DNA of 39,458 bases from a virus: positions 1 through 39,458 of IMG/VR virus record IMGVR_UViG_3300030102_004232; one strand, given 5' to 3'. Shown here piece after piece: positions 1-39,458 of the stretch. The translations under genes and the position numbers were made by a program. The first letter of the stretch is position 1. The number at the start of each line of letters is the position of its first letter. Below the pieces are notes generated by a model that saw only the letters and a list, made by a program, of their open reading frames with translations, searched no databases and was not told the origin of the DNA.

Positions 1-458
1 GCCTGAGCACATCCTTCTGCAAGACCAGAAGCTGCTACAGGTGAACCACCATTACTACGTCCGAATGAGATTGCGTCACCAGTTGCGGCATAAATACCAG
101 AAGCAACACGACCATCCCAGCCAGATGCAACAGATACTGCAGCACGATAAACATAAGAAGGAAGAGTTGAACTACCTGAGATCACCATTCCTGTTATATC
201 TGTACGTGTATCGTCGTTTCTGTAAGGTGAAGGAACAATGACATCTGCTGAAGATACCTTTGCACCTACCTTACCTGTGATTTGTGCGTAACCACGTTGT
301 TGAAAATATCTATAGCCTGGAACTGCGAGTACAGAAGTAGGACCTCCTACACTCTTGTCGTTAGAGCCACTATCGTTAGTATCAATATTCTTGTACCAAC
401 CATTAAGAGCCTCTGTAAAGTTACCAGGATAGATTTTCTTAGCTGACAAGTAAGACAT
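1..458 (-). CDS. Virion-associated protein downstream of capsid gene (3'-truncated by window edge)
   Basis: The reading frame opens at an ATG at 458 and stays open to base 1, giving about 152 residues without a stop, so the C-terminus lies outside the window. It begins MSYLSAKKIYPGNF and is rich in Ser, Gly, Thr and Val with no cysteine-rich or enzymatic motif that I recognise. An AAAGGAGA ribosome-binding site lies about 460-472 just upstream. It follows the capsid-like gene by only 36 bp in the same transcript, so a structural role (decoration, second capsid or neck protein) is inferred from position only. Confidence 0.7.
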   Translation of the reverse strand, partial: MSYLSAKKIYPGNFTEALNGWYKNIDTNDSGSNDKSVGGPTSVLAVPGYRYFQQRGYAQITGKVGAKVSSADVIVPSPYRNDDTRTDITGMVISGSSTLPSYVYRAAVSVASGWDGRVASGIYAATGDAISFGRSNGGSPVAASGLAEGCAQ

Positions 459-494
459 TTATTTCTCCTTTAATTTTTACTTATTTATTATTTA

Positions 495-1655
495 CTAGAT
501 TGAGCCGTCGTCAGATACAAAACTAAATGCTGTTGTAACGAAGTCTTTGTTTAGACTCTCGAAACCAGCGTATAGCTGCCAGATAAGAATGATAAATCTA
601 CTGAAGTCATCATTATTATTGATTAGTACCTGTGCATTTGGTCCTCCAATTCCAACCCCGATTGCTTGTGGTCCGAAGAAGAATCCTTGAGCAACTTCCT
701 GAGAAGCATAAGAACTATTATCAAAAGTAGCTGTTACACTCTTTGATGGGAAGTTAGTAGACTCGAAGAATTTAACACCTTCAAACTGTACGCCTGTTGG
801 CATTACTGGTTCACCAGCAAGGAAGTAAGCCTGTCCAGCTTGTGGTCCTTGGAAAAAACTTGCGTTGTTAGGGATCATGGGGTTGCCCATGTACATTCCC
901 TGACCAGGAGCACCTGAGTAACGAGCGATTTCTCTGAAGTCACTGTCACGACGTAAGTGCATCATGAATGTTGGATCAACAAGAGCACGGTATAAACCAT
1001 CTGCATATGTTGGAACATTACGCTTACGTAAGTCTTTAACAACAGTTAAAAGGTCAGTTTTTACTGAGAACTGTTGGATCTGATTGCCATATTCTGTTGA
1101 TGTATATGCAATACGTCCAGATGAATCTTTTGTTTTACCACCAGCGAAGTAGTATCCACCTTGTGAAGAAGATGCTATTCCGTTAGCTTCTGCCTTTGCA
1201 AGCTCGTCAATGAAGACTCTATCTCTCCACCTTCTATAGTCGTCTAAAAGAGTTAGAGAGCCTATAGACTGGTGAAACATATTTAAGTTACCAGTATCTA
1301 AAAGAAGACGCTGTGCTGTAACTAGAGTTTCACGAGCAATTTTAAATGTACTTGGCTGTGTAGGATCGCCTGGATCTGCAGGTCCTGTGTACTCTTTAAG
1401 TACTACAAGTACCTTTTCTTTTGTTATATTACGACTATTTGCTGTGCCAATGGTCTGATCTGCAATACGCTCTCTTGAATCCTTAGTACCTGGTGTTCCC
1501 CAGAACTTGTATCTGTCGAGCTGGACAGTTTGTCCAGGCTGTCTTGCGAAATCATGTACCACGACTGGCTCAGTAGCCATTTCCGCAACATATGCAGGGT
1601 GGGGCCTATATAGCTCCGCACCAAGAATCTTGGGAAAGTCATTATCGATGAACAC
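495..1655 (-). CDS. Putative major capsid protein
   Basis: A 386-aa protein with the size, composition and genome position expected of a major capsid protein: it follows portal and scaffold-like genes and has no enzymatic motif. The N-terminal stretch KILGAELYRP, followed by a segment ending QLDRYKFWG, and the long beta-rich C-terminal half fit an HK97-fold or N4-gp56-type capsid protein, but I cannot assign the family. The start is GTG at 1655, preceded by GGAGG about 10 bases upstream; the first in-frame ATG is at residue 26. The upstream 132-bp gap (1656-1787) is the widest in the minus-strand module and could hold a dedicated promoter, though I see no convincing -35/-10 pair. Confidence 0.65.
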   Translation of the reverse strand: MFIDNDFPKILGAELYRPHPAYVAEMATEPVVVHDFARQPGQTVQLDRYKFWGTPGTKDSRERIADQTIGTANSRNITKEKVLVVLKEYTGPADPGDPTQPSTFKIARETLVTAQRLLLDTGNLNMFHQSIGSLTLLDDYRRWRDRVFIDELAKAEANGIASSSQGGYYFAGGKTKDSSGRIAYTSTEYGNQIQQFSVKTDLLTVVKDLRKRNVPTYADGLYRALVDPTFMMHLRRDSDFREIARYSGAPGQGMYMGNPMIPNNASFFQGPQAGQAYFLAGEPVMPTGVQFEGVKFFESTNFPSKSVTATFDNSSYASQEVAQGFFFGPQAIGVGIGGPNAQVLINNNDDFSRFIILIWQLYAGFESLNKDFVTTAFSFVSDDGSI

Positions 1656-1787
1656 TTTGTATTATCCTCCAAAGGTGCAGTAATGTTTTATCGGGGTCGA
1701 AGAATTGGACATTTTAGTCCTATCTAAATAAAATTTTAACAGTATCTAATTTTGCTTACTAAATATAAGGAATATGCTTAGTTTTTC

Positions 1788-2357
1788 TTAGACATAGTTA
1801 ACGGTTGTCTGTTTGTATCTAGCTCCGGGTGAGTTACTAGATCCATAAGACTCAGGATCTACAAATCCTGGCATGCCAAAAGCTCCAACTGCTTTACCAG
1901 CGGCAACACCACCGAGACCAGCCGCTAAAGCGGAAGCAGGTACTGTGGCGGCAGCTGATGCAATACCGAAACTCCTAGCAATACTTGGGTCTGCAAGAGC
2001 TTCTTGGAATGCTGCTGGATCAGTAAGAGTAGGTAAAGCTTGACCTAATCTTTCAGCTTGTTTTCCTAAAAAAGCTTTTTTAGCTTTTACTTTATTGGAA
2101 CCTCTACGATTCCTACCATAGTCAAGTAAAATAGGAGCAGTTTTTTCTCCGATTTTACCTATAAAAGGTGCTAACTTCCCAGCTAACATTCCTCCTGGAC
2201 CAAGTTGTCTGGCAGCTAGTAAACCACCATAACCACCGGCAGCACCGGCTGCTCCAGCTAGAGCAACAGGACCTATATTTTCATCTTCTCTAGAAGCCCT
2301 TACGGAAGTTCCTATACCAGCAACGGTAGGAACTCCATATTGGATCATAGGTCTCAT
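1788..2357 (-). CDS. Gly/Ala-rich hydrophobic virion protein, unknown function
   Basis: The 189-aa product has two glycine/alanine-rich hydrophobic stretches (about residues 28-60 and 130-165) flanking a basic central region, with no recognised family. The ATG at 2357 is preceded by GGAG, and the gene starts 4 bases after the stop of the scaffold-like gene, so it is probably translated with it. Similar Gly/Ala-rich proteins recur throughout this module. Position between scaffold-like and capsid-like genes suggests a head-associated or internal virion protein; this is inference. Confidence 0.7.
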   Translation of the reverse strand: MRPMIQYGVPTVAGIGTSVRASREDENIGPVALAGAAGAAGGYGGLLAARQLGPGGMLAGKLAPFIGKIGEKTAPILLDYGRNRRGSNKVKAKKAFLGKQAERLGQALPTLTDPAAFQEALADPSIARSFGIASAAATVPASALAAGLGGVAAGKAVGAFGMPGFVDPESYGSSNSPGARYKQTTVNYV

Positions 2358-2361
2358 AGCC

Positions 2362-3384
2362 TTACTCCATTACAAAGAGTTTATTCTGTACAGTGTTTGG
2401 CTGAACTTGGTTGAGAACTTTCCATGCATTCTGTGGGTCACGAGCCATTGTCTCGCTAAAGTTACCCCAGAAGTTTTCTGGCTGTTGTGGTGCAGCAGCT
2501 TCAGGAGGTGCAGGGAAATTCTGACCTACTTGAGACATTGCGTTATTGTCAGCTTGTGGCTGAGGAGCAGTTGGATAACCTTGAGTTTCTAACTGTTGCT
2601 CATTCTCATATACAGGATATGGACCTTGAGGACCAAAGAACTTAAGTGTGTAATCACTAAGTACATCTGGGTTAGTAAGAATTTCGTTATAAGCTAGATT
2701 CTCTTGATGTTCTTGAACAGAAAAATCAGCGTAACCTTTAATTAAGTCTTGTGCTTTATTTCCCCACTGGACTGCATTATCTAGCATTCCTTCTAGGTTT
2801 AGGGCGTACTGATTTAGTATCGCTGGTGCCTCTATTCCGTGGGCGTTCATCACGTACTTGCTTTCCTCGCTCATCCCTACCTGATTCGCTATTGCCTCTA
2901 ATGAGGGATTGGAAGAGGTTTGGGAAGAGTTGCCCAAGTATGCCTGGTTGACTGACGAGGTCTGGGGAGCCGATGGCTGAGTAGCTTGGACGCTGCTCTG
3001 CTGTGCTGAGTTTACCGGGGCGTACTGTGTCTGACTCGCTGAGTACTGATCCTGGAATGGGGATTGGACTGGAGTACTCAGGACGTTCATTACCTTGTTG
3101 AACGCCGATTCCCATGGATTCCCCTCCGGAGCCGCCGCTGGTTGGGATTGGGGGGCGTACTGAGTAGGGCTTGATTGGTAACTGGGGGCGGCCTGAGGTA
3201 TTGCGTTGGATACCGCCTGAGGGTAGCCCATCCCTACTTGGTAAGCCTGTGGTGCTGGCTGAACCGCTGGTGCCTGTGGAGCCGCCTGTGGAGCTGCTGC
3301 CACGAAGCTGCTTGGAGCCACGCTGCTTGTCGCTGCGGGTGTCTGGTTCATCTGTGGGGTCGATTGGCCGATATCTGCCGGCAT
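2362..3384 (-). CDS. Scaffold-like Gln/Ala/Pro-rich protein, overlapping the portal gene in another frame
   Basis: A 340-aa frame begins at ATG 3384 with an excellent ribosome-binding site (AAAGGAG, 7 bases before the start), which lies inside the portal coding sequence. Residues 1-202 are Gln/Ala/Pro/Ser-rich and are encoded in the +1 frame of the portal tail. Residues about 200-340, beyond the portal stop, form a more ordinary acidic, helix-prone and Gln/Pro-rich C-terminus. Low complexity, acidity and location between portal and capsid genes are typical of phage scaffolding proteins. A gene caller that forbids long overlaps would miss or shorten either this gene or the portal. Role is inferred; the reading frame and start signal are seen directly. 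Confidence 0.7.
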   Translation of the reverse strand: MPADIGQSTPQMNQTPAATSSVAPSSFVAAAPQAAPQAPAVQPAPQAYQVGMGYPQAVSNAIPQAAPSYQSSPTQYAPQSQPAAAPEGNPWESAFNKVMNVLSTPVQSPFQDQYSASQTQYAPVNSAQQSSVQATQPSAPQTSSVNQAYLGNSSQTSSNPSLEAIANQVGMSEESKYVMNAHGIEAPAILNQYALNLEGMLDNAVQWGNKAQDLIKGYADFSVQEHQENLAYNEILTNPDVLSDYTLKFFGPQGPYPVYENEQQLETQGYPTAPQPQADNNAMSQVGQNFPAPPEAAAPQQPENFWGNFSETMARDPQNAWKVLNQVQPNTVQNKLFVME

Positions 3385-5137
3385 AGCTCATCTCCTTTTG
3401 TAATGCTTCGAGTGTTCGATACAGATAAGGCGTTAGATCCAAACGAGGATCTGCAGCCATTGGTAAATCGGGTGATTGCGGATGTGGGGTCTGCATCATA
3501 CCCCCCACTAATCTGGCGAATTGAGAGTATGCACTCTGCAATTCGTTTACCATTCTGAAAGGGAACCCTGATAACATGGCTGCCCTTTCCTCATCCGTTT
3601 TGCTCGGAAATAGGTATTTCAATGCTTCTATGCTATCAACGCCTAACTCTTGAAGGTTTCTAACAACTATAGAATTATTTAATACATCCTGTGTTGAATC
3701 CTCATAAACAGGTCCTAACCATCTCCATTGTATATTGATATCTCCATCTGGAATTAAACCTCTTACTCCCGGTGGTATCTGCTGTGCTTGAAGACAAGCT
3801 AATAATAATCTTTTAATTTGTTCTTCATACATCTTCATTGCCTCTCCATACATTTGCACTTGTTCTGGAGATGCATCTTCAGGTAAATCAATAGGTCTTT
3901 CTAAACCAACAGCTGCTGCTAATGTTTCTCTAAACATTTGTTCTTCTTGAAATATAACTAGTTCTAGACAACGACATATACCATATGTATAAAGTGAAGC
4001 TGATTTTTTCTTAGCCGTTGCAGCCACTCTTCCAAATAAAGATTTATATTCAGTAGCAGTTACACCAGCAGAAATAGATAATTCATCAACACCTCCTAAT
4101 GCTGTTCTTATTTCTTCTCTATATTGTCTGGAGAAAGAGTTCTGATCTCCAGTAATTGCATCAGGAACAATATAACCAACACGATCATTTGGTTCTAAGT
4201 TAGCTATGACTCTTGGAACTCTGATCTGTCCATCTACACCACGGGATAAAGGATCAGATTTAAATCTTGATTGACTTAATGCACCCATTCCAGCAAAGCC
4301 AGAGTTTGCAGCAATTGATGGACGTTGTACGGTAGACTCACCAGACTCCATTAAATCTGTTTTTGGTCTTGAAGATAATAAGGTAGGATTTCCAAAAAAC
4401 TGTACATTCTTACGCATTGTGCGTATCATCTCATCATGAGTACAAATATGATTTGCTAAAGCATCAAATTCACCTGTACCTTCAGCAGCAAAACCTTTTG
4501 CATTATTAAATATCTCTACACAAGGTATGAAACCTAAGGTATTTTTAAATGTCTTAGTCTTACCTGGCATTGCCTGATAATTGGTTTCAAAAGATATCTC
4601 ACCTTCAGAATGTGTTTCTTCTATAGTTTTTTTCTTTATAGATAATTTTATATATCTTTTTGCTCCACCTTGACCCATCATTGATGGTCCATTAACAGAT
4701 GTAGTATTTACTTCTTGCTGGAATCCTCCACCTTGTTTAACCTTATAGCTATAGATAACTACAACTTCGTCAAGTTGACCATCAACATCATAATAACTTC
4801 TATATTCAGACTTCCTAAAATAATAAAATCGGTAATTAGTACTAGTGGGTCTGATATAAAAAATACCTTGTCCATCACAAAGAAAGTAATCCCATATGGA
4901 ATCTAGTCTAGTATCAAGCTGATTATATTTAACTACACGATCTACAAAATCTTTTCTTTGATTTCCAAAGTTATCTTGGGCTGGAAAGAACTCAACTCCC
5001 TGTCTAATCCCAAATAATTTCATCTGGGCAAGATGAGAAGCGACAATCCCTGTGTCGATCATTCCTCCACCATCTTTCTCTAGGTAAGAGTCAATAATCT
5101 CTTTTAATCTAGTTTTTGGATCAGATGCAACACCCAT
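2777..5137 (-). CDS. Portal protein
   Basis: A 786-aa protein matching the layout of podovirus-like portal proteins, the dodecameric DNA-entry ring at the capsid vertex. Residues 1-570 look like an ordered portal core (for example WDYFLCDGQGIFYIRP near residue 85, and the helical region ending around FPFRMVNELQSAYSQ). It sits downstream of TerL and upstream of the scaffold- and capsid-like genes. The last 202 residues (from 585) are low-complexity Ser/Gly/Pro/Arg-rich and coincide exactly with the overlap by the scaffold-like gene. The start ATG lies 2 bases after the preceding stop. Base composition becomes visibly GC-richer across roughly 2750-3540, as expected where two frames constrain one sequence. 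Confidence 0.75.
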   Translation of the reverse strand: MGVASDPKTRLKEIIDSYLEKDGGGMIDTGIVASHLAQMKLFGIRQGVEFFPAQDNFGNQRKDFVDRVVKYNQLDTRLDSIWDYFLCDGQGIFYIRPTSTNYRFYYFRKSEYRSYYDVDGQLDEVVVIYSYKVKQGGGFQQEVNTTSVNGPSMMGQGGAKRYIKLSIKKKTIEETHSEGEISFETNYQAMPGKTKTFKNTLGFIPCVEIFNNAKGFAAEGTGEFDALANHICTHDEMIRTMRKNVQFFGNPTLLSSRPKTDLMESGESTVQRPSIAANSGFAGMGALSQSRFKSDPLSRGVDGQIRVPRVIANLEPNDRVGYIVPDAITGDQNSFSRQYREEIRTALGGVDELSISAGVTATEYKSLFGRVAATAKKKSASLYTYGICRCLELVIFQEEQMFRETLAAAVGLERPIDLPEDASPEQVQMYGEAMKMYEEQIKRLLLACLQAQQIPPGVRGLIPDGDINIQWRWLGPVYEDSTQDVLNNSIVVRNLQELGVDSIEALKYLFPSKTDEERAAMLSGFPFRMVNELQSAYSQFARLVGGMMQTPHPQSPDLPMAADPRLDLTPYLYRTLEALQKEMSYAGRYRPIDPTDEPDTRSDKQRGSKQLRGSSSTGGSTGTSGSASTTGLPSRDGLPSGGIQRNTSGRPQLPIKPYSVRPPIPTSGGSGGESMGIGVQQGNERPEYSSPIPIPGSVLSESDTVRPGKLSTAEQRPSYSAIGSPDLVSQPGILGQLFPNLFQSLIRGNSESGRDERGKQVRDERPRNRGTSDTKSVRPKPRRNAR

Positions 5138-5139
5138 TA

Positions 5140-5355
5140 CTATTTCTTACGCTTACCTTTATACATTTTAGCAGCTCTAGCCGCTTTGCCAGCCTTTGCT
5201 GCCGTTTTAGTATTTTTTACAAATTGTTTACCTTTTCTACTCCCAGCTCGTTTTTTACGATCAGTCTCTTCCCTCTCTTCCTTAGAAAGCTTTGCCCAAG
5301 CACTTTCAGGTAAATAACGTTTTGTATATCCTTTCTGTATCGCTTTATCAGCCAT
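5140..5355 (-). CDS. Small lysine-rich basic protein (AAKxYK tail family)
   Basis: A 71-aa very basic protein. Its C-terminus is KAARAAKMYKGKRKK, which is the same tail pattern (AAK-x-YK followed by Asp or Gly and more lysines) found in the 95-aa protein at 5485-5772 and the 63-aa protein at 8277-8468. It lies 2 bases before the portal start and 1 base after the next upstream gene, so it is translated in the portal transcript. A nucleic-acid-binding or packaged DNA-condensing role is plausible from charge, but no function is known to me. Confidence 0.7.
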   Translation of the reverse strand: MADKAIQKGYTKRYLPESAWAKLSKEEREETDRKKRAGSRKGKQFVKNTKTAAKAGKAARAAKMYKGKRKK

Positions 5356-5356
5356 T

Positions 5357-5482
5357 TTACTTCTTCATTTTTTTAATAAAGTCATCAAGAAAACCTTGTA
5401 CTAAATCTGCCTGTCCAGCATGTAACTTAGCTGACTTTCTTAATTGAGCTGGTAAAGCTTTTATTTTTGAGGGAATTTCCAT
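5357..5482 (-). CDS. 41-aa hypothetical protein
   Basis: The frame runs from ATG 5482 to TAA 5357-5359 and encodes 41 residues (starting MEIPSKIKALPAQ, ending FIKKMKK), predicted helical and basic. It fills exactly the space between two genes, with 2 bases to the upstream stop and 1 base to the downstream start, which is the main reason to believe it is real. No family recognised. Confidence 0.6.
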   Translation of the reverse strand: MEIPSKIKALPAQLRKSAKLHAGQADLVQGFLDDFIKKMKK

Positions 5483-5484
5483 GA

Positions 5485-5772
5485 TTACTTTTTGGAATCT
5501 TTATACCGTTTAGCGGCACTCTTTGCTTTTTTACGCTTTTCATATTCATCTTTCGTCATCCACTTCTCTTTACCCCATTTCTTTAAAGCTTTTTGTTTCT
5601 TTCCTTTCCCACCTTTATATCCTCCACCTGCTTTCTTATACTCTGATGCAACCATCTGAGCCTTTCTTGCACTCCATTGTCCAGGTTTTCCTCCTTTACT
5701 TCCGGCCATGATACGGTCTTTGATCCGTTCACGTAATCCGGGTTTGGTGTATTTGGAATCATCTTGAGCCAT
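5485..5772 (-). CDS. Basic protein resembling DUF5872
   Basis: A 95-aa lysine-rich protein. The central segment KPGQWSARKAQMVASEYKK followed by GGGYKG matches the pattern I remember for DUF5872, a small basic domain of unknown function found in viruses, bacteria and eukaryotes. The C-terminus AKSAAKRYKDSKK repeats the AAKxYK tail shared with the neighbouring 71-aa and 63-aa proteins. It is embedded in the packaging/portal gene cluster. Family assignment is from memory of the motif and was not searched. Confidence 0.65.
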   Translation of the reverse strand: MAQDDSKYTKPGLRERIKDRIMAGSKGGKPGQWSARKAQMVASEYKKAGGGYKGGKGKKQKALKKWGKEKWMTKDEYEKRKKAKSAAKRYKDSKK

Positions 5773-5778
5773 TGCTAT

Positions 5779-6198
5779 CTAATTAACTACACCTCTACCT
5801 ATCATTCCTCCGATCATTGCTCCCATGTTACCCATTTGAAGCATGGGATTATTCATAGCTAAAGGTAACTGTGGACCACCCATTTTTTTCATTTTTTCTA
5901 TTGCTGCTTCTTTCTCTCCACCTACTCCTGTCTCAGCTAGGTTTCTAATTCCTCTCATCTTTCTATTCTTTGCACTTTCATTTATATCAAAACTAATACC
6001 AGCTAAATTTCCTATTGCATTACCCATAACACCTCCGGGAGTAGCTCCCATTCCAGGAATCATACCGCCTTGTTGCATTCTTTCTCTAAATAAATTTGCA
6101 ACATTACCAGTAGTTAATGCACCTGCACCTGCACCTGCAACAGCACCTGCATTACCTAGTCCTCCTCCCATTGCGTTAATCATTCCACCGTAATACAT
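5779..6198 (-). CDS. Met/Gly-rich hydrophobic protein, unknown function
   Basis: A 139-aa protein with a Gly/Ala-rich N-terminus (about residues 8-33) and a Met/Gly-rich C-terminus ending in GGMIGRGVVN. Both ends look membrane-interacting in the glycine-zipper style, separated by a basic helix containing ESAKNRKMRGIRNLAE. Starts at ATG 6198 and is followed after 6 bases by the next gene. No family recognised. Probable virion component by context. Confidence 0.65.
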   Translation of the reverse strand: MYYGGMINAMGGGLGNAGAVAGAGAGALTTGNVANLFRERMQQGGMIPGMGATPGGVMGNAIGNLAGISFDINESAKNRKMRGIRNLAETGVGGEKEAAIEKMKKMGGPQLPLAMNNPMLQMGNMGAMIGGMIGRGVVN

Positions 6199-6226
6199 TG
6201 TTTTTCCTATAACTATTTTTTATATT

Positions 6227-6406
6227 CTACTCTTCGTTTATTTCTACTTCAAAAGGTTCATTTAATCTATTTAAAAGTAATCCAGGTCCCTTTACATTCC
6301 ATTCAATCAAATCTCCATCAATCCAACCTAATTCAGCATGTATCTCTTCTGGTAAATTTAACGATAACTCACCATCAGTTTCTCTTACTTCTAAAACATA
6401 ACTCAT
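6227..6406 (-). CDS. 59-aa AbrB/MazE-like swapped-hairpin protein
   Basis: ATG 6406 to TAG 6227-6229 encodes 59 residues beginning MSYVLEVRETDGELSLNLP. The pattern of a short beta strand, a 'LPEEIHAELGWIDGD' segment and a second strand 'WNVKGPGLLLNRL' matches the AbrB/MazE-type swapped-hairpin DNA-binding fold, whose usual signature is a proline before a leucine-glycine-tryptophan/aspartate turn. Its start overlaps the upstream gene's stop by the ATGA arrangement (6403-6406). Could be a transcriptional regulator; the family call is by eye only. Confidence 0.6.
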   Translation of the reverse strand: MSYVLEVRETDGELSLNLPEEIHAELGWIDGDLIEWNVKGPGLLLNRLNEPFEVEINEE

Positions 6407-6696
6407 TTGTCTATAAGCTTTTCTACTAGTTTATCAAGCTTATTATGGATTGCTCTGAAATGATCGTTCATTTCTTGTAGTTCTCTAACGAAATCCACTT
6501 TTAAAACATACTCCAATGGCATACGGTTTACATGTTCTTCCAAAGCATTAATACGTAATCTTTGGTTTTCTACTCTTTGTATAGCATCCTTTAATCTTTC
6601 ACGATGCCTTTCCAAAACTTTACCAGCTACCCAACTTCCCCCAGTTAAGGAGGATATTACAGCACTGAAAATAACGGCAATATACTCAGGTCCCAT
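6403..6696 (-). CDS. Small membrane-anchored coiled-coil protein
   Basis: A 97-aa protein with one hydrophobic N-terminal segment (about residues 4-25, IAVIFSAVISSLTGG region) followed by a long charged helix with heptad-like spacing to the C-terminus. This layout fits a membrane-anchored accessory such as an i-spanin-like or holin-like protein, but neither a lipobox nor a partner gene is visible, so the function is open. It lies 20 bases after the TerL stop and overlaps the next gene by 4 bases. Confidence 0.6.
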   Translation of the reverse strand: MGPEYIAVIFSAVISSLTGGSWVAGKVLERHRERLKDAIQRVENQRLRINALEEHVNRMPLEYVLKVDFVRELQEMNDHFRAIHNKLDKLVEKLIDK

Positions 6697-6716
6697 AGTT
6701 ATATTATAGCCCTCTA

Positions 6717-8243
6717 TTAGAAGTCTAAATGAAGTTGACCTTTACGGGCTAATCCATTTACAAGCCAAACTAAAGCATCTACACAATCATCATGTCCACT
6801 TACCCCAAAATTAGTAAGTTCTTCAAACATATGAGTAAAGTTTCTAAATCTATTAAATATTATTTTTCTGTCTTCAAACATTCCCATGATCCCTCTAAAT
6901 CTAGCTAACTTATCTGCTCTAAATCCTTTAACTGGATGCCAAATTAAATTATATAAACCACCATTAGTTTGACACACTCGTTTGAAATCTGCTTCTAGTG
7001 ATGCCTGATATTGAACTGCTTCAGACCATATATCACAAGTTGAATAGGTTGGAAAATAATTACCGTTTGCATCTTGTCCTATAACTGACCAATCATTTAA
7101 TAATTCTTTTAAAGCATCTAGCTTTTCTAGATTACCCATAACTCTTATTCTTCGATAATCAATTATATGTATTCGATCTTCTATCCTTCCTCCCAATACC
7201 ATAACTGTGTAGTCATTCTTTTCTCTGGTACCAGCTGACAGATCAACACCTACACCAAGAGTATCAAACTCAGTTGCTATCTCAGCCTTAACAATAAGTT
7301 CAGGTGCTAATGATAATTCATTCTGTCTGACGATCTGATTCATATATTGAAAAGAGAAAGCAATAGGTGCTTGTTTCTTTTTTTCTTTTAGATATTCCAA
7401 AGACCACATCTCCGGCCAATATGATTCTTCTTCTCCAGTTTTTGTATCATTCAAAATAGCGGATAAAACAATTTGAGTCCAATTATTCTGTTCATTAAAT
7501 GTAGTTGCGTGAATATCATCATGTCTGAATCTAGTTCCCAGACAGATAGCTCTTGCTCCTTCAAACATAGTAGGAGCTATAACTGCATTCCAGTTTTCTT
7601 GCATCTGCTTTCTAATATCTGGATTAGCAATATCAGCAGAGGATTTTATAGCATCATCAATCATAACTAAATGAGAACGCTTAGATGTAACTGAACCTTT
7701 CAATCCAGCTGCACATAATGTGAATTGTTCTTCACCAGTTGTATCTATCCCTGCAAACTTATGATCTATAGACCAATATTCATTACTGGTTACATTTTTA
7801 AGTAGTCTTACTTTTGGAAATACTTCCTGATATCTTTTACTCTCTATGATTCTTTTTATGGTTGCAGATTTAGATCTAGCAATATCAACTGTATATGAAA
7901 GATAAAGAACCTGTAAGGGTAGTTTAGCCTCTGTATGAATTCCAATAGCCCACGCAGTTAAAAGACCTAGCACAGTCGATTTAGCAGACCCTCTAGGAGC
8001 TAATAGATCTACATTAGGTCCAGCTATTTTTATTAAACAACTACTGTCTTCGTTAGTTATGAAATGTCGATGCCAGGTTTTATGATGATACGCCGGTGGT
8101 TTATCTGCTACATATTCACAAAAAAATCCAAAATCTTCTTTAGCTTTCTGTATTAATTCAACATTCTTTGGTTTTTTAATCTGTTGTTTTCTAGCCGCAG
8201 CTTTCGCATTACGACGATATGCTAGGTGCTGATATGAAGGCAC
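6717..8243 (-). CDS. terL: Terminase large subunit
   Basis: A 508-aa ATPase/nuclease that drives DNA into the procapsid and cuts concatemers. The Walker A-like motif APRGSAKST is at residues 82-90, Walker B HLVMIDD at 191-197 and the coupling motif LGTRF at 236-240. The C-terminal RuvC-like nuclease has GVGVDLS with the first acidic residue D334, an acidic residue near E408 and the terminal motif GHDDCVDAL at 483-491. Length is normal for the family. It lies upstream of the portal gene in the same minus-strand transcript. Confidence 0.93.
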   Translation of the reverse strand: MPSYQHLAYRRNAKAAARKQQIKKPKNVELIQKAKEDFGFFCEYVADKPPAYHHKTWHRHFITNEDSSCLIKIAGPNVDLLAPRGSAKSTVLGLLTAWAIGIHTEAKLPLQVLYLSYTVDIARSKSATIKRIIESKRYQEVFPKVRLLKNVTSNEYWSIDHKFAGIDTTGEEQFTLCAAGLKGSVTSKRSHLVMIDDAIKSSADIANPDIRKQMQENWNAVIAPTMFEGARAICLGTRFRHDDIHATTFNEQNNWTQIVLSAILNDTKTGEEESYWPEMWSLEYLKEKKKQAPIAFSFQYMNQIVRQNELSLAPELIVKAEIATEFDTLGVGVDLSAGTREKNDYTVMVLGGRIEDRIHIIDYRRIRVMGNLEKLDALKELLNDWSVIGQDANGNYFPTYSTCDIWSEAVQYQASLEADFKRVCQTNGGLYNLIWHPVKGFRADKLARFRGIMGMFEDRKIIFNRFRNFTHMFEELTNFGVSGHDDCVDALVWLVNGLARKGQLHLDF

Positions 8244-8276
8244 TTATTAATACTTAAGCTACTACTAAATATTACC

Positions 8277-8468
8277 TTATTTCTCTTCTTTTGGCTTCTC
8301 TGACGCTTTCTTATCTTTATAAGTCTTAGCGGCTTTTTTAGCTTTTCTTGCCTTTTCCAAAGCTGCACTCCTCTTCTCTTTATCACTCATCTTAGAGCCG
8401 TCTTCCTTTTTCTCGTTCTTATTTTTAAAGTACTCAAGAAGCTGAGGTGGCATTTTTTTCTTAGCCAT
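8277..8468 (-). CDS. Small lysine-rich protein (AAKxYK tail family)
   Basis: A 63-aa protein, almost half Lys/Glu, beginning MAKKKMPPQLLEYF. The segment KARKAKKAAKTYKDKK is the third copy in this module of the AAK-x-YK tail, here followed by an extra SEKPKEEK. It sits between the candidate small terminase and TerL. Function unknown; nucleic-acid binding is inferred from charge. Confidence 0.65.
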   Translation of the reverse strand: MAKKKMPPQLLEYFKNKNEKKEDGSKMSDKEKRSAALEKARKAKKAAKTYKDKKASEKPKEEK

Positions 8469-8512
8469 TATGCACCAATCTTATTTATTCATTTCTCTTT
8501 ATTTTACCTGAA

Positions 8513-9130
8513 CTATTCCTGTAATTGCATTCTTGCCCAGACACTCATAGTTGCCTCTTCCAAGGGGGTTTCTATTGGATCATCTTTAAATATAAACATT
8601 AATTCACGAATAGCTCTATCTGCACCTGCCATTAATAATCCTTTTCTATCTTTAGTATTAGTAAATGTTTCTATCTCTGATATAGTGCTTCTAAGTTCTT
8701 TCTGCATCTGGGCAATACGGCCAACACCAGCATCTCTTTTTACTGCACCATTTTCAATATCTTCTCTTAGCTTTCTTATATCTTCTTGCATCTCATCAAT
8801 CTCATATAATAACTTTTTTCGGTGATCTGGTTTCACATAGTTATCTTTTATCCATAGATCACAAGCAGTTATTGTGCCTTCATACCCCAAGAAACGTGCA
8901 TATAAATAAACTTCAATTACAGAATAATTATCTGCTGCAAAAGAGCAAAAAGACTCCTGTGTAGAGGAGTCTAGATTATCTACCCATGAATTGAATAGAT
9001 CAATATTTATAAGCTGATTGGGCTTGTTTACGATCTCTTTCTTCGTCCCTTTCCCTGAACCTTTGCTGCTGTTTATTAGTTTCCCTTTGTTCGGAACCAC
9101 CTTTACCAATTGTTTCTCTTTCTTGTTCAC
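8513..9130 (-). CDS. Candidate terminase small subunit
   Basis: A 205-aa protein with a basic N-terminus, a helical region around residues 65-95 (VIEVYLYARFLGYEG, then ACDLWIKDNYV) that could form a helix-turn-helix, a charged coiled coil at about 105-155, and a C-terminal acidic tail. This order (DNA-binding head, oligomerisation coil, acidic TerL-binding tail) and the position just upstream of TerL fit a small terminase. The start is GTG 9130 with GGAG 7 bases before it; the first in-frame ATG comes only at about residue 114. The first 131 bases overlap the end of the preceding gene in another frame. Function is inferred. Confidence 0.6.
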   Translation of the reverse strand: MNKKEKQLVKVVPNKGKLINSSKGSGKGTKKEIVNKPNQLINIDLFNSWVDNLDSSTQESFCSFAADNYSVIEVYLYARFLGYEGTITACDLWIKDNYVKPDHRKKLLYEIDEMQEDIRKLREDIENGAVKRDAGVGRIAQMQKELRSTISEIETFTNTKDRKGLLMAGADRAIRELMFIFKDDPIETPLEEATMSVWARMQLQE

Positions 9131-9239
9131 CAGCAGTCTCCATTTTCTTTTTGGAAAATTCGTAGGCTACACCAGCGGCCTGACGATATTTATCCAGATC
9201 AAAATAATCGTCTTCGTCGTAAGTTGTATCGACAGCCAT
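9000..9239 (-). CDS. 79-aa charged protein overlapping the candidate small terminase
   Basis: Starts at ATG 9239 with an acidic N-terminus (MAVDTTYDEDDYFDLDKY) and ends in a Glu/Gln/Arg-rich low-complexity half. That half, from about residue 37 on, shares 131 bases with the N-terminus of the next gene in a different frame. No family recognised. The overlap and low complexity suggest that the tail tolerates being co-encoded. Confidence 0.6.
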   Translation of the reverse strand: MAVDTTYDEDDYFDLDKYRQAAGVAYEFSKKKMETAGEQERETIGKGGSEQRETNKQQQRFRERDEERDRKQAQSAYKY

Positions 9240-9266
9240 AGCTATAACCTATATATTCTAGAGTAC

Positions 9267-9488
9267 TTAGAAATTGCCCATCATGCCAGCAAGACCTTGA
9301 GCAAAGATGTCTCTACGTCCTTCTACTGATCTTTGTCTTTGCTGACGCTTTTTAGATGCTTCCAATCTGTTTAATAGTGCTTCAAATTTGGTGATATTAA
9401 AATTGTCCGCATCATCTGTCGGATTACCTGCAGCATCTTCATCAAAATCTGTGCTGTAATCTAAGGGATCGCTGGAACTGTTTGACAT
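9267..9488 (-). CDS. 73-aa hypothetical protein
   Basis: Acidic Ser/Asp-rich N-terminal third (residues 1-30) followed by a basic helix (EALLNRLEASKKRQQRQRS) and a hydrophobic C-terminal tip ending in MMGNF. No family recognised. It lies in line with the other minus-strand virion genes, 27 bases upstream of the 79-aa gene. Confidence 0.6.
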   Translation of the reverse strand: MSNSSSDPLDYSTDFDEDAAGNPTDDADNFNITKFEALLNRLEASKKRQQRQRSVEGRRDIFAQGLAGMMGNF

Positions 9489-9550
9489 AATATTTTCAAT
9501 AAATGGAAAAGTAGTTCAATAACCTGATTTTTATTATAGGATTATTAAAT

Positions 9551-10678
9551 CTAGAAGTTAAATGAACTTATCAAACTACTGTATTGAGAAGTAGCCTGAT
9601 CAATTCTAGCTAGATCCTTCTTACCTTCTATCATGATTTTATTATTTTCTTTTTGTATCTCACCTTCTAAATTCTTAAGACCCGATTGATATATGAAATC
9701 TCTACTCTGAGCAATATTCTGTCTTTGATCCTCTAATTCAGCTATACTTCTTCCTTCTTTAAAATATTCCTCATAGTCAGGTAAGGTTATACCTGTTCTC
9801 TCCCCAAGATCAAAAGAAGTCGTAGGCATCATAGATGCATCAAAAGCATACTTACGTAACTTAGTTACCTGAGCTGTATCTCCTTCTCCAACTGTTCTCT
9901 CTCCAACACTACTACCATACAACATGTCATAGTAGTTATCCATGTAATTATCATTGAACTTCTTTCTATAGGCTTCACTATCTTTTAAATCAGCTTTAAA
10001 ACTTGCATAATCTGTAAGTATATTAGCGTCAAATTCTTGAAATGCTTCAGTTAACTCTTCTTGCTTTGCATCTCTACCAAAGAGATCTTGATAAGCTTTT
10101 TGAACGCCAGCCTCGAATTGCTGTCCTCTAATACCTCTGTCAACCTTTCCAGTGAGAGGATCCGTTACAAATCCACCTTCTGCATCTCTAGTACCATAAA
10201 ACTCGTCATATAAGCCAGATAATTTATCTGCTACCTGAGTTTGATAATCAAAAGTAAATCCAGGGGTAGCTCCCGGCATTGTATATTCATATTCTTGCTC
10301 TACTTTTTCTTTTTCTCCCGTTGGTTTTCCTTCATCATCTAAAATATCTTGGTATACAAACTTTGTCCTAGTCTCAGTAACAGGCATAAATTTTTGATCT
10401 AACTTATAATCACTTACATAATTTTGTAACAGTTGTTCTGCGGTGTTATATGGTGTAATACCGGTTTTAACTTGTGATGCTATTCTATCCGCATACGCAT
10501 CAAAACCTAAAGCACCTGTTTCCCTTCTACCACGCTCTTGTGCTATTTGCCTATCTTCAGCCTTCAGAGCCTTTTCATCTAAATCTAATTGACGCTCTAA
10601 TTGATATTGCATCAATTTTTCAAAGGTATTATCCTTTTCAACCTCCGGTGCTTCGTATGTAATACTTGGTGCTCCCAT
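9551..10678 (-). CDS. 375-aa coiled-coil virion protein with a DUF4214-like segment
   Basis: Charged and helical throughout, with coiled-coil-like ends (about residues 15-60 and 305-360). The middle segment around residues 190-245 (KAYQDLFGRDAKQEELTEAF followed by a DSEAYRKKF ending) resembles the repeat pattern of DUF4214, a helical domain known from surface and phage structural proteins. This similarity is only by eye. It has no signal peptide or membrane segment. Position among the internal virion protein genes suggests a structural role. Confidence 0.65.
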   Translation of the reverse strand: MGAPSITYEAPEVEKDNTFEKLMQYQLERQLDLDEKALKAEDRQIAQERGRRETGALGFDAYADRIASQVKTGITPYNTAEQLLQNYVSDYKLDQKFMPVTETRTKFVYQDILDDEGKPTGEKEKVEQEYEYTMPGATPGFTFDYQTQVADKLSGLYDEFYGTRDAEGGFVTDPLTGKVDRGIRGQQFEAGVQKAYQDLFGRDAKQEELTEAFQEFDANILTDYASFKADLKDSEAYRKKFNDNYMDNYYDMLYGSSVGERTVGEGDTAQVTKLRKYAFDASMMPTTSFDLGERTGITLPDYEEYFKEGRSIAELEDQRQNIAQSRDFIYQSGLKNLEGEIQKENNKIMIEGKKDLARIDQATSQYSSLISSFNF

Positions 10679-10694
10679 TTTTTCTCCTTATTTT

Positions 10695-11144
10695 TTATGC
10701 ATCAAAACGAGGAATATATATTGATCCAAACATCCTAGCTTGTGGATCAAATGCTGACATACCTCTAGCCTTATCAAAGGCTCTTTGCATCTGACTTCGT
10801 TTCATAGCACCAAATGCAGGTAATCCTCTAAATGCTAATTCAGCTTGTTTATCTTTAAAACCTTGTGATCTTTGTTTACCTCTACCAACATCCGTCATAT
10901 ATTCAAATCCCCTTTTCTCTTGTTCCATTAAAAGTGGACTATATATAAGTGGACTTATTCTTGCATCTATACCGCCCCCTATGAGAGCCTTCTGCGACTC
11001 TCTCTGCATCATAGAACCAATCTCTAATTGGTCTTTTTGAGACCTTGCTCCAATATCTGCAGCTCGTACCATGCCGCTAGCACCAAGCATACCGCCGAAT
11101 AAAGAACCACCGCCTGCTATAAGTGCTCCCCAAGGAAATCCCAT
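10695..11144 (-). CDS. 149-aa virion protein with Gly-rich hydrophobic N-terminus
   Basis: Residues 1-30 (starting MGFPWGALIAGGGSLFGGM) form a glycine-rich hydrophobic segment, and the rest is helical and basic. Small proteins of this type in T7-like phages act as internal virion (ejection) proteins that enter the host envelope with the DNA, and the size and composition here fit. No sequence family is recognised. ATG 11144; 16 bases before the next gene. Confidence 0.65.
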   Translation of the reverse strand: MGFPWGALIAGGGSLFGGMLGASGMVRAADIGARSQKDQLEIGSMMQRESQKALIGGGIDARISPLIYSPLLMEQEKRGFEYMTDVGRGKQRSQGFKDKQAELAFRGLPAFGAMKRSQMQRAFDKARGMSAFDPQARMFGSIYIPRFDA

Positions 11145-11169
11145 TTACTTACCTCCGTTAATACTCATT

Positions 11170-11772
11170 TTAACTGTAGTATCCCATCTTCGGAATAGGT
11201 ACAAAAGGTTGACTATAAACATTTGCAAGAGATCTGGTATTTGCAGCACCGGCTGATAATAAAGCTGCTTGTCCAGCATACATTTGAGGTAATACATTTT
11301 GAAGAAATGCTTGCGGACCTGCTTGAATACCTTGTGCAATCTTATCAATTCCTTGCATAGCCAAGCCCTGCTGAAATAGTTTATTTTGTTGCCTAAATCC
11401 AGCATCTTGGATGGCCATTATATCGTCTTTAGTAAATCCTCCATAGGTTCCGTCATCTTTTCCACCTTCAGTTCCATCTCCTCCTCCAAATATTTTTTTT
11501 GCGTCCTCTATTACATCTCCTATTGTTTTTGGTGGCTTAGTATTTCCTCTTCTATCTGGTCTCTCATTAGTATTTATTGTTTTATTTGATCCTAAACTTT
11601 CTAAAATTTTCTTTTGCTCATCAAATCTGTCTCCTCCAAAGTAATTTATACGTCCAGAGGGGTTATTTCTGTTAGCAAGTAATACTCCAGGATTAAACAT
11701 ACCTTGCATATTACCTATCTGCATTCCAGTAGTTTGTGGACTGAATTGATTAAACATAGGACTGAAAGCCAT
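11170..11772 (-). CDS. 200-aa hypothetical virion protein
   Basis: The N-terminal half is Asn/Gly/Asp-rich (residues 1-110), and the C-terminal half is helical, with Gln/Ala-rich sequence around AGPQAFLQNVLPQMYAGQA. No family recognised. It sits 5 bases after the 228-aa gene and shares the module's codon style, so it belongs to the virion operon. Possible internal virion protein. Confidence 0.65.
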   Translation of the reverse strand: MAFSPMFNQFSPQTTGMQIGNMQGMFNPGVLLANRNNPSGRINYFGGDRFDEQKKILESLGSNKTINTNERPDRRGNTKPPKTIGDVIEDAKKIFGGGDGTEGGKDDGTYGGFTKDDIMAIQDAGFRQQNKLFQQGLAMQGIDKIAQGIQAGPQAFLQNVLPQMYAGQAALLSAGAANTRSLANVYSQPFVPIPKMGYYS

Positions 11773-11777
11773 TTTAC

Positions 11778-12464
11778 TTATCTCCTTGAATTACTAATAA
11801 TGTTACCCATTAACTGTCCGGATATAGCGTTATTTTGTGCAGCCATATCCATTGCAAATTGCTGTTTCATGTAAGGTGCCATTGCCTCTACATCCTTCAT
11901 TCTCTCTTTTCTCATTCTTTCTCTAGACTTCTTAGTCTTAGCTGCTGGAGTAATCGGTATTCCTCCAAGAATAGGAATACTTATATCAGGACCACTATAT
12001 GGATCATTTATATCAATACCTGCTATTCCTCTAGTAATGTTTTGTCCTATTCCACTTCCAGCAAATCCTCCTATAAGTGCTCCAACTGGTCCTCCAACTT
12101 TAAATCCTAAGGCTGCTCCGGCAAAACCTCCTCCAGCTGTTCCTACTCCTCCTATCGGATCTCCACCTAATATCTGTAAACCTCCAGCTAAAAGAGGTAA
12201 TCTTCTTGTTCCCATTCCAGCAACTTTTGAAGCGGCTTTTGGAAGGAAAGCTTTTTTCTGCGTTGATGACATGCCTGCGATAAATTTCTGTGCAGCCTCC
12301 TTAGTCATCTTCTTATCCGCAAAGGCTGTCTGAGGGAAAGTTCTTGCTAAATATTCTTCAAATTTACCACCAGCGGCAAGAAAATTCACCAAACCTTGAA
12401 ACATTTCAGGACTAGCCTCAGTTGGATCTTGAACTGTATTTCCAGTGCCGTATACTCCGTACAT
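11778..12464 (-). CDS. 228-aa protein with glycine-zipper membrane segment
   Basis: A helical N-terminus is followed at about residues 90-150 by a glycine-zipper stretch (GGFAGAALGFKVGGPVGALI and continuing), a pattern that packs into membranes or oligomeric pores. The C-terminus is charged. Together with its neighbours it suggests a set of proteins that form or enter a membrane channel during DNA ejection; this is inference from composition. Confidence 0.65.
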   Translation of the reverse strand: MYGVYGTGNTVQDPTEASPEMFQGLVNFLAAGGKFEEYLARTFPQTAFADKKMTKEAAQKFIAGMSSTQKKAFLPKAASKVAGMGTRRLPLLAGGLQILGGDPIGGVGTAGGGFAGAALGFKVGGPVGALIGGFAGSGIGQNITRGIAGIDINDPYSGPDISIPILGGIPITPAAKTKKSRERMRKERMKDVEAMAPYMKQQFAMDMAAQNNAISGQLMGNIISNSRR

Positions 12465-12510
12465 ATCTATGGGGCTAATCTATATAAATTAATTTTATCA
12501 GTACTTATAT

Positions 12511-13545
12511 TCATTGGTATGGATGCATTGGTGGTTGTTGATCATTTTCGGATCTAGATAATACTTGATTCATTAGTTTACCTGCTAATATTCCAGATAC
12601 ACCACCTGCTAACCCTCCAGCTAATCCTCTTCCTATTAACCTTCCATATCCTTTTTGTTGGAATTGAGGACGACTATATTGAACTACTTCTTTTTTTGTT
12701 TTTGCATCCATAAATTTTTCTTTTGTTACCTGAGGAGAAGTCTCAAAAGCTACTCTTGCTCCCGCTATTCCTCCTATAGCACTGGTAACTGCTGGTATTG
12801 ATACTGGATAACCAAGAAAACGTGCCTCTGGATTTCCCTGTAAATTCTCTCTAGTTGTTTTAATAAAACCACCAGTTGCCTTACCAAGGGGATCAGGATT
12901 GTTGTATAGAAAATTTAAATAATTTGCGTATCTTCTTTTTGTTAAATTAGGTATCTCTTTTTGTGCATCGGCATATGCTAATGGTCTACCAGTGCGACCC
13001 TGAACAAATCTTTGAAATAATTCTGTAGATGGATTAGCTGTTTTTGTTTTATCATCTTCTCTAGGATTGTTTTGTTTAAAACCTTTTGGTCTACCTAATT
13101 CTGCTATATTTGTAGGATCATATGCTCCAGCCACTGCTACTGCTGGTTGTAATGCTGCAAGTCCAATTAAACCTTTCTCATACTTATTTAATCCTTTAGT
13201 AGGATCTACAGTTCCTTTTAAAGCTTCATCAGCAATAGCTAAAGGATGATTAAATCTCCAATAAAATTTACGACTCTCATCTGTCATTAAATCTGCTGAA
13301 GTACGTGCAGTGTAAGCTCCAGCTGATTGTAAAGGTGTTTTTTTACTTAATCCTTTTTGTTGTAATTCTTTTCTAAAATCAGGGTCTCTAAAAATAGATA
13401 CATAATATTTTCTATTCGGATCTTTTTCTACATCCATTAAGGCAGCTATTCCTTTTTTTACTCCCGTTCCAAAAGACTGTAAAGGTTTTCCGATTAAAGG
13501 AAGAGAACTCACTAAACTATTTAAATTTTGTCCAGCAAGTTTCAT
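12511..13545 (-). CDS. 344-aa virion protein with hydrophobic segments
   Basis: Basic and largely helical, with Gly/Ala-rich hydrophobic segments at about residues 145-165, 250-270 and 305-330 (the last: GRGLAGGLAGGVSGILAGK). No enzyme motif. The ATG at 13545 overlaps the previous stop by one base (TAATG), indicating coupled translation with the 156-aa gene. Probable internal virion or ejection protein by context. Confidence 0.65.
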   Translation of the reverse strand: MKLAGQNLNSLVSSLPLIGKPLQSFGTGVKKGIAALMDVEKDPNRKYYVSIFRDPDFRKELQQKGLSKKTPLQSAGAYTARTSADLMTDESRKFYWRFNHPLAIADEALKGTVDPTKGLNKYEKGLIGLAALQPAVAVAGAYDPTNIAELGRPKGFKQNNPREDDKTKTANPSTELFQRFVQGRTGRPLAYADAQKEIPNLTKRRYANYLNFLYNNPDPLGKATGGFIKTTRENLQGNPEARFLGYPVSIPAVTSAIGGIAGARVAFETSPQVTKEKFMDAKTKKEVVQYSRPQFQQKGYGRLIGRGLAGGLAGGVSGILAGKLMNQVLSRSENDQQPPMHPYQ

Positions 13546-14015
13546 TATGCCTGTGCCCTAAGTTGTTCTCTTACTGATTCAGGTAAAGGTCCAATACCAG
13601 GATAAAAATACTGTTCCTGTGGAGTCGGTAATCTGTCTTTATATAATCTACCTTGTGTTACAAGATCAACTACAGGATAAGTAGCTACAGAAGCACCAAT
13701 ATTAGCAATGTTCTGTAACATGGTTGGATCTTGTGTATCTCTTACTATTGGTTTCTTTGTCTTCGGATCTATAATTGGTTTATTTTTTTTATCTACTTGC
13801 ATTAATCTTCTTGCTGTTCCCGGAGAAAATCTTCTAGCAAGAGCAATTGCTGGTACGTTAAGTAAAAAATCGCCAGCACCATATGCTAAAGCTGCAGTAG
13901 GTCCTCCAGCTAGTAGACCAAAACCCGCAGTTAATCCAGTACCTAAAGCTGCTTGTCTTGCTGCAGGTTTTAATTCTTGTATGAATTTACTAAGAAATGC
14001 GGGTGCTGACTTCAT
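13545..14015 (-). CDS. 156-aa virion protein with hydrophobic core
   Basis: A hydrophobic Gly/Ala/Leu-rich segment occupies about residues 18-60 (GLTAGFGLLAGGPTAALAYG and continuing), followed by a basic loop containing VDKKNKPIIDPKTKKPIV and a Pro-rich C-terminus. Coupled to the next gene by a 1-base TAATG overlap. Function unknown. Confidence 0.65.
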   Translation of the reverse strand: MKSAPAFLSKFIQELKPAARQAALGTGLTAGFGLLAGGPTAALAYGAGDFLLNVPAIALARRFSPGTARRLMQVDKKNKPIIDPKTKKPIVRDTQDPTMLQNIANIGASVATYPVVDLVTQGRLYKDRLPTPQEQYFYPGIGPLPESVREQLRAQA

Positions 14016-14039
14016 GTCTCTAACTACTTAATTACTATT

Positions 14040-14669
14040 TTACTTGGGTGATTCCTTATCTACCTCTTCCGTTTGTGTTCCTTCTCTTTCTTCTCTTTTC
14101 ATTTTATTTTTAGTAACTTTAGGATTTTCTTCTAGTAACTCAGCAACAGACTTCTCACCTTCAAATTCTCTTTCTGCTCTCTTCTCTGCTTTAGCCATTA
14201 GATATCCATTAGGATCAGGATTTTTCATTCTGGGCATTGGATTATCAGCAGCCTTACTAGGATTTAATGTAGGACTAATATTGTAGGCATCCATCCACAT
14301 AGGATTGAAGTCTGGTTGATCCTGTGGGCGTTGTGGTGTTAACCCTCTACCATTTTCAAAATCATAATCAAATGCTCGATTAAATCTTCCAAGACCTTCA
14401 AATAATTCGTAATCAGGAGTAACTTTATTATTGTCATCAAAAAATGGAGTATTGGGGGCAAAGTTTAATCCCGGATTCTGTGTTAACTTTTTAGTCATTG
14501 CACGTTTTAATAAATCCTTTGTTTCAAACCTTGAGGGATTAAAAGGATATTCTCCTGTTCCAGCTCTAGCTGTAAATAGATCATCAAAATCTAAACGCTT
14601 AGTTATTTCTCCTCTTCTGTTAAAAGGATTAGTAACATACCTACCAAGATCTAAACGTGCATCTCTCAT
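14040..14669 (-). CDS. 209-aa hypothetical protein
   Basis: A hydrophilic protein rich in Asn, Pro, Phe and Arg, with a strongly charged C-terminal third (KAEKRAEREFEGEKSVAELL and continuing). No membrane segment, unlike its neighbours. Its ATG overlaps the upstream gene's stop by 4 bases (14666-14669). No family recognised. Confidence 0.65.
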   Translation of the reverse strand: MRDARLDLGRYVTNPFNRRGEITKRLDFDDLFTARAGTGEYPFNPSRFETKDLLKRAMTKKLTQNPGLNFAPNTPFFDDNNKVTPDYELFEGLGRFNRAFDYDFENGRGLTPQRPQDQPDFNPMWMDAYNISPTLNPSKAADNPMPRMKNPDPNGYLMAKAEKRAEREFEGEKSVAELLEENPKVTKNKMKREEREGTQTEEVDKESPK

Positions 14670-14887
14670 TTTTTCTTATCCTTCTTTTTCTTATTTAATC
14701 CTACCAATGTTTTACGAAGTCGTGCTTGTTTTACAGTACGCTCATCATAATCATCTGGATTAGATAGAACATTCTCTTGTAGCTGTGCAGTAGTAATACC
14801 TTTCTTCTCTGCTTTAGCAGTAAAGGCACCCGGACGTTTTATAGCGTCTTCAATAAACTTTTTCTTTTTCTTTTTTTTCTTTTCCAT
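14666..14887 (-). CDS. 73-aa lysine-rich protein
   Basis: Begins MEKKKKKKKKF and ends LNKKKKDKKK, with an ordinary helical centre containing TTAQLQENVLSNPDDYDE. A fourth small polybasic protein in this module, though without the AAKxYK tail. The ATG lies 3 bases after the 826-aa gene's stop, and the end overlaps the next start by 4 bases. Function unknown. Confidence 0.6.
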   Translation of the reverse strand: MEKKKKKKKKFIEDAIKRPGAFTAKAEKKGITTAQLQENVLSNPDDYDERTVKQARLRKTLVGLNKKKKDKKK

Positions 14888-14890
14888 TCT

Positions 14891-17371
14891 TTACTTCCTC
14901 CTTCTCTTAGCAGCTCTACGTTTTCCTTGAGCAGCTAAGTTAGTTTGCATTATATTCTGAATGTTTTCATTAAGATTTTCAGTAAAATCAGGAACTTGTT
15001 TATCTGTTCCTGTAATTTTCTTTCCACGTTCTATATCTATTTGTTTTTGTTGTAATTCAAACTGTGCTCTTTTTCTTCTTTGTTCTATATCAGCTGGGCG
15101 ATTACTTCTTCTAGCAGAACCTAATTCTCTAGCTCCCATATCTAAATAGTCATCATCAAAAGTTGTAACCAAATCTCCTTCTACATTTCTTACTTCTTTT
15201 TCTAAAGCAGTACTACCTTTTTCTTTAACATCAAATTTAATAACATCTGTAGCTCCTCTTGGACGACTTAAATCCACAGTAGATACTGGTAAGTTATTCA
15301 TCTTAGCAAAATCTGCCTGTTCATCTTTTACAACACGAGATAATGTTCCATCTCTTTTCTTAGTCGCATACATGAATCTAGCTGGTCTACTTGCAGGTTT
15401 TCCTACCAGAGATTCGATGAAATCAAAATTATCATAAGACTGTAAAACAGGTAATGTTATACCTTTTTCTTTTTCTAAAATAGTATTTAATTCTTTAGCT
15501 ACTGAACCATAATCAGCTCTACTTCCTTTTCTTTTAATATTTCCTTGTGCTCTATATGTTGCATCTAAAAGCACGTTTCTTTGTAGTCTTACTTTTCCTG
15601 TTAAATCTTTTCCTGTAGCAGTTTCTAGAATCTGTAAAGGAGCATTAACTTTTGTTTGAGATATTTTAAATAAAGGTGCTCGATACAGTTTTCCTGTTTG
15701 AGTTTTACGTGTTGCTTGTAATTGTAAATTGCTCTTTGGATCTATCACAGGTTCAACATTGTCTATACCCATTGATTGCATCATAACAAAATTTTGTTGA
15801 TCAGCAGCAGAAACTTTCAAAGGTTTTCCTTGTGCTGTTTTTAGTAAATCTGCTTCTTTAATATCTTTAACTTCCAATCCTTGTAAATCAGCAATCTGAG
15901 AACCACGGGGAGTATTTTTATATTTCAAAGCGTACATAGATTCTGCTAAAGGAGCTTCGGTTACTCCTCCAACAAGTTGTCCTTTTATTTGAAATTCAGG
16001 TGTGATGTTTGGTTTACCACCCACGTTTCTTACTGTCTTATATACCCTACTATCTTCAGGAATAAAATCTACACGAGCACTATCTGCAACTGGTCCTACT
16101 ATCTTTTGATATTCTCCACTTAGAGCTTTTCCAGTATCAACATATTCAAGAACTTCACTTCTTAACTGTTTTATATTTGGAGATTTAACTGCCTCGGCTT
16201 GTTCAAGATCGTTGATAGCTTTTTGTTTATTAACTTGGAAAGGCACTTGTAATTCTCTTGGTTTTCCTTCCAAAATATCTTTTACTGCTTCAGGATTTTT
16301 CTTTAATAAAACTTCTCCAAATGTTTGATCTCCTAATGCTGGTATACTTAGATCTTCTTTAGTTACAACTCTCAATTCTTCTCTTGGTTTGGTTACAAAA
16401 GAAGCAGGGTCACTATATAACTGATCCCACTTTTTAGTCCATTCTTGTCTCTTAAGTGCAAACTGTTCACCCTCAACTTTACTTGCTCTTAGTACATTTT
16501 GTCTAAGTTTATCGAGATCTTCTCCTTCTACAACTGTCTTAGGTGCTTGAGGTAAATATTTAACACCTATACCCTCTTCTGCTAATTGTATATCCTGAGC
16601 CAATATACTTTTATCTACTGTTTCAGTTGGAGTATCTACTCCTCCAATACCTCTTTTTATTTCTCCTGGCTCTGCACCTGGAATATTAATAGTAGTAGCT
16701 TGGGTAAGTTGTCCTCTTTCATTAAACTGAGGTTTAACAAGAGGTGTACCAGCTTTCGCAAAAGATTGTATATAAGTATCTGCTCCAACTTGTAAAGGAT
16801 TATAAGCTGGATTTAAAAACTTTAAATCTCCAGAACTAACATAAGCTTCAACACGAGTATCAATATCTACTTTTGGTAAACCAGATTTCATCAACAAGTC
16901 ATAACGCCCTCCCTCTTGTCCTACATCTCTTCGTGGTCGAACTCTTGTAGGTGCTGCTTCTACAGTTTCAACTGGAGCCTTTTCAACCACAGTTGGGGAT
17001 TCTACTATTTTGCTGGGTTTTACTTCATTTAAATCTTTTTGTAACTTTTGGTTGTTTCTTTGGTTTGCTCTTCTAGCTGCTTTCTTAGTTTCGGGGCCAG
17101 GATCAAATGAAATTTTTTTAGGTGGAGTTTGTGGTCCTCTAAAACGCTCAGATATCTTTTTACCTCCAATAATACTTCCTAATATTCCAGCTCCTAATGC
17201 AACCAAACCTAAATCTCTTCCTTCATTATCTTCAGGTGAAGGTGCTCTAAGTTGATTACGCTTGAAATCAATGACATCAGCCGCCACTGCTGCTCTTTCT
17301 CTGTCATTCTCTGGAGGCTTTGTACCAGTAGCACGACTATATGAATAGAAATCGGCTGGTTGAAGTAACAT
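14891..17371 (-). CDS. 826-aa large virion protein, first gene of the minus-strand module
   Basis: One hydrophobic Gly-rich segment near residues 53-72 (GLVALGAGILGSIIGGKK) is followed by a long hydrophilic region of mixed sequence, ending in a basic tail (GKRRAAKRRRK). No lysozyme, transglycosylase or peptidase motif is evident. The size and membrane segment fit a large internal or ejection protein, or a tail component, but I do not recognise the family. The start is ATG 17371 without a good Shine-Dalgarno sequence. It faces the plus-strand 88-aa gene across 40 bp, so the two promoters must lie in or near that gap. Confidence 0.7.
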   Translation of the reverse strand: MLLQPADFYSYSRATGTKPPENDRERAAVAADVIDFKRNQLRAPSPEDNEGRDLGLVALGAGILGSIIGGKKISERFRGPQTPPKKISFDPGPETKKAARRANQRNNQKLQKDLNEVKPSKIVESPTVVEKAPVETVEAAPTRVRPRRDVGQEGGRYDLLMKSGLPKVDIDTRVEAYVSSGDLKFLNPAYNPLQVGADTYIQSFAKAGTPLVKPQFNERGQLTQATTINIPGAEPGEIKRGIGGVDTPTETVDKSILAQDIQLAEEGIGVKYLPQAPKTVVEGEDLDKLRQNVLRASKVEGEQFALKRQEWTKKWDQLYSDPASFVTKPREELRVVTKEDLSIPALGDQTFGEVLLKKNPEAVKDILEGKPRELQVPFQVNKQKAINDLEQAEAVKSPNIKQLRSEVLEYVDTGKALSGEYQKIVGPVADSARVDFIPEDSRVYKTVRNVGGKPNITPEFQIKGQLVGGVTEAPLAESMYALKYKNTPRGSQIADLQGLEVKDIKEADLLKTAQGKPLKVSAADQQNFVMMQSMGIDNVEPVIDPKSNLQLQATRKTQTGKLYRAPLFKISQTKVNAPLQILETATGKDLTGKVRLQRNVLLDATYRAQGNIKRKGSRADYGSVAKELNTILEKEKGITLPVLQSYDNFDFIESLVGKPASRPARFMYATKKRDGTLSRVVKDEQADFAKMNNLPVSTVDLSRPRGATDVIKFDVKEKGSTALEKEVRNVEGDLVTTFDDDYLDMGARELGSARRSNRPADIEQRRKRAQFELQQKQIDIERGKKITGTDKQVPDFTENLNENIQNIMQTNLAAQGKRRAAKRRRK

Positions 17372-17411
17372 ACGCCCTGTATTTTTCTCAATTACTATCT
17401 TTAGCTATTCT

Positions 17412-17678
17412 ATGTCGAGCACATCTAGTCGTGATAGCATTATTAAAAGGATACAACTAGCAATACGATTAATGGACATTGAAGATCGTAAGAAAAAAGT
17501 CGAAGGATTAAAATCTATCAAATCCAAGGCGATTGATATGGCAACAAAGGGAAAAGATTCTTTAGAAATCCGGGATTTTGTCGGAAATGCTACCAAAGAG
17601 CTTGCATATGAACTTCCAGATGAAGAAGCATTCACAAAAGCTGTAAATGCTAGTAAAATGTACCGAGGAATGAAGTAA
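17412..17678 (+). CDS. 88-aa hypothetical protein, divergent from virion module
   Basis: A helical, lysine-rich protein (MSSTSSRDSIIKRIQLAIRL at the start, MYRGMK at the end). No family recognised. It is the first plus-strand gene, reads away from the 826-aa gene and is followed after 23 bases by a clear intrinsic terminator, so it is probably a single-gene transcript. No strong ribosome-binding site precedes the ATG. Confidence 0.6.
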   Translation: MSSTSSRDSIIKRIQLAIRLMDIEDRKKKVEGLKSIKSKAIDMATKGKDSLEIRDFVGNATKELAYELPDEEAFTKAVNASKMYRGMK

Positions 17679-17701
17679 TATTTAGAAAATAAAGTAATTC
17701 T

Positions 17702-17735
17702 GGGTCAAAAACTGCGGTTTTTGGCTCATTTTTTT
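17702..17735 (+). terminator. Intrinsic terminator
   Basis: An 11-bp stem (17702-17712 with 17717-17727, including two G-U pairs) closes a 4-base TGCG loop and is followed by a run of seven T (17729-17735). It lies 24 bases downstream of the 88-aa gene. Confidence 0.85.
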
Positions 17736-17910
17736 GTGTAATTGGGGATTTTTAGTACAAAATCGGCCTTTTAGTACCAAAATAGGGGACAAAATTACCT
17801 GACCCTTCTCCACACACTTGTGCGTTTGTACATGTGTATAGAAAAAAAAAGACATGTGCAGTGGTTATTTTAACTACCACAGTCTATCCAACTACTTATG
17901 GAGGTTTACT
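17736..17910 (+). promoter_or_regulatory. Intergenic control region with paired palindromic repeats
   Basis: No gene here. Two near-identical copies of TTTTAGTAC(C)AAAAT occur at 17750-17763 and 17769-17783, with their AGTAC centres 19 bp apart. Each is itself a near-palindrome around GTAC, as expected for tandem operator sites. Downstream there is an imperfect inverted repeat (ACACTTGT about 17814 with ACATGTGT about 17830). I see no well-spaced -35/-10 pair. GGAGG at 17900-17904 is the ribosome-binding site for the next gene. Confidence 0.45.
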
Positions 17911-18093
17911 ATGAGACAGCTTCGTTCTCTATTCCAATTGATCTGTTCATTACTAGCTTTTGCTTTTGAAGAGTATCCTATTACATCTCTCTTTGTTATG
18001 GGAGCAATTCTTTACGGTTTACATGTTTGGAGTGGAACGCCTTGGTTCGTTAACTACTCTGACATGGGACAGTACGCTCGATGGAGCTTCTGA
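17911..18093 (+). CDS. 60-aa membrane protein
   Basis: I chose ATG 17911 because GGAGG lies 6 bases upstream; a longer frame from 17854 has no such signal. The product has two hydrophobic stretches (about residues 8-20 and 23-40, FVMGAILYGLHVW). The stop codon TGA (18091-18093) falls inside the 5' strand of the tRNA-like hairpin that follows. Function unknown. Confidence 0.6.
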   Translation: MRQLRSLFQLICSLLAFAFEEYPITSLFVMGAILYGLHVWSGTPWFVNYSDMGQYARWSF

Positions 18094-18127
18094 GATTGGT
18101 GAAGGAAGGTTCGATTCCTTCCCTCAG
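18090..18127 (+). ncRNA. tRNA acceptor/T-arm-like minihelix 1
   Basis: CTGAG (18090-18094) pairs with CTCAG (18123-18127), and GGAAGG (18104-18109) pairs with CCTTCC (18117-18122), contiguous on the 3' side, giving 11 bp. The loop TTCGATT (18110-18116) matches the canonical tRNA T-loop. Nine unpaired bases (18095-18103) replace the D and anticodon arms. A T-arm stacked on an acceptor-like stem is the minimal recognition shape for tRNA-processing enzymes such as RNase P. A second element of the same design lies at 18678-18732. No complete tRNA can be drawn and no CCA end follows directly. Confidence 0.55.
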
Positions 18128-18189
18128 TATTGCCCAACTCTGGCCTGGGCTTGGATGCCAGCACATTTATTACATGGAGTTTAATTCTC

Positions 18190-18534
18190 ATGACTACATC
18201 TCAAATCAAGTCAACCACTAAGGTTACTAAGCTACCTTCAGCAGCTACTACTGACTTCAAAAACATCACTAGCTGGAAGATCAAAGAAGGCATGCAAGCT
18301 GTACTCGTAGAGCAAGCAGAGCCTCTTACTATCCGCAAGCTAGATGGTACTCGTAAGCAAGTCAAAGACCAATACATATTGATCGAGTGGTCTCCTAAGC
18401 TTAGTCTCATACTTGAGATACCTGAGACAATAACAGATCCAGTTGCATTTGTAGCTGAGATCAATGATGCCGGCTATGTCGACATGCATAAGTGGGGTAA
18501 ATACTTCCCAATGGCTAAAGAACGTCTATTCTAA
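18190..18534 (+). CDS. 114-aa hypothetical protein
   Basis: ATG 18190 is preceded by GGAG (18177-18180). The N-terminus is Thr/Ser/Lys-rich, and the C-terminal part (about residues 60-114) alternates hydrophobic and charged residues as in a small alpha/beta domain. No family recognised. It is preceded by the first minihelix and a GCCCA/TGGGC hairpin (18131-18149), and followed by 243 bp without a gene. Confidence 0.65.
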   Translation: MTTSQIKSTTKVTKLPSAATTDFKNITSWKIKEGMQAVLVEQAEPLTIRKLDGTRKQVKDQYILIEWSPKLSLILEIPETITDPVAFVAEINDAGYVDMHKWGKYFPMAKERLF

Positions 18535-18548
18535 GACCCAAAGAGCCA

Positions 18549-18628
18549 ATTCACGGGGTATTCCCGCCCGAATCTGGGGAGAGATCTTCTCTGCAATAAA
18601 GCCGAGATAGAACTGTAACCACCCCAGA
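18549..18628 (+). ncRNA. Structured untranslated RNA region
   Basis: Within the gene-free stretch 18535-18777 there is a small hairpin (CGGG 18554-18557 with CCCG 18563-18566). It is followed by a perfect 7-bp stem, TCTGGGG (18573-18579) with CCCCAGA (18622-18628). That stem encloses an adjacent hairpin AGAGA (18580-18584)/TCTCT (18588-18592). The compact stacking suggests a folded leader or processed RNA; identity unknown. Confidence 0.4.
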
Positions 18629-18677
18629 AACAATAACCATAGCCGTGAGTCTACTTCAAGACCCATGATATTGGTTC

Positions 18678-18732
18678 GCTGAGTAACATGGTACTAGCTT
18701 TTCGCTAGGGTAGGTTCGATTCCTACCTCAGC
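18678..18732 (+). ncRNA. tRNA acceptor/T-arm-like minihelix 2, with variable-arm-like hairpin
   Basis: GCTGAG (18678-18683) pairs with CTCAGC (18727-18732); GTAGG (18710-18714) pairs with CCTAC (18722-18726) around the T-loop TTCGATT (18715-18721). An additional hairpin CTAGC (18694-18698)/GCTAG (18704-18708) sits where a long tRNA variable arm would be. The D and anticodon arms are absent, so this cannot be a decoding tRNA. A CACCCA/TGGGTG hairpin (18736-18756) follows before the next gene, as a GCCCA/TGGGC hairpin follows element 1. Confidence 0.55.
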
Positions 18733-18777
18733 AGTCACCCACAGTGGAGATGGGTGCCACACACTAGGAGTTCTACC

Positions 18778-18969
18778 ATGAAATCCCCAAGACTATATGT
18801 TGCCTCGACCCTCGAAGCTGCAGCCAAGCAGCTGAGAAAGGGGAGTACAAAGAAGTTTGTGTCGAGTCTCATACTTGATACATACAAGACTGTAGGCCGT
18901 AAGGCTTTACCAGCTAGAAGAGCTATTGCGAATGCAATTGAGCCATCTAGACCCAGTTACTGGAACTAG
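18778..18969 (+). CDS. 63-aa basic hypothetical protein
   Basis: ATG 18778 has AGGAG 8 bases upstream and is preferred over an upstream in-frame start at 18754 that lies in the RNA hairpin. The product is basic and helical (LEAAAKQLRKGSTKKFVSSL). No family recognised. Confidence 0.6.
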   Translation: MKSPRLYVASTLEAAAKQLRKGSTKKFVSSLILDTYKTVGRKALPARRAIANAIEPSRPSYWN

Positions 18970-19076
18970 TACCCCTCAAAATTATGCATATGGGATACCC
19001 TCTGATTCTCCCTCTCTGCTCGTCTGGGCAGACTGGGGGACTCACACCCCTGTTCAACTTAACTTAGGAGACTATT
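18970..19076 (+). promoter_or_regulatory. Structured leader of the 87-aa gene
   Basis: No gene. It contains a GTCT/AGAC hairpin with a GGGC loop (around 19022-19033) and a following GGGG...CCCC hairpin (around 19035-19050). The ribosome-binding site TTAGGAG lies just before ATG 19077. It is the third gene in this region with an unusually long, GC-rich folded leader. Confidence 0.35.
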
Positions 19077-19340
19077 ATGTCTAACGCACTACTAGTTGCA
19101 AATGTGATTAAAGAGATCTCTACTGGAGACCTCACTCTTGATAATACATATCAGGATAAACAGTTAGATGCTCTCACCTCATCCAAGTGGTTTCAAGACC
19201 AATGGGAAGAGTTTTGCGAAGCTTTACCCGCTGCCAAGAACATGTCTCGTGATGACATCATCAGAGTGATGAATTGTTTCACTTGCATGTTCCCAAACGA
19301 AGCGGCATCTATCATGGTTAGTGAAAGCTCTAATGAGTAA
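19077..19340 (+). CDS. 87-aa hypothetical protein
   Basis: Starts MSNALLVANVIKEIS after an AGGAG site. Acidic and helical, with a Cys-containing segment MNCFTCMFPNE near the C-terminus. No family recognised. Its stop overlaps the next start by one base (TAATG). Confidence 0.6.
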   Translation: MSNALLVANVIKEISTGDLTLDNTYQDKQLDALTSSKWFQDQWEEFCEALPAAKNMSRDDIIRVMNCFTCMFPNEAASIMVSESSNE

Positions 19341-19543
19341 TGTCTGACCTCAAACATATCTGGGTGTTGGTATATAACAGTACCGACCCCCAGTTGTTTC
19401 CTTCGGAAGAGAAAGCATGGCAATGTGCCGGTGCTATCAATACTCGACGTAGGGAACTAGGCCAGGAGCCTATCCCGTACAGTGTTATGACTGCACAACA
19501 ACTCCAATTACTCTATAGGCATCTAGACAATGAGCATGATTAA
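19340..19543 (+). CDS. 67-aa hypothetical protein
   Basis: Coupled to the preceding gene by TAATG. The sequence HIWVLVYNSTDPQLFPSEEKAWQCAG suggests a small alpha/beta fold; no family recognised. Overlaps the next gene by 14 bases. Confidence 0.55.
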   Translation: MSDLKHIWVLVYNSTDPQLFPSEEKAWQCAGAINTRRRELGQEPIPYSVMTAQQLQLLYRHLDNEHD

Positions 19544-19685
19544 AGCTTATTTACATGAGCGTCAAGACGAGATCAATCGTCAGGCAGTAGAAGATATGGA
19601 ATGTAAAGAGTTCCATGATCAACTGCGAAACGAATTTGAAACTCGTCTATCAACTGAAAACCCTAACAACTCAGATCCCAAATGA
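19530..19685 (+). CDS. 51-aa hypothetical protein
   Basis: ATG 19530 (or 19536, two codons later) to TGA 19683-19685. Highly charged and helical (AYLHERQDEINRQAVEDME). It overlaps the previous gene by 14 bases and the next by the ATGA arrangement, which supports real coding. No family recognised. Confidence 0.55.
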   Translation: MSMIKAYLHERQDEINRQAVEDMECKEFHDQLRNEFETRLSTENPNNSDPK

Positions 19686-19756
19686 CATCATTCATTATCT
19701 TATTCTGTGTCGTCATCCTCCTATTTATATTCCTAAAGAATATAGGAGCTTACTGA
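19682..19756 (+). CDS. 24-aa single-span membrane peptide
   Basis: ATG 19682 overlaps the previous stop (ATGA). It encodes MTSFIILFCVVILLFIFLKN plus four residues: one membrane span with a short polar tail. Its TGA (19754-19756) lies within stem II of the hammerhead ribozyme, so ribosomes finishing this peptide would run over the ribozyme's 5' strand. Too short to be certain, but the gene overlap and composition favour it. Confidence 0.45.
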   Translation: MTSFIILFCVVILLFIFLKNIGAY

Positions 19757-19816
19757 CGAAACCCTCTTCGGAGGGTCGGTGGGAGATGACCGCCCCACCC
19801 TGATGAGTCAGGTCAT
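19753..19816 (+). ncRNA. Type II hammerhead ribozyme
   Basis: All core elements are present in order. Stem II 3' strand CTGAC (19753-19757) is followed by GAAA (19758-19761). Stem III is CCCTC/GAGGG (19762-19766, 19771-19775) closed by a TTCG loop. The cleavage triplet GTC is at 19775-19777, with the cut expected after C19777. Stem I is GGTGGG (19778-19783) with CCCACC (19794-19799), then core CTGATGA (19800-19806), then stem II 5' strand GTCAG (19807-19811). Every stem is perfectly paired. Loop I ATGACC (19786-19791) can also pair with GGTCAT (19811-19816), a plausible stabilising pseudoknot. Cleavage would separate the small genes upstream from the 110-aa gene at 19839. Confidence 0.9.
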
Positions 19817-19838
19817 TGTTCAATTCATTCATTAACTT

Positions 19839-20171
19839 ATGGAACAATCCAAACAGCCAAGGAAGGCTACCCCAGAGCAAAATGCTAACGTTGTCAAACA
19901 AGTTAGCGATATTGTTATAGATCGAATAATAGACGAGGAGGTGGAGAAGCACCTAAACACACCTGAAACTCGGACAAAGTTGGAGATGATGGCTGTATAC
20001 AGACAGCTAACTGAAAACACTAACTACACAAGAGATGCAAGTAAGAATGTTCTTGATGAACTAGTCAAACTTACTGACCTTGTTTTACTTTATAAATCTC
20101 GTCTGGAACAAGTTGAGAAAGACAACAAAGATCTGGTAGACCGTGTTAACAAGTTGGAGAAGCTTAAGTAA
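19839..20171 (+). CDS. 110-aa coiled-coil protein
   Basis: Acidic and helical. The C-terminal 50 residues (for example LVLLYKSRLEQVEKDNKDL) show coiled-coil heptads. No family recognised. No Shine-Dalgarno sequence; the leader after the ribozyme contains GTTCAATTCATTC, the TTCAATT motif that precedes several other genes here. Ends one base into the next start. Confidence 0.65.
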   Translation: MEQSKQPRKATPEQNANVVKQVSDIVIDRIIDEEVEKHLNTPETRTKLEMMAVYRQLTENTNYTRDASKNVLDELVKLTDLVLLYKSRLEQVEKDNKDLVDRVNKLEKLK

Positions 20172-20302
20172 TGGATTTAATAATTGCTATTGCCTGTATT
20201 GCTGCCTTCATTTATTTCCTTTATCTGATGGCAGATTTTCTAGATGCAAGAGAAGCTGAACGAGCCAAGAAACGTAAGCGTGGGAGAAGGAAACGTAAAT
20301 GA
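20171..20302 (+). CDS. 43-aa membrane protein with polybasic tail
   Basis: ATG 20171 to TGA 20300-20302. One hydrophobic span (LIIAIACIAAFIYFLYLMA) is followed by a strongly basic tail ending RKRGRRKRK-like. It overlaps the previous gene by one base and the next by four (ATGA), supporting a real gene. Topology suggests a membrane anchor with a cytoplasmic basic tail; function unknown. Confidence 0.55.
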   Translation: MDLIIAIACIAAFIYFLYLMADFLDAREAERAKKRKRGRRKRK

Positions 20303-20523
20303 ACATAGCTCCTCACTACTACCCCCAAGAACATATGCCTCTTGATAGGGTTAAATTCTCATTCGAGAATAAACTTTATACCATTGAGTATCAGAAGAGA
20401 AGCCCAAGTACAGGAATGTTTGTGACGGTGGATTTCATTGTATTTCCACCAGACACTACAGTCCATGTTCTTATCGGTAGGCTGGAGGATTATTACAAAT
20501 CAAAGGCGTATGCTTCCGAATGA
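20299..20523 (+). CDS. 74-aa hypothetical protein
   Basis: Coupled by ATGA to the preceding gene. Beta-rich N-terminal half (VKFSFENKLYTIEYQKR, then FVTVDFIVFPPDTTVHVLI) and a helical end. No family recognised. Confidence 0.6.
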   Translation: MNIAPHYYPQEHMPLDRVKFSFENKLYTIEYQKRSPSTGMFVTVDFIVFPPDTTVHVLIGRLEDYYKSKAYASE

Positions 20524-20584
20524 TGACATAGGTAGAAATCACCATATTTCTTAGGTACTATCGATCTAATGTTTTTATTATTTA

Positions 20585-20737
20585 ATGGACGAGCCATCGC
20601 CTGATTCCCACCAATATGACTTTGCAAATCCTAGTCACACTAGCGTGTTTATCAAGGATGACTTTGTAATTGTCAATGTAGTTATTGAACCCGGTATCAC
20701 AAATGAATTCAAATTCAAACGAACTCAACAAACCTGA
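20585..20737 (+). CDS. 50-aa hypothetical protein
   Basis: ATG 20585 to TGA 20735-20737; beta-rich (SVFIKDDFVIVNVVIEPG). It fills an otherwise empty gap and overlaps the next gene by 35 bases, more than is usual here, so support is moderate. No ribosome-binding site seen. Confidence 0.4.
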   Translation: MDEPSPDSHQYDFANPSHTSVFIKDDFVIVNVVIEPGITNEFKFKRTQQT

Positions 20738-20948
20738 TATACCTGACTCACTTAATCAAGATGAGTTAAAAGGTATGGAATTTGTAGCCAACATGAGAGC
20801 CTCTGCCGATAAATACGGTGCTGGCTTTATAGGTGGCTTTAAAGATCCCAAGACAGGAAAAATCTTTCTCAATACTAATCTTGATGAAGATGATCCTGTC
20901 TATCAAAGAACCTATAAGAAGCTAAAGGATTCTAATCCTGAGCAATAA
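20703..20948 (+). CDS. 81-aa hypothetical protein
   Basis: I prefer ATG 20703 (MNSNSNELNKPD) over an upstream TTG at 20685. Hydrophilic and acidic, with a segment GFIGGFKDPKTGKIFLNTN that looks like a small beta hairpin. No family recognised. Confidence 0.6.
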   Translation: MNSNSNELNKPDIPDSLNQDELKGMEFVANMRASADKYGAGFIGGFKDPKTGKIFLNTNLDEDDPVYQRTYKKLKDSNPEQ

Positions 20949-20951
20949 ACT

Positions 20952-20997
20952 CTGGGCTGTGTAACGTATTTCCCGTGACGTTATATGTAAGTCCCAG
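20952..20997 (+). other. Nested hairpin between genes
   Basis: CTGGG pairs with CCCAG as an outer stem (about 20952-20997), enclosing a hairpin AACGT/ACGTT (about 20963-20982). There is no T-run, so it is not a standard terminator. It precedes an SD-less start at 21015 (leader AACTTAAATT), like the other hairpin-plus-AT leaders in this window. Confidence 0.4.
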
Positions 20998-21014
20998 TCA
21001 TTACAACTTAAATT

Positions 21015-21275
21015 ATGCCTATTGATTCAAAAACCCCAGACTTTCTCGATGATGACATTCGTTCTGCGACTGTTGCCAAAGAGATGTTTGCAGAATTAGG
21101 TCTCGAATACTGTCAGGTGCATTGGTATGGGAACAACCCAGACTTCAACAAAGAACCTGATCGTATCGATACCAACATCAAAGATCCAGTCAAGATTGGC
21201 ATACGTGTCATTCAAGAACGTCGTCGTCGACTGGACTATCAAGAACTCAAGTCAACGGAGGAACCCAATGGCTAA
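21015..21275 (+). CDS. 86-aa hypothetical protein
   Basis: Acidic N-terminus (MPIDSKTPDFLDDDIRSATV) and an Arg-rich C-terminal helix (VIQERRRRLDYQEL). It ends with a GGAGGA ribosome-binding site for the next gene, which it overlaps by 8 bases. No family recognised. Confidence 0.6.
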   Translation: MPIDSKTPDFLDDDIRSATVAKEMFAELGLEYCQVHWYGNNPDFNKEPDRIDTNIKDPVKIGIRVIQERRRRLDYQELKSTEEPNG

Positions 21276-21561
21276 AGACAAACTTCCTCTTCGATTTAAG
21301 AAGAGAGTACCCATTCTCAAACTTCCGTTTGGACTGGGTGATGTCAAAGTTAATCTCTCTGCCAGTCATGGTATTGAGTCTATTACTTTCCAAGGTAGAG
21401 CAGCTAAGTTGCAAGGCAATCTTAACTACAACCTGCACAAGAATACAGTACAGAGTCTAGTATCTGTGTCTGGCACCGGTCTGTCAAAACAATTTACAGT
21501 ACAGACCAAAGAACAATCCGAATCTAAATCAAAGGAGGAATCTAAAGATGAGCAAAAGTAA
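21268..21561 (+). CDS. 97-aa protein, weak DUF4236-like pattern
   Basis: Start ATG 21268 follows GGAGGA and is preferred to a much longer frame beginning at 21127 inside the previous gene. The sequence PLRFKKRVPILKLPFGLGDV, a later beta-rich part and an SGTGLSK motif loosely recall DUF4236 (basic start, beta strands, GTGLS). The likeness is weak. The C-terminal KEESK is produced by the ribosome-binding cassette for the next gene. Confidence 0.55.
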   Translation: MAKDKLPLRFKKRVPILKLPFGLGDVKVNLSASHGIESITFQGRAAKLQGNLNYNLHKNTVQSLVSVSGTGLSKQFTVQTKEQSESKSKEESKDEQK

Positions 21562-21919
21562 ATTCAAAGATGGGATGAGAACTAACTCTTCTTATCACAC
21601 AAAGGAAGATATTGCTTTATGTTTTGGAGAACGCACTGGCTATGATGTCGAACCAAAAGACATCAGAGTCAGAGGCAATTGGCTTTTTCATCGAGCAGAC
21701 TGGCTAGATGGTGATGTAGATTGCTATCCAGCTAAAGATGCTAGATATAACTCAGGTGTTCTTTGTATGGAACCTTGGAGTGGAGTAAAGATGGAGGATT
21801 CTCCTTTTATTCCAAAGAATGACGAAAGGGTTGCCAAAGCTTTAGAAATATTAGATAAAGGATACAACAAACATTTACAAGATCTAGCTAAGGAGGAATC
21901 TAAAGATGGCAGTGTCTAA
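21548..21919 (+). CDS. 123-aa hypothetical protein
   Basis: Strong AAGGAGG site before ATG 21548. It has Trp/Asp/Tyr-rich middle sequence (RGNWLFHRADWLDGDVDCY) and a helical acidic end terminating in KEESKDGSV, where the next ribosome-binding cassette is encoded. No family recognised. Confidence 0.65.
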   Translation: MSKSKFKDGMRTNSSYHTKEDIALCFGERTGYDVEPKDIRVRGNWLFHRADWLDGDVDCYPAKDARYNSGVLCMEPWSGVKMEDSPFIPKNDERVAKALEILDKGYNKHLQDLAKEESKDGSV

Positions 21920-22163
21920 AAAACATCAGCCTGTAGGTCAACGATACAAGATCGGTGATCGTGTCTATCGCAAGAAAGCTAACATGGGATCGAAAGGTTC
22001 CATGAAAGATTACAACCAAAGATATGGCACAATCACAGAAGTAAGTGAGAATGTTAATGCAGTTGGTGCTATTAACTACTTTTATATGGTTGAGTGGGAA
22101 GGATCAAGATCTGGTGCTCCCTCCAAACATATACAACATAGGTTGATCTTAGCGGATGGTTAA
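21906..22163 (+). CDS. 85-aa protein with SH3-like barrel pattern
   Basis: The stretch YKIGDRVYRKK followed by RYGTITEVSEN and FYMVEWEGSR reads as a small SH3/KOW-like beta barrel (G-D-x-V, then a GTI turn and VEW strand), common in small phage and DNA/RNA-binding proteins. Fold assignment is by eye. Strong ribosome-binding cassette upstream. Confidence 0.6.
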   Translation: MAVSKKHQPVGQRYKIGDRVYRKKANMGSKGSMKDYNQRYGTITEVSENVNAVGAINYFYMVEWEGSRSGAPSKHIQHRLILADG

Positions 22164-22164
22164 A

Positions 22165-22251
22165 ATGGAAACTTTCTTTCAAGTTGTCATTTGTATATTG
22201 GCAGGTACATATTATTTGTATCTGCTAAACAAATGGTTCAAGTTAAATTAG
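22165..22251 (+). CDS. 28-aa membrane peptide
   Basis: ATG 22165 to TAG 22249-22251 encodes METFFQVVICILAGTYYLYL plus a short basic tail: one membrane span. It fills the gap between two genes and ends in the next gene's AGGAG site. Plausible but short. Confidence 0.45.
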   Translation: METFFQVVICILAGTYYLYLLNKWFKLN

Positions 22252-22261
22252 GAGAAAACAA

Positions 22262-22447
22262 ATGATTACACCTCGTGCACCCAAACCTCCTCTTGTAGGC
22301 AGACTTTTACGAGGTATTTCAAAATCCCGGAATCTAGAGAAAACTTATCAGATCTTTGGTAAGATGTTCAAACCACTCTATAGCAGTGAGGACAAGCTTG
22401 GTATCTTTCTGCTATGGAAAAAGTTTTTGAACTCTCCAGACAAATGA
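22262..22447 (+). CDS. 61-aa basic hypothetical protein
   Basis: TTAGGAG precedes the ATG. Basic, Pro-rich N-terminus (MITPRAPKPPLVGRLLRG), then a helical hydrophobic end. The stop overlaps the next start as ATGA (22444-22447). No family recognised. Confidence 0.6.
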   Translation: MITPRAPKPPLVGRLLRGISKSRNLEKTYQIFGKMFKPLYSSEDKLGIFLLWKKFLNSPDK

Positions 22448-22659
22448 AACAGTCTGCAATCCAGACAGATATTGCATACCTACAAAAATTTAATTACCAA
22501 ATTAGACCAGACCTTTCGACAAAACGGAAGGTCTTTTTATGCAAATCTGCTCGTTGGAAAGGTGAGAAACTTCTCACTATGAATCGTCTAAAAGGCATGG
22601 CTGATGCTCATCGCCGTGACGTTCAACGTTATGTCCAATCTTTACCCACGGAGGATTAA
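22444..22659 (+). CDS. 71-aa hypothetical protein containing a terminator-like hairpin
   Basis: I chose ATG 22444 because it overlaps the preceding stop by ATGA; an upstream ATG at 22414 is in the same frame. Basic protein ending RRDVQRYVQSLPTED. Its coding sequence runs through a 10-bp hairpin plus T-run at 22509-22538 that looks like an intrinsic terminator, so expression may be attenuated within the gene. No family recognised. Confidence 0.55.
   Translation: MKQSAIQTDIAYLQKFNYQIRPDLSTKRKVFLCKSARWKGEKLLTMNRLKGMADAHRRDVQRYVQSLPTED
22509..22538 (+). terminator. Intrinsic-terminator-like hairpin inside a reading frame
   Basis: AGACCTTTCG (22509-22518) pairs with CGGAAGGTCT (22525-22534) over 10 bp (one G-U) with a 6-base ACAAAA loop, immediately followed by T (22534-22538). 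It has all parts of an intrinsic terminator but lies within an open frame. Confidence 0.7.
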
Positions 22660-22661
22660 TT

Positions 22662-22940
22662 ATGCCGGACAAGTTTGATGGTTTTGAGGAGTACAAAATA
22701 GAAGCTAGAGCTTCTGTTCCTTATGCCATGTATATTTATGCTAAATCTGATACAGATGCGAGAAGAATAGCTGAACACAAAGCAGAAAGTTATCAACGCA
22801 CCAGTAAAGAGCGTTTAGAAGAAGCTAATACTGATACTGACTATGACAGCTGGTCGATGCGAGTTGATGACTTTGGACTTCAGATTGAATCAGTCAATCG
22901 AGTCTGCCGTAGACCTTTTATTCCTAATTTCGATGATTGA
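22662..22940 (+). CDS. 92-aa hypothetical protein
   Basis: GGAGGA site upstream. The pattern YKIEARASVPYAMYIYAKSD followed by DARRIAEHKAES looks like a small beta-alpha unit of the type seen in many phage accessory proteins. No named family. Overlaps the next gene by 8 bases. Confidence 0.6.
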   Translation: MPDKFDGFEEYKIEARASVPYAMYIYAKSDTDARRIAEHKAESYQRTSKERLEEANTDTDYDSWSMRVDDFGLQIESVNRVCRRPFIPNFDD

Positions 22941-23262
22941 CAATCCACTACCTGACCAGGTAATGCAAGAAAAGCAAAGAGACTTTGAAAATGAATTATT
23001 CAAAGAATACTCTGACAAAGAAGCTAAAGAATTATGTCAAGAACATTCTGTTGTTCCTGAATATATATCGAGCTTCCAAAAATGGTATCACGATTACCTA
23101 TCTGATCCAAAGAATCAAGATCCTAACGACATGATTGATAAGAGACATCTTATTAATGATTGGTGGGATGAACAAGGTAAAGATCTCATCAACGATTTTT
23201 GTGGTGGATGGGCAGCCAATCCTACCCCATATCAAATTGATCCTATATCGGAGGATGACTAA
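22933..23262 (+). CDS. 109-aa acidic hypothetical protein
   Basis: ATG 22933 (MIDNPLPDQV) is the start compatible with local spacing; a longer frame from 22843 would overlap its neighbour heavily. Acidic, Trp-rich (NDWWDEQGKDLINDFCGGW). Ends with GGAGGATGACTAATGG, which supplies both its own stop and the next gene's start. No family recognised. Confidence 0.6.
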   Translation: MIDNPLPDQVMQEKQRDFENELFKEYSDKEAKELCQEHSVVPEYISSFQKWYHDYLSDPKNQDPNDMIDKRHLINDWWDEQGKDLINDFCGGWAANPTPYQIDPISEDD

Positions 23263-23549
23263 TGGACATTAAACAGATGATCAAAGACATAGAAGCATAT
23301 ATGGATGTCCAATCAAAATATCATCCAATGAATCAAGACTGGTACTTCTATAAATTTCAAGAAGAACTTGAAGAGATCAAATCTAAATTAGAGTATATCG
23401 AATACTGGGAACCTTCCGATGAGGAAATGAATCCCAGTGAACCTCCGATATCAGCAGAAGAACGTGATCGTATGGCTCAAGAAGCCAAAGAAGAATCACA
23501 TCCTCATAGATTTCCTATAAGAGGCAGATTTGGTGTTCGTTACCATTAA
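23262..23549 (+). CDS. 95-aa hypothetical protein
   Basis: Coupled by TAATG. Acidic, with a helical N-terminus rich in Tyr/Glu (YFYKFQEELEEIKSKLEYIE) and a Pro/Arg-rich C-terminus. No family recognised. Confidence 0.6.
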   Translation: MDIKQMIKDIEAYMDVQSKYHPMNQDWYFYKFQEELEEIKSKLEYIEYWEPSDEEMNPSEPPISAEERDRMAQEAKEESHPHRFPIRGRFGVRYH

Positions 23550-23555
23550 ATATAC

Positions 23556-23598
23556 AGACCTGAGATGTCTCTAAACTCATTCGTGTTCAATTTAATTT
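23556..23598 (+). promoter_or_regulatory. Repeat leader, copy A (hairpin plus TTCAATT)
   Basis: AGAC (23556-23559) pairs with GTCT (23567-23570) around loop CTGAGAT, followed by a conserved spacer and TTCAATTTAATTT up to ATG 23599. Nearly the same ~38 bases recur at 28707-28756. No Shine-Dalgarno sequence is present, so the element may act as promoter or translation leader. Confidence 0.5.
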
Positions 23599-24033
23599 AT
23601 GTTAATTACTATGAGTATTTTCTCAGCACTCTCACAATTTATTCCTACGTGTGAGATCAAACAGGATGAACATGGTTTCTGTAACTTCAGTGCCGTATTC
23701 AAAGATGAACGTGGCTTGGAGAACCAACATGTTCTCTCTATTCGTTATTTCAACAATGACGAGGCAAAGGCACTCAATCTCGGTGAGCCTGTCACTGAAG
23801 AGTATCTAAAACAGAATCCCAATTGTTCCTACGAACTGGGTTGTATGATCTACGAAGATCCAGCAAGTGGTCGTGTTCACAGTCTCTCAGCAGAGAAGAC
23901 TATGGCTTTCATCAAGTCAACAGAACACAACGCTAAGTTGGTCAACACAATTGCTGACAAAGCGAAGCAAGCCATTGATGCCAAATGGCAACTGGATCAA
24001 CCTGATCAACAGATAGGCACAGCTACTGCCTAA
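23599..24033 (+). CDS. 144-aa hypothetical protein
   Basis: Start is ATG 23599 or ATG 23611 (MSIFSALSQF); I keep the first because the TTCAATTTAATTT leader abuts it. Mixed alpha/beta sequence with a Phe/Asp-rich start and a helical C-terminus (STEHNAKLVNTIADKAKQ). No family recognised. Confidence 0.65.
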   Translation: MLITMSIFSALSQFIPTCEIKQDEHGFCNFSAVFKDERGLENQHVLSIRYFNNDEAKALNLGEPVTEEYLKQNPNCSYELGCMIYEDPASGRVHSLSAEKTMAFIKSTEHNAKLVNTIADKAKQAIDAKWQLDQPDQQIGTATA

Positions 24034-24047
24034 CTTATTTGTCCACG

Positions 24048-24071
24048 CCCTGGCTACTTCGGTGGTCAGGG
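24048..24071 (+). other. Very stable UUCG-capped hairpin
   Basis: CCCTGGCTAC (24048-24057) pairs with GTGGTCAGGG (24062-24071) over 10 bp (two G-U) with a C(TTCG)G tetraloop. The following bases (TATTCTT) are only weakly T-rich. It may be a terminator, an RNA stabiliser or part of the leader of the gene at 24089. Confidence 0.6.
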
Positions 24072-24088
24072 TATTCTTATCTCAAATT

Positions 24089-24340
24089 ATGAGCAACGAT
24101 CAAAACACAGAGATCAAAGAAAATCTCTATGAAAAATACAAGATTGTTCAATTCAACCGTTCTGATTCCGGCATGAATGGATGGTATCAGATACGTGATG
24201 AGAACAACAATGTTGCAATGCTAAAAGGTCTGTACGACAAAAAAGGTAACTATACTACCAACATTTGGAGAACCAGAAATGAAGCAGAGGAACAACTACA
24301 ACTAATAGTCGAACAACAATTCGAGGAGATGTGCCAATGA
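24089..24340 (+). CDS. 83-aa hypothetical protein
   Basis: ATG 24089 follows an AT-rich SD-less leader (CTCAAATT); the longer frame from 24062 would start inside the hairpin. Sequence such as GMNGWYQIRDENNNVAMLKG suggests a small beta sheet followed by a helix. Its stop overlaps the next start (ATGA). Confidence 0.6.
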   Translation: MSNDQNTEIKENLYEKYKIVQFNRSDSGMNGWYQIRDENNNVAMLKGLYDKKGNYTTNIWRTRNEAEEQLQLIVEQQFEEMCQ

Positions 24341-26508
24341 GAGAAACAATGCAGTTTCAATTGTCTGATACGTTTTCAAATCATCTGATTAAATATGATG
24401 ATGTACGTAAAAAGACAATCAAACAACAACCAAAGAAACCAAGCAAGAAAAGTGAGTATCCTCTTGGTCTACCACCTCTTGATCAATTGATCCCTTATGA
24501 TGTACTACCCTATGGTACGAAAAGAAAAGAAGAAATTATCAAGACAATCAGTAGAACTTCTCCTGAACATAGATATACACATATGTCTTATCCAAAGGTT
24601 ACTGATAAGTATCCACAGATAGGAAAAGAAGATCATCTATTCAAAGATACTGACCGACGTGTTACATGGGATGGTCATCGAGTCAAACGACATGTGATGA
24701 TCTATCACTATGAAGGTATGTGGACTTGTCTCTGGATTCCTCACACTAACAAGTATGTATATGGTTACAGCTTTGCTTTCAAAGATAACAAGTCAACTCA
24801 AGTTAAATTTGAGAGTCATCCATCTAGAGATTATTCTCCTGATCGCAAAGTATTCTGTCGTAAAAATAACGGCAAGTACATGACTAGGATGGATCAAGAT
24901 GGTAAGAATGCTAATCCAAATTGGTTTGATGGTTGGTCTTGGAATGAGTGTGAACAGATCAAAGTTGGTAAAACTGATTGGCGATACAAAACAGTATATG
25001 TAACCAAAGAGATGATCAAGAATGGTCATTATCAAGATCCAACTTGTGGTATCTTCTTTGGCAGACCAATCGGTGATGGCAACCGAGAAAAAGATCAGTA
25101 CATATCTAAGTATCTAGAAAACTTCCAAGGTATTCTTAAGAAAAGTATTCCTCAATGGGAGGAAGAATATCGTAATCGTCGTGGTTATTGGGCACATAAA
25201 GGTGCATACAGATCAAAAGACAACAAGATGTTTGATCGACTTATACGTAACAGTATTGGTTCTGTTATGAGAGATAAGTTTATGACCGAGCAGAAGCATT
25301 GGAAGTATTGTGGAGATGATTATGATGCTATGGTTGCAGCTGGCAATAAAGATCTGATCTTCAAAGACACTGACAAATGGGATGTGCATAAATTGAAAGA
25401 TTTATTATTCCGTTTGAATCACACTCAATGTCGTACTCTTTATGAACGTAGACACAATATTGGTCATGTTCTATGGAAAGAAAAGGGTTGGATAGATCAG
25501 CCTTTCTTCAGACGACTATTACATGATGCAATGGAAAGTACTGAGACTAGGTTGAGACACAGTCAGAATGAGACCAAATCATTTGTTGTGGTTGAAATCA
25601 AAAAACTTGATCATCTTATCAAATGGATAGAATGCGTACTGGATGTCTGGCCTAATACTCCTGTTGATTATTTCAAGAATTACCAGGAAGCATTGGAAAA
25701 TGTCTGTACACCATGGTTATCTAGAAATGTTTCTAATGAGGAAACTAATGAGAGCTTAATGATGACACGTCATTATCTATCTCGTATGCCTGTCAAAACT
25801 TTCTTTGAATATGTCAAGAAAACTTATGAACAAGCGAGTAGAGATGCAAAACGACAAAAAGATGAACTCTATGACAGAGGTGAACACCCTCGGTTCTATA
25901 ACAGAGAGTCAGAGACAATGAGATTTGTCATGCATGAATTTGATGACACTGTCAGTATGTTGAAAGATGTCATGCTCAGATTCAAACGAGAAGGAAAGTT
26001 AGAGAAAGATCTAGCGTCCCCTCGTCGTTGGAGAATGACTGAGTTTCATGATCACATCAATGCCGAGCAATGGAAATGTAGAACTGAGAAAGAGAAACTA
26101 CCTCAGGATCTATTCCCACAACCATTGCATATCAAGGCTAAAGATCTTGTATCAAAAATGGGTTGGTATTCTGAATTTGAATTAAATGACACCTTCTGTT
26201 TCTTTCAACCTCAAGACACTCACCAACTGGCTGAGTGGGGTAGAGCAGCACGTAACTGTGTAGGTAGTACCAGTTATGGAAAAGGAATCAAAAAGAAAGA
26301 ACACTTTATTGTGTTAATCATGATCAACAAGGTTCCAAGATACACTGTTCAGCTCAGACTATCTGATCAGATTCTACGCATTGATGTCGGATCAGGTATC
26401 AAAGACATTGCCAACAAAGAACTTTCTCGTGATGAAAGAGAATTTGTTGAGTTGGCGTTCAATCACGCTTTCAACTTACGTACAAAACAACTGGAGGAAT
26501 CTAAATGA
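24337..26508 (+). CDS. PcfJ-like protein
   Basis: A 723-aa protein. The C-terminal part contains an RNCVGSTSYGKGI-type motif near residues 639-652, followed by a stretch of beta strands (VPRYTVQLRLSDQILRIDVG). This matches the PcfJ-like family, named after a conjugation-plasmid protein and often found in phages, whose molecular role is not established. The N-terminal 600 residues are charged, Lys/Arg/Asp/Tyr-rich and without recognised motif. ATG 24337 is chosen because it overlaps the previous stop (ATGA) and has GAGGAG upstream. Confidence 0.65.
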   Translation: MRETMQFQLSDTFSNHLIKYDDVRKKTIKQQPKKPSKKSEYPLGLPPLDQLIPYDVLPYGTKRKEEIIKTISRTSPEHRYTHMSYPKVTDKYPQIGKEDHLFKDTDRRVTWDGHRVKRHVMIYHYEGMWTCLWIPHTNKYVYGYSFAFKDNKSTQVKFESHPSRDYSPDRKVFCRKNNGKYMTRMDQDGKNANPNWFDGWSWNECEQIKVGKTDWRYKTVYVTKEMIKNGHYQDPTCGIFFGRPIGDGNREKDQYISKYLENFQGILKKSIPQWEEEYRNRRGYWAHKGAYRSKDNKMFDRLIRNSIGSVMRDKFMTEQKHWKYCGDDYDAMVAAGNKDLIFKDTDKWDVHKLKDLLFRLNHTQCRTLYERRHNIGHVLWKEKGWIDQPFFRRLLHDAMESTETRLRHSQNETKSFVVVEIKKLDHLIKWIECVLDVWPNTPVDYFKNYQEALENVCTPWLSRNVSNEETNESLMMTRHYLSRMPVKTFFEYVKKTYEQASRDAKRQKDELYDRGEHPRFYNRESETMRFVMHEFDDTVSMLKDVMLRFKREGKLEKDLASPRRWRMTEFHDHINAEQWKCRTEKEKLPQDLFPQPLHIKAKDLVSKMGWYSEFELNDTFCFFQPQDTHQLAEWGRAARNCVGSTSYGKGIKKKEHFIVLIMINKVPRYTVQLRLSDQILRIDVGSGIKDIANKELSRDEREFVELAFNHAFNLRTKQLEESK

Positions 26509-26666
26509 ATGATTGGTTCACCATAGCTGAACTACAAGAACTAATCTTCTTAGTCAAATATGATGACTTAGGAAGAAGAATACCCAGAGGGGTAGATAAG
26601 GTAAAACTTAAACTTAAATTAGAAAAACTATTACAACTTAAATTAAATAAGGAGGAATCCAAATGA
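26505..26666 (+). CDS. 53-aa hypothetical protein
   Basis: ATGA overlaps at both ends (26505-26508 and 26663-26666). Basic, helical, with a Lys/Leu-rich repeat (DKVKLKLKLEKLLQLKLNK) and the C-terminal KEESK encoded by the next ribosome-binding cassette. No family recognised. Confidence 0.6.
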   Translation: MNDWFTIAELQELIFLVKYDDLGRRIPRGVDKVKLKLKLEKLLQLKLNKEESK

Positions 26667-26860
26667 ATCAAAAACAATTTGTCAAAGAAGTCATGGCCGT
26701 TGTATTCGGTAATGATTATAAATACATGTCCGATGAAGAAGTTTCTTACAAGCTGGCTCTCGGCATGATCAAACAAAAGTATGAAGAGAAAAAAGTTTAT
26801 TCAAGACGACCAAGTCTTAGAGAAACTCAGGCAATGCAAGCTTACAACAGGAGATATTGA
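26663..26860 (+). CDS. 65-aa hypothetical protein
   Basis: Strong AAGGAGG site. Helical (FVKEVMAVVFGNDYKYMSDE) with a basic C-terminus. The stop overlaps the next start by one base (TGATG). No family recognised. Confidence 0.6.
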   Translation: MNQKQFVKEVMAVVFGNDYKYMSDEEVSYKLALGMIKQKYEEKKVYSRRPSLRETQAMQAYNRRY

Positions 26861-27018
26861 TGGATCTAACTAAAAAAGAAATGAGACTTGTTATCACAGC
26901 TTTAAATAAATTAAAAGAAAGCTGGGATGGTGTTAATGAAGAGTTTGCTGAAGATACAAAAATATTAATTTACAAATTTGAAAACTATCTCAATAGACCA
27001 ATAAACAATGGAAATTAA
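26860..27018 (+). CDS. 52-aa hypothetical protein
   Basis: ATG 26860 to TAA 27016-27018, with AGGAG upstream within the previous gene's end. Charged helical protein (MDLTKKEMRLVITALNKLKE). Overlaps the next gene by 11 bases. No family recognised. Confidence 0.55.
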   Translation: MDLTKKEMRLVITALNKLKESWDGVNEEFAEDTKILIYKFENYLNRPINNGN

Positions 27019-27223
27019 TCTAATTCCTCTCAAAGCAATTGTGTACTTTGATCCACAGGATTATGTGCAGTATTGCGAAGATAATGGAACCAATCCTTCT
27101 CTCGATGGATTTGACAAGTATGTTTCAGAAGAAATGAAACAGAAAGGTTTTAAGAATCCACTTATTGAAAAAGATTGGTCAGGACATTATTCTTCTTACC
27201 TTATAAAAGATAAAGATGATTAG
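27008..27223 (+). CDS. 71-aa hypothetical protein, last gene of this operon
   Basis: Starts MEINLIPLKAIVYFDPQDY; mixed alpha/beta, acidic. Overlaps the previous gene. It converges with the minus-strand gene at 27226; the stops are 2 bases apart. No terminator hairpin is visible between them. Confidence 0.6.
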   Translation: MEINLIPLKAIVYFDPQDYVQYCEDNGTNPSLDGFDKYVSEEMKQKGFKNPLIEKDWSGHYSSYLIKDKDD

Positions 27224-27225
27224 TA

Positions 27226-27339
27226 CTATACAGCTGCAACGTATGTGTTAAAGCGGTAGTTGAACTCTCTCTTCTCTTTCTTAGCTGTGTTGTCTTTACC
27301 TGGTCGATAAGCAACACCACGATAAACAAGTTTAGTCAT
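27226..27339 (-). CDS. 37-aa DUF4278-like protein
   Basis: The minus-strand frame from ATG 27339 to TAG 27226-27228 encodes 37 residues beginning MTKLVYRGVAYRPGK. The YRGVAY motif near the N-terminus is the hallmark of DUF4278, a very small family found mainly in cyanobacteria and their phages. Function unknown. It is one of two minus-strand genes inserted among plus-strand genes. Confidence 0.65.
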   Translation of the reverse strand: MTKLVYRGVAYRPGKDNTAKKEKREFNYRFNTYVAAV

Positions 27340-27412
27340 AGTTTAGTATCGATTGTTACTAAATTATATTAGTAGATTTATAGGAATAATGTAGTTCACT
27401 GTGTAACAGTTG

Positions 27413-27577
27413 TTACATTTCCTTAGGGTACAAACTCTGGATTCTTTTCTGGCGTTTGTCTTCTAATTCTTGTTTGTCATCAAACCAATTCACCGGCCAC
27501 CTTTGCAGTTGTAGACAGTGTCTCATCTGCTTTGGTTGAGGTAACATTAGTATGTCTTGTATTAGTGGTAATTTCAT
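27413..27577 (-). CDS. 54-aa hypothetical protein
   Basis: ATG 27577 to TAA 27413-27415. Charged, with LQRWPVNWFDDKQELEDKRQ in the middle. AAGGA lies shortly before the ATG. It reads in the same direction as the DUF4278-like gene 73 bp downstream. It diverges from dcm across 27578-27648, which must hold promoters for one or both directions. No family recognised. Confidence 0.5.
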   Translation of the reverse strand: MKLPLIQDILMLPQPKQMRHCLQLQRWPVNWFDDKQELEDKRQKRIQSLYPKEM

Positions 27578-27648
27578 TATCCTTATTACTTCGTGTACTT
27601 ATTAGTCTACCTTAATTCCAATATCCACAATAGTTCATGCCGTAACAC

Positions 27649-28725
27649 ATGAAAATGTTAGACCTATTCGCTGGTATCGGTGGTTTCTCATACGCTGCTC
27701 ACAAGCTCGTAGGAGGTTTCACCACTACACAGTTCGTAGAGATTGATCCTTATTGTCAATCTGTACTACGTAAAAATTTCCCAGATATTCCTATTCACGA
27801 TGACATCAAAACCTTTACCGGAAAACCCGGACAATTCCAAGTTATTACAGCTGGATTTCCGTGCCAAGATTTATCCGTGGCTGGCAGACAGCGAGGCATC
27901 GGAGAAGGCACAAGATCAGGACTCTTTTATGAAATCATTAGACTACTTGGGGAAATTCAACCTGAATTTGTCCTCTTTGAAAACGTTAGAAATCTCCTGT
28001 CTCACGAAAACGGGACGACTTTCCAAGAAGTCCTCTTCCAAATTGCCAAAGCAGGGTATGATGCGGAATGGTCAATTATTTCGGCAAAAGATATGGGAGC
28101 CTGTCATCTTAGACAGCGACTCTGGATCCTTGCCTACCCCACTGGCAAGTACAAAAATAGAACAGAGAGTTCCATTCAAGCAGGGCGGGATGCCACTGTT
28201 GGCTTCAGTGCTGCCGACTCCAACGACAATGGATCATCTTCCTCCAAGAGGATACGAGTCGATGGTCAAGCAGACTCAAGTACACAGGAAGGGCAGAACC
28301 AAACTAGCCAATCTAAGAGAAGCAGTAAATCCAAAAACAGTAGAACTGTTCAACGAACTGCAGAGTCTTCCAACTCCGACGAGCAGGGATTGGAAGGACG
28401 GATCTTACAAGTCGATCAAGAACTGCAAGAAGTGGGATCGTCTGCCCAGGAAGATACATCTAGTACTTCCAACTCCGACAGCTCACGAACACAAAGCCAC
28501 AGCTCAGAACAGACCAAACCAATCTGGACAAATGCTTTCCTCTCTGGCGAGAAGAAACGAACTCTCGAACCAGACTGGCGACGATATGTTTCTGAACCCA
28601 CACTTCGTAGAGGAGATGATGGGTTATCCAATCGGATGGCTCGTCTAAAAGCTTTGGGTAACAGTATTGTGCCTGATTGTGCAGCTGTTCCTTTACAACG
28701 TATCAAAGACCTGAGAAGTCTATAA
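27649..28725 (+). CDS. dcm: DNA cytosine-5 methyltransferase
   Basis: A 358-aa C5 methyltransferase that methylates cytosine in a specific site, probably to protect phage DNA from host restriction. Motif I DLFAGIGGF is at residues 5-13, motif IV GFPCQDLS at 69-76 with catalytic C72, motif VI ENV at 111-113, motif VIII QRLWI at 156-160 and motif X LGNSIVP at 336-342. The target-recognition region (about 165-310) is Ser/Asn/Gln-rich and coincides with much of an embedded ORF in the +1 frame. The C-terminal codons overlap repeat leader B. Confidence 0.9.
   Translation: MKMLDLFAGIGGFSYAAHKLVGGFTTTQFVEIDPYCQSVLRKNFPDIPIHDDIKTFTGKPGQFQVITAGFPCQDLSVAGRQRGIGEGTRSGLFYEIIRLLGEIQPEFVLFENVRNLLSHENGTTFQEVLFQIAKAGYDAEWSIISAKDMGACHLRQRLWILAYPTGKYKNRTESSIQAGRDATVGFSAADSNDNGSSSSKRIRVDGQADSSTQEGQNQTSQSKRSSKSKNSRTVQRTAESSNSDEQGLEGRILQVDQELQEVGSSAQEDTSSTSNSDSSRTQSHSSEQTKPIWTNAFLSGEKKRTLEPDWRRYVSEPTLRRGDDGLSNRMARLKALGNSIVPDCAAVPLQRIKDLRSL
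27743..28648 (+). CDS. Overprinted LPTPT-repeat protein embedded in dcm
   Basis: A 301-codon frame lies wholly inside dcm in the +1 frame; a likelier start is the second Met at 27800. It contains four LPTP motifs (as SLPTP or VLPTP), a GMMRNG motif and a C-terminal LNPHFVEEMMGYPIGWL. These match, as I remember it, a common phage protein family usually labelled as methyltransferase-associated, with PTPTA-DW repeats and an LNP-FVE-MMG-P-GW ending. The repeat of recognisable family motifs in the second frame argues that it is translated. The function is unknown and there is no clear ribosome-binding site. Confidence 0.5.
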   Translation: MILIVNLYYVKISQIFLFTMTSKPLPENPDNSKLLQLDFRAKIYPWLADSEASEKAQDQDSFMKSLDYLGKFNLNLSSLKTLEISCLTKTGRLSKKSSSKLPKQGMMRNGQLFRQKIWEPVILDSDSGSLPTPLASTKIEQRVPFKQGGMPLLASVLPTPTTMDHLPPRGYESMVKQTQVHRKGRTKLANLREAVNPKTVELFNELQSLPTPTSRDWKDGSYKSIKNCKKWDRLPRKIHLVLPTPTAHEHKATAQNRPNQSGQMLSSLARRNELSNQTGDDMFLNPHFVEEMMGYPIGWLV

Positions 28726-28756
28726 ACTCATTCTTGTTTCAATTCAATTTAAACCT
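28707..28756 (+). promoter_or_regulatory. Repeat leader, copy B (hairpin plus TTCAATT)
   Basis: AGAC (28707-28710) pairs with GTCT (28718-28721) around CTGAGAA, with the same spacer as copy A, then TTTCAATTCAATTTAAACCT to ATG 28757. Its 5' part lies inside the last codons of dcm, so the sequence is constrained by both roles. Confidence 0.5.
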
Positions 28757-28918
28757 ATGGAAAAAGAACATTGGGAGTATCTCTCTCACATAGTTTCATG
28801 TCAACAAAAACTGATTGAAAACAGTTTGATTATGAAATCAAAAACATCTGAATTAAAAAAGATCAATGTAATTCTTAAATACATTGACAACAATCTAGAT
28901 GCTGGAGGTGCATTATGA
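28757..28918 (+). CDS. 53-aa hypothetical protein
   Basis: ATG 28757 to TGA 28916-28918. Helical and charged (SCQQKLIENSLIMKSKTSEL). Overlaps the GP88-like gene start by ATGA and contains its GGAGG site. No family recognised. Confidence 0.55.
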   Translation: MEKEHWEYLSHIVSCQQKLIENSLIMKSKTSELKKINVILKYIDNNLDAGGAL

Positions 28919-29706
28919 TTCTTCCTTTACTCAAATTTTCTAAAAGTAATGGCAAGCTAAGTAATCGACTTATCTTTTCCATTCCAGCAGGTTACACCTG
29001 TCCACATGCTGGCAAGTGTCACACCTTTGCTGACCGTACTACCGGTAAACTCAGAGACAATCCTCATGGCTGCAGCGAGTCATTGGAATACCGTTGCTTT
29101 GCTGCAATGGCAGAAGCCAGATTCCCTACTGTCCGTGATGCTAGATGGCATAACTTTGATCAGCTCAAGGCAGCCAGAAACATCTATGTCGATCAGCATC
29201 CAGATAGTCCCGGTAATTATTATCAGGCTATGAAAGATCTAATCCTAGCTTCTATTGACGCTCAACCTCACAGAGATATGATACGCATTCATGAAGGCGG
29301 TGACTTCTGGACTGAGCATTACATGAAAGCTTGGATGCTGGCAGCAAAAGAACGACCACAAATTAGCAAGTTCTATGCCTACACAAAATCTCTGACCATG
29401 TGGTACAACCTACGCAATGAGATTCCCAACAACTTTTACTTATCTGCATCCTATGGAGGTGATGAAGACCGTATGCTAATCAAACATCCAGAGGTTTACA
29501 AACGTATTGCATATGTAGTGTATTCCGAAGAAGAAGCTGAAAAGCTTGGCTTGGAAATCGATCATGACGACTCTCATTGTTTCGGTGACAAACCTTTCGC
29601 ATTGCTAGTCCATGGCAGTCAACCAGCTGGCTCGGAGGCAAGTGCTGCAATTGCAAAACGTAGGAAAGAAGGGAAGTTCACAGGTTACAACAAGAACACA
29701 AAGTAA
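28915..29706 (+). CDS. GP88-like phage protein
   Basis: A 263-aa protein with an N-terminal Cys cluster (C29 in YTCPHAGKC, C35, C53 and C61). It also has a RIHEGGDFWTEHYMKAW...FYAYTKS pattern at about residues 122-160, as in the phage 'gene product 88' family. The cysteines suggest metal or Fe-S binding, but the family's activity is not known to me. It is coupled to the upstream gene by ATGA and lies between dcm and polA. Assignment is from memory of the motif. Confidence 0.65.
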   Translation: MILPLLKFSKSNGKLSNRLIFSIPAGYTCPHAGKCHTFADRTTGKLRDNPHGCSESLEYRCFAAMAEARFPTVRDARWHNFDQLKAARNIYVDQHPDSPGNYYQAMKDLILASIDAQPHRDMIRIHEGGDFWTEHYMKAWMLAAKERPQISKFYAYTKSLTMWYNLRNEIPNNFYLSASYGGDEDRMLIKHPEVYKRIAYVVYSEEEAEKLGLEIDHDDSHCFGDKPFALLVHGSQPAGSEASAAIAKRRKEGKFTGYNKNTK

Positions 29707-29767
29707 CAGAAACTCTTGCCAAATTAGAACTTTAATTTATTATTTATCTATTGTGATTATCGGAACT

Positions 29768-29998
29768 ATGGAATACGTAATCTCCACTGAGATTAATGAT
29801 GTTCTTTACTGCATTAAAACAAATGCAGAAAAAGAAAAGTTTGAACTACAACCCATCTATGGGATTGCGGATTTTAGAAAGGCATTCGTATGCCCCAACC
29901 ATTCCGTAGCGGTAATGTTTCAAAATTGGATTAATAAAAATGATCAATTCCTCGCTCGTCACAACCTCGAAGTTTGCCCTGCAGCCAAGTACCGATAA
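29768..29998 (+). CDS. 76-aa hypothetical protein
   Basis: I chose ATG 29768 (MEYVISTEIND) because the longer frame from 29612 lies inside the GP88-like gene. Mixed alpha/beta, with a CPNHSVAVMFQNWI segment and a Cys near the end. Overlaps the polA start by 59 bases. No family recognised. Confidence 0.55.
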   Translation: MEYVISTEINDVLYCIKTNAEKEKFELQPIYGIADFRKAFVCPNHSVAVMFQNWINKNDQFLARHNLEVCPAAKYR

Positions 29999-31802
29999 GG
30001 AATTATGGCTTGTATTTGATATAGAAACTAACGGATTATTTGACGACGTTACAGATACTTTTTGTGTAGTTTGTCATGACTTAATTAACAATCAAACTCA
30101 CAAATTTAAACCAGATCAAGTTAATCAAGCACTTAAATTGTTATCAAAAGCTGATGTTTTAATCGGTCATAATATATTATTTTATGATCTTCCAGTATTA
30201 AATAAGCTTTATAAAATAACATTTAGTGCAAGGATAATTGATACTTTAGTATGCACAAGATTGATCTGGCCGAAGGAGGTACTCTATGACCTAGACGATG
30301 AGTTGTATCAACAAGTTCCAATTGCTTTAAAAGGATCCGCATCCTTAAAAGCTTGGGGTTATCGTTTATCTAATCACAAAATAGATTTCAAAGATTTTTC
30401 CGAATATTCACAGGAGATGTTGGACTACTGTGTCCAAGATGTCATGGTGACGTGTAATCTTTTGAAATATATTATTAAACAAAATTATTCACAACCTGCA
30501 TTAAAGTTAGAACATGAGTTTGCTATCTTCATTCAAAAACAAATTAGAGAAGGAATTCCATTTGATATTGATGCAGCTCTTGATCTTGTGGATGTTCTCC
30601 GAACAAAACAAACACGACTGGAAGAACAACTACAACAAATCTTTCCACCCATAAGACACTCGGATTGGTTTACCCCAAAGGTAAACAACAAGACGAGGGG
30701 GTATGTGAAAGGTGTTCCATTTGAGAAAATACGTTATGAACGATTCAATCCGGGATCACGTCAACAGATTGCAGAACGTCTACAACAAAAGTATGGATGG
30801 ACTCCAGAAAGAACAACTGAAAAAGGAAATCCAATACTTGACGATGAAATACTTGGGAAACTCCCATATCCCGAAGCCTCAACATTAGCAGAATACATGC
30901 TAATTAAGAAAAGATTAGGACAGATAAGTGAAGGTAATAATGCATGGCTAAAGTTAGTCAACAATGATACAGGCAGAATGCATGGAAACGTAATCACCAA
31001 CGGGTGTATTACTGCCAGGTGTTCCCATAAATCTCCCAATCTTGGGCAGGTAGTTGCATCTTATTCCCCATATGGAAAAGAATGTAGATCTTTATTTCAT
31101 GCACCATATGACTGGGATCAGATTGGTGTAGATGCAAAGGCTCTCGAACTACGCTGTCTCGCTGGCTATCTAGCCTATTGGGATGATGGTGAATATGCAG
31201 CACTGGTTGTTAATCCAGAAGTAGACATACATACATATAATCAGGAACAGTTTGGCGTCCCCACAAGGGACATAGCCAAACGTTTACTTTATGGCATGTT
31301 GTATGGCTGCGGTGCTGCTAAGGCTGGAACTATCATTGATCCAAATGAAAAAGATCCAGAGAAACTAAAAACTATGGGCAGAGATGCTATCAATAGTTTC
31401 TTAGTAGGTGTGCCAGCTCTTAGAAAACTTAAACAACAAGTAGAAGAAACCATAGCAGAACGTGGTTATCTACTTGGTTTAGATAAGAGAGCACTTCATT
31501 GTCGATCTGCTTTCAAAGGTTTAAATGTATTGCTTCAATCTGCTGGAGCATTATTAATGAAACAAGTTGTTATCAACATCAATCAAAACATTGCATCCAA
31601 TCTAAATCTTGACTATGGTTTGGATTGGTATCAAATGTTAATGATACATGATGAGGTTCAACTTGCATGTAAACCAGAACATACAAAAGCCATACAGAAA
31701 GAATCATTAGATGCTTTCCCTCAGGCTCAGGAGTTCTTTGGTTTTAAATGTAAGATCGAAGGTGATTCCAAAGTAGGAAGTAACTGGGCTGAAACTCATT
31801 AA
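29940..31802 (+). CDS. polA: DNA polymerase, family A, with 3'-5' exonuclease
   Basis: A 620-aa T7-type replicative polymerase. The exonuclease domain has D27/E29 (FDIETNG), an Exo II segment HNILFYD with N78 and D83, and Exo III Y163/D167 (YCVQDV). The polymerase domain has TARCSHKSPNLGQ at 359-370, motif A with D398, motif B RDIAKRLLYGMLYG (R443, K447, Y451) and motif C HDE at 570-572. Tyr at the position equivalent to E. coli Pol I 762 is the variant associated in viral surveys with virulent phages. No 5'-3' exonuclease domain. It is shorter than T7 polymerase. Confidence 0.93.
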   Translation: MINSSLVTTSKFALQPSTDKELWLVFDIETNGLFDDVTDTFCVVCHDLINNQTHKFKPDQVNQALKLLSKADVLIGHNILFYDLPVLNKLYKITFSARIIDTLVCTRLIWPKEVLYDLDDELYQQVPIALKGSASLKAWGYRLSNHKIDFKDFSEYSQEMLDYCVQDVMVTCNLLKYIIKQNYSQPALKLEHEFAIFIQKQIREGIPFDIDAALDLVDVLRTKQTRLEEQLQQIFPPIRHSDWFTPKVNNKTRGYVKGVPFEKIRYERFNPGSRQQIAERLQQKYGWTPERTTEKGNPILDDEILGKLPYPEASTLAEYMLIKKRLGQISEGNNAWLKLVNNDTGRMHGNVITNGCITARCSHKSPNLGQVVASYSPYGKECRSLFHAPYDWDQIGVDAKALELRCLAGYLAYWDDGEYAALVVNPEVDIHTYNQEQFGVPTRDIAKRLLYGMLYGCGAAKAGTIIDPNEKDPEKLKTMGRDAINSFLVGVPALRKLKQQVEETIAERGYLLGLDKRALHCRSAFKGLNVLLQSAGALLMKQVVININQNIASNLNLDYGLDWYQMLMIHDEVQLACKPEHTKAIQKESLDAFPQAQEFFGFKCKIEGDSKVGSNWAETH

Positions 31803-31805
31803 CAT

Positions 31806-31869
31806 ACGTCCTGAACATGACGTTAAAAGGTTTTATCCTCGGCATGATATAAAACTACCCTAAACGTCA
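31806..31869 (+). promoter_or_regulatory. Leader element D with mutually exclusive pairings
   Basis: ACGTC (31806-31810) can pair with GACGT (31819-31823) around CTGAACAT. Alternatively TGACGTT (31818-31824) can pair perfectly with AACGTCA (31863-31869), enclosing a GTTTTAT/ATAAAAC hairpin (31830-31836, 31849-31855). The two folds compete for the same bases. The first 25 bases recur at 35225-35249. It precedes the SSB-like gene. Confidence 0.5.
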
Positions 31870-31882
31870 CATTCTAAAGACC

Positions 31883-32725
31883 ATGATTCCAACAGGAAAC
31901 TTTAAAATCTTTTTACTTTCAAAACCTAAAAGGGATGGAAGTAATACTACTTGCATAGTGGGCATACCTGCTTCAAGAAAGAAGGCTACACCATTAAAAC
32001 TACAACTCACTGGTTATTCCAAATTAATGCAAGAGACAATAAACAACGCACAAGAAGGTGATGCGTTCTTTTTGTCTAATACAACAGTAAGACATGATCC
32101 TACTGGTGAGACAGTTTCACCAGAAGGTAAAAAGTATGCTGTCTACTCTTATACATTGCATGGAGGTTTACTAACTTCTGTGCCAAAAGAGCCGGAAGCT
32201 TTTCCTAATATCAACCAGATATATTTATTTGGATGGTGTGGATTTGATCCAACAGAAAAAGATCTAGTTGAAATTACTCCTAGCTTACTTAAAGCAAGAC
32301 AGAGTGTATCTGTTCTAATGGGTAAAGATGATTTCAATAGTCATACGATTGAACAATTAAGCAATGTAGATGATGCTTACAACGCTGCTGTTCAGTTAAA
32401 TAAATGGGCTAAGAAAAGAAAAGAGATCTGTGTTAGAGGAACTTTAACGACTACTACATTCAGACCTAAAAATTCTGATACTGATATAACTAAGACAGTT
32501 ATTGAAGTAAAAGACTTTCAATTAGGTACTGAAAAGAACAAAAGGACTCAATCTAACAACGATACTTTCCACCAAGAAGAAAGTATCGGTGACGCTTGGG
32601 CTGAACCAAAAGCTAAAACAAGATCTGTTACTCCTATCGGTGATGCCTTAGGTAGTCTACCAGGTCAATGGGATAGTTCTCCTCAGGTTCCTTCTAATAC
32701 TGGGAAAAGTGAAATTCCTTTTTAA
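31883..32725 (+). CDS. Single-stranded DNA-binding protein-like
   Basis: A 280-aa protein. Residues about 105-215 show an OB-fold-like layout (QIYLFGWCGFDP early, then KKRKEICVRGTLTTTTF and a closing strand TVIEVKDFQL) like bacterial SSB. The protein ends in a Ser/Asp/Gly-rich linker and the tip SEIPF (276-280), matching the IPF tip by which SSB recruits partner proteins. Residues 1-100 may be a second OB-like domain. Lies directly after polA. SSB role is inferred from these features. Confidence 0.6.
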   Translation: MIPTGNFKIFLLSKPKRDGSNTTCIVGIPASRKKATPLKLQLTGYSKLMQETINNAQEGDAFFLSNTTVRHDPTGETVSPEGKKYAVYSYTLHGGLLTSVPKEPEAFPNINQIYLFGWCGFDPTEKDLVEITPSLLKARQSVSVLMGKDDFNSHTIEQLSNVDDAYNAAVQLNKWAKKRKEICVRGTLTTTTFRPKNSDTDITKTVIEVKDFQLGTEKNKRTQSNNDTFHQEESIGDAWAEPKAKTRSVTPIGDALGSLPGQWDSSPQVPSNTGKSEIPF

Positions 32726-32753
32726 CTAATCTCTAATTCATTTTATTAACCTC

Positions 32754-33797
32754 ATGAAAATCAAAGAAACAATGGCTAACGAAACATCCACAGAAATGAC
32801 AAAGAAAGACTTTCAGTTCTTTCTAACTAAAGAAGCTGGTGCCACTGATGGTTACTCAAAGTTTGTAACTCTACAACCAGTTAACAAATCAAAGAAGGCT
32901 GGTTACTATGTCCAGATGGATAACCTATCCAAGATTGATTGGACTGCAAAGGTAGATGATTTTGATGCTAACACTGTTACTTGGAATTATCTCCATACCT
33001 TTGGTAGTAAAAAAGACATAAAGAGTTATAGACCTAATGTTCCGGGTTTACTCTTTAATAAACCAAAACTACAAATTGTTTTGAAGTCTCCTTTATTAGT
33101 AAGAGAGAAGTTCGGTATTGGTTCTGGTCTAAGACAAATCATCGGAACTTTTAATGACCCCGAAGTCAAGAAAAAGTTCGACGATGATAAAGGTCAGATT
33201 GCAGCGGCATCTATTACTAACTCTCATTACAGTTCTAAGTATGAAGTTGTAACTAAGTATCTTGTTTACATTCTTGATATGAATAACCGAAGGTGTCATA
33301 AGACTCCAATGGTTCTAATTATGAAAGGATTAAACGGAGTTAATTTCGCTGAGAAGTTGAAAGACTTTGAAAGGGATATGACTGACTGTCTGAAAACTGT
33401 GACTGGAGATAGCACTCCATACAAGATGAACGAGAAGTTCTTCGGTACTTGTATCTTTGAACCTGATCTTATTTATTCGATAGAAGGTATGAATGAGACA
33501 CAAGTTGTATGGATTGACAGTTACACTAAACCAATCTACAACAATGCTGAAGAAGCATTAATGTGGATGAATCAGTTATCTATACCAGCAGAGGATCGAG
33601 CCTCTACTTGGGAAGATCAAGGTGCATTTGATGACTACATTAATATGCACTCCTTGATGGAACAGAAAGACACTAATGGTGCTTATGGTTTAGCTCCAGG
33701 TGTTGAAGTTAAACCAAGTGACAGAGCAGCAGCATTACCAAGTGCTGATGCGGTTACTGCAGAAGTAGTTGCTACTGGCGAAGACGCTAGGTTGTAA
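32754..33797 (+). CDS. 347-aa hypothetical protein in replication cluster
   Basis: Start ATG 32754 or, equally plausible, ATG 32772 (MANETSTEM). A globular mixed alpha/beta protein with no motif I can name, ending in an Ala/Val-rich tail. It lies between the SSB-like gene and a strong terminator. Position suggests a replication or recombination role. Confidence 0.7.
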   Translation: MKIKETMANETSTEMTKKDFQFFLTKEAGATDGYSKFVTLQPVNKSKKAGYYVQMDNLSKIDWTAKVDDFDANTVTWNYLHTFGSKKDIKSYRPNVPGLLFNKPKLQIVLKSPLLVREKFGIGSGLRQIIGTFNDPEVKKKFDDDKGQIAAASITNSHYSSKYEVVTKYLVYILDMNNRRCHKTPMVLIMKGLNGVNFAEKLKDFERDMTDCLKTVTGDSTPYKMNEKFFGTCIFEPDLIYSIEGMNETQVVWIDSYTKPIYNNAEEALMWMNQLSIPAEDRASTWEDQGAFDDYINMHSLMEQKDTNGAYGLAPGVEVKPSDRAAALPSADAVTAEVVATGEDARL

Positions 33798-33810
33798 TTA
33801 ATTCTTAATA

Positions 33811-33848
33811 AAGGGGCGGTTTGCATTACGTGAATCGCCTCCTTTTTT
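33811..33848 (+). terminator. Intrinsic terminator
   Basis: A 10-bp stem GGCGGTTTGC (33815-33824) with GTGAATCGCC (33830-33839), extended by GG/CC across a bulged T and flanked by A and T runs, is followed by TTTTTT (33843-33848). It ends the polA-SSB transcript. Confidence 0.85.
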
Positions 33849-33900
33849 ATGCTAAAATTTAAATCCTGACAGGTTTTCTGTTAGTTCAATTCAATTTAAA
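33849..33900 (+). promoter_or_regulatory. Leader of the SWIM protein gene
   Basis: After the terminator, CCTGACAGG (about 33864-33872, self-complementary) is followed by GTTAGTTCAATTCAATTTAAA directly before ATG 33901, without a Shine-Dalgarno sequence. A new transcript probably starts here. Confidence 0.4.
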
Positions 33901-34974
33901 ATGACCAATTTAACTTCCACTAAGCTCAATGAAGCTCAGGAAATGATTTATACCATTTCCAACGTCTGTCGTGCTTACCCAGACTATGAAAACAGAAACC
34001 TAACTAAGATTAGTAAACGTGATGATGGCAAACTAATTATCACTGATGAAGATGGTAAAAACTTTATCGAAGATGCAAAGCCTGTACAAGATGCTTTCAT
34101 AAAATTTACTAATCGTACACCTCACTTCTTTAAATATCTCAATCCTAATTATGGAGGTAAAGTTTATTTCAAAGATGGTGCATACATGTTATGCAAAGGT
34201 GATTACAAATTTGGTTATGCAAATCAAAGAAACAAAAACATAGAAGGACTGCAACGTAGATTTGTAGAAGGTATGTCCAAACTAAGGGAAAATCAACCTT
34301 ATGCACAACCTTCTGATCTGGCTCAGATATTACAACGTACCTCCAGTAAATACTCATCAGTACCAGAAGAGTTTAGACAACCACCACTAGGTTATGTTGT
34401 ATATCCAAATGGTTTGCCTGAGTTACCAAAGCATCAACAGATAAAAATACAGAATCTATTTGATATAGAAGATGAGACAGATGAGATAGACATAAAAGAA
34501 ATAAAAGATAAGGAAGATAAACCAAAGAAGATCAAGACTCCTTATTGTTTCTGTCCTTCATATCAACGACAGTTGAGATGTAAGTCATTACTTAAGGATG
34601 AGATCGAAGGATACAAGATTGGTTGTAAACATATATCTTGGATTCAAAAATTTGATGAATTTCTTGGAAGAAAGAGTACACTTGAGTTGGATTTAAAGAA
34701 TAGGGCACCTAAAAAGGTTGTCGTATGGGGATACTTCCCTCCCACTGATCCAAAAGGTCAAGGTATTTTCAGAGTCTTCTACTGTAATGAGGGCATCAAT
34801 GCTCCCAAGAAAGATTGGAAAGAACTCCTAGAAAATGATAAACCTTACACCGTACATGATGTGTGGAATCTATTTCACCGCATGCTGTCAAAAGAATATG
34901 TTCCATACTGTGGACATCAATCTAATGGCGTACCAATCAACCAAGCTCTCAAAGAGGTATTCACATGTCAGTAA
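33901..34974 (+). CDS. SWIM-type zinc-finger protein
   Basis: A 357-aa protein. C216, C218, C242 and H244 form a CxC-x23-CxH arrangement (CFCPS ... GCKH), the signature of SWIM zinc fingers, which bind DNA or proteins. Upstream is a Lys/Asp-rich acidic-basic linker (about 188-212), and the N-terminus is mixed. No other domain recognised. Overlaps the AT-hook gene by 10 bases, suggesting the two act together. Confidence 0.65.
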   Translation: MTNLTSTKLNEAQEMIYTISNVCRAYPDYENRNLTKISKRDDGKLIITDEDGKNFIEDAKPVQDAFIKFTNRTPHFFKYLNPNYGGKVYFKDGAYMLCKGDYKFGYANQRNKNIEGLQRRFVEGMSKLRENQPYAQPSDLAQILQRTSSKYSSVPEEFRQPPLGYVVYPNGLPELPKHQQIKIQNLFDIEDETDEIDIKEIKDKEDKPKKIKTPYCFCPSYQRQLRCKSLLKDEIEGYKIGCKHISWIQKFDEFLGRKSTLELDLKNRAPKKVVVWGYFPPTDPKGQGIFRVFYCNEGINAPKKDWKELLENDKPYTVHDVWNLFHRMLSKEYVPYCGHQSNGVPINQALKEVFTCQ

Positions 34975-35219
34975 AGACAAATCAATCCATTGTTAATCAA
35001 TTGGTTCCAACACTTAGTTCAGATTCAATAGATGGTAGTGGTTGCACACTACTACTTGATCTACCAAAAGATGTTTACTGGAAAATTGTAGAGGTATCTG
35101 CAAAAGAACAGAAGCATCCAGATGAGAAGACAGCCGAATGGCTCACTGAAAAAATTCAGAAACTCATACAGGCTGAAACTCCAGCTGTTAAAAAGAGAGG
35201 TCGACCAAAGGCTTCCTAG
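34965..35219 (+). CDS. 84-aa AT-hook protein
   Basis: The C-terminus KKRGRPKAS contains the AT-hook core RGRP (residues 78-81), which binds the minor groove of AT-rich DNA. The preceding part (about 28-70) is helical, like a small ribbon-helix-helix protein. Coupled to the SWIM gene by overlap. The AT-rich genome makes DNA binding plausible. Confidence 0.65.
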   Translation: MSVKTNQSIVNQLVPTLSSDSIDGSGCTLLLDLPKDVYWKIVEVSAKEQKHPDEKTAEWLTEKIQKLIQAETPAVKKRGRPKAS

Positions 35220-35224
35220 CTTTC

Positions 35225-35257
35225 CGTCCTGGACATGACGTTAAAAGGTCTATGTTC
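35225..35257 (+). promoter_or_regulatory. Leader element E (repeat of element D)
   Basis: CGTC (35225-35228) pairs with GACG (35237-35240) around CTGGACAT, followed by TTAAAAGGT; this block nearly repeats 31807-31831. Here the loop GGACAT (35231-35236) can pair with ATGTTC (35252-35257), one G-U. Precedes the 31-aa gene. Confidence 0.45.
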
Positions 35258-35276
35258 AATTATCAACTCACAAATT

Positions 35277-35372
35277 ATGTTCAGAGCAATTCTTAACTTC
35301 GCAGTCGAATTCGCAATCGGATTCTTTGCAACTGCAGCATCAATGCTATTAGGTAGCTTTGTAGCTGTTTAA
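35277..35372 (+). CDS. 31-aa membrane peptide
   Basis: ATG 35277 to TAA 35370-35372 encodes MFRAILNFAVEFAIGFFATA and a further hydrophobic tail: a single membrane span. It has the SD-less AAATT leader used by neighbouring genes. Small, so moderate confidence. Confidence 0.5.
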   Translation: MFRAILNFAVEFAIGFFATAASMLLGSFVAV

Positions 35373-35396
35373 TCGTAAATTTATCAACTTAAAATC

Positions 35397-36092
35397 ATGA
35401 CAACTTTAATTAGAAAAGATCTAAATGATTTATCTATTGTCAGCCTAATGGATGTAGAACGTGCAATCGCTCTATCTGACAATCTAATAGATGAAGATCC
35501 CTCTATTGTTTTACAGGCACAAGAGGAATTACTTGCCGTTATAGGTAAGAGAAATAAGAAGATAGATGGGATCGAATGGGCACGTCAAGAAGCCCAGAGA
35601 GACCTAGAGTGGATCACTTCTCAAGAAGAAGAGTGTAAAAAGACTAAGAAAAGATTAAAATCTAAGCTCGAAAGTCTTAAAAATCTACTTAAATTCTTAG
35701 CAAACTACTCTGGTAGTAACGAGATAAAAGGCAGTGTATGGCACTGGACTCTAGCTGATGTGAAGAAAAGGAAGGTAGAGGTTAACACCGATACAATGGA
35801 GACTTGGGATGATGAAACAAAAGAGAAATTCCTTATAATAAAAGTAGTGGAGATAACTGAGCATACTCAGATAAAAACTCCCTCAGGTAAAGTCCTCCAA
35901 GATAACCAGTCTTCCAGACCACTTAAGGTCACACATGAACCCAATATAGAAGCCTTGCTACAGGCAGCTATCAACTCAGAACAATTACCAGATGGAGTCA
36001 AAATCTACCATGATTACAGAGTCAATAAACCAAAACTCATTGCACCTGCCAAGAAGCCCTTGGCGGCATCGACATCCAGCCTTGCAAAGTAG
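35397..36092 (+). CDS. Gp157-like protein
   Basis: A 231-aa protein with an acidic N-terminus, a coiled-coil middle (about 55-105) and a C-terminal beta part, ending in a Lys/Ala-rich tail. The order coil, then KGSVWHWTLADVKKRKVEVN, then a 'degree' of conserved acidic turns resembles siphophage Gp157, implicated in phage resistance to host defence. The likeness is by eye. Overlaps the next gene start by 11 bases. Confidence 0.5.
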   Translation: MTTLIRKDLNDLSIVSLMDVERAIALSDNLIDEDPSIVLQAQEELLAVIGKRNKKIDGIEWARQEAQRDLEWITSQEEECKKTKKRLKSKLESLKNLLKFLANYSGSNEIKGSVWHWTLADVKKRKVEVNTDTMETWDDETKEKFLIIKVVEITEHTQIKTPSGKVLQDNQSSRPLKVTHEPNIEALLQAAINSEQLPDGVKIYHDYRVNKPKLIAPAKKPLAASTSSLAK

Positions 36093-36366
36093 TTTCTTCA
36101 GTAAGATAGATCCTCCTAAAGACCTTAAAGATGCTCAACATCTTTATAAGGTCTGTCAGCAGACAGTCATTGACTATGATGATCAAATAAAAATATTAGA
36201 TCTCAAAGTTAAAGAGAAAGAAGCTGCATTGGTGGATTGTCCTTACTTTGAAGAACAGCTCAAGAAGATGAGAGGTCAGATGATAACTCTTATGGAAAGT
36301 AGAAGATACTATCGTAATAAGGGTTTAGCGTATGAGTACTATATAGACAAAACTAATCTGGTATAG
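36082..36366 (+). CDS. 94-aa coiled-coil hypothetical protein
   Basis: Start uncertain: TTG 36082 gives the smallest overlap with the previous gene, while ATG 36010 and ATG 35992 lie deeper in it. The product is a charged coiled-coil protein (DYDDQIKILDLKVKEKEAAL) rich in Tyr near the end. No family recognised. Confidence 0.5.
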   Translation: MQSSFFSKIDPPKDLKDAQHLYKVCQQTVIDYDDQIKILDLKVKEKEAALVDCPYFEEQLKKMRGQMITLMESRRYYRNKGLAYEYYIDKTNLV

Positions 36367-36398
36367 GATATTAGAAATAGCAGTTCCAGAGGTTTACC

Positions 36399-36680
36399 AT
36401 GAGTGAAGCAGACAAAAGTAGAGATCCAGCATCTTTATTTAGACTATTGGCTAGTTTCACCAATGATGGTACTCCTTTGGAAGCTTTACTTGGTAGTAAG
36501 GTTGAATGGGGTGTAACTGTATTAACTGCTGGGATGCTCGCTAATGAGAACCTAGCAGCTAGTACTAGCCCAGAGGATATGGTGGATGGTGCAATCAATT
36601 ACTATAACTTGATACAGGAAAGACTTGCTTATTACAGGTCTAACCAGGTGCATTCACTGGAAAAAATGATGGACAAATAA
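36399..36680 (+). CDS. 93-aa hypothetical protein
   Basis: AGAGG lies 8 bases before the ATG. Helical and acidic (SLFRLLASFTNDGTPLEALL). No family recognised. Three bases before the next gene. Confidence 0.6.
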   Translation: MSEADKSRDPASLFRLLASFTNDGTPLEALLGSKVEWGVTVLTAGMLANENLAASTSPEDMVDGAINYYNLIQERLAYYRSNQVHSLEKMMDK

Positions 36681-36683
36681 TTT

Positions 36684-36839
36684 ATGAGTGGCGACTTCGA
36701 GCTACAAGATGAGCCAATTCTTTTTTACTCTGATCAGATGACAGCTACAAAGCTAATCGCTTTGAGACATAGAGGTATCAAGCTTCATCTTTACAGTCGA
36801 ATAATGAATAAATTAGAAAAAGAAGACATAGATAAGTAA
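36684..36839 (+). CDS. 51-aa hypothetical protein
   Basis: ATG 36684 to TAA 36837-36839. Mixed sequence (FYSDQMTATKLIALRHRGIK) with a charged end. It follows the previous gene by 3 bases. No family recognised. Confidence 0.55.
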   Translation: MSGDFELQDEPILFYSDQMTATKLIALRHRGIKLHLYSRIMNKLEKEDIDK

Positions 36840-36879
36840 ATAGATTATTGCTATCTTTTAAATAGTAATAGTTCTCTTC

Positions 36880-37602
36880 ATGCTTACCGATCCTCCTCAT
36901 ATTTTATTTAATCTTCCTACTCGTGGTGGAATAAGTACTAAATGTTTTGAAGGCTTTATGGCTTTCACAGATTTTGCTTTGGACAATGGTATTGCATATG
37001 ATATCGAAATAATGGATGGTTGTTCAATAATTTCTTTAGGAAGATCAGTGATGTTCAGTAAAGCATTAACTGATCCAAGCTGGACACATATGATGTGGAT
37101 TGATGATGATATAGGCTGGAAACCAGAAGACATTATGGCTCTTTTGATACATGATAAAGATATAGTTGGAGGGTCTTATCCTAAGAGATCTTATCCTATC
37201 CAAAGAACTCATACTCCTTTTAAGAATAAAAATTTTTATCTGCAATCAGAAAAGAAAGTATATGAAGATGAATACATAGAAGAAATTAAATATCTACCCA
37301 CTGGATTCATGATGCTAACTAGGAAAGTATGTGAAGATATGGCTGAGAAATATGCACATTTAAAATTTGAATTTGGAGATCTTAATACTGAAAGGGATTA
37401 TCCTTATTACGACGTTTTCGGTTGTTTCCCATACCACGATCCAGAACATCCTGAAAAAACTGAAGGTACGAATGGTTATTATTTAACTGAAGATTATGCT
37501 TTCTGTCAAAGAGCCAGGGACATTGGCTATTCAATTTACTTATCTAAAAAAATATCTTTATCTCATACAGGAGATCATACTTTCGAGTTTAAAAACCCAT
37601 AG
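36880..37602 (+). CDS. Glycosyltransferase-like protein (GT-A type)
   Basis: A 240-aa protein with the nucleotide-sugar site pattern MMWIDDDIGW at residues 71-80 (D75-D77 as the DxD metal site), VGGSYPKR at about 96-103, PTGFMML at about 140-146 and a late acidic helix LTEDYAFCQRARDIGY. This is the GT-A fold layout. It probably modifies sugars on phage or host structures. It sits just upstream of the fibre gene, so glycosylation of the fibre or capsid is possible; that link is inference. Confidence 0.7.
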   Translation: MLTDPPHILFNLPTRGGISTKCFEGFMAFTDFALDNGIAYDIEIMDGCSIISLGRSVMFSKALTDPSWTHMMWIDDDIGWKPEDIMALLIHDKDIVGGSYPKRSYPIQRTHTPFKNKNFYLQSEKKVYEDEYIEEIKYLPTGFMMLTRKVCEDMAEKYAHLKFEFGDLNTERDYPYYDVFGCFPYHDPEHPEKTEGTNGYYLTEDYAFCQRARDIGYSIYLSKKISLSHTGDHTFEFKNP

Positions 37603-37666
37603 GGAGAGGTAAGTTCAAAAAATCATAGAAGTAAAATAGAGAGATTGGAAGTGATATTCGTAAGAG

Positions 37667-39458
37667 ATGAGTCAAACAAAAGCCCAACTAATTAGTGATT
37701 TAGTTCAGGCATTAAACTTTACAGGTACAGCCAGTGCTCCAGCTAATGGTTTATTTCTTTCTGCAGCGAACCAGTTAAAGCTTGCTACGGCCAGTACGGA
37801 AAGATTAAAGATAGATGGTACTGAAGTTGTTGTTAATGATACTGGGGCAAACGTAGATTTTAGAGTTGAAGGAGATACATCATCACATTTACTTTTTTTA
37901 GATGCGGGCAATGATCGTGTAGGAATAAAAGCTTCATCACCAGCCGCACCTTTACATGTGGGTGGAACAATCCATACAACAACTAATGTTGCTATTCGTA
38001 TCACCTCTTCAACGAATAATCTTCATGTACATCAAGATGACTCTGATAAATCTATTGCACAATTTACAAACACAACAACAGGTTCAGCAGCTGGTGATGG
38101 GTTCCAGATTGGTTTAGCAAGTAGTGAAGATGGCTTGTTAAATATGAAAGAATCAAAATCAATTTTATTTAAAACTGCTGATTCTAACGCAATGGCTATA
38201 GATTCAAGTCAAAACGTAGGTATAGGTACAACAAGTCCTGATGGAAAGTTAGATGTAAGAGGAACTATATTTGTAAATGGCGATGGAACTGGAGGCAGAA
38301 TATTTGCATCTAGTGGAAACTTATCTTTATCCGATGGAAACGGAAGGCAAGTATTACGAATTGATGACCCTGGTGCTAGTAATAGTCATAATCATATATT
38401 TGACTCAAGTGGCCGTTTAGGTGTAGGGACAACAAGTCCTTCTGCAAAATTACACGTTGAAGAAGGAGACAGCGGAGCGACTCCAAATTCTAACCGTGAT
38501 ACTTTATTTATTGAAAATAATGGTAATAGTGGTTTAACAATAGGTACACCACCAACAAATTCTGGCTATATAGCTTTTGCAGATCCACAACTCGACAATG
38601 CTGGTCAAATAATTTATCGTCATAATAATGACGATATGGGTTTCTTTACTGCTGGCAATGAACGTTTACTTATAGACTCGGATGGCAGAGTTAAAGTTAA
38701 TACTGCAGCTTTATTAGATGCCTTTCAAATAGATTATGGTAGTGGGTTTAATTTAGTATTAGATGGTGCTGGTAATATTTCACAATTTAGAGGAGATGGA
38801 ACTACTGGTGGTTTAACGATTGAAACAGTTATAACTTCTGGAAGTTTTGGATCTGGTGGTGGTTTTATAAGTTTCAAACCAAGAGGCTCTAATGCTTTAT
38901 TTATAGATGGGGTTGGAAAGGTAGGTATAGGTACAACAACTCCAAATCAAGAACTAACTGTAGCTGGATCTAATCCTATAATTTCGGTTCAAGAAGCAAG
39001 TGTTAGTTCACAAGTTGACATAGGAACAGGAACTTCTACGGGCTTTATAAATATTCAAAAAGCTGATGGAACAAGAACTATCCAACTAAGTGGTAGTACT
39101 AACAGCTTTTTTACAGGTGGAGATGTATATGTTGCAAGAACAACTGATATGGATTTAGGTGCTAATAATGTAACTGGTATTTGTTTGTTAGCAAGTGGTC
39201 GTATTAAGGCTGCTCGTAATGGTTCTGCTGCTTTACAAATAGGAAGGCAACAAGATACAGGAGAAGTTGCCCTTTTTTCTTGTCAAGGAACATCCATTGT
39301 AGGTTCTATTCAAGTAACTACTACCGGTGCTTCATTTCAAGGCAGTGCTTCTGATCGGACACTTAAAAAGAATTTTGAAGATTGGACAGAAGATACTTTG
39401 AGTTTATTTAAAAACTTAAAACCACAAAAATTTAATTTTATACAAGAAGATGATGGTG
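37667..39458 (+). CDS. Tail fibre with C-terminal S74 chaperone domain (truncated by window edge)
   Basis: Open from ATG 37667 to the end, 597 residues visible. It has beta-rich repeats, including four VGI/VGIGTTSP-type blocks near residues 85-97, 184-197, 251-264 and 419-432, typical of trimeric phage fibres. From residue 562 it reads SDRTLKKNF, the start of a peptidase S74 intramolecular chaperone. S562 and K567 have the spacing of the Ser-Lys pair that cleaves off the chaperone after trimer assembly. The rest of S74 is outside the window. Receptor binding is inferred from class. Confidence 0.85.
   Translation, partial: MSQTKAQLISDLVQALNFTGTASAPANGLFLSAANQLKLATASTERLKIDGTEVVVNDTGANVDFRVEGDTSSHLLFLDAGNDRVGIKASSPAAPLHVGGTIHTTTNVAIRITSSTNNLHVHQDDSDKSIAQFTNTTTGSAAGDGFQIGLASSEDGLLNMKESKSILFKTADSNAMAIDSSQNVGIGTTSPDGKLDVRGTIFVNGDGTGGRIFASSGNLSLSDGNGRQVLRIDDPGASNSHNHIFDSSGRLGVGTTSPSAKLHVEEGDSGATPNSNRDTLFIENNGNSGLTIGTPPTNSGYIAFADPQLDNAGQIIYRHNNDDMGFFTAGNERLLIDSDGRVKVNTAALLDAFQIDYGSGFNLVLDGAGNISQFRGDGTTGGLTIETVITSGSFGSGGGFISFKPRGSNALFIDGVGKVGIGTTTPNQELTVAGSNPIISVQEASVSSQVDIGTGTSTGFINIQKADGTRTIQLSGSTNSFFTGGDVYVARTTDMDLGANNVTGICLLASGRIKAARNGSAALQIGRQQDTGEVALFSCQGTSIVGSIQVTTTGASFQGSASDRTLKKNFEDWTEDTLSLFKNLKPQKFNFIQEDDG

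Follow-up and report, generated by a model that had tools for sequence, protein, structure and literature searches.

A type II hammerhead ribozyme at a stop codon between small genes of an S-EIV1-like cyanophage: a proposed intercistronic processing site

The window analysed here, a viral record of 39,458 bases, carries at positions 19753-19817 of the plus strand a type II hammerhead ribozyme that is complete down to the 3' strand of its pseudoknot, as recognized both by reading the sequence and by Rfam. The phage genes that flank it point the same way (the upstream frame ends at 19756 and the downstream ORF starts at 19839, both +), and the ribozyme is on their coding strand. We consider it probable that, in this S-EIV1-like cyanophage, the element serves for self-processing between cistrons, with catalysis, an effect on message stability and a coupling to translation as predicted properties. 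Because related phages either keep the ribozyme beside exchanged neighbours or substitute other structured RNAs for it, its most likely role would be to cut a long message into separate ones. The initial annotation had suggested that a small-gene transcript might be divided in this manner, and we adopt the idea as a proposal.

Anatomy and genomic context of the ribozyme

The elements of the ribozyme and the two genes that adjoin it are as follows.

19682-19756 (+): microgene of 24 amino acids with one hydrophobic stretch, MTSFIILFCVVILLFIFLKNIGAY; tblastn identities of 71% (G034) and 62.5% (G049)
19753-19757 with 19807-19811 (+): stem II (5' strand CTGAC), 5 bp, perfect, from the sequence and pair counts
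19758-19761 (+): GAAA, from the sequence
19761-19776 (+): stem III hairpin, 6 bp (19761-19766 with 19771-19776) and a TTCG loop; two compensatory pairs relative to relatives
19777-19778 (+): predicted cleavage site, between C19777 (position 17) and G19778, following GTC at 19775-19777; from hammerhead chemistry
19778-19799 (+): stem I hairpin, 6 bp (19778-19783 with 19794-19799); two compensatory pairs
19800-19806 (+): catalytic core CTGATGA, from the sequence
19786-19790 with 19812-19816 (+): pseudoknot between ATGAC of loop I and GTCAT of the 3' tail; one compensatory pair
19839-20171 (+): downstream gene of 110 amino acids, an ORF whose ATG lies 21 nt past the ribozyme

A complete type II hammerhead with perfect stems had been described in the initial annotation, and this description is borne out: the core is intact, stems I, II and III comprise 6, 5 and 6 bp, respectively, and the covariance-model search named there as a check yields a match to Rfam family RF02276 (Hammerhead_II) at 19754-19817 (+) with 37.5 bits, above the gathering score of 37 (with all of Rfam searched against the window, E = 3.2e-4; with the RF02276 model alone and the whole record, E = 7.6e-8). 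RF02276 is the sole Rfam family that exceeds its own cut-off within the window; the margin is just 0.5 bit. According to a structural descriptor, stems I and III are closed by loops and stem II is open. The assignment to the type II class reflects the RF02276 score, the CTGANGA/GAAA/UH-site signature, the compensatory changes and the pseudoknot between loop I and the 3' tail. The window copy shares with RF02276 the core, the circular permutation (open stem II), the stem lengths, the C at the cleavage site and the pseudoknot, and there is no essential difference between them, whereas its relatives in the lineage fall under the Rfam cut-off. Hammerhead ribozymes cut between the C at position 17 and the next nucleotide, and this position is occupied by C in 150 of 155 phage ribozymes among the matches listed.

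The minimum free energy of the window ribozyme is by itself not distinctive (z = -1.6); it is the core motif and the comparisons that support a ribozyme. A strict structural descriptor detected nine real hammerheads in the lineage, whereas 1.14 Mb of Markov-shuffled lineage sequence gave no match of any hammerhead type. By these comparisons we take the window element to be confirmed as a real type II hammerhead, ordinary as a molecule, for which self-cleavage is predicted. An identity as a retrozyme or viroid-like circular RNA element was considered and rejected; the record contains one hammerhead, with protein genes on both sides.

The portal-like protein and the DNA polymerase encoded in the window are 72% and 64% identical, respectively, to those of Synechococcus phage S-EIV1 (KJ410740, 79 kb). 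On the strength of these identities the window is assigned to the S-EIV1 cyanophage lineage as a genome fragment, probably about half of a genome of S-EIV1-like size. No close DNA relatives were found in the phage collection by megablast with 12 kb, nor did a distant-mode search of that collection with the 171-bp junction return a meaningful match. A conserved gene (17412-17678), situated near the point where the leftward structural genes and the rightward genes diverge, precedes the ribozyme by ~2.1 kb. The 24-codon frame upstream of the ribozyme overlaps the preceding gene and, being conserved in G034 and G049, is probably a real microgene, whose product likely spans the membrane once. Its own TGA stop codon (19754-19756) falls inside stem II, in agreement with the initial annotation. 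The 110-residue protein encoded downstream shows a weak match to phrog_12808 (function unknown; E = 2.7e-4), and no relatives of it were confirmed in viral contigs. The leader of the downstream gene is G-poor, without a clear Shine-Dalgarno sequence. At the ribozyme junction there was no promoter match on the plus strand, and matches to the consensus promoter were no more numerous than in shuffled sequences.

Conservation, stop-codon contact and exchange at the junctions

Ten type II hammerheads were identified in seven phages of the lineage: one each in the window, G034, G047 and G049, and two each in G050, G051 and G055. This count combines Rfam with the descriptor, which on its own gave nine, including four unlisted by the Rfam search; the G049 copy, in which stem II is preceded by an additional base, was missed by the descriptor and caught by Rfam. 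The hammerheads of G034 and G047 (core CTGACGA) were unreported by the Rfam search. Rfam under-calls type II hammerheads in phages. The core CTGANGA is conserved in all ten lineage copies. S-EIV1 itself shows no hammerhead by Rfam, nor by the descriptor in the 38-kb stretch scanned, and none was seen in most of the lineage members searched; the hammerhead is thus dispensable.

Covariation was evaluated in an alignment of four sequences (the window, G049, G034 and G047), since MAFFT misaligned stems III and I between two subgroups when applied to all eight single-type lineage hammerheads. In this four-sequence subgroup 97.6% of the cells are paired, and both partners have changed in 6 of the 21 pairs, including one pair of the pseudoknot; since G034 hardly differs from G047, few independent events stand behind these cells. 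Compensatory changes relative to the relatives occur in stems I, II and III as well as in the pseudoknot. The covariation score of the four sequences is 0.405 versus 0.204 after shuffling, and the signal is lost when the partner strand is slid by 1-3 columns.

The initial annotation had also proposed an activating pseudoknot between loop I and the sequence just past stem II. Its main part is upheld by comparison: none of its pairs is broken in the four sequences, it is retained with different letters in G050 and G051, and, among the matches listed, a ribozyme's own loop I and tail can form at least 4 bp in 54% of 155 cases, compared with 18% when tails are swapped. The possible sixth pair (C19791-G19811) fares less well, as G19811 is also part of stem II and the pair would compete with it.

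Relative to the first nucleotide of the ribozyme, the upstream stop codon ends between -3 and +4 in every lineage copy, ten out of ten, and the next ATG occurs at +84 to +89 in eight of them (both G055 copies deviate). The genes beside these hammerheads are mostly unrelated from phage to phage. The window and G049, for example, share an isolated 93-bp block of similarity (82% identical by blastn) that extends from the start of the ribozyme to the ATG, and the genes on either side of this block are unrelated. In the blastn comparison of G034 with G047, similarity continues from the upstream region across the ribozyme and breaks off at the start codon of the downstream gene. We read these comparisons as a ribozyme-plus-leader block that persists while the genes around it are exchanged.

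The element itself is also replaced at orthologous junctions. The 24-residue microgene is followed by the hammerhead in the window, and its orthologue in G049 by a tRNA-like element that includes a T arm. Following an OB-fold/SSB-like gene (so labelled from a reading of its sequence and not from a family search), there is a hammerhead in G049, G034 and G047, and a stop-codon hairpin in most of the 11 other relatives examined. A block that survives the exchange of both flanking genes, and is replaceable at orthologous junctions, provides direct comparative evidence for operon punctuation. Such evidence bears on the role of hammerheads in phages, which has been in question since their discovery, and natural swaps at the same junction within one lineage offer a clean test case.

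The contact with the stop codon is not confined to this lineage. A pattern scan of IMG/VR yielded at least 120 loci, with 147 distinct type II hammerheads among the matches listed. An ORF stop ends 1-8 nt before C11.1 in 98 of these 147 (67%, versus 4% expected), and when one hammerhead per contig is counted, again among the matches listed, contact is observed in 57 of 87 (binomial p ~2e-57). The pattern fixes the letters of the core and nothing upstream of C11.1, and therefore should not create the stop signal. The placement of the window ribozyme had been regarded as unusual, which applies to its detail and not to its principle: contact with an upstream stop is typical of phage type II hammerheads, and the rare feature is a stop lying wholly inside stem II and ending directly before C11.1 (0 of 147 among the IMG/VR matches listed). 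Contact in two thirds of the phage type II hammerheads, among the matches listed, suggests a link between termination and cutting. The phage contigs also include hammerhead arrays, with 11 copies in L052 (G090), 9 in L059 (G092) and 7 in L013 (G075).

Proposed mechanism, alternatives and precedents

In the proposed mechanism, the transcribed polycistronic RNA would fold and cut itself between C19777 and G19778. Of the two products, the upstream message would keep its stop codon and have stem III, capped by UUCG and bearing a 2',3'-cyclic phosphate, as its 3' terminus. The downstream message would have the stem I hairpin, carrying a 5'-OH, at its start, and the ATG of the 110-residue gene would follow 61 nt later. 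With hairpins capping both new ends, the stability of each cistron should be separate from that of the other. As the upstream stop is placed in or against stem II, a ribosome terminating there would sit over the 5' part of the ribozyme, and cutting may have to wait for its release. The tight fit to the stop codon could reflect genome compaction alone. A broader version of the proposal, which we advance tentatively and at somewhat less than even chances, is that the early small-gene operon of the lineage is punctuated by interchangeable, stop-codon-fused RNA processing elements (hammerheads, UGA-paired H hairpins and partial tRNA-like elements), that the junction blocks outlast replacement of the flanking genes, and that translation termination gates the cut.

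The stop in or against stem II, seen in all ten lineage copies and in 67% of the phage copies among the matches listed, and the location of the 5' part of the ribozyme within the footprint of a terminating ribosome would also suit a regulated ribozyme, in which cutting is governed by a ligand, by a protein or by whether the upstream cistron is being translated, i.e., a switch as opposed to constant punctuation. We judge this unlikely, given that compaction also yields stop contact and that the short stems and small closing loops hold no conserved aptamer-like insert. The exchange of genes at the edges of the ribozyme (the window/G049 island and the break between G034 and G047 at the start codon) might instead indicate a mobile or recombination-anchoring spacer, a block for gene exchange whose cleavage is of little consequence. 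A homology block, however, would not need the compensatory changes that preserve the stems, core and pseudoknot, and other structured RNAs occupy the same place; this explanation therefore appears quite improbable.

The ribozyme might mainly generate special RNA ends or circles, whereby the 5'-OH and cyclic phosphate would be substrates for a ligase such as RtcB and a stable or circular mRNA could arise between two hammerheads. G050 and G051, each with two hammerheads ~850 nt apart that flank a single 253-residue gene, would be arranged appropriately, as would the arrays of up to 11 copies in other phages. The chances of this explanation are nevertheless slim, since the window has a single copy, and the 2011 study, which sought spliced and circular products, found none (PMC3088659). 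The narrow Rfam margin and the undistinguished folding energy might finally be taken to signify a decayed, inactive relic or a chance match, which is highly implausible in view of the intact core positions, the lack of descriptor matches in shuffled sequence and the compensatory changes in the relatives.

The favoured reading, an intercistronic self-processing site, has a direct precedent. Type II hammerheads were described by Perreault et al. (2011), together with the pseudoknot, the influence of the pseudoknot on rate, and clusters around single prophage genes (PMC3088659). Their examples included hammerheads around ardA in Agrobacterium and one 13 nt upstream of the helicase start codon in haloviruses HF1/HF2; cleavage was observed in vitro and, for Agrobacterium, also in E. 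coli, and transcript processing was proposed, the biological functions being called unproven (PMC3088659). The initial annotation was thus correct that hammerheads are known in some phages; gene-flanking copies, arrays and the processing idea had all been published in 2011 (PMC3088659), and an intergenic site is not in itself novel. The gene-flanking hammerheads of that survey are like the window copy in their siting between phage genes, their presence on the coding strand and the proposed processing of a long transcript. The lineage adds stop contact, a conserved stop-to-start block and documented replacement, whereas cleavage was shown in the earlier work and is here predicted from sequence alone. 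The words "stop codon" do not occur in the main text of PMC3088659, and we found no report of stop-codon fusion or swapping in the open-access literature, the scope of which excludes subscription papers. The swapping of elements and the general fusion to stop codons would therefore be new; type II hammerheads, the pseudoknot and gene-flanking arrays have been known since 2011.

Other RNA elements at the lineage junctions

Three further elements of the window belong to the types named above.

19003-19044 (+): H-type hairpin, closed by TGA..TCA and with a symmetric internal loop, found by the descriptor; here away from any ORF's own stop
18678-18732 (+): tRNA-like element at another junction in the same gene run, with a 6-bp acceptor-like helix and a T arm
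18090-18127 (+): second tRNA-like element, with a T-arm motif; overlaps the stop of the gene ending at 18093

The H element starts at or near a stop codon and has the layout TGA-N-(7 bp)-internal loop-hairpin-internal loop-(7 bp)-N-TCA, such that the UGA stop is paired with UCA next to a 7-bp stem and a symmetric internal loop. The descriptor gave 67 matches, against 8.5 expected in shuffled sequences; 40 of the 67 coincide with the UGA that ends an ORF, a position that ~11% of TGA triplets occupy. Because the descriptor forces pairing, covariation was tested on an alignment with slid and shuffled controls: the 14 lineage copies, themselves chosen by the descriptor, have 97.8% of cells paired, five pairs changed on both sides and a covariation score of 0.459 versus 0.176 shuffled. 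A scan of four relatives with Rfam, in which matches up to E = 1 were considered, gave none to the element. H elements were observed in early regions of the S-EIV1 lineage, e.g., on the reverse strand of L268 (1643, 2183, 2509, 3010 and 3455) and on the plus strand of L274 (926-3315). A downstream copy of the H 5' strand follows the hairpin and could re-pair after cutting.

By analogy, the H element may resemble an RNase III site of the T7 type. Between the small early genes of phage T7, RNase III sites are structured RNAs at which a polycistronic message is split, leaving hairpin-capped ends. The T7 sites require host RNase III, whereas the hammerhead would cut itself; the H hairpins of the lineage may be the closer analogue. 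Another parallel is the tRNA punctuation of mitochondria, in which structured elements at gene borders set the places of cutting and genuine tRNAs are the substrates of RNase P and RNase Z; the elements of the lineage, in contrast, are partial and putatively tRNA-like.

Both T-arm elements of the window score under tRNA thresholds: that at 18678-18732 has a sub-threshold Rfam tRNA-Sec score of 19.8 bits (E = 1.9), that at 18090-18127 is weaker, and the tRNA-like reading of the two is a weak one. ARAGORN found no tRNA genes in the window. A tRNA-Leu(taa) recurs in most lineage members (L257 at 17077-17165, L258, L260-L262, L264, L265 and L267-L274) and is absent from the window and from the searched stretches of G034, G047 and S-EIV1. 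Partial tRNA-like elements that have neither D nor anticodon arm were also noted in junctions of L256 (~8882, -), L257 (~8874, +) and L276 (~881, +). In the window, G049 and G033, the tRNA-like element is followed by a conserved GTGGAGATGGG-like hairpin.

Another repeated junction element, GTTCAAGCGGGTCCGGAGTGTGCAATCCCTCCGGCAG..., occurs in L257 at ~670 and ~230 nt ahead of the hammerhead that comes first there (9865), and in the reverse complement of L258 near its start; in G050 the leader that follows it (CACCACTAAGAACATG) is the one that also follows the hammerhead. An S-EIV1-like phage also carries a glutamine-II riboswitch (L272, 1572-1628, +; 47.5 bits).
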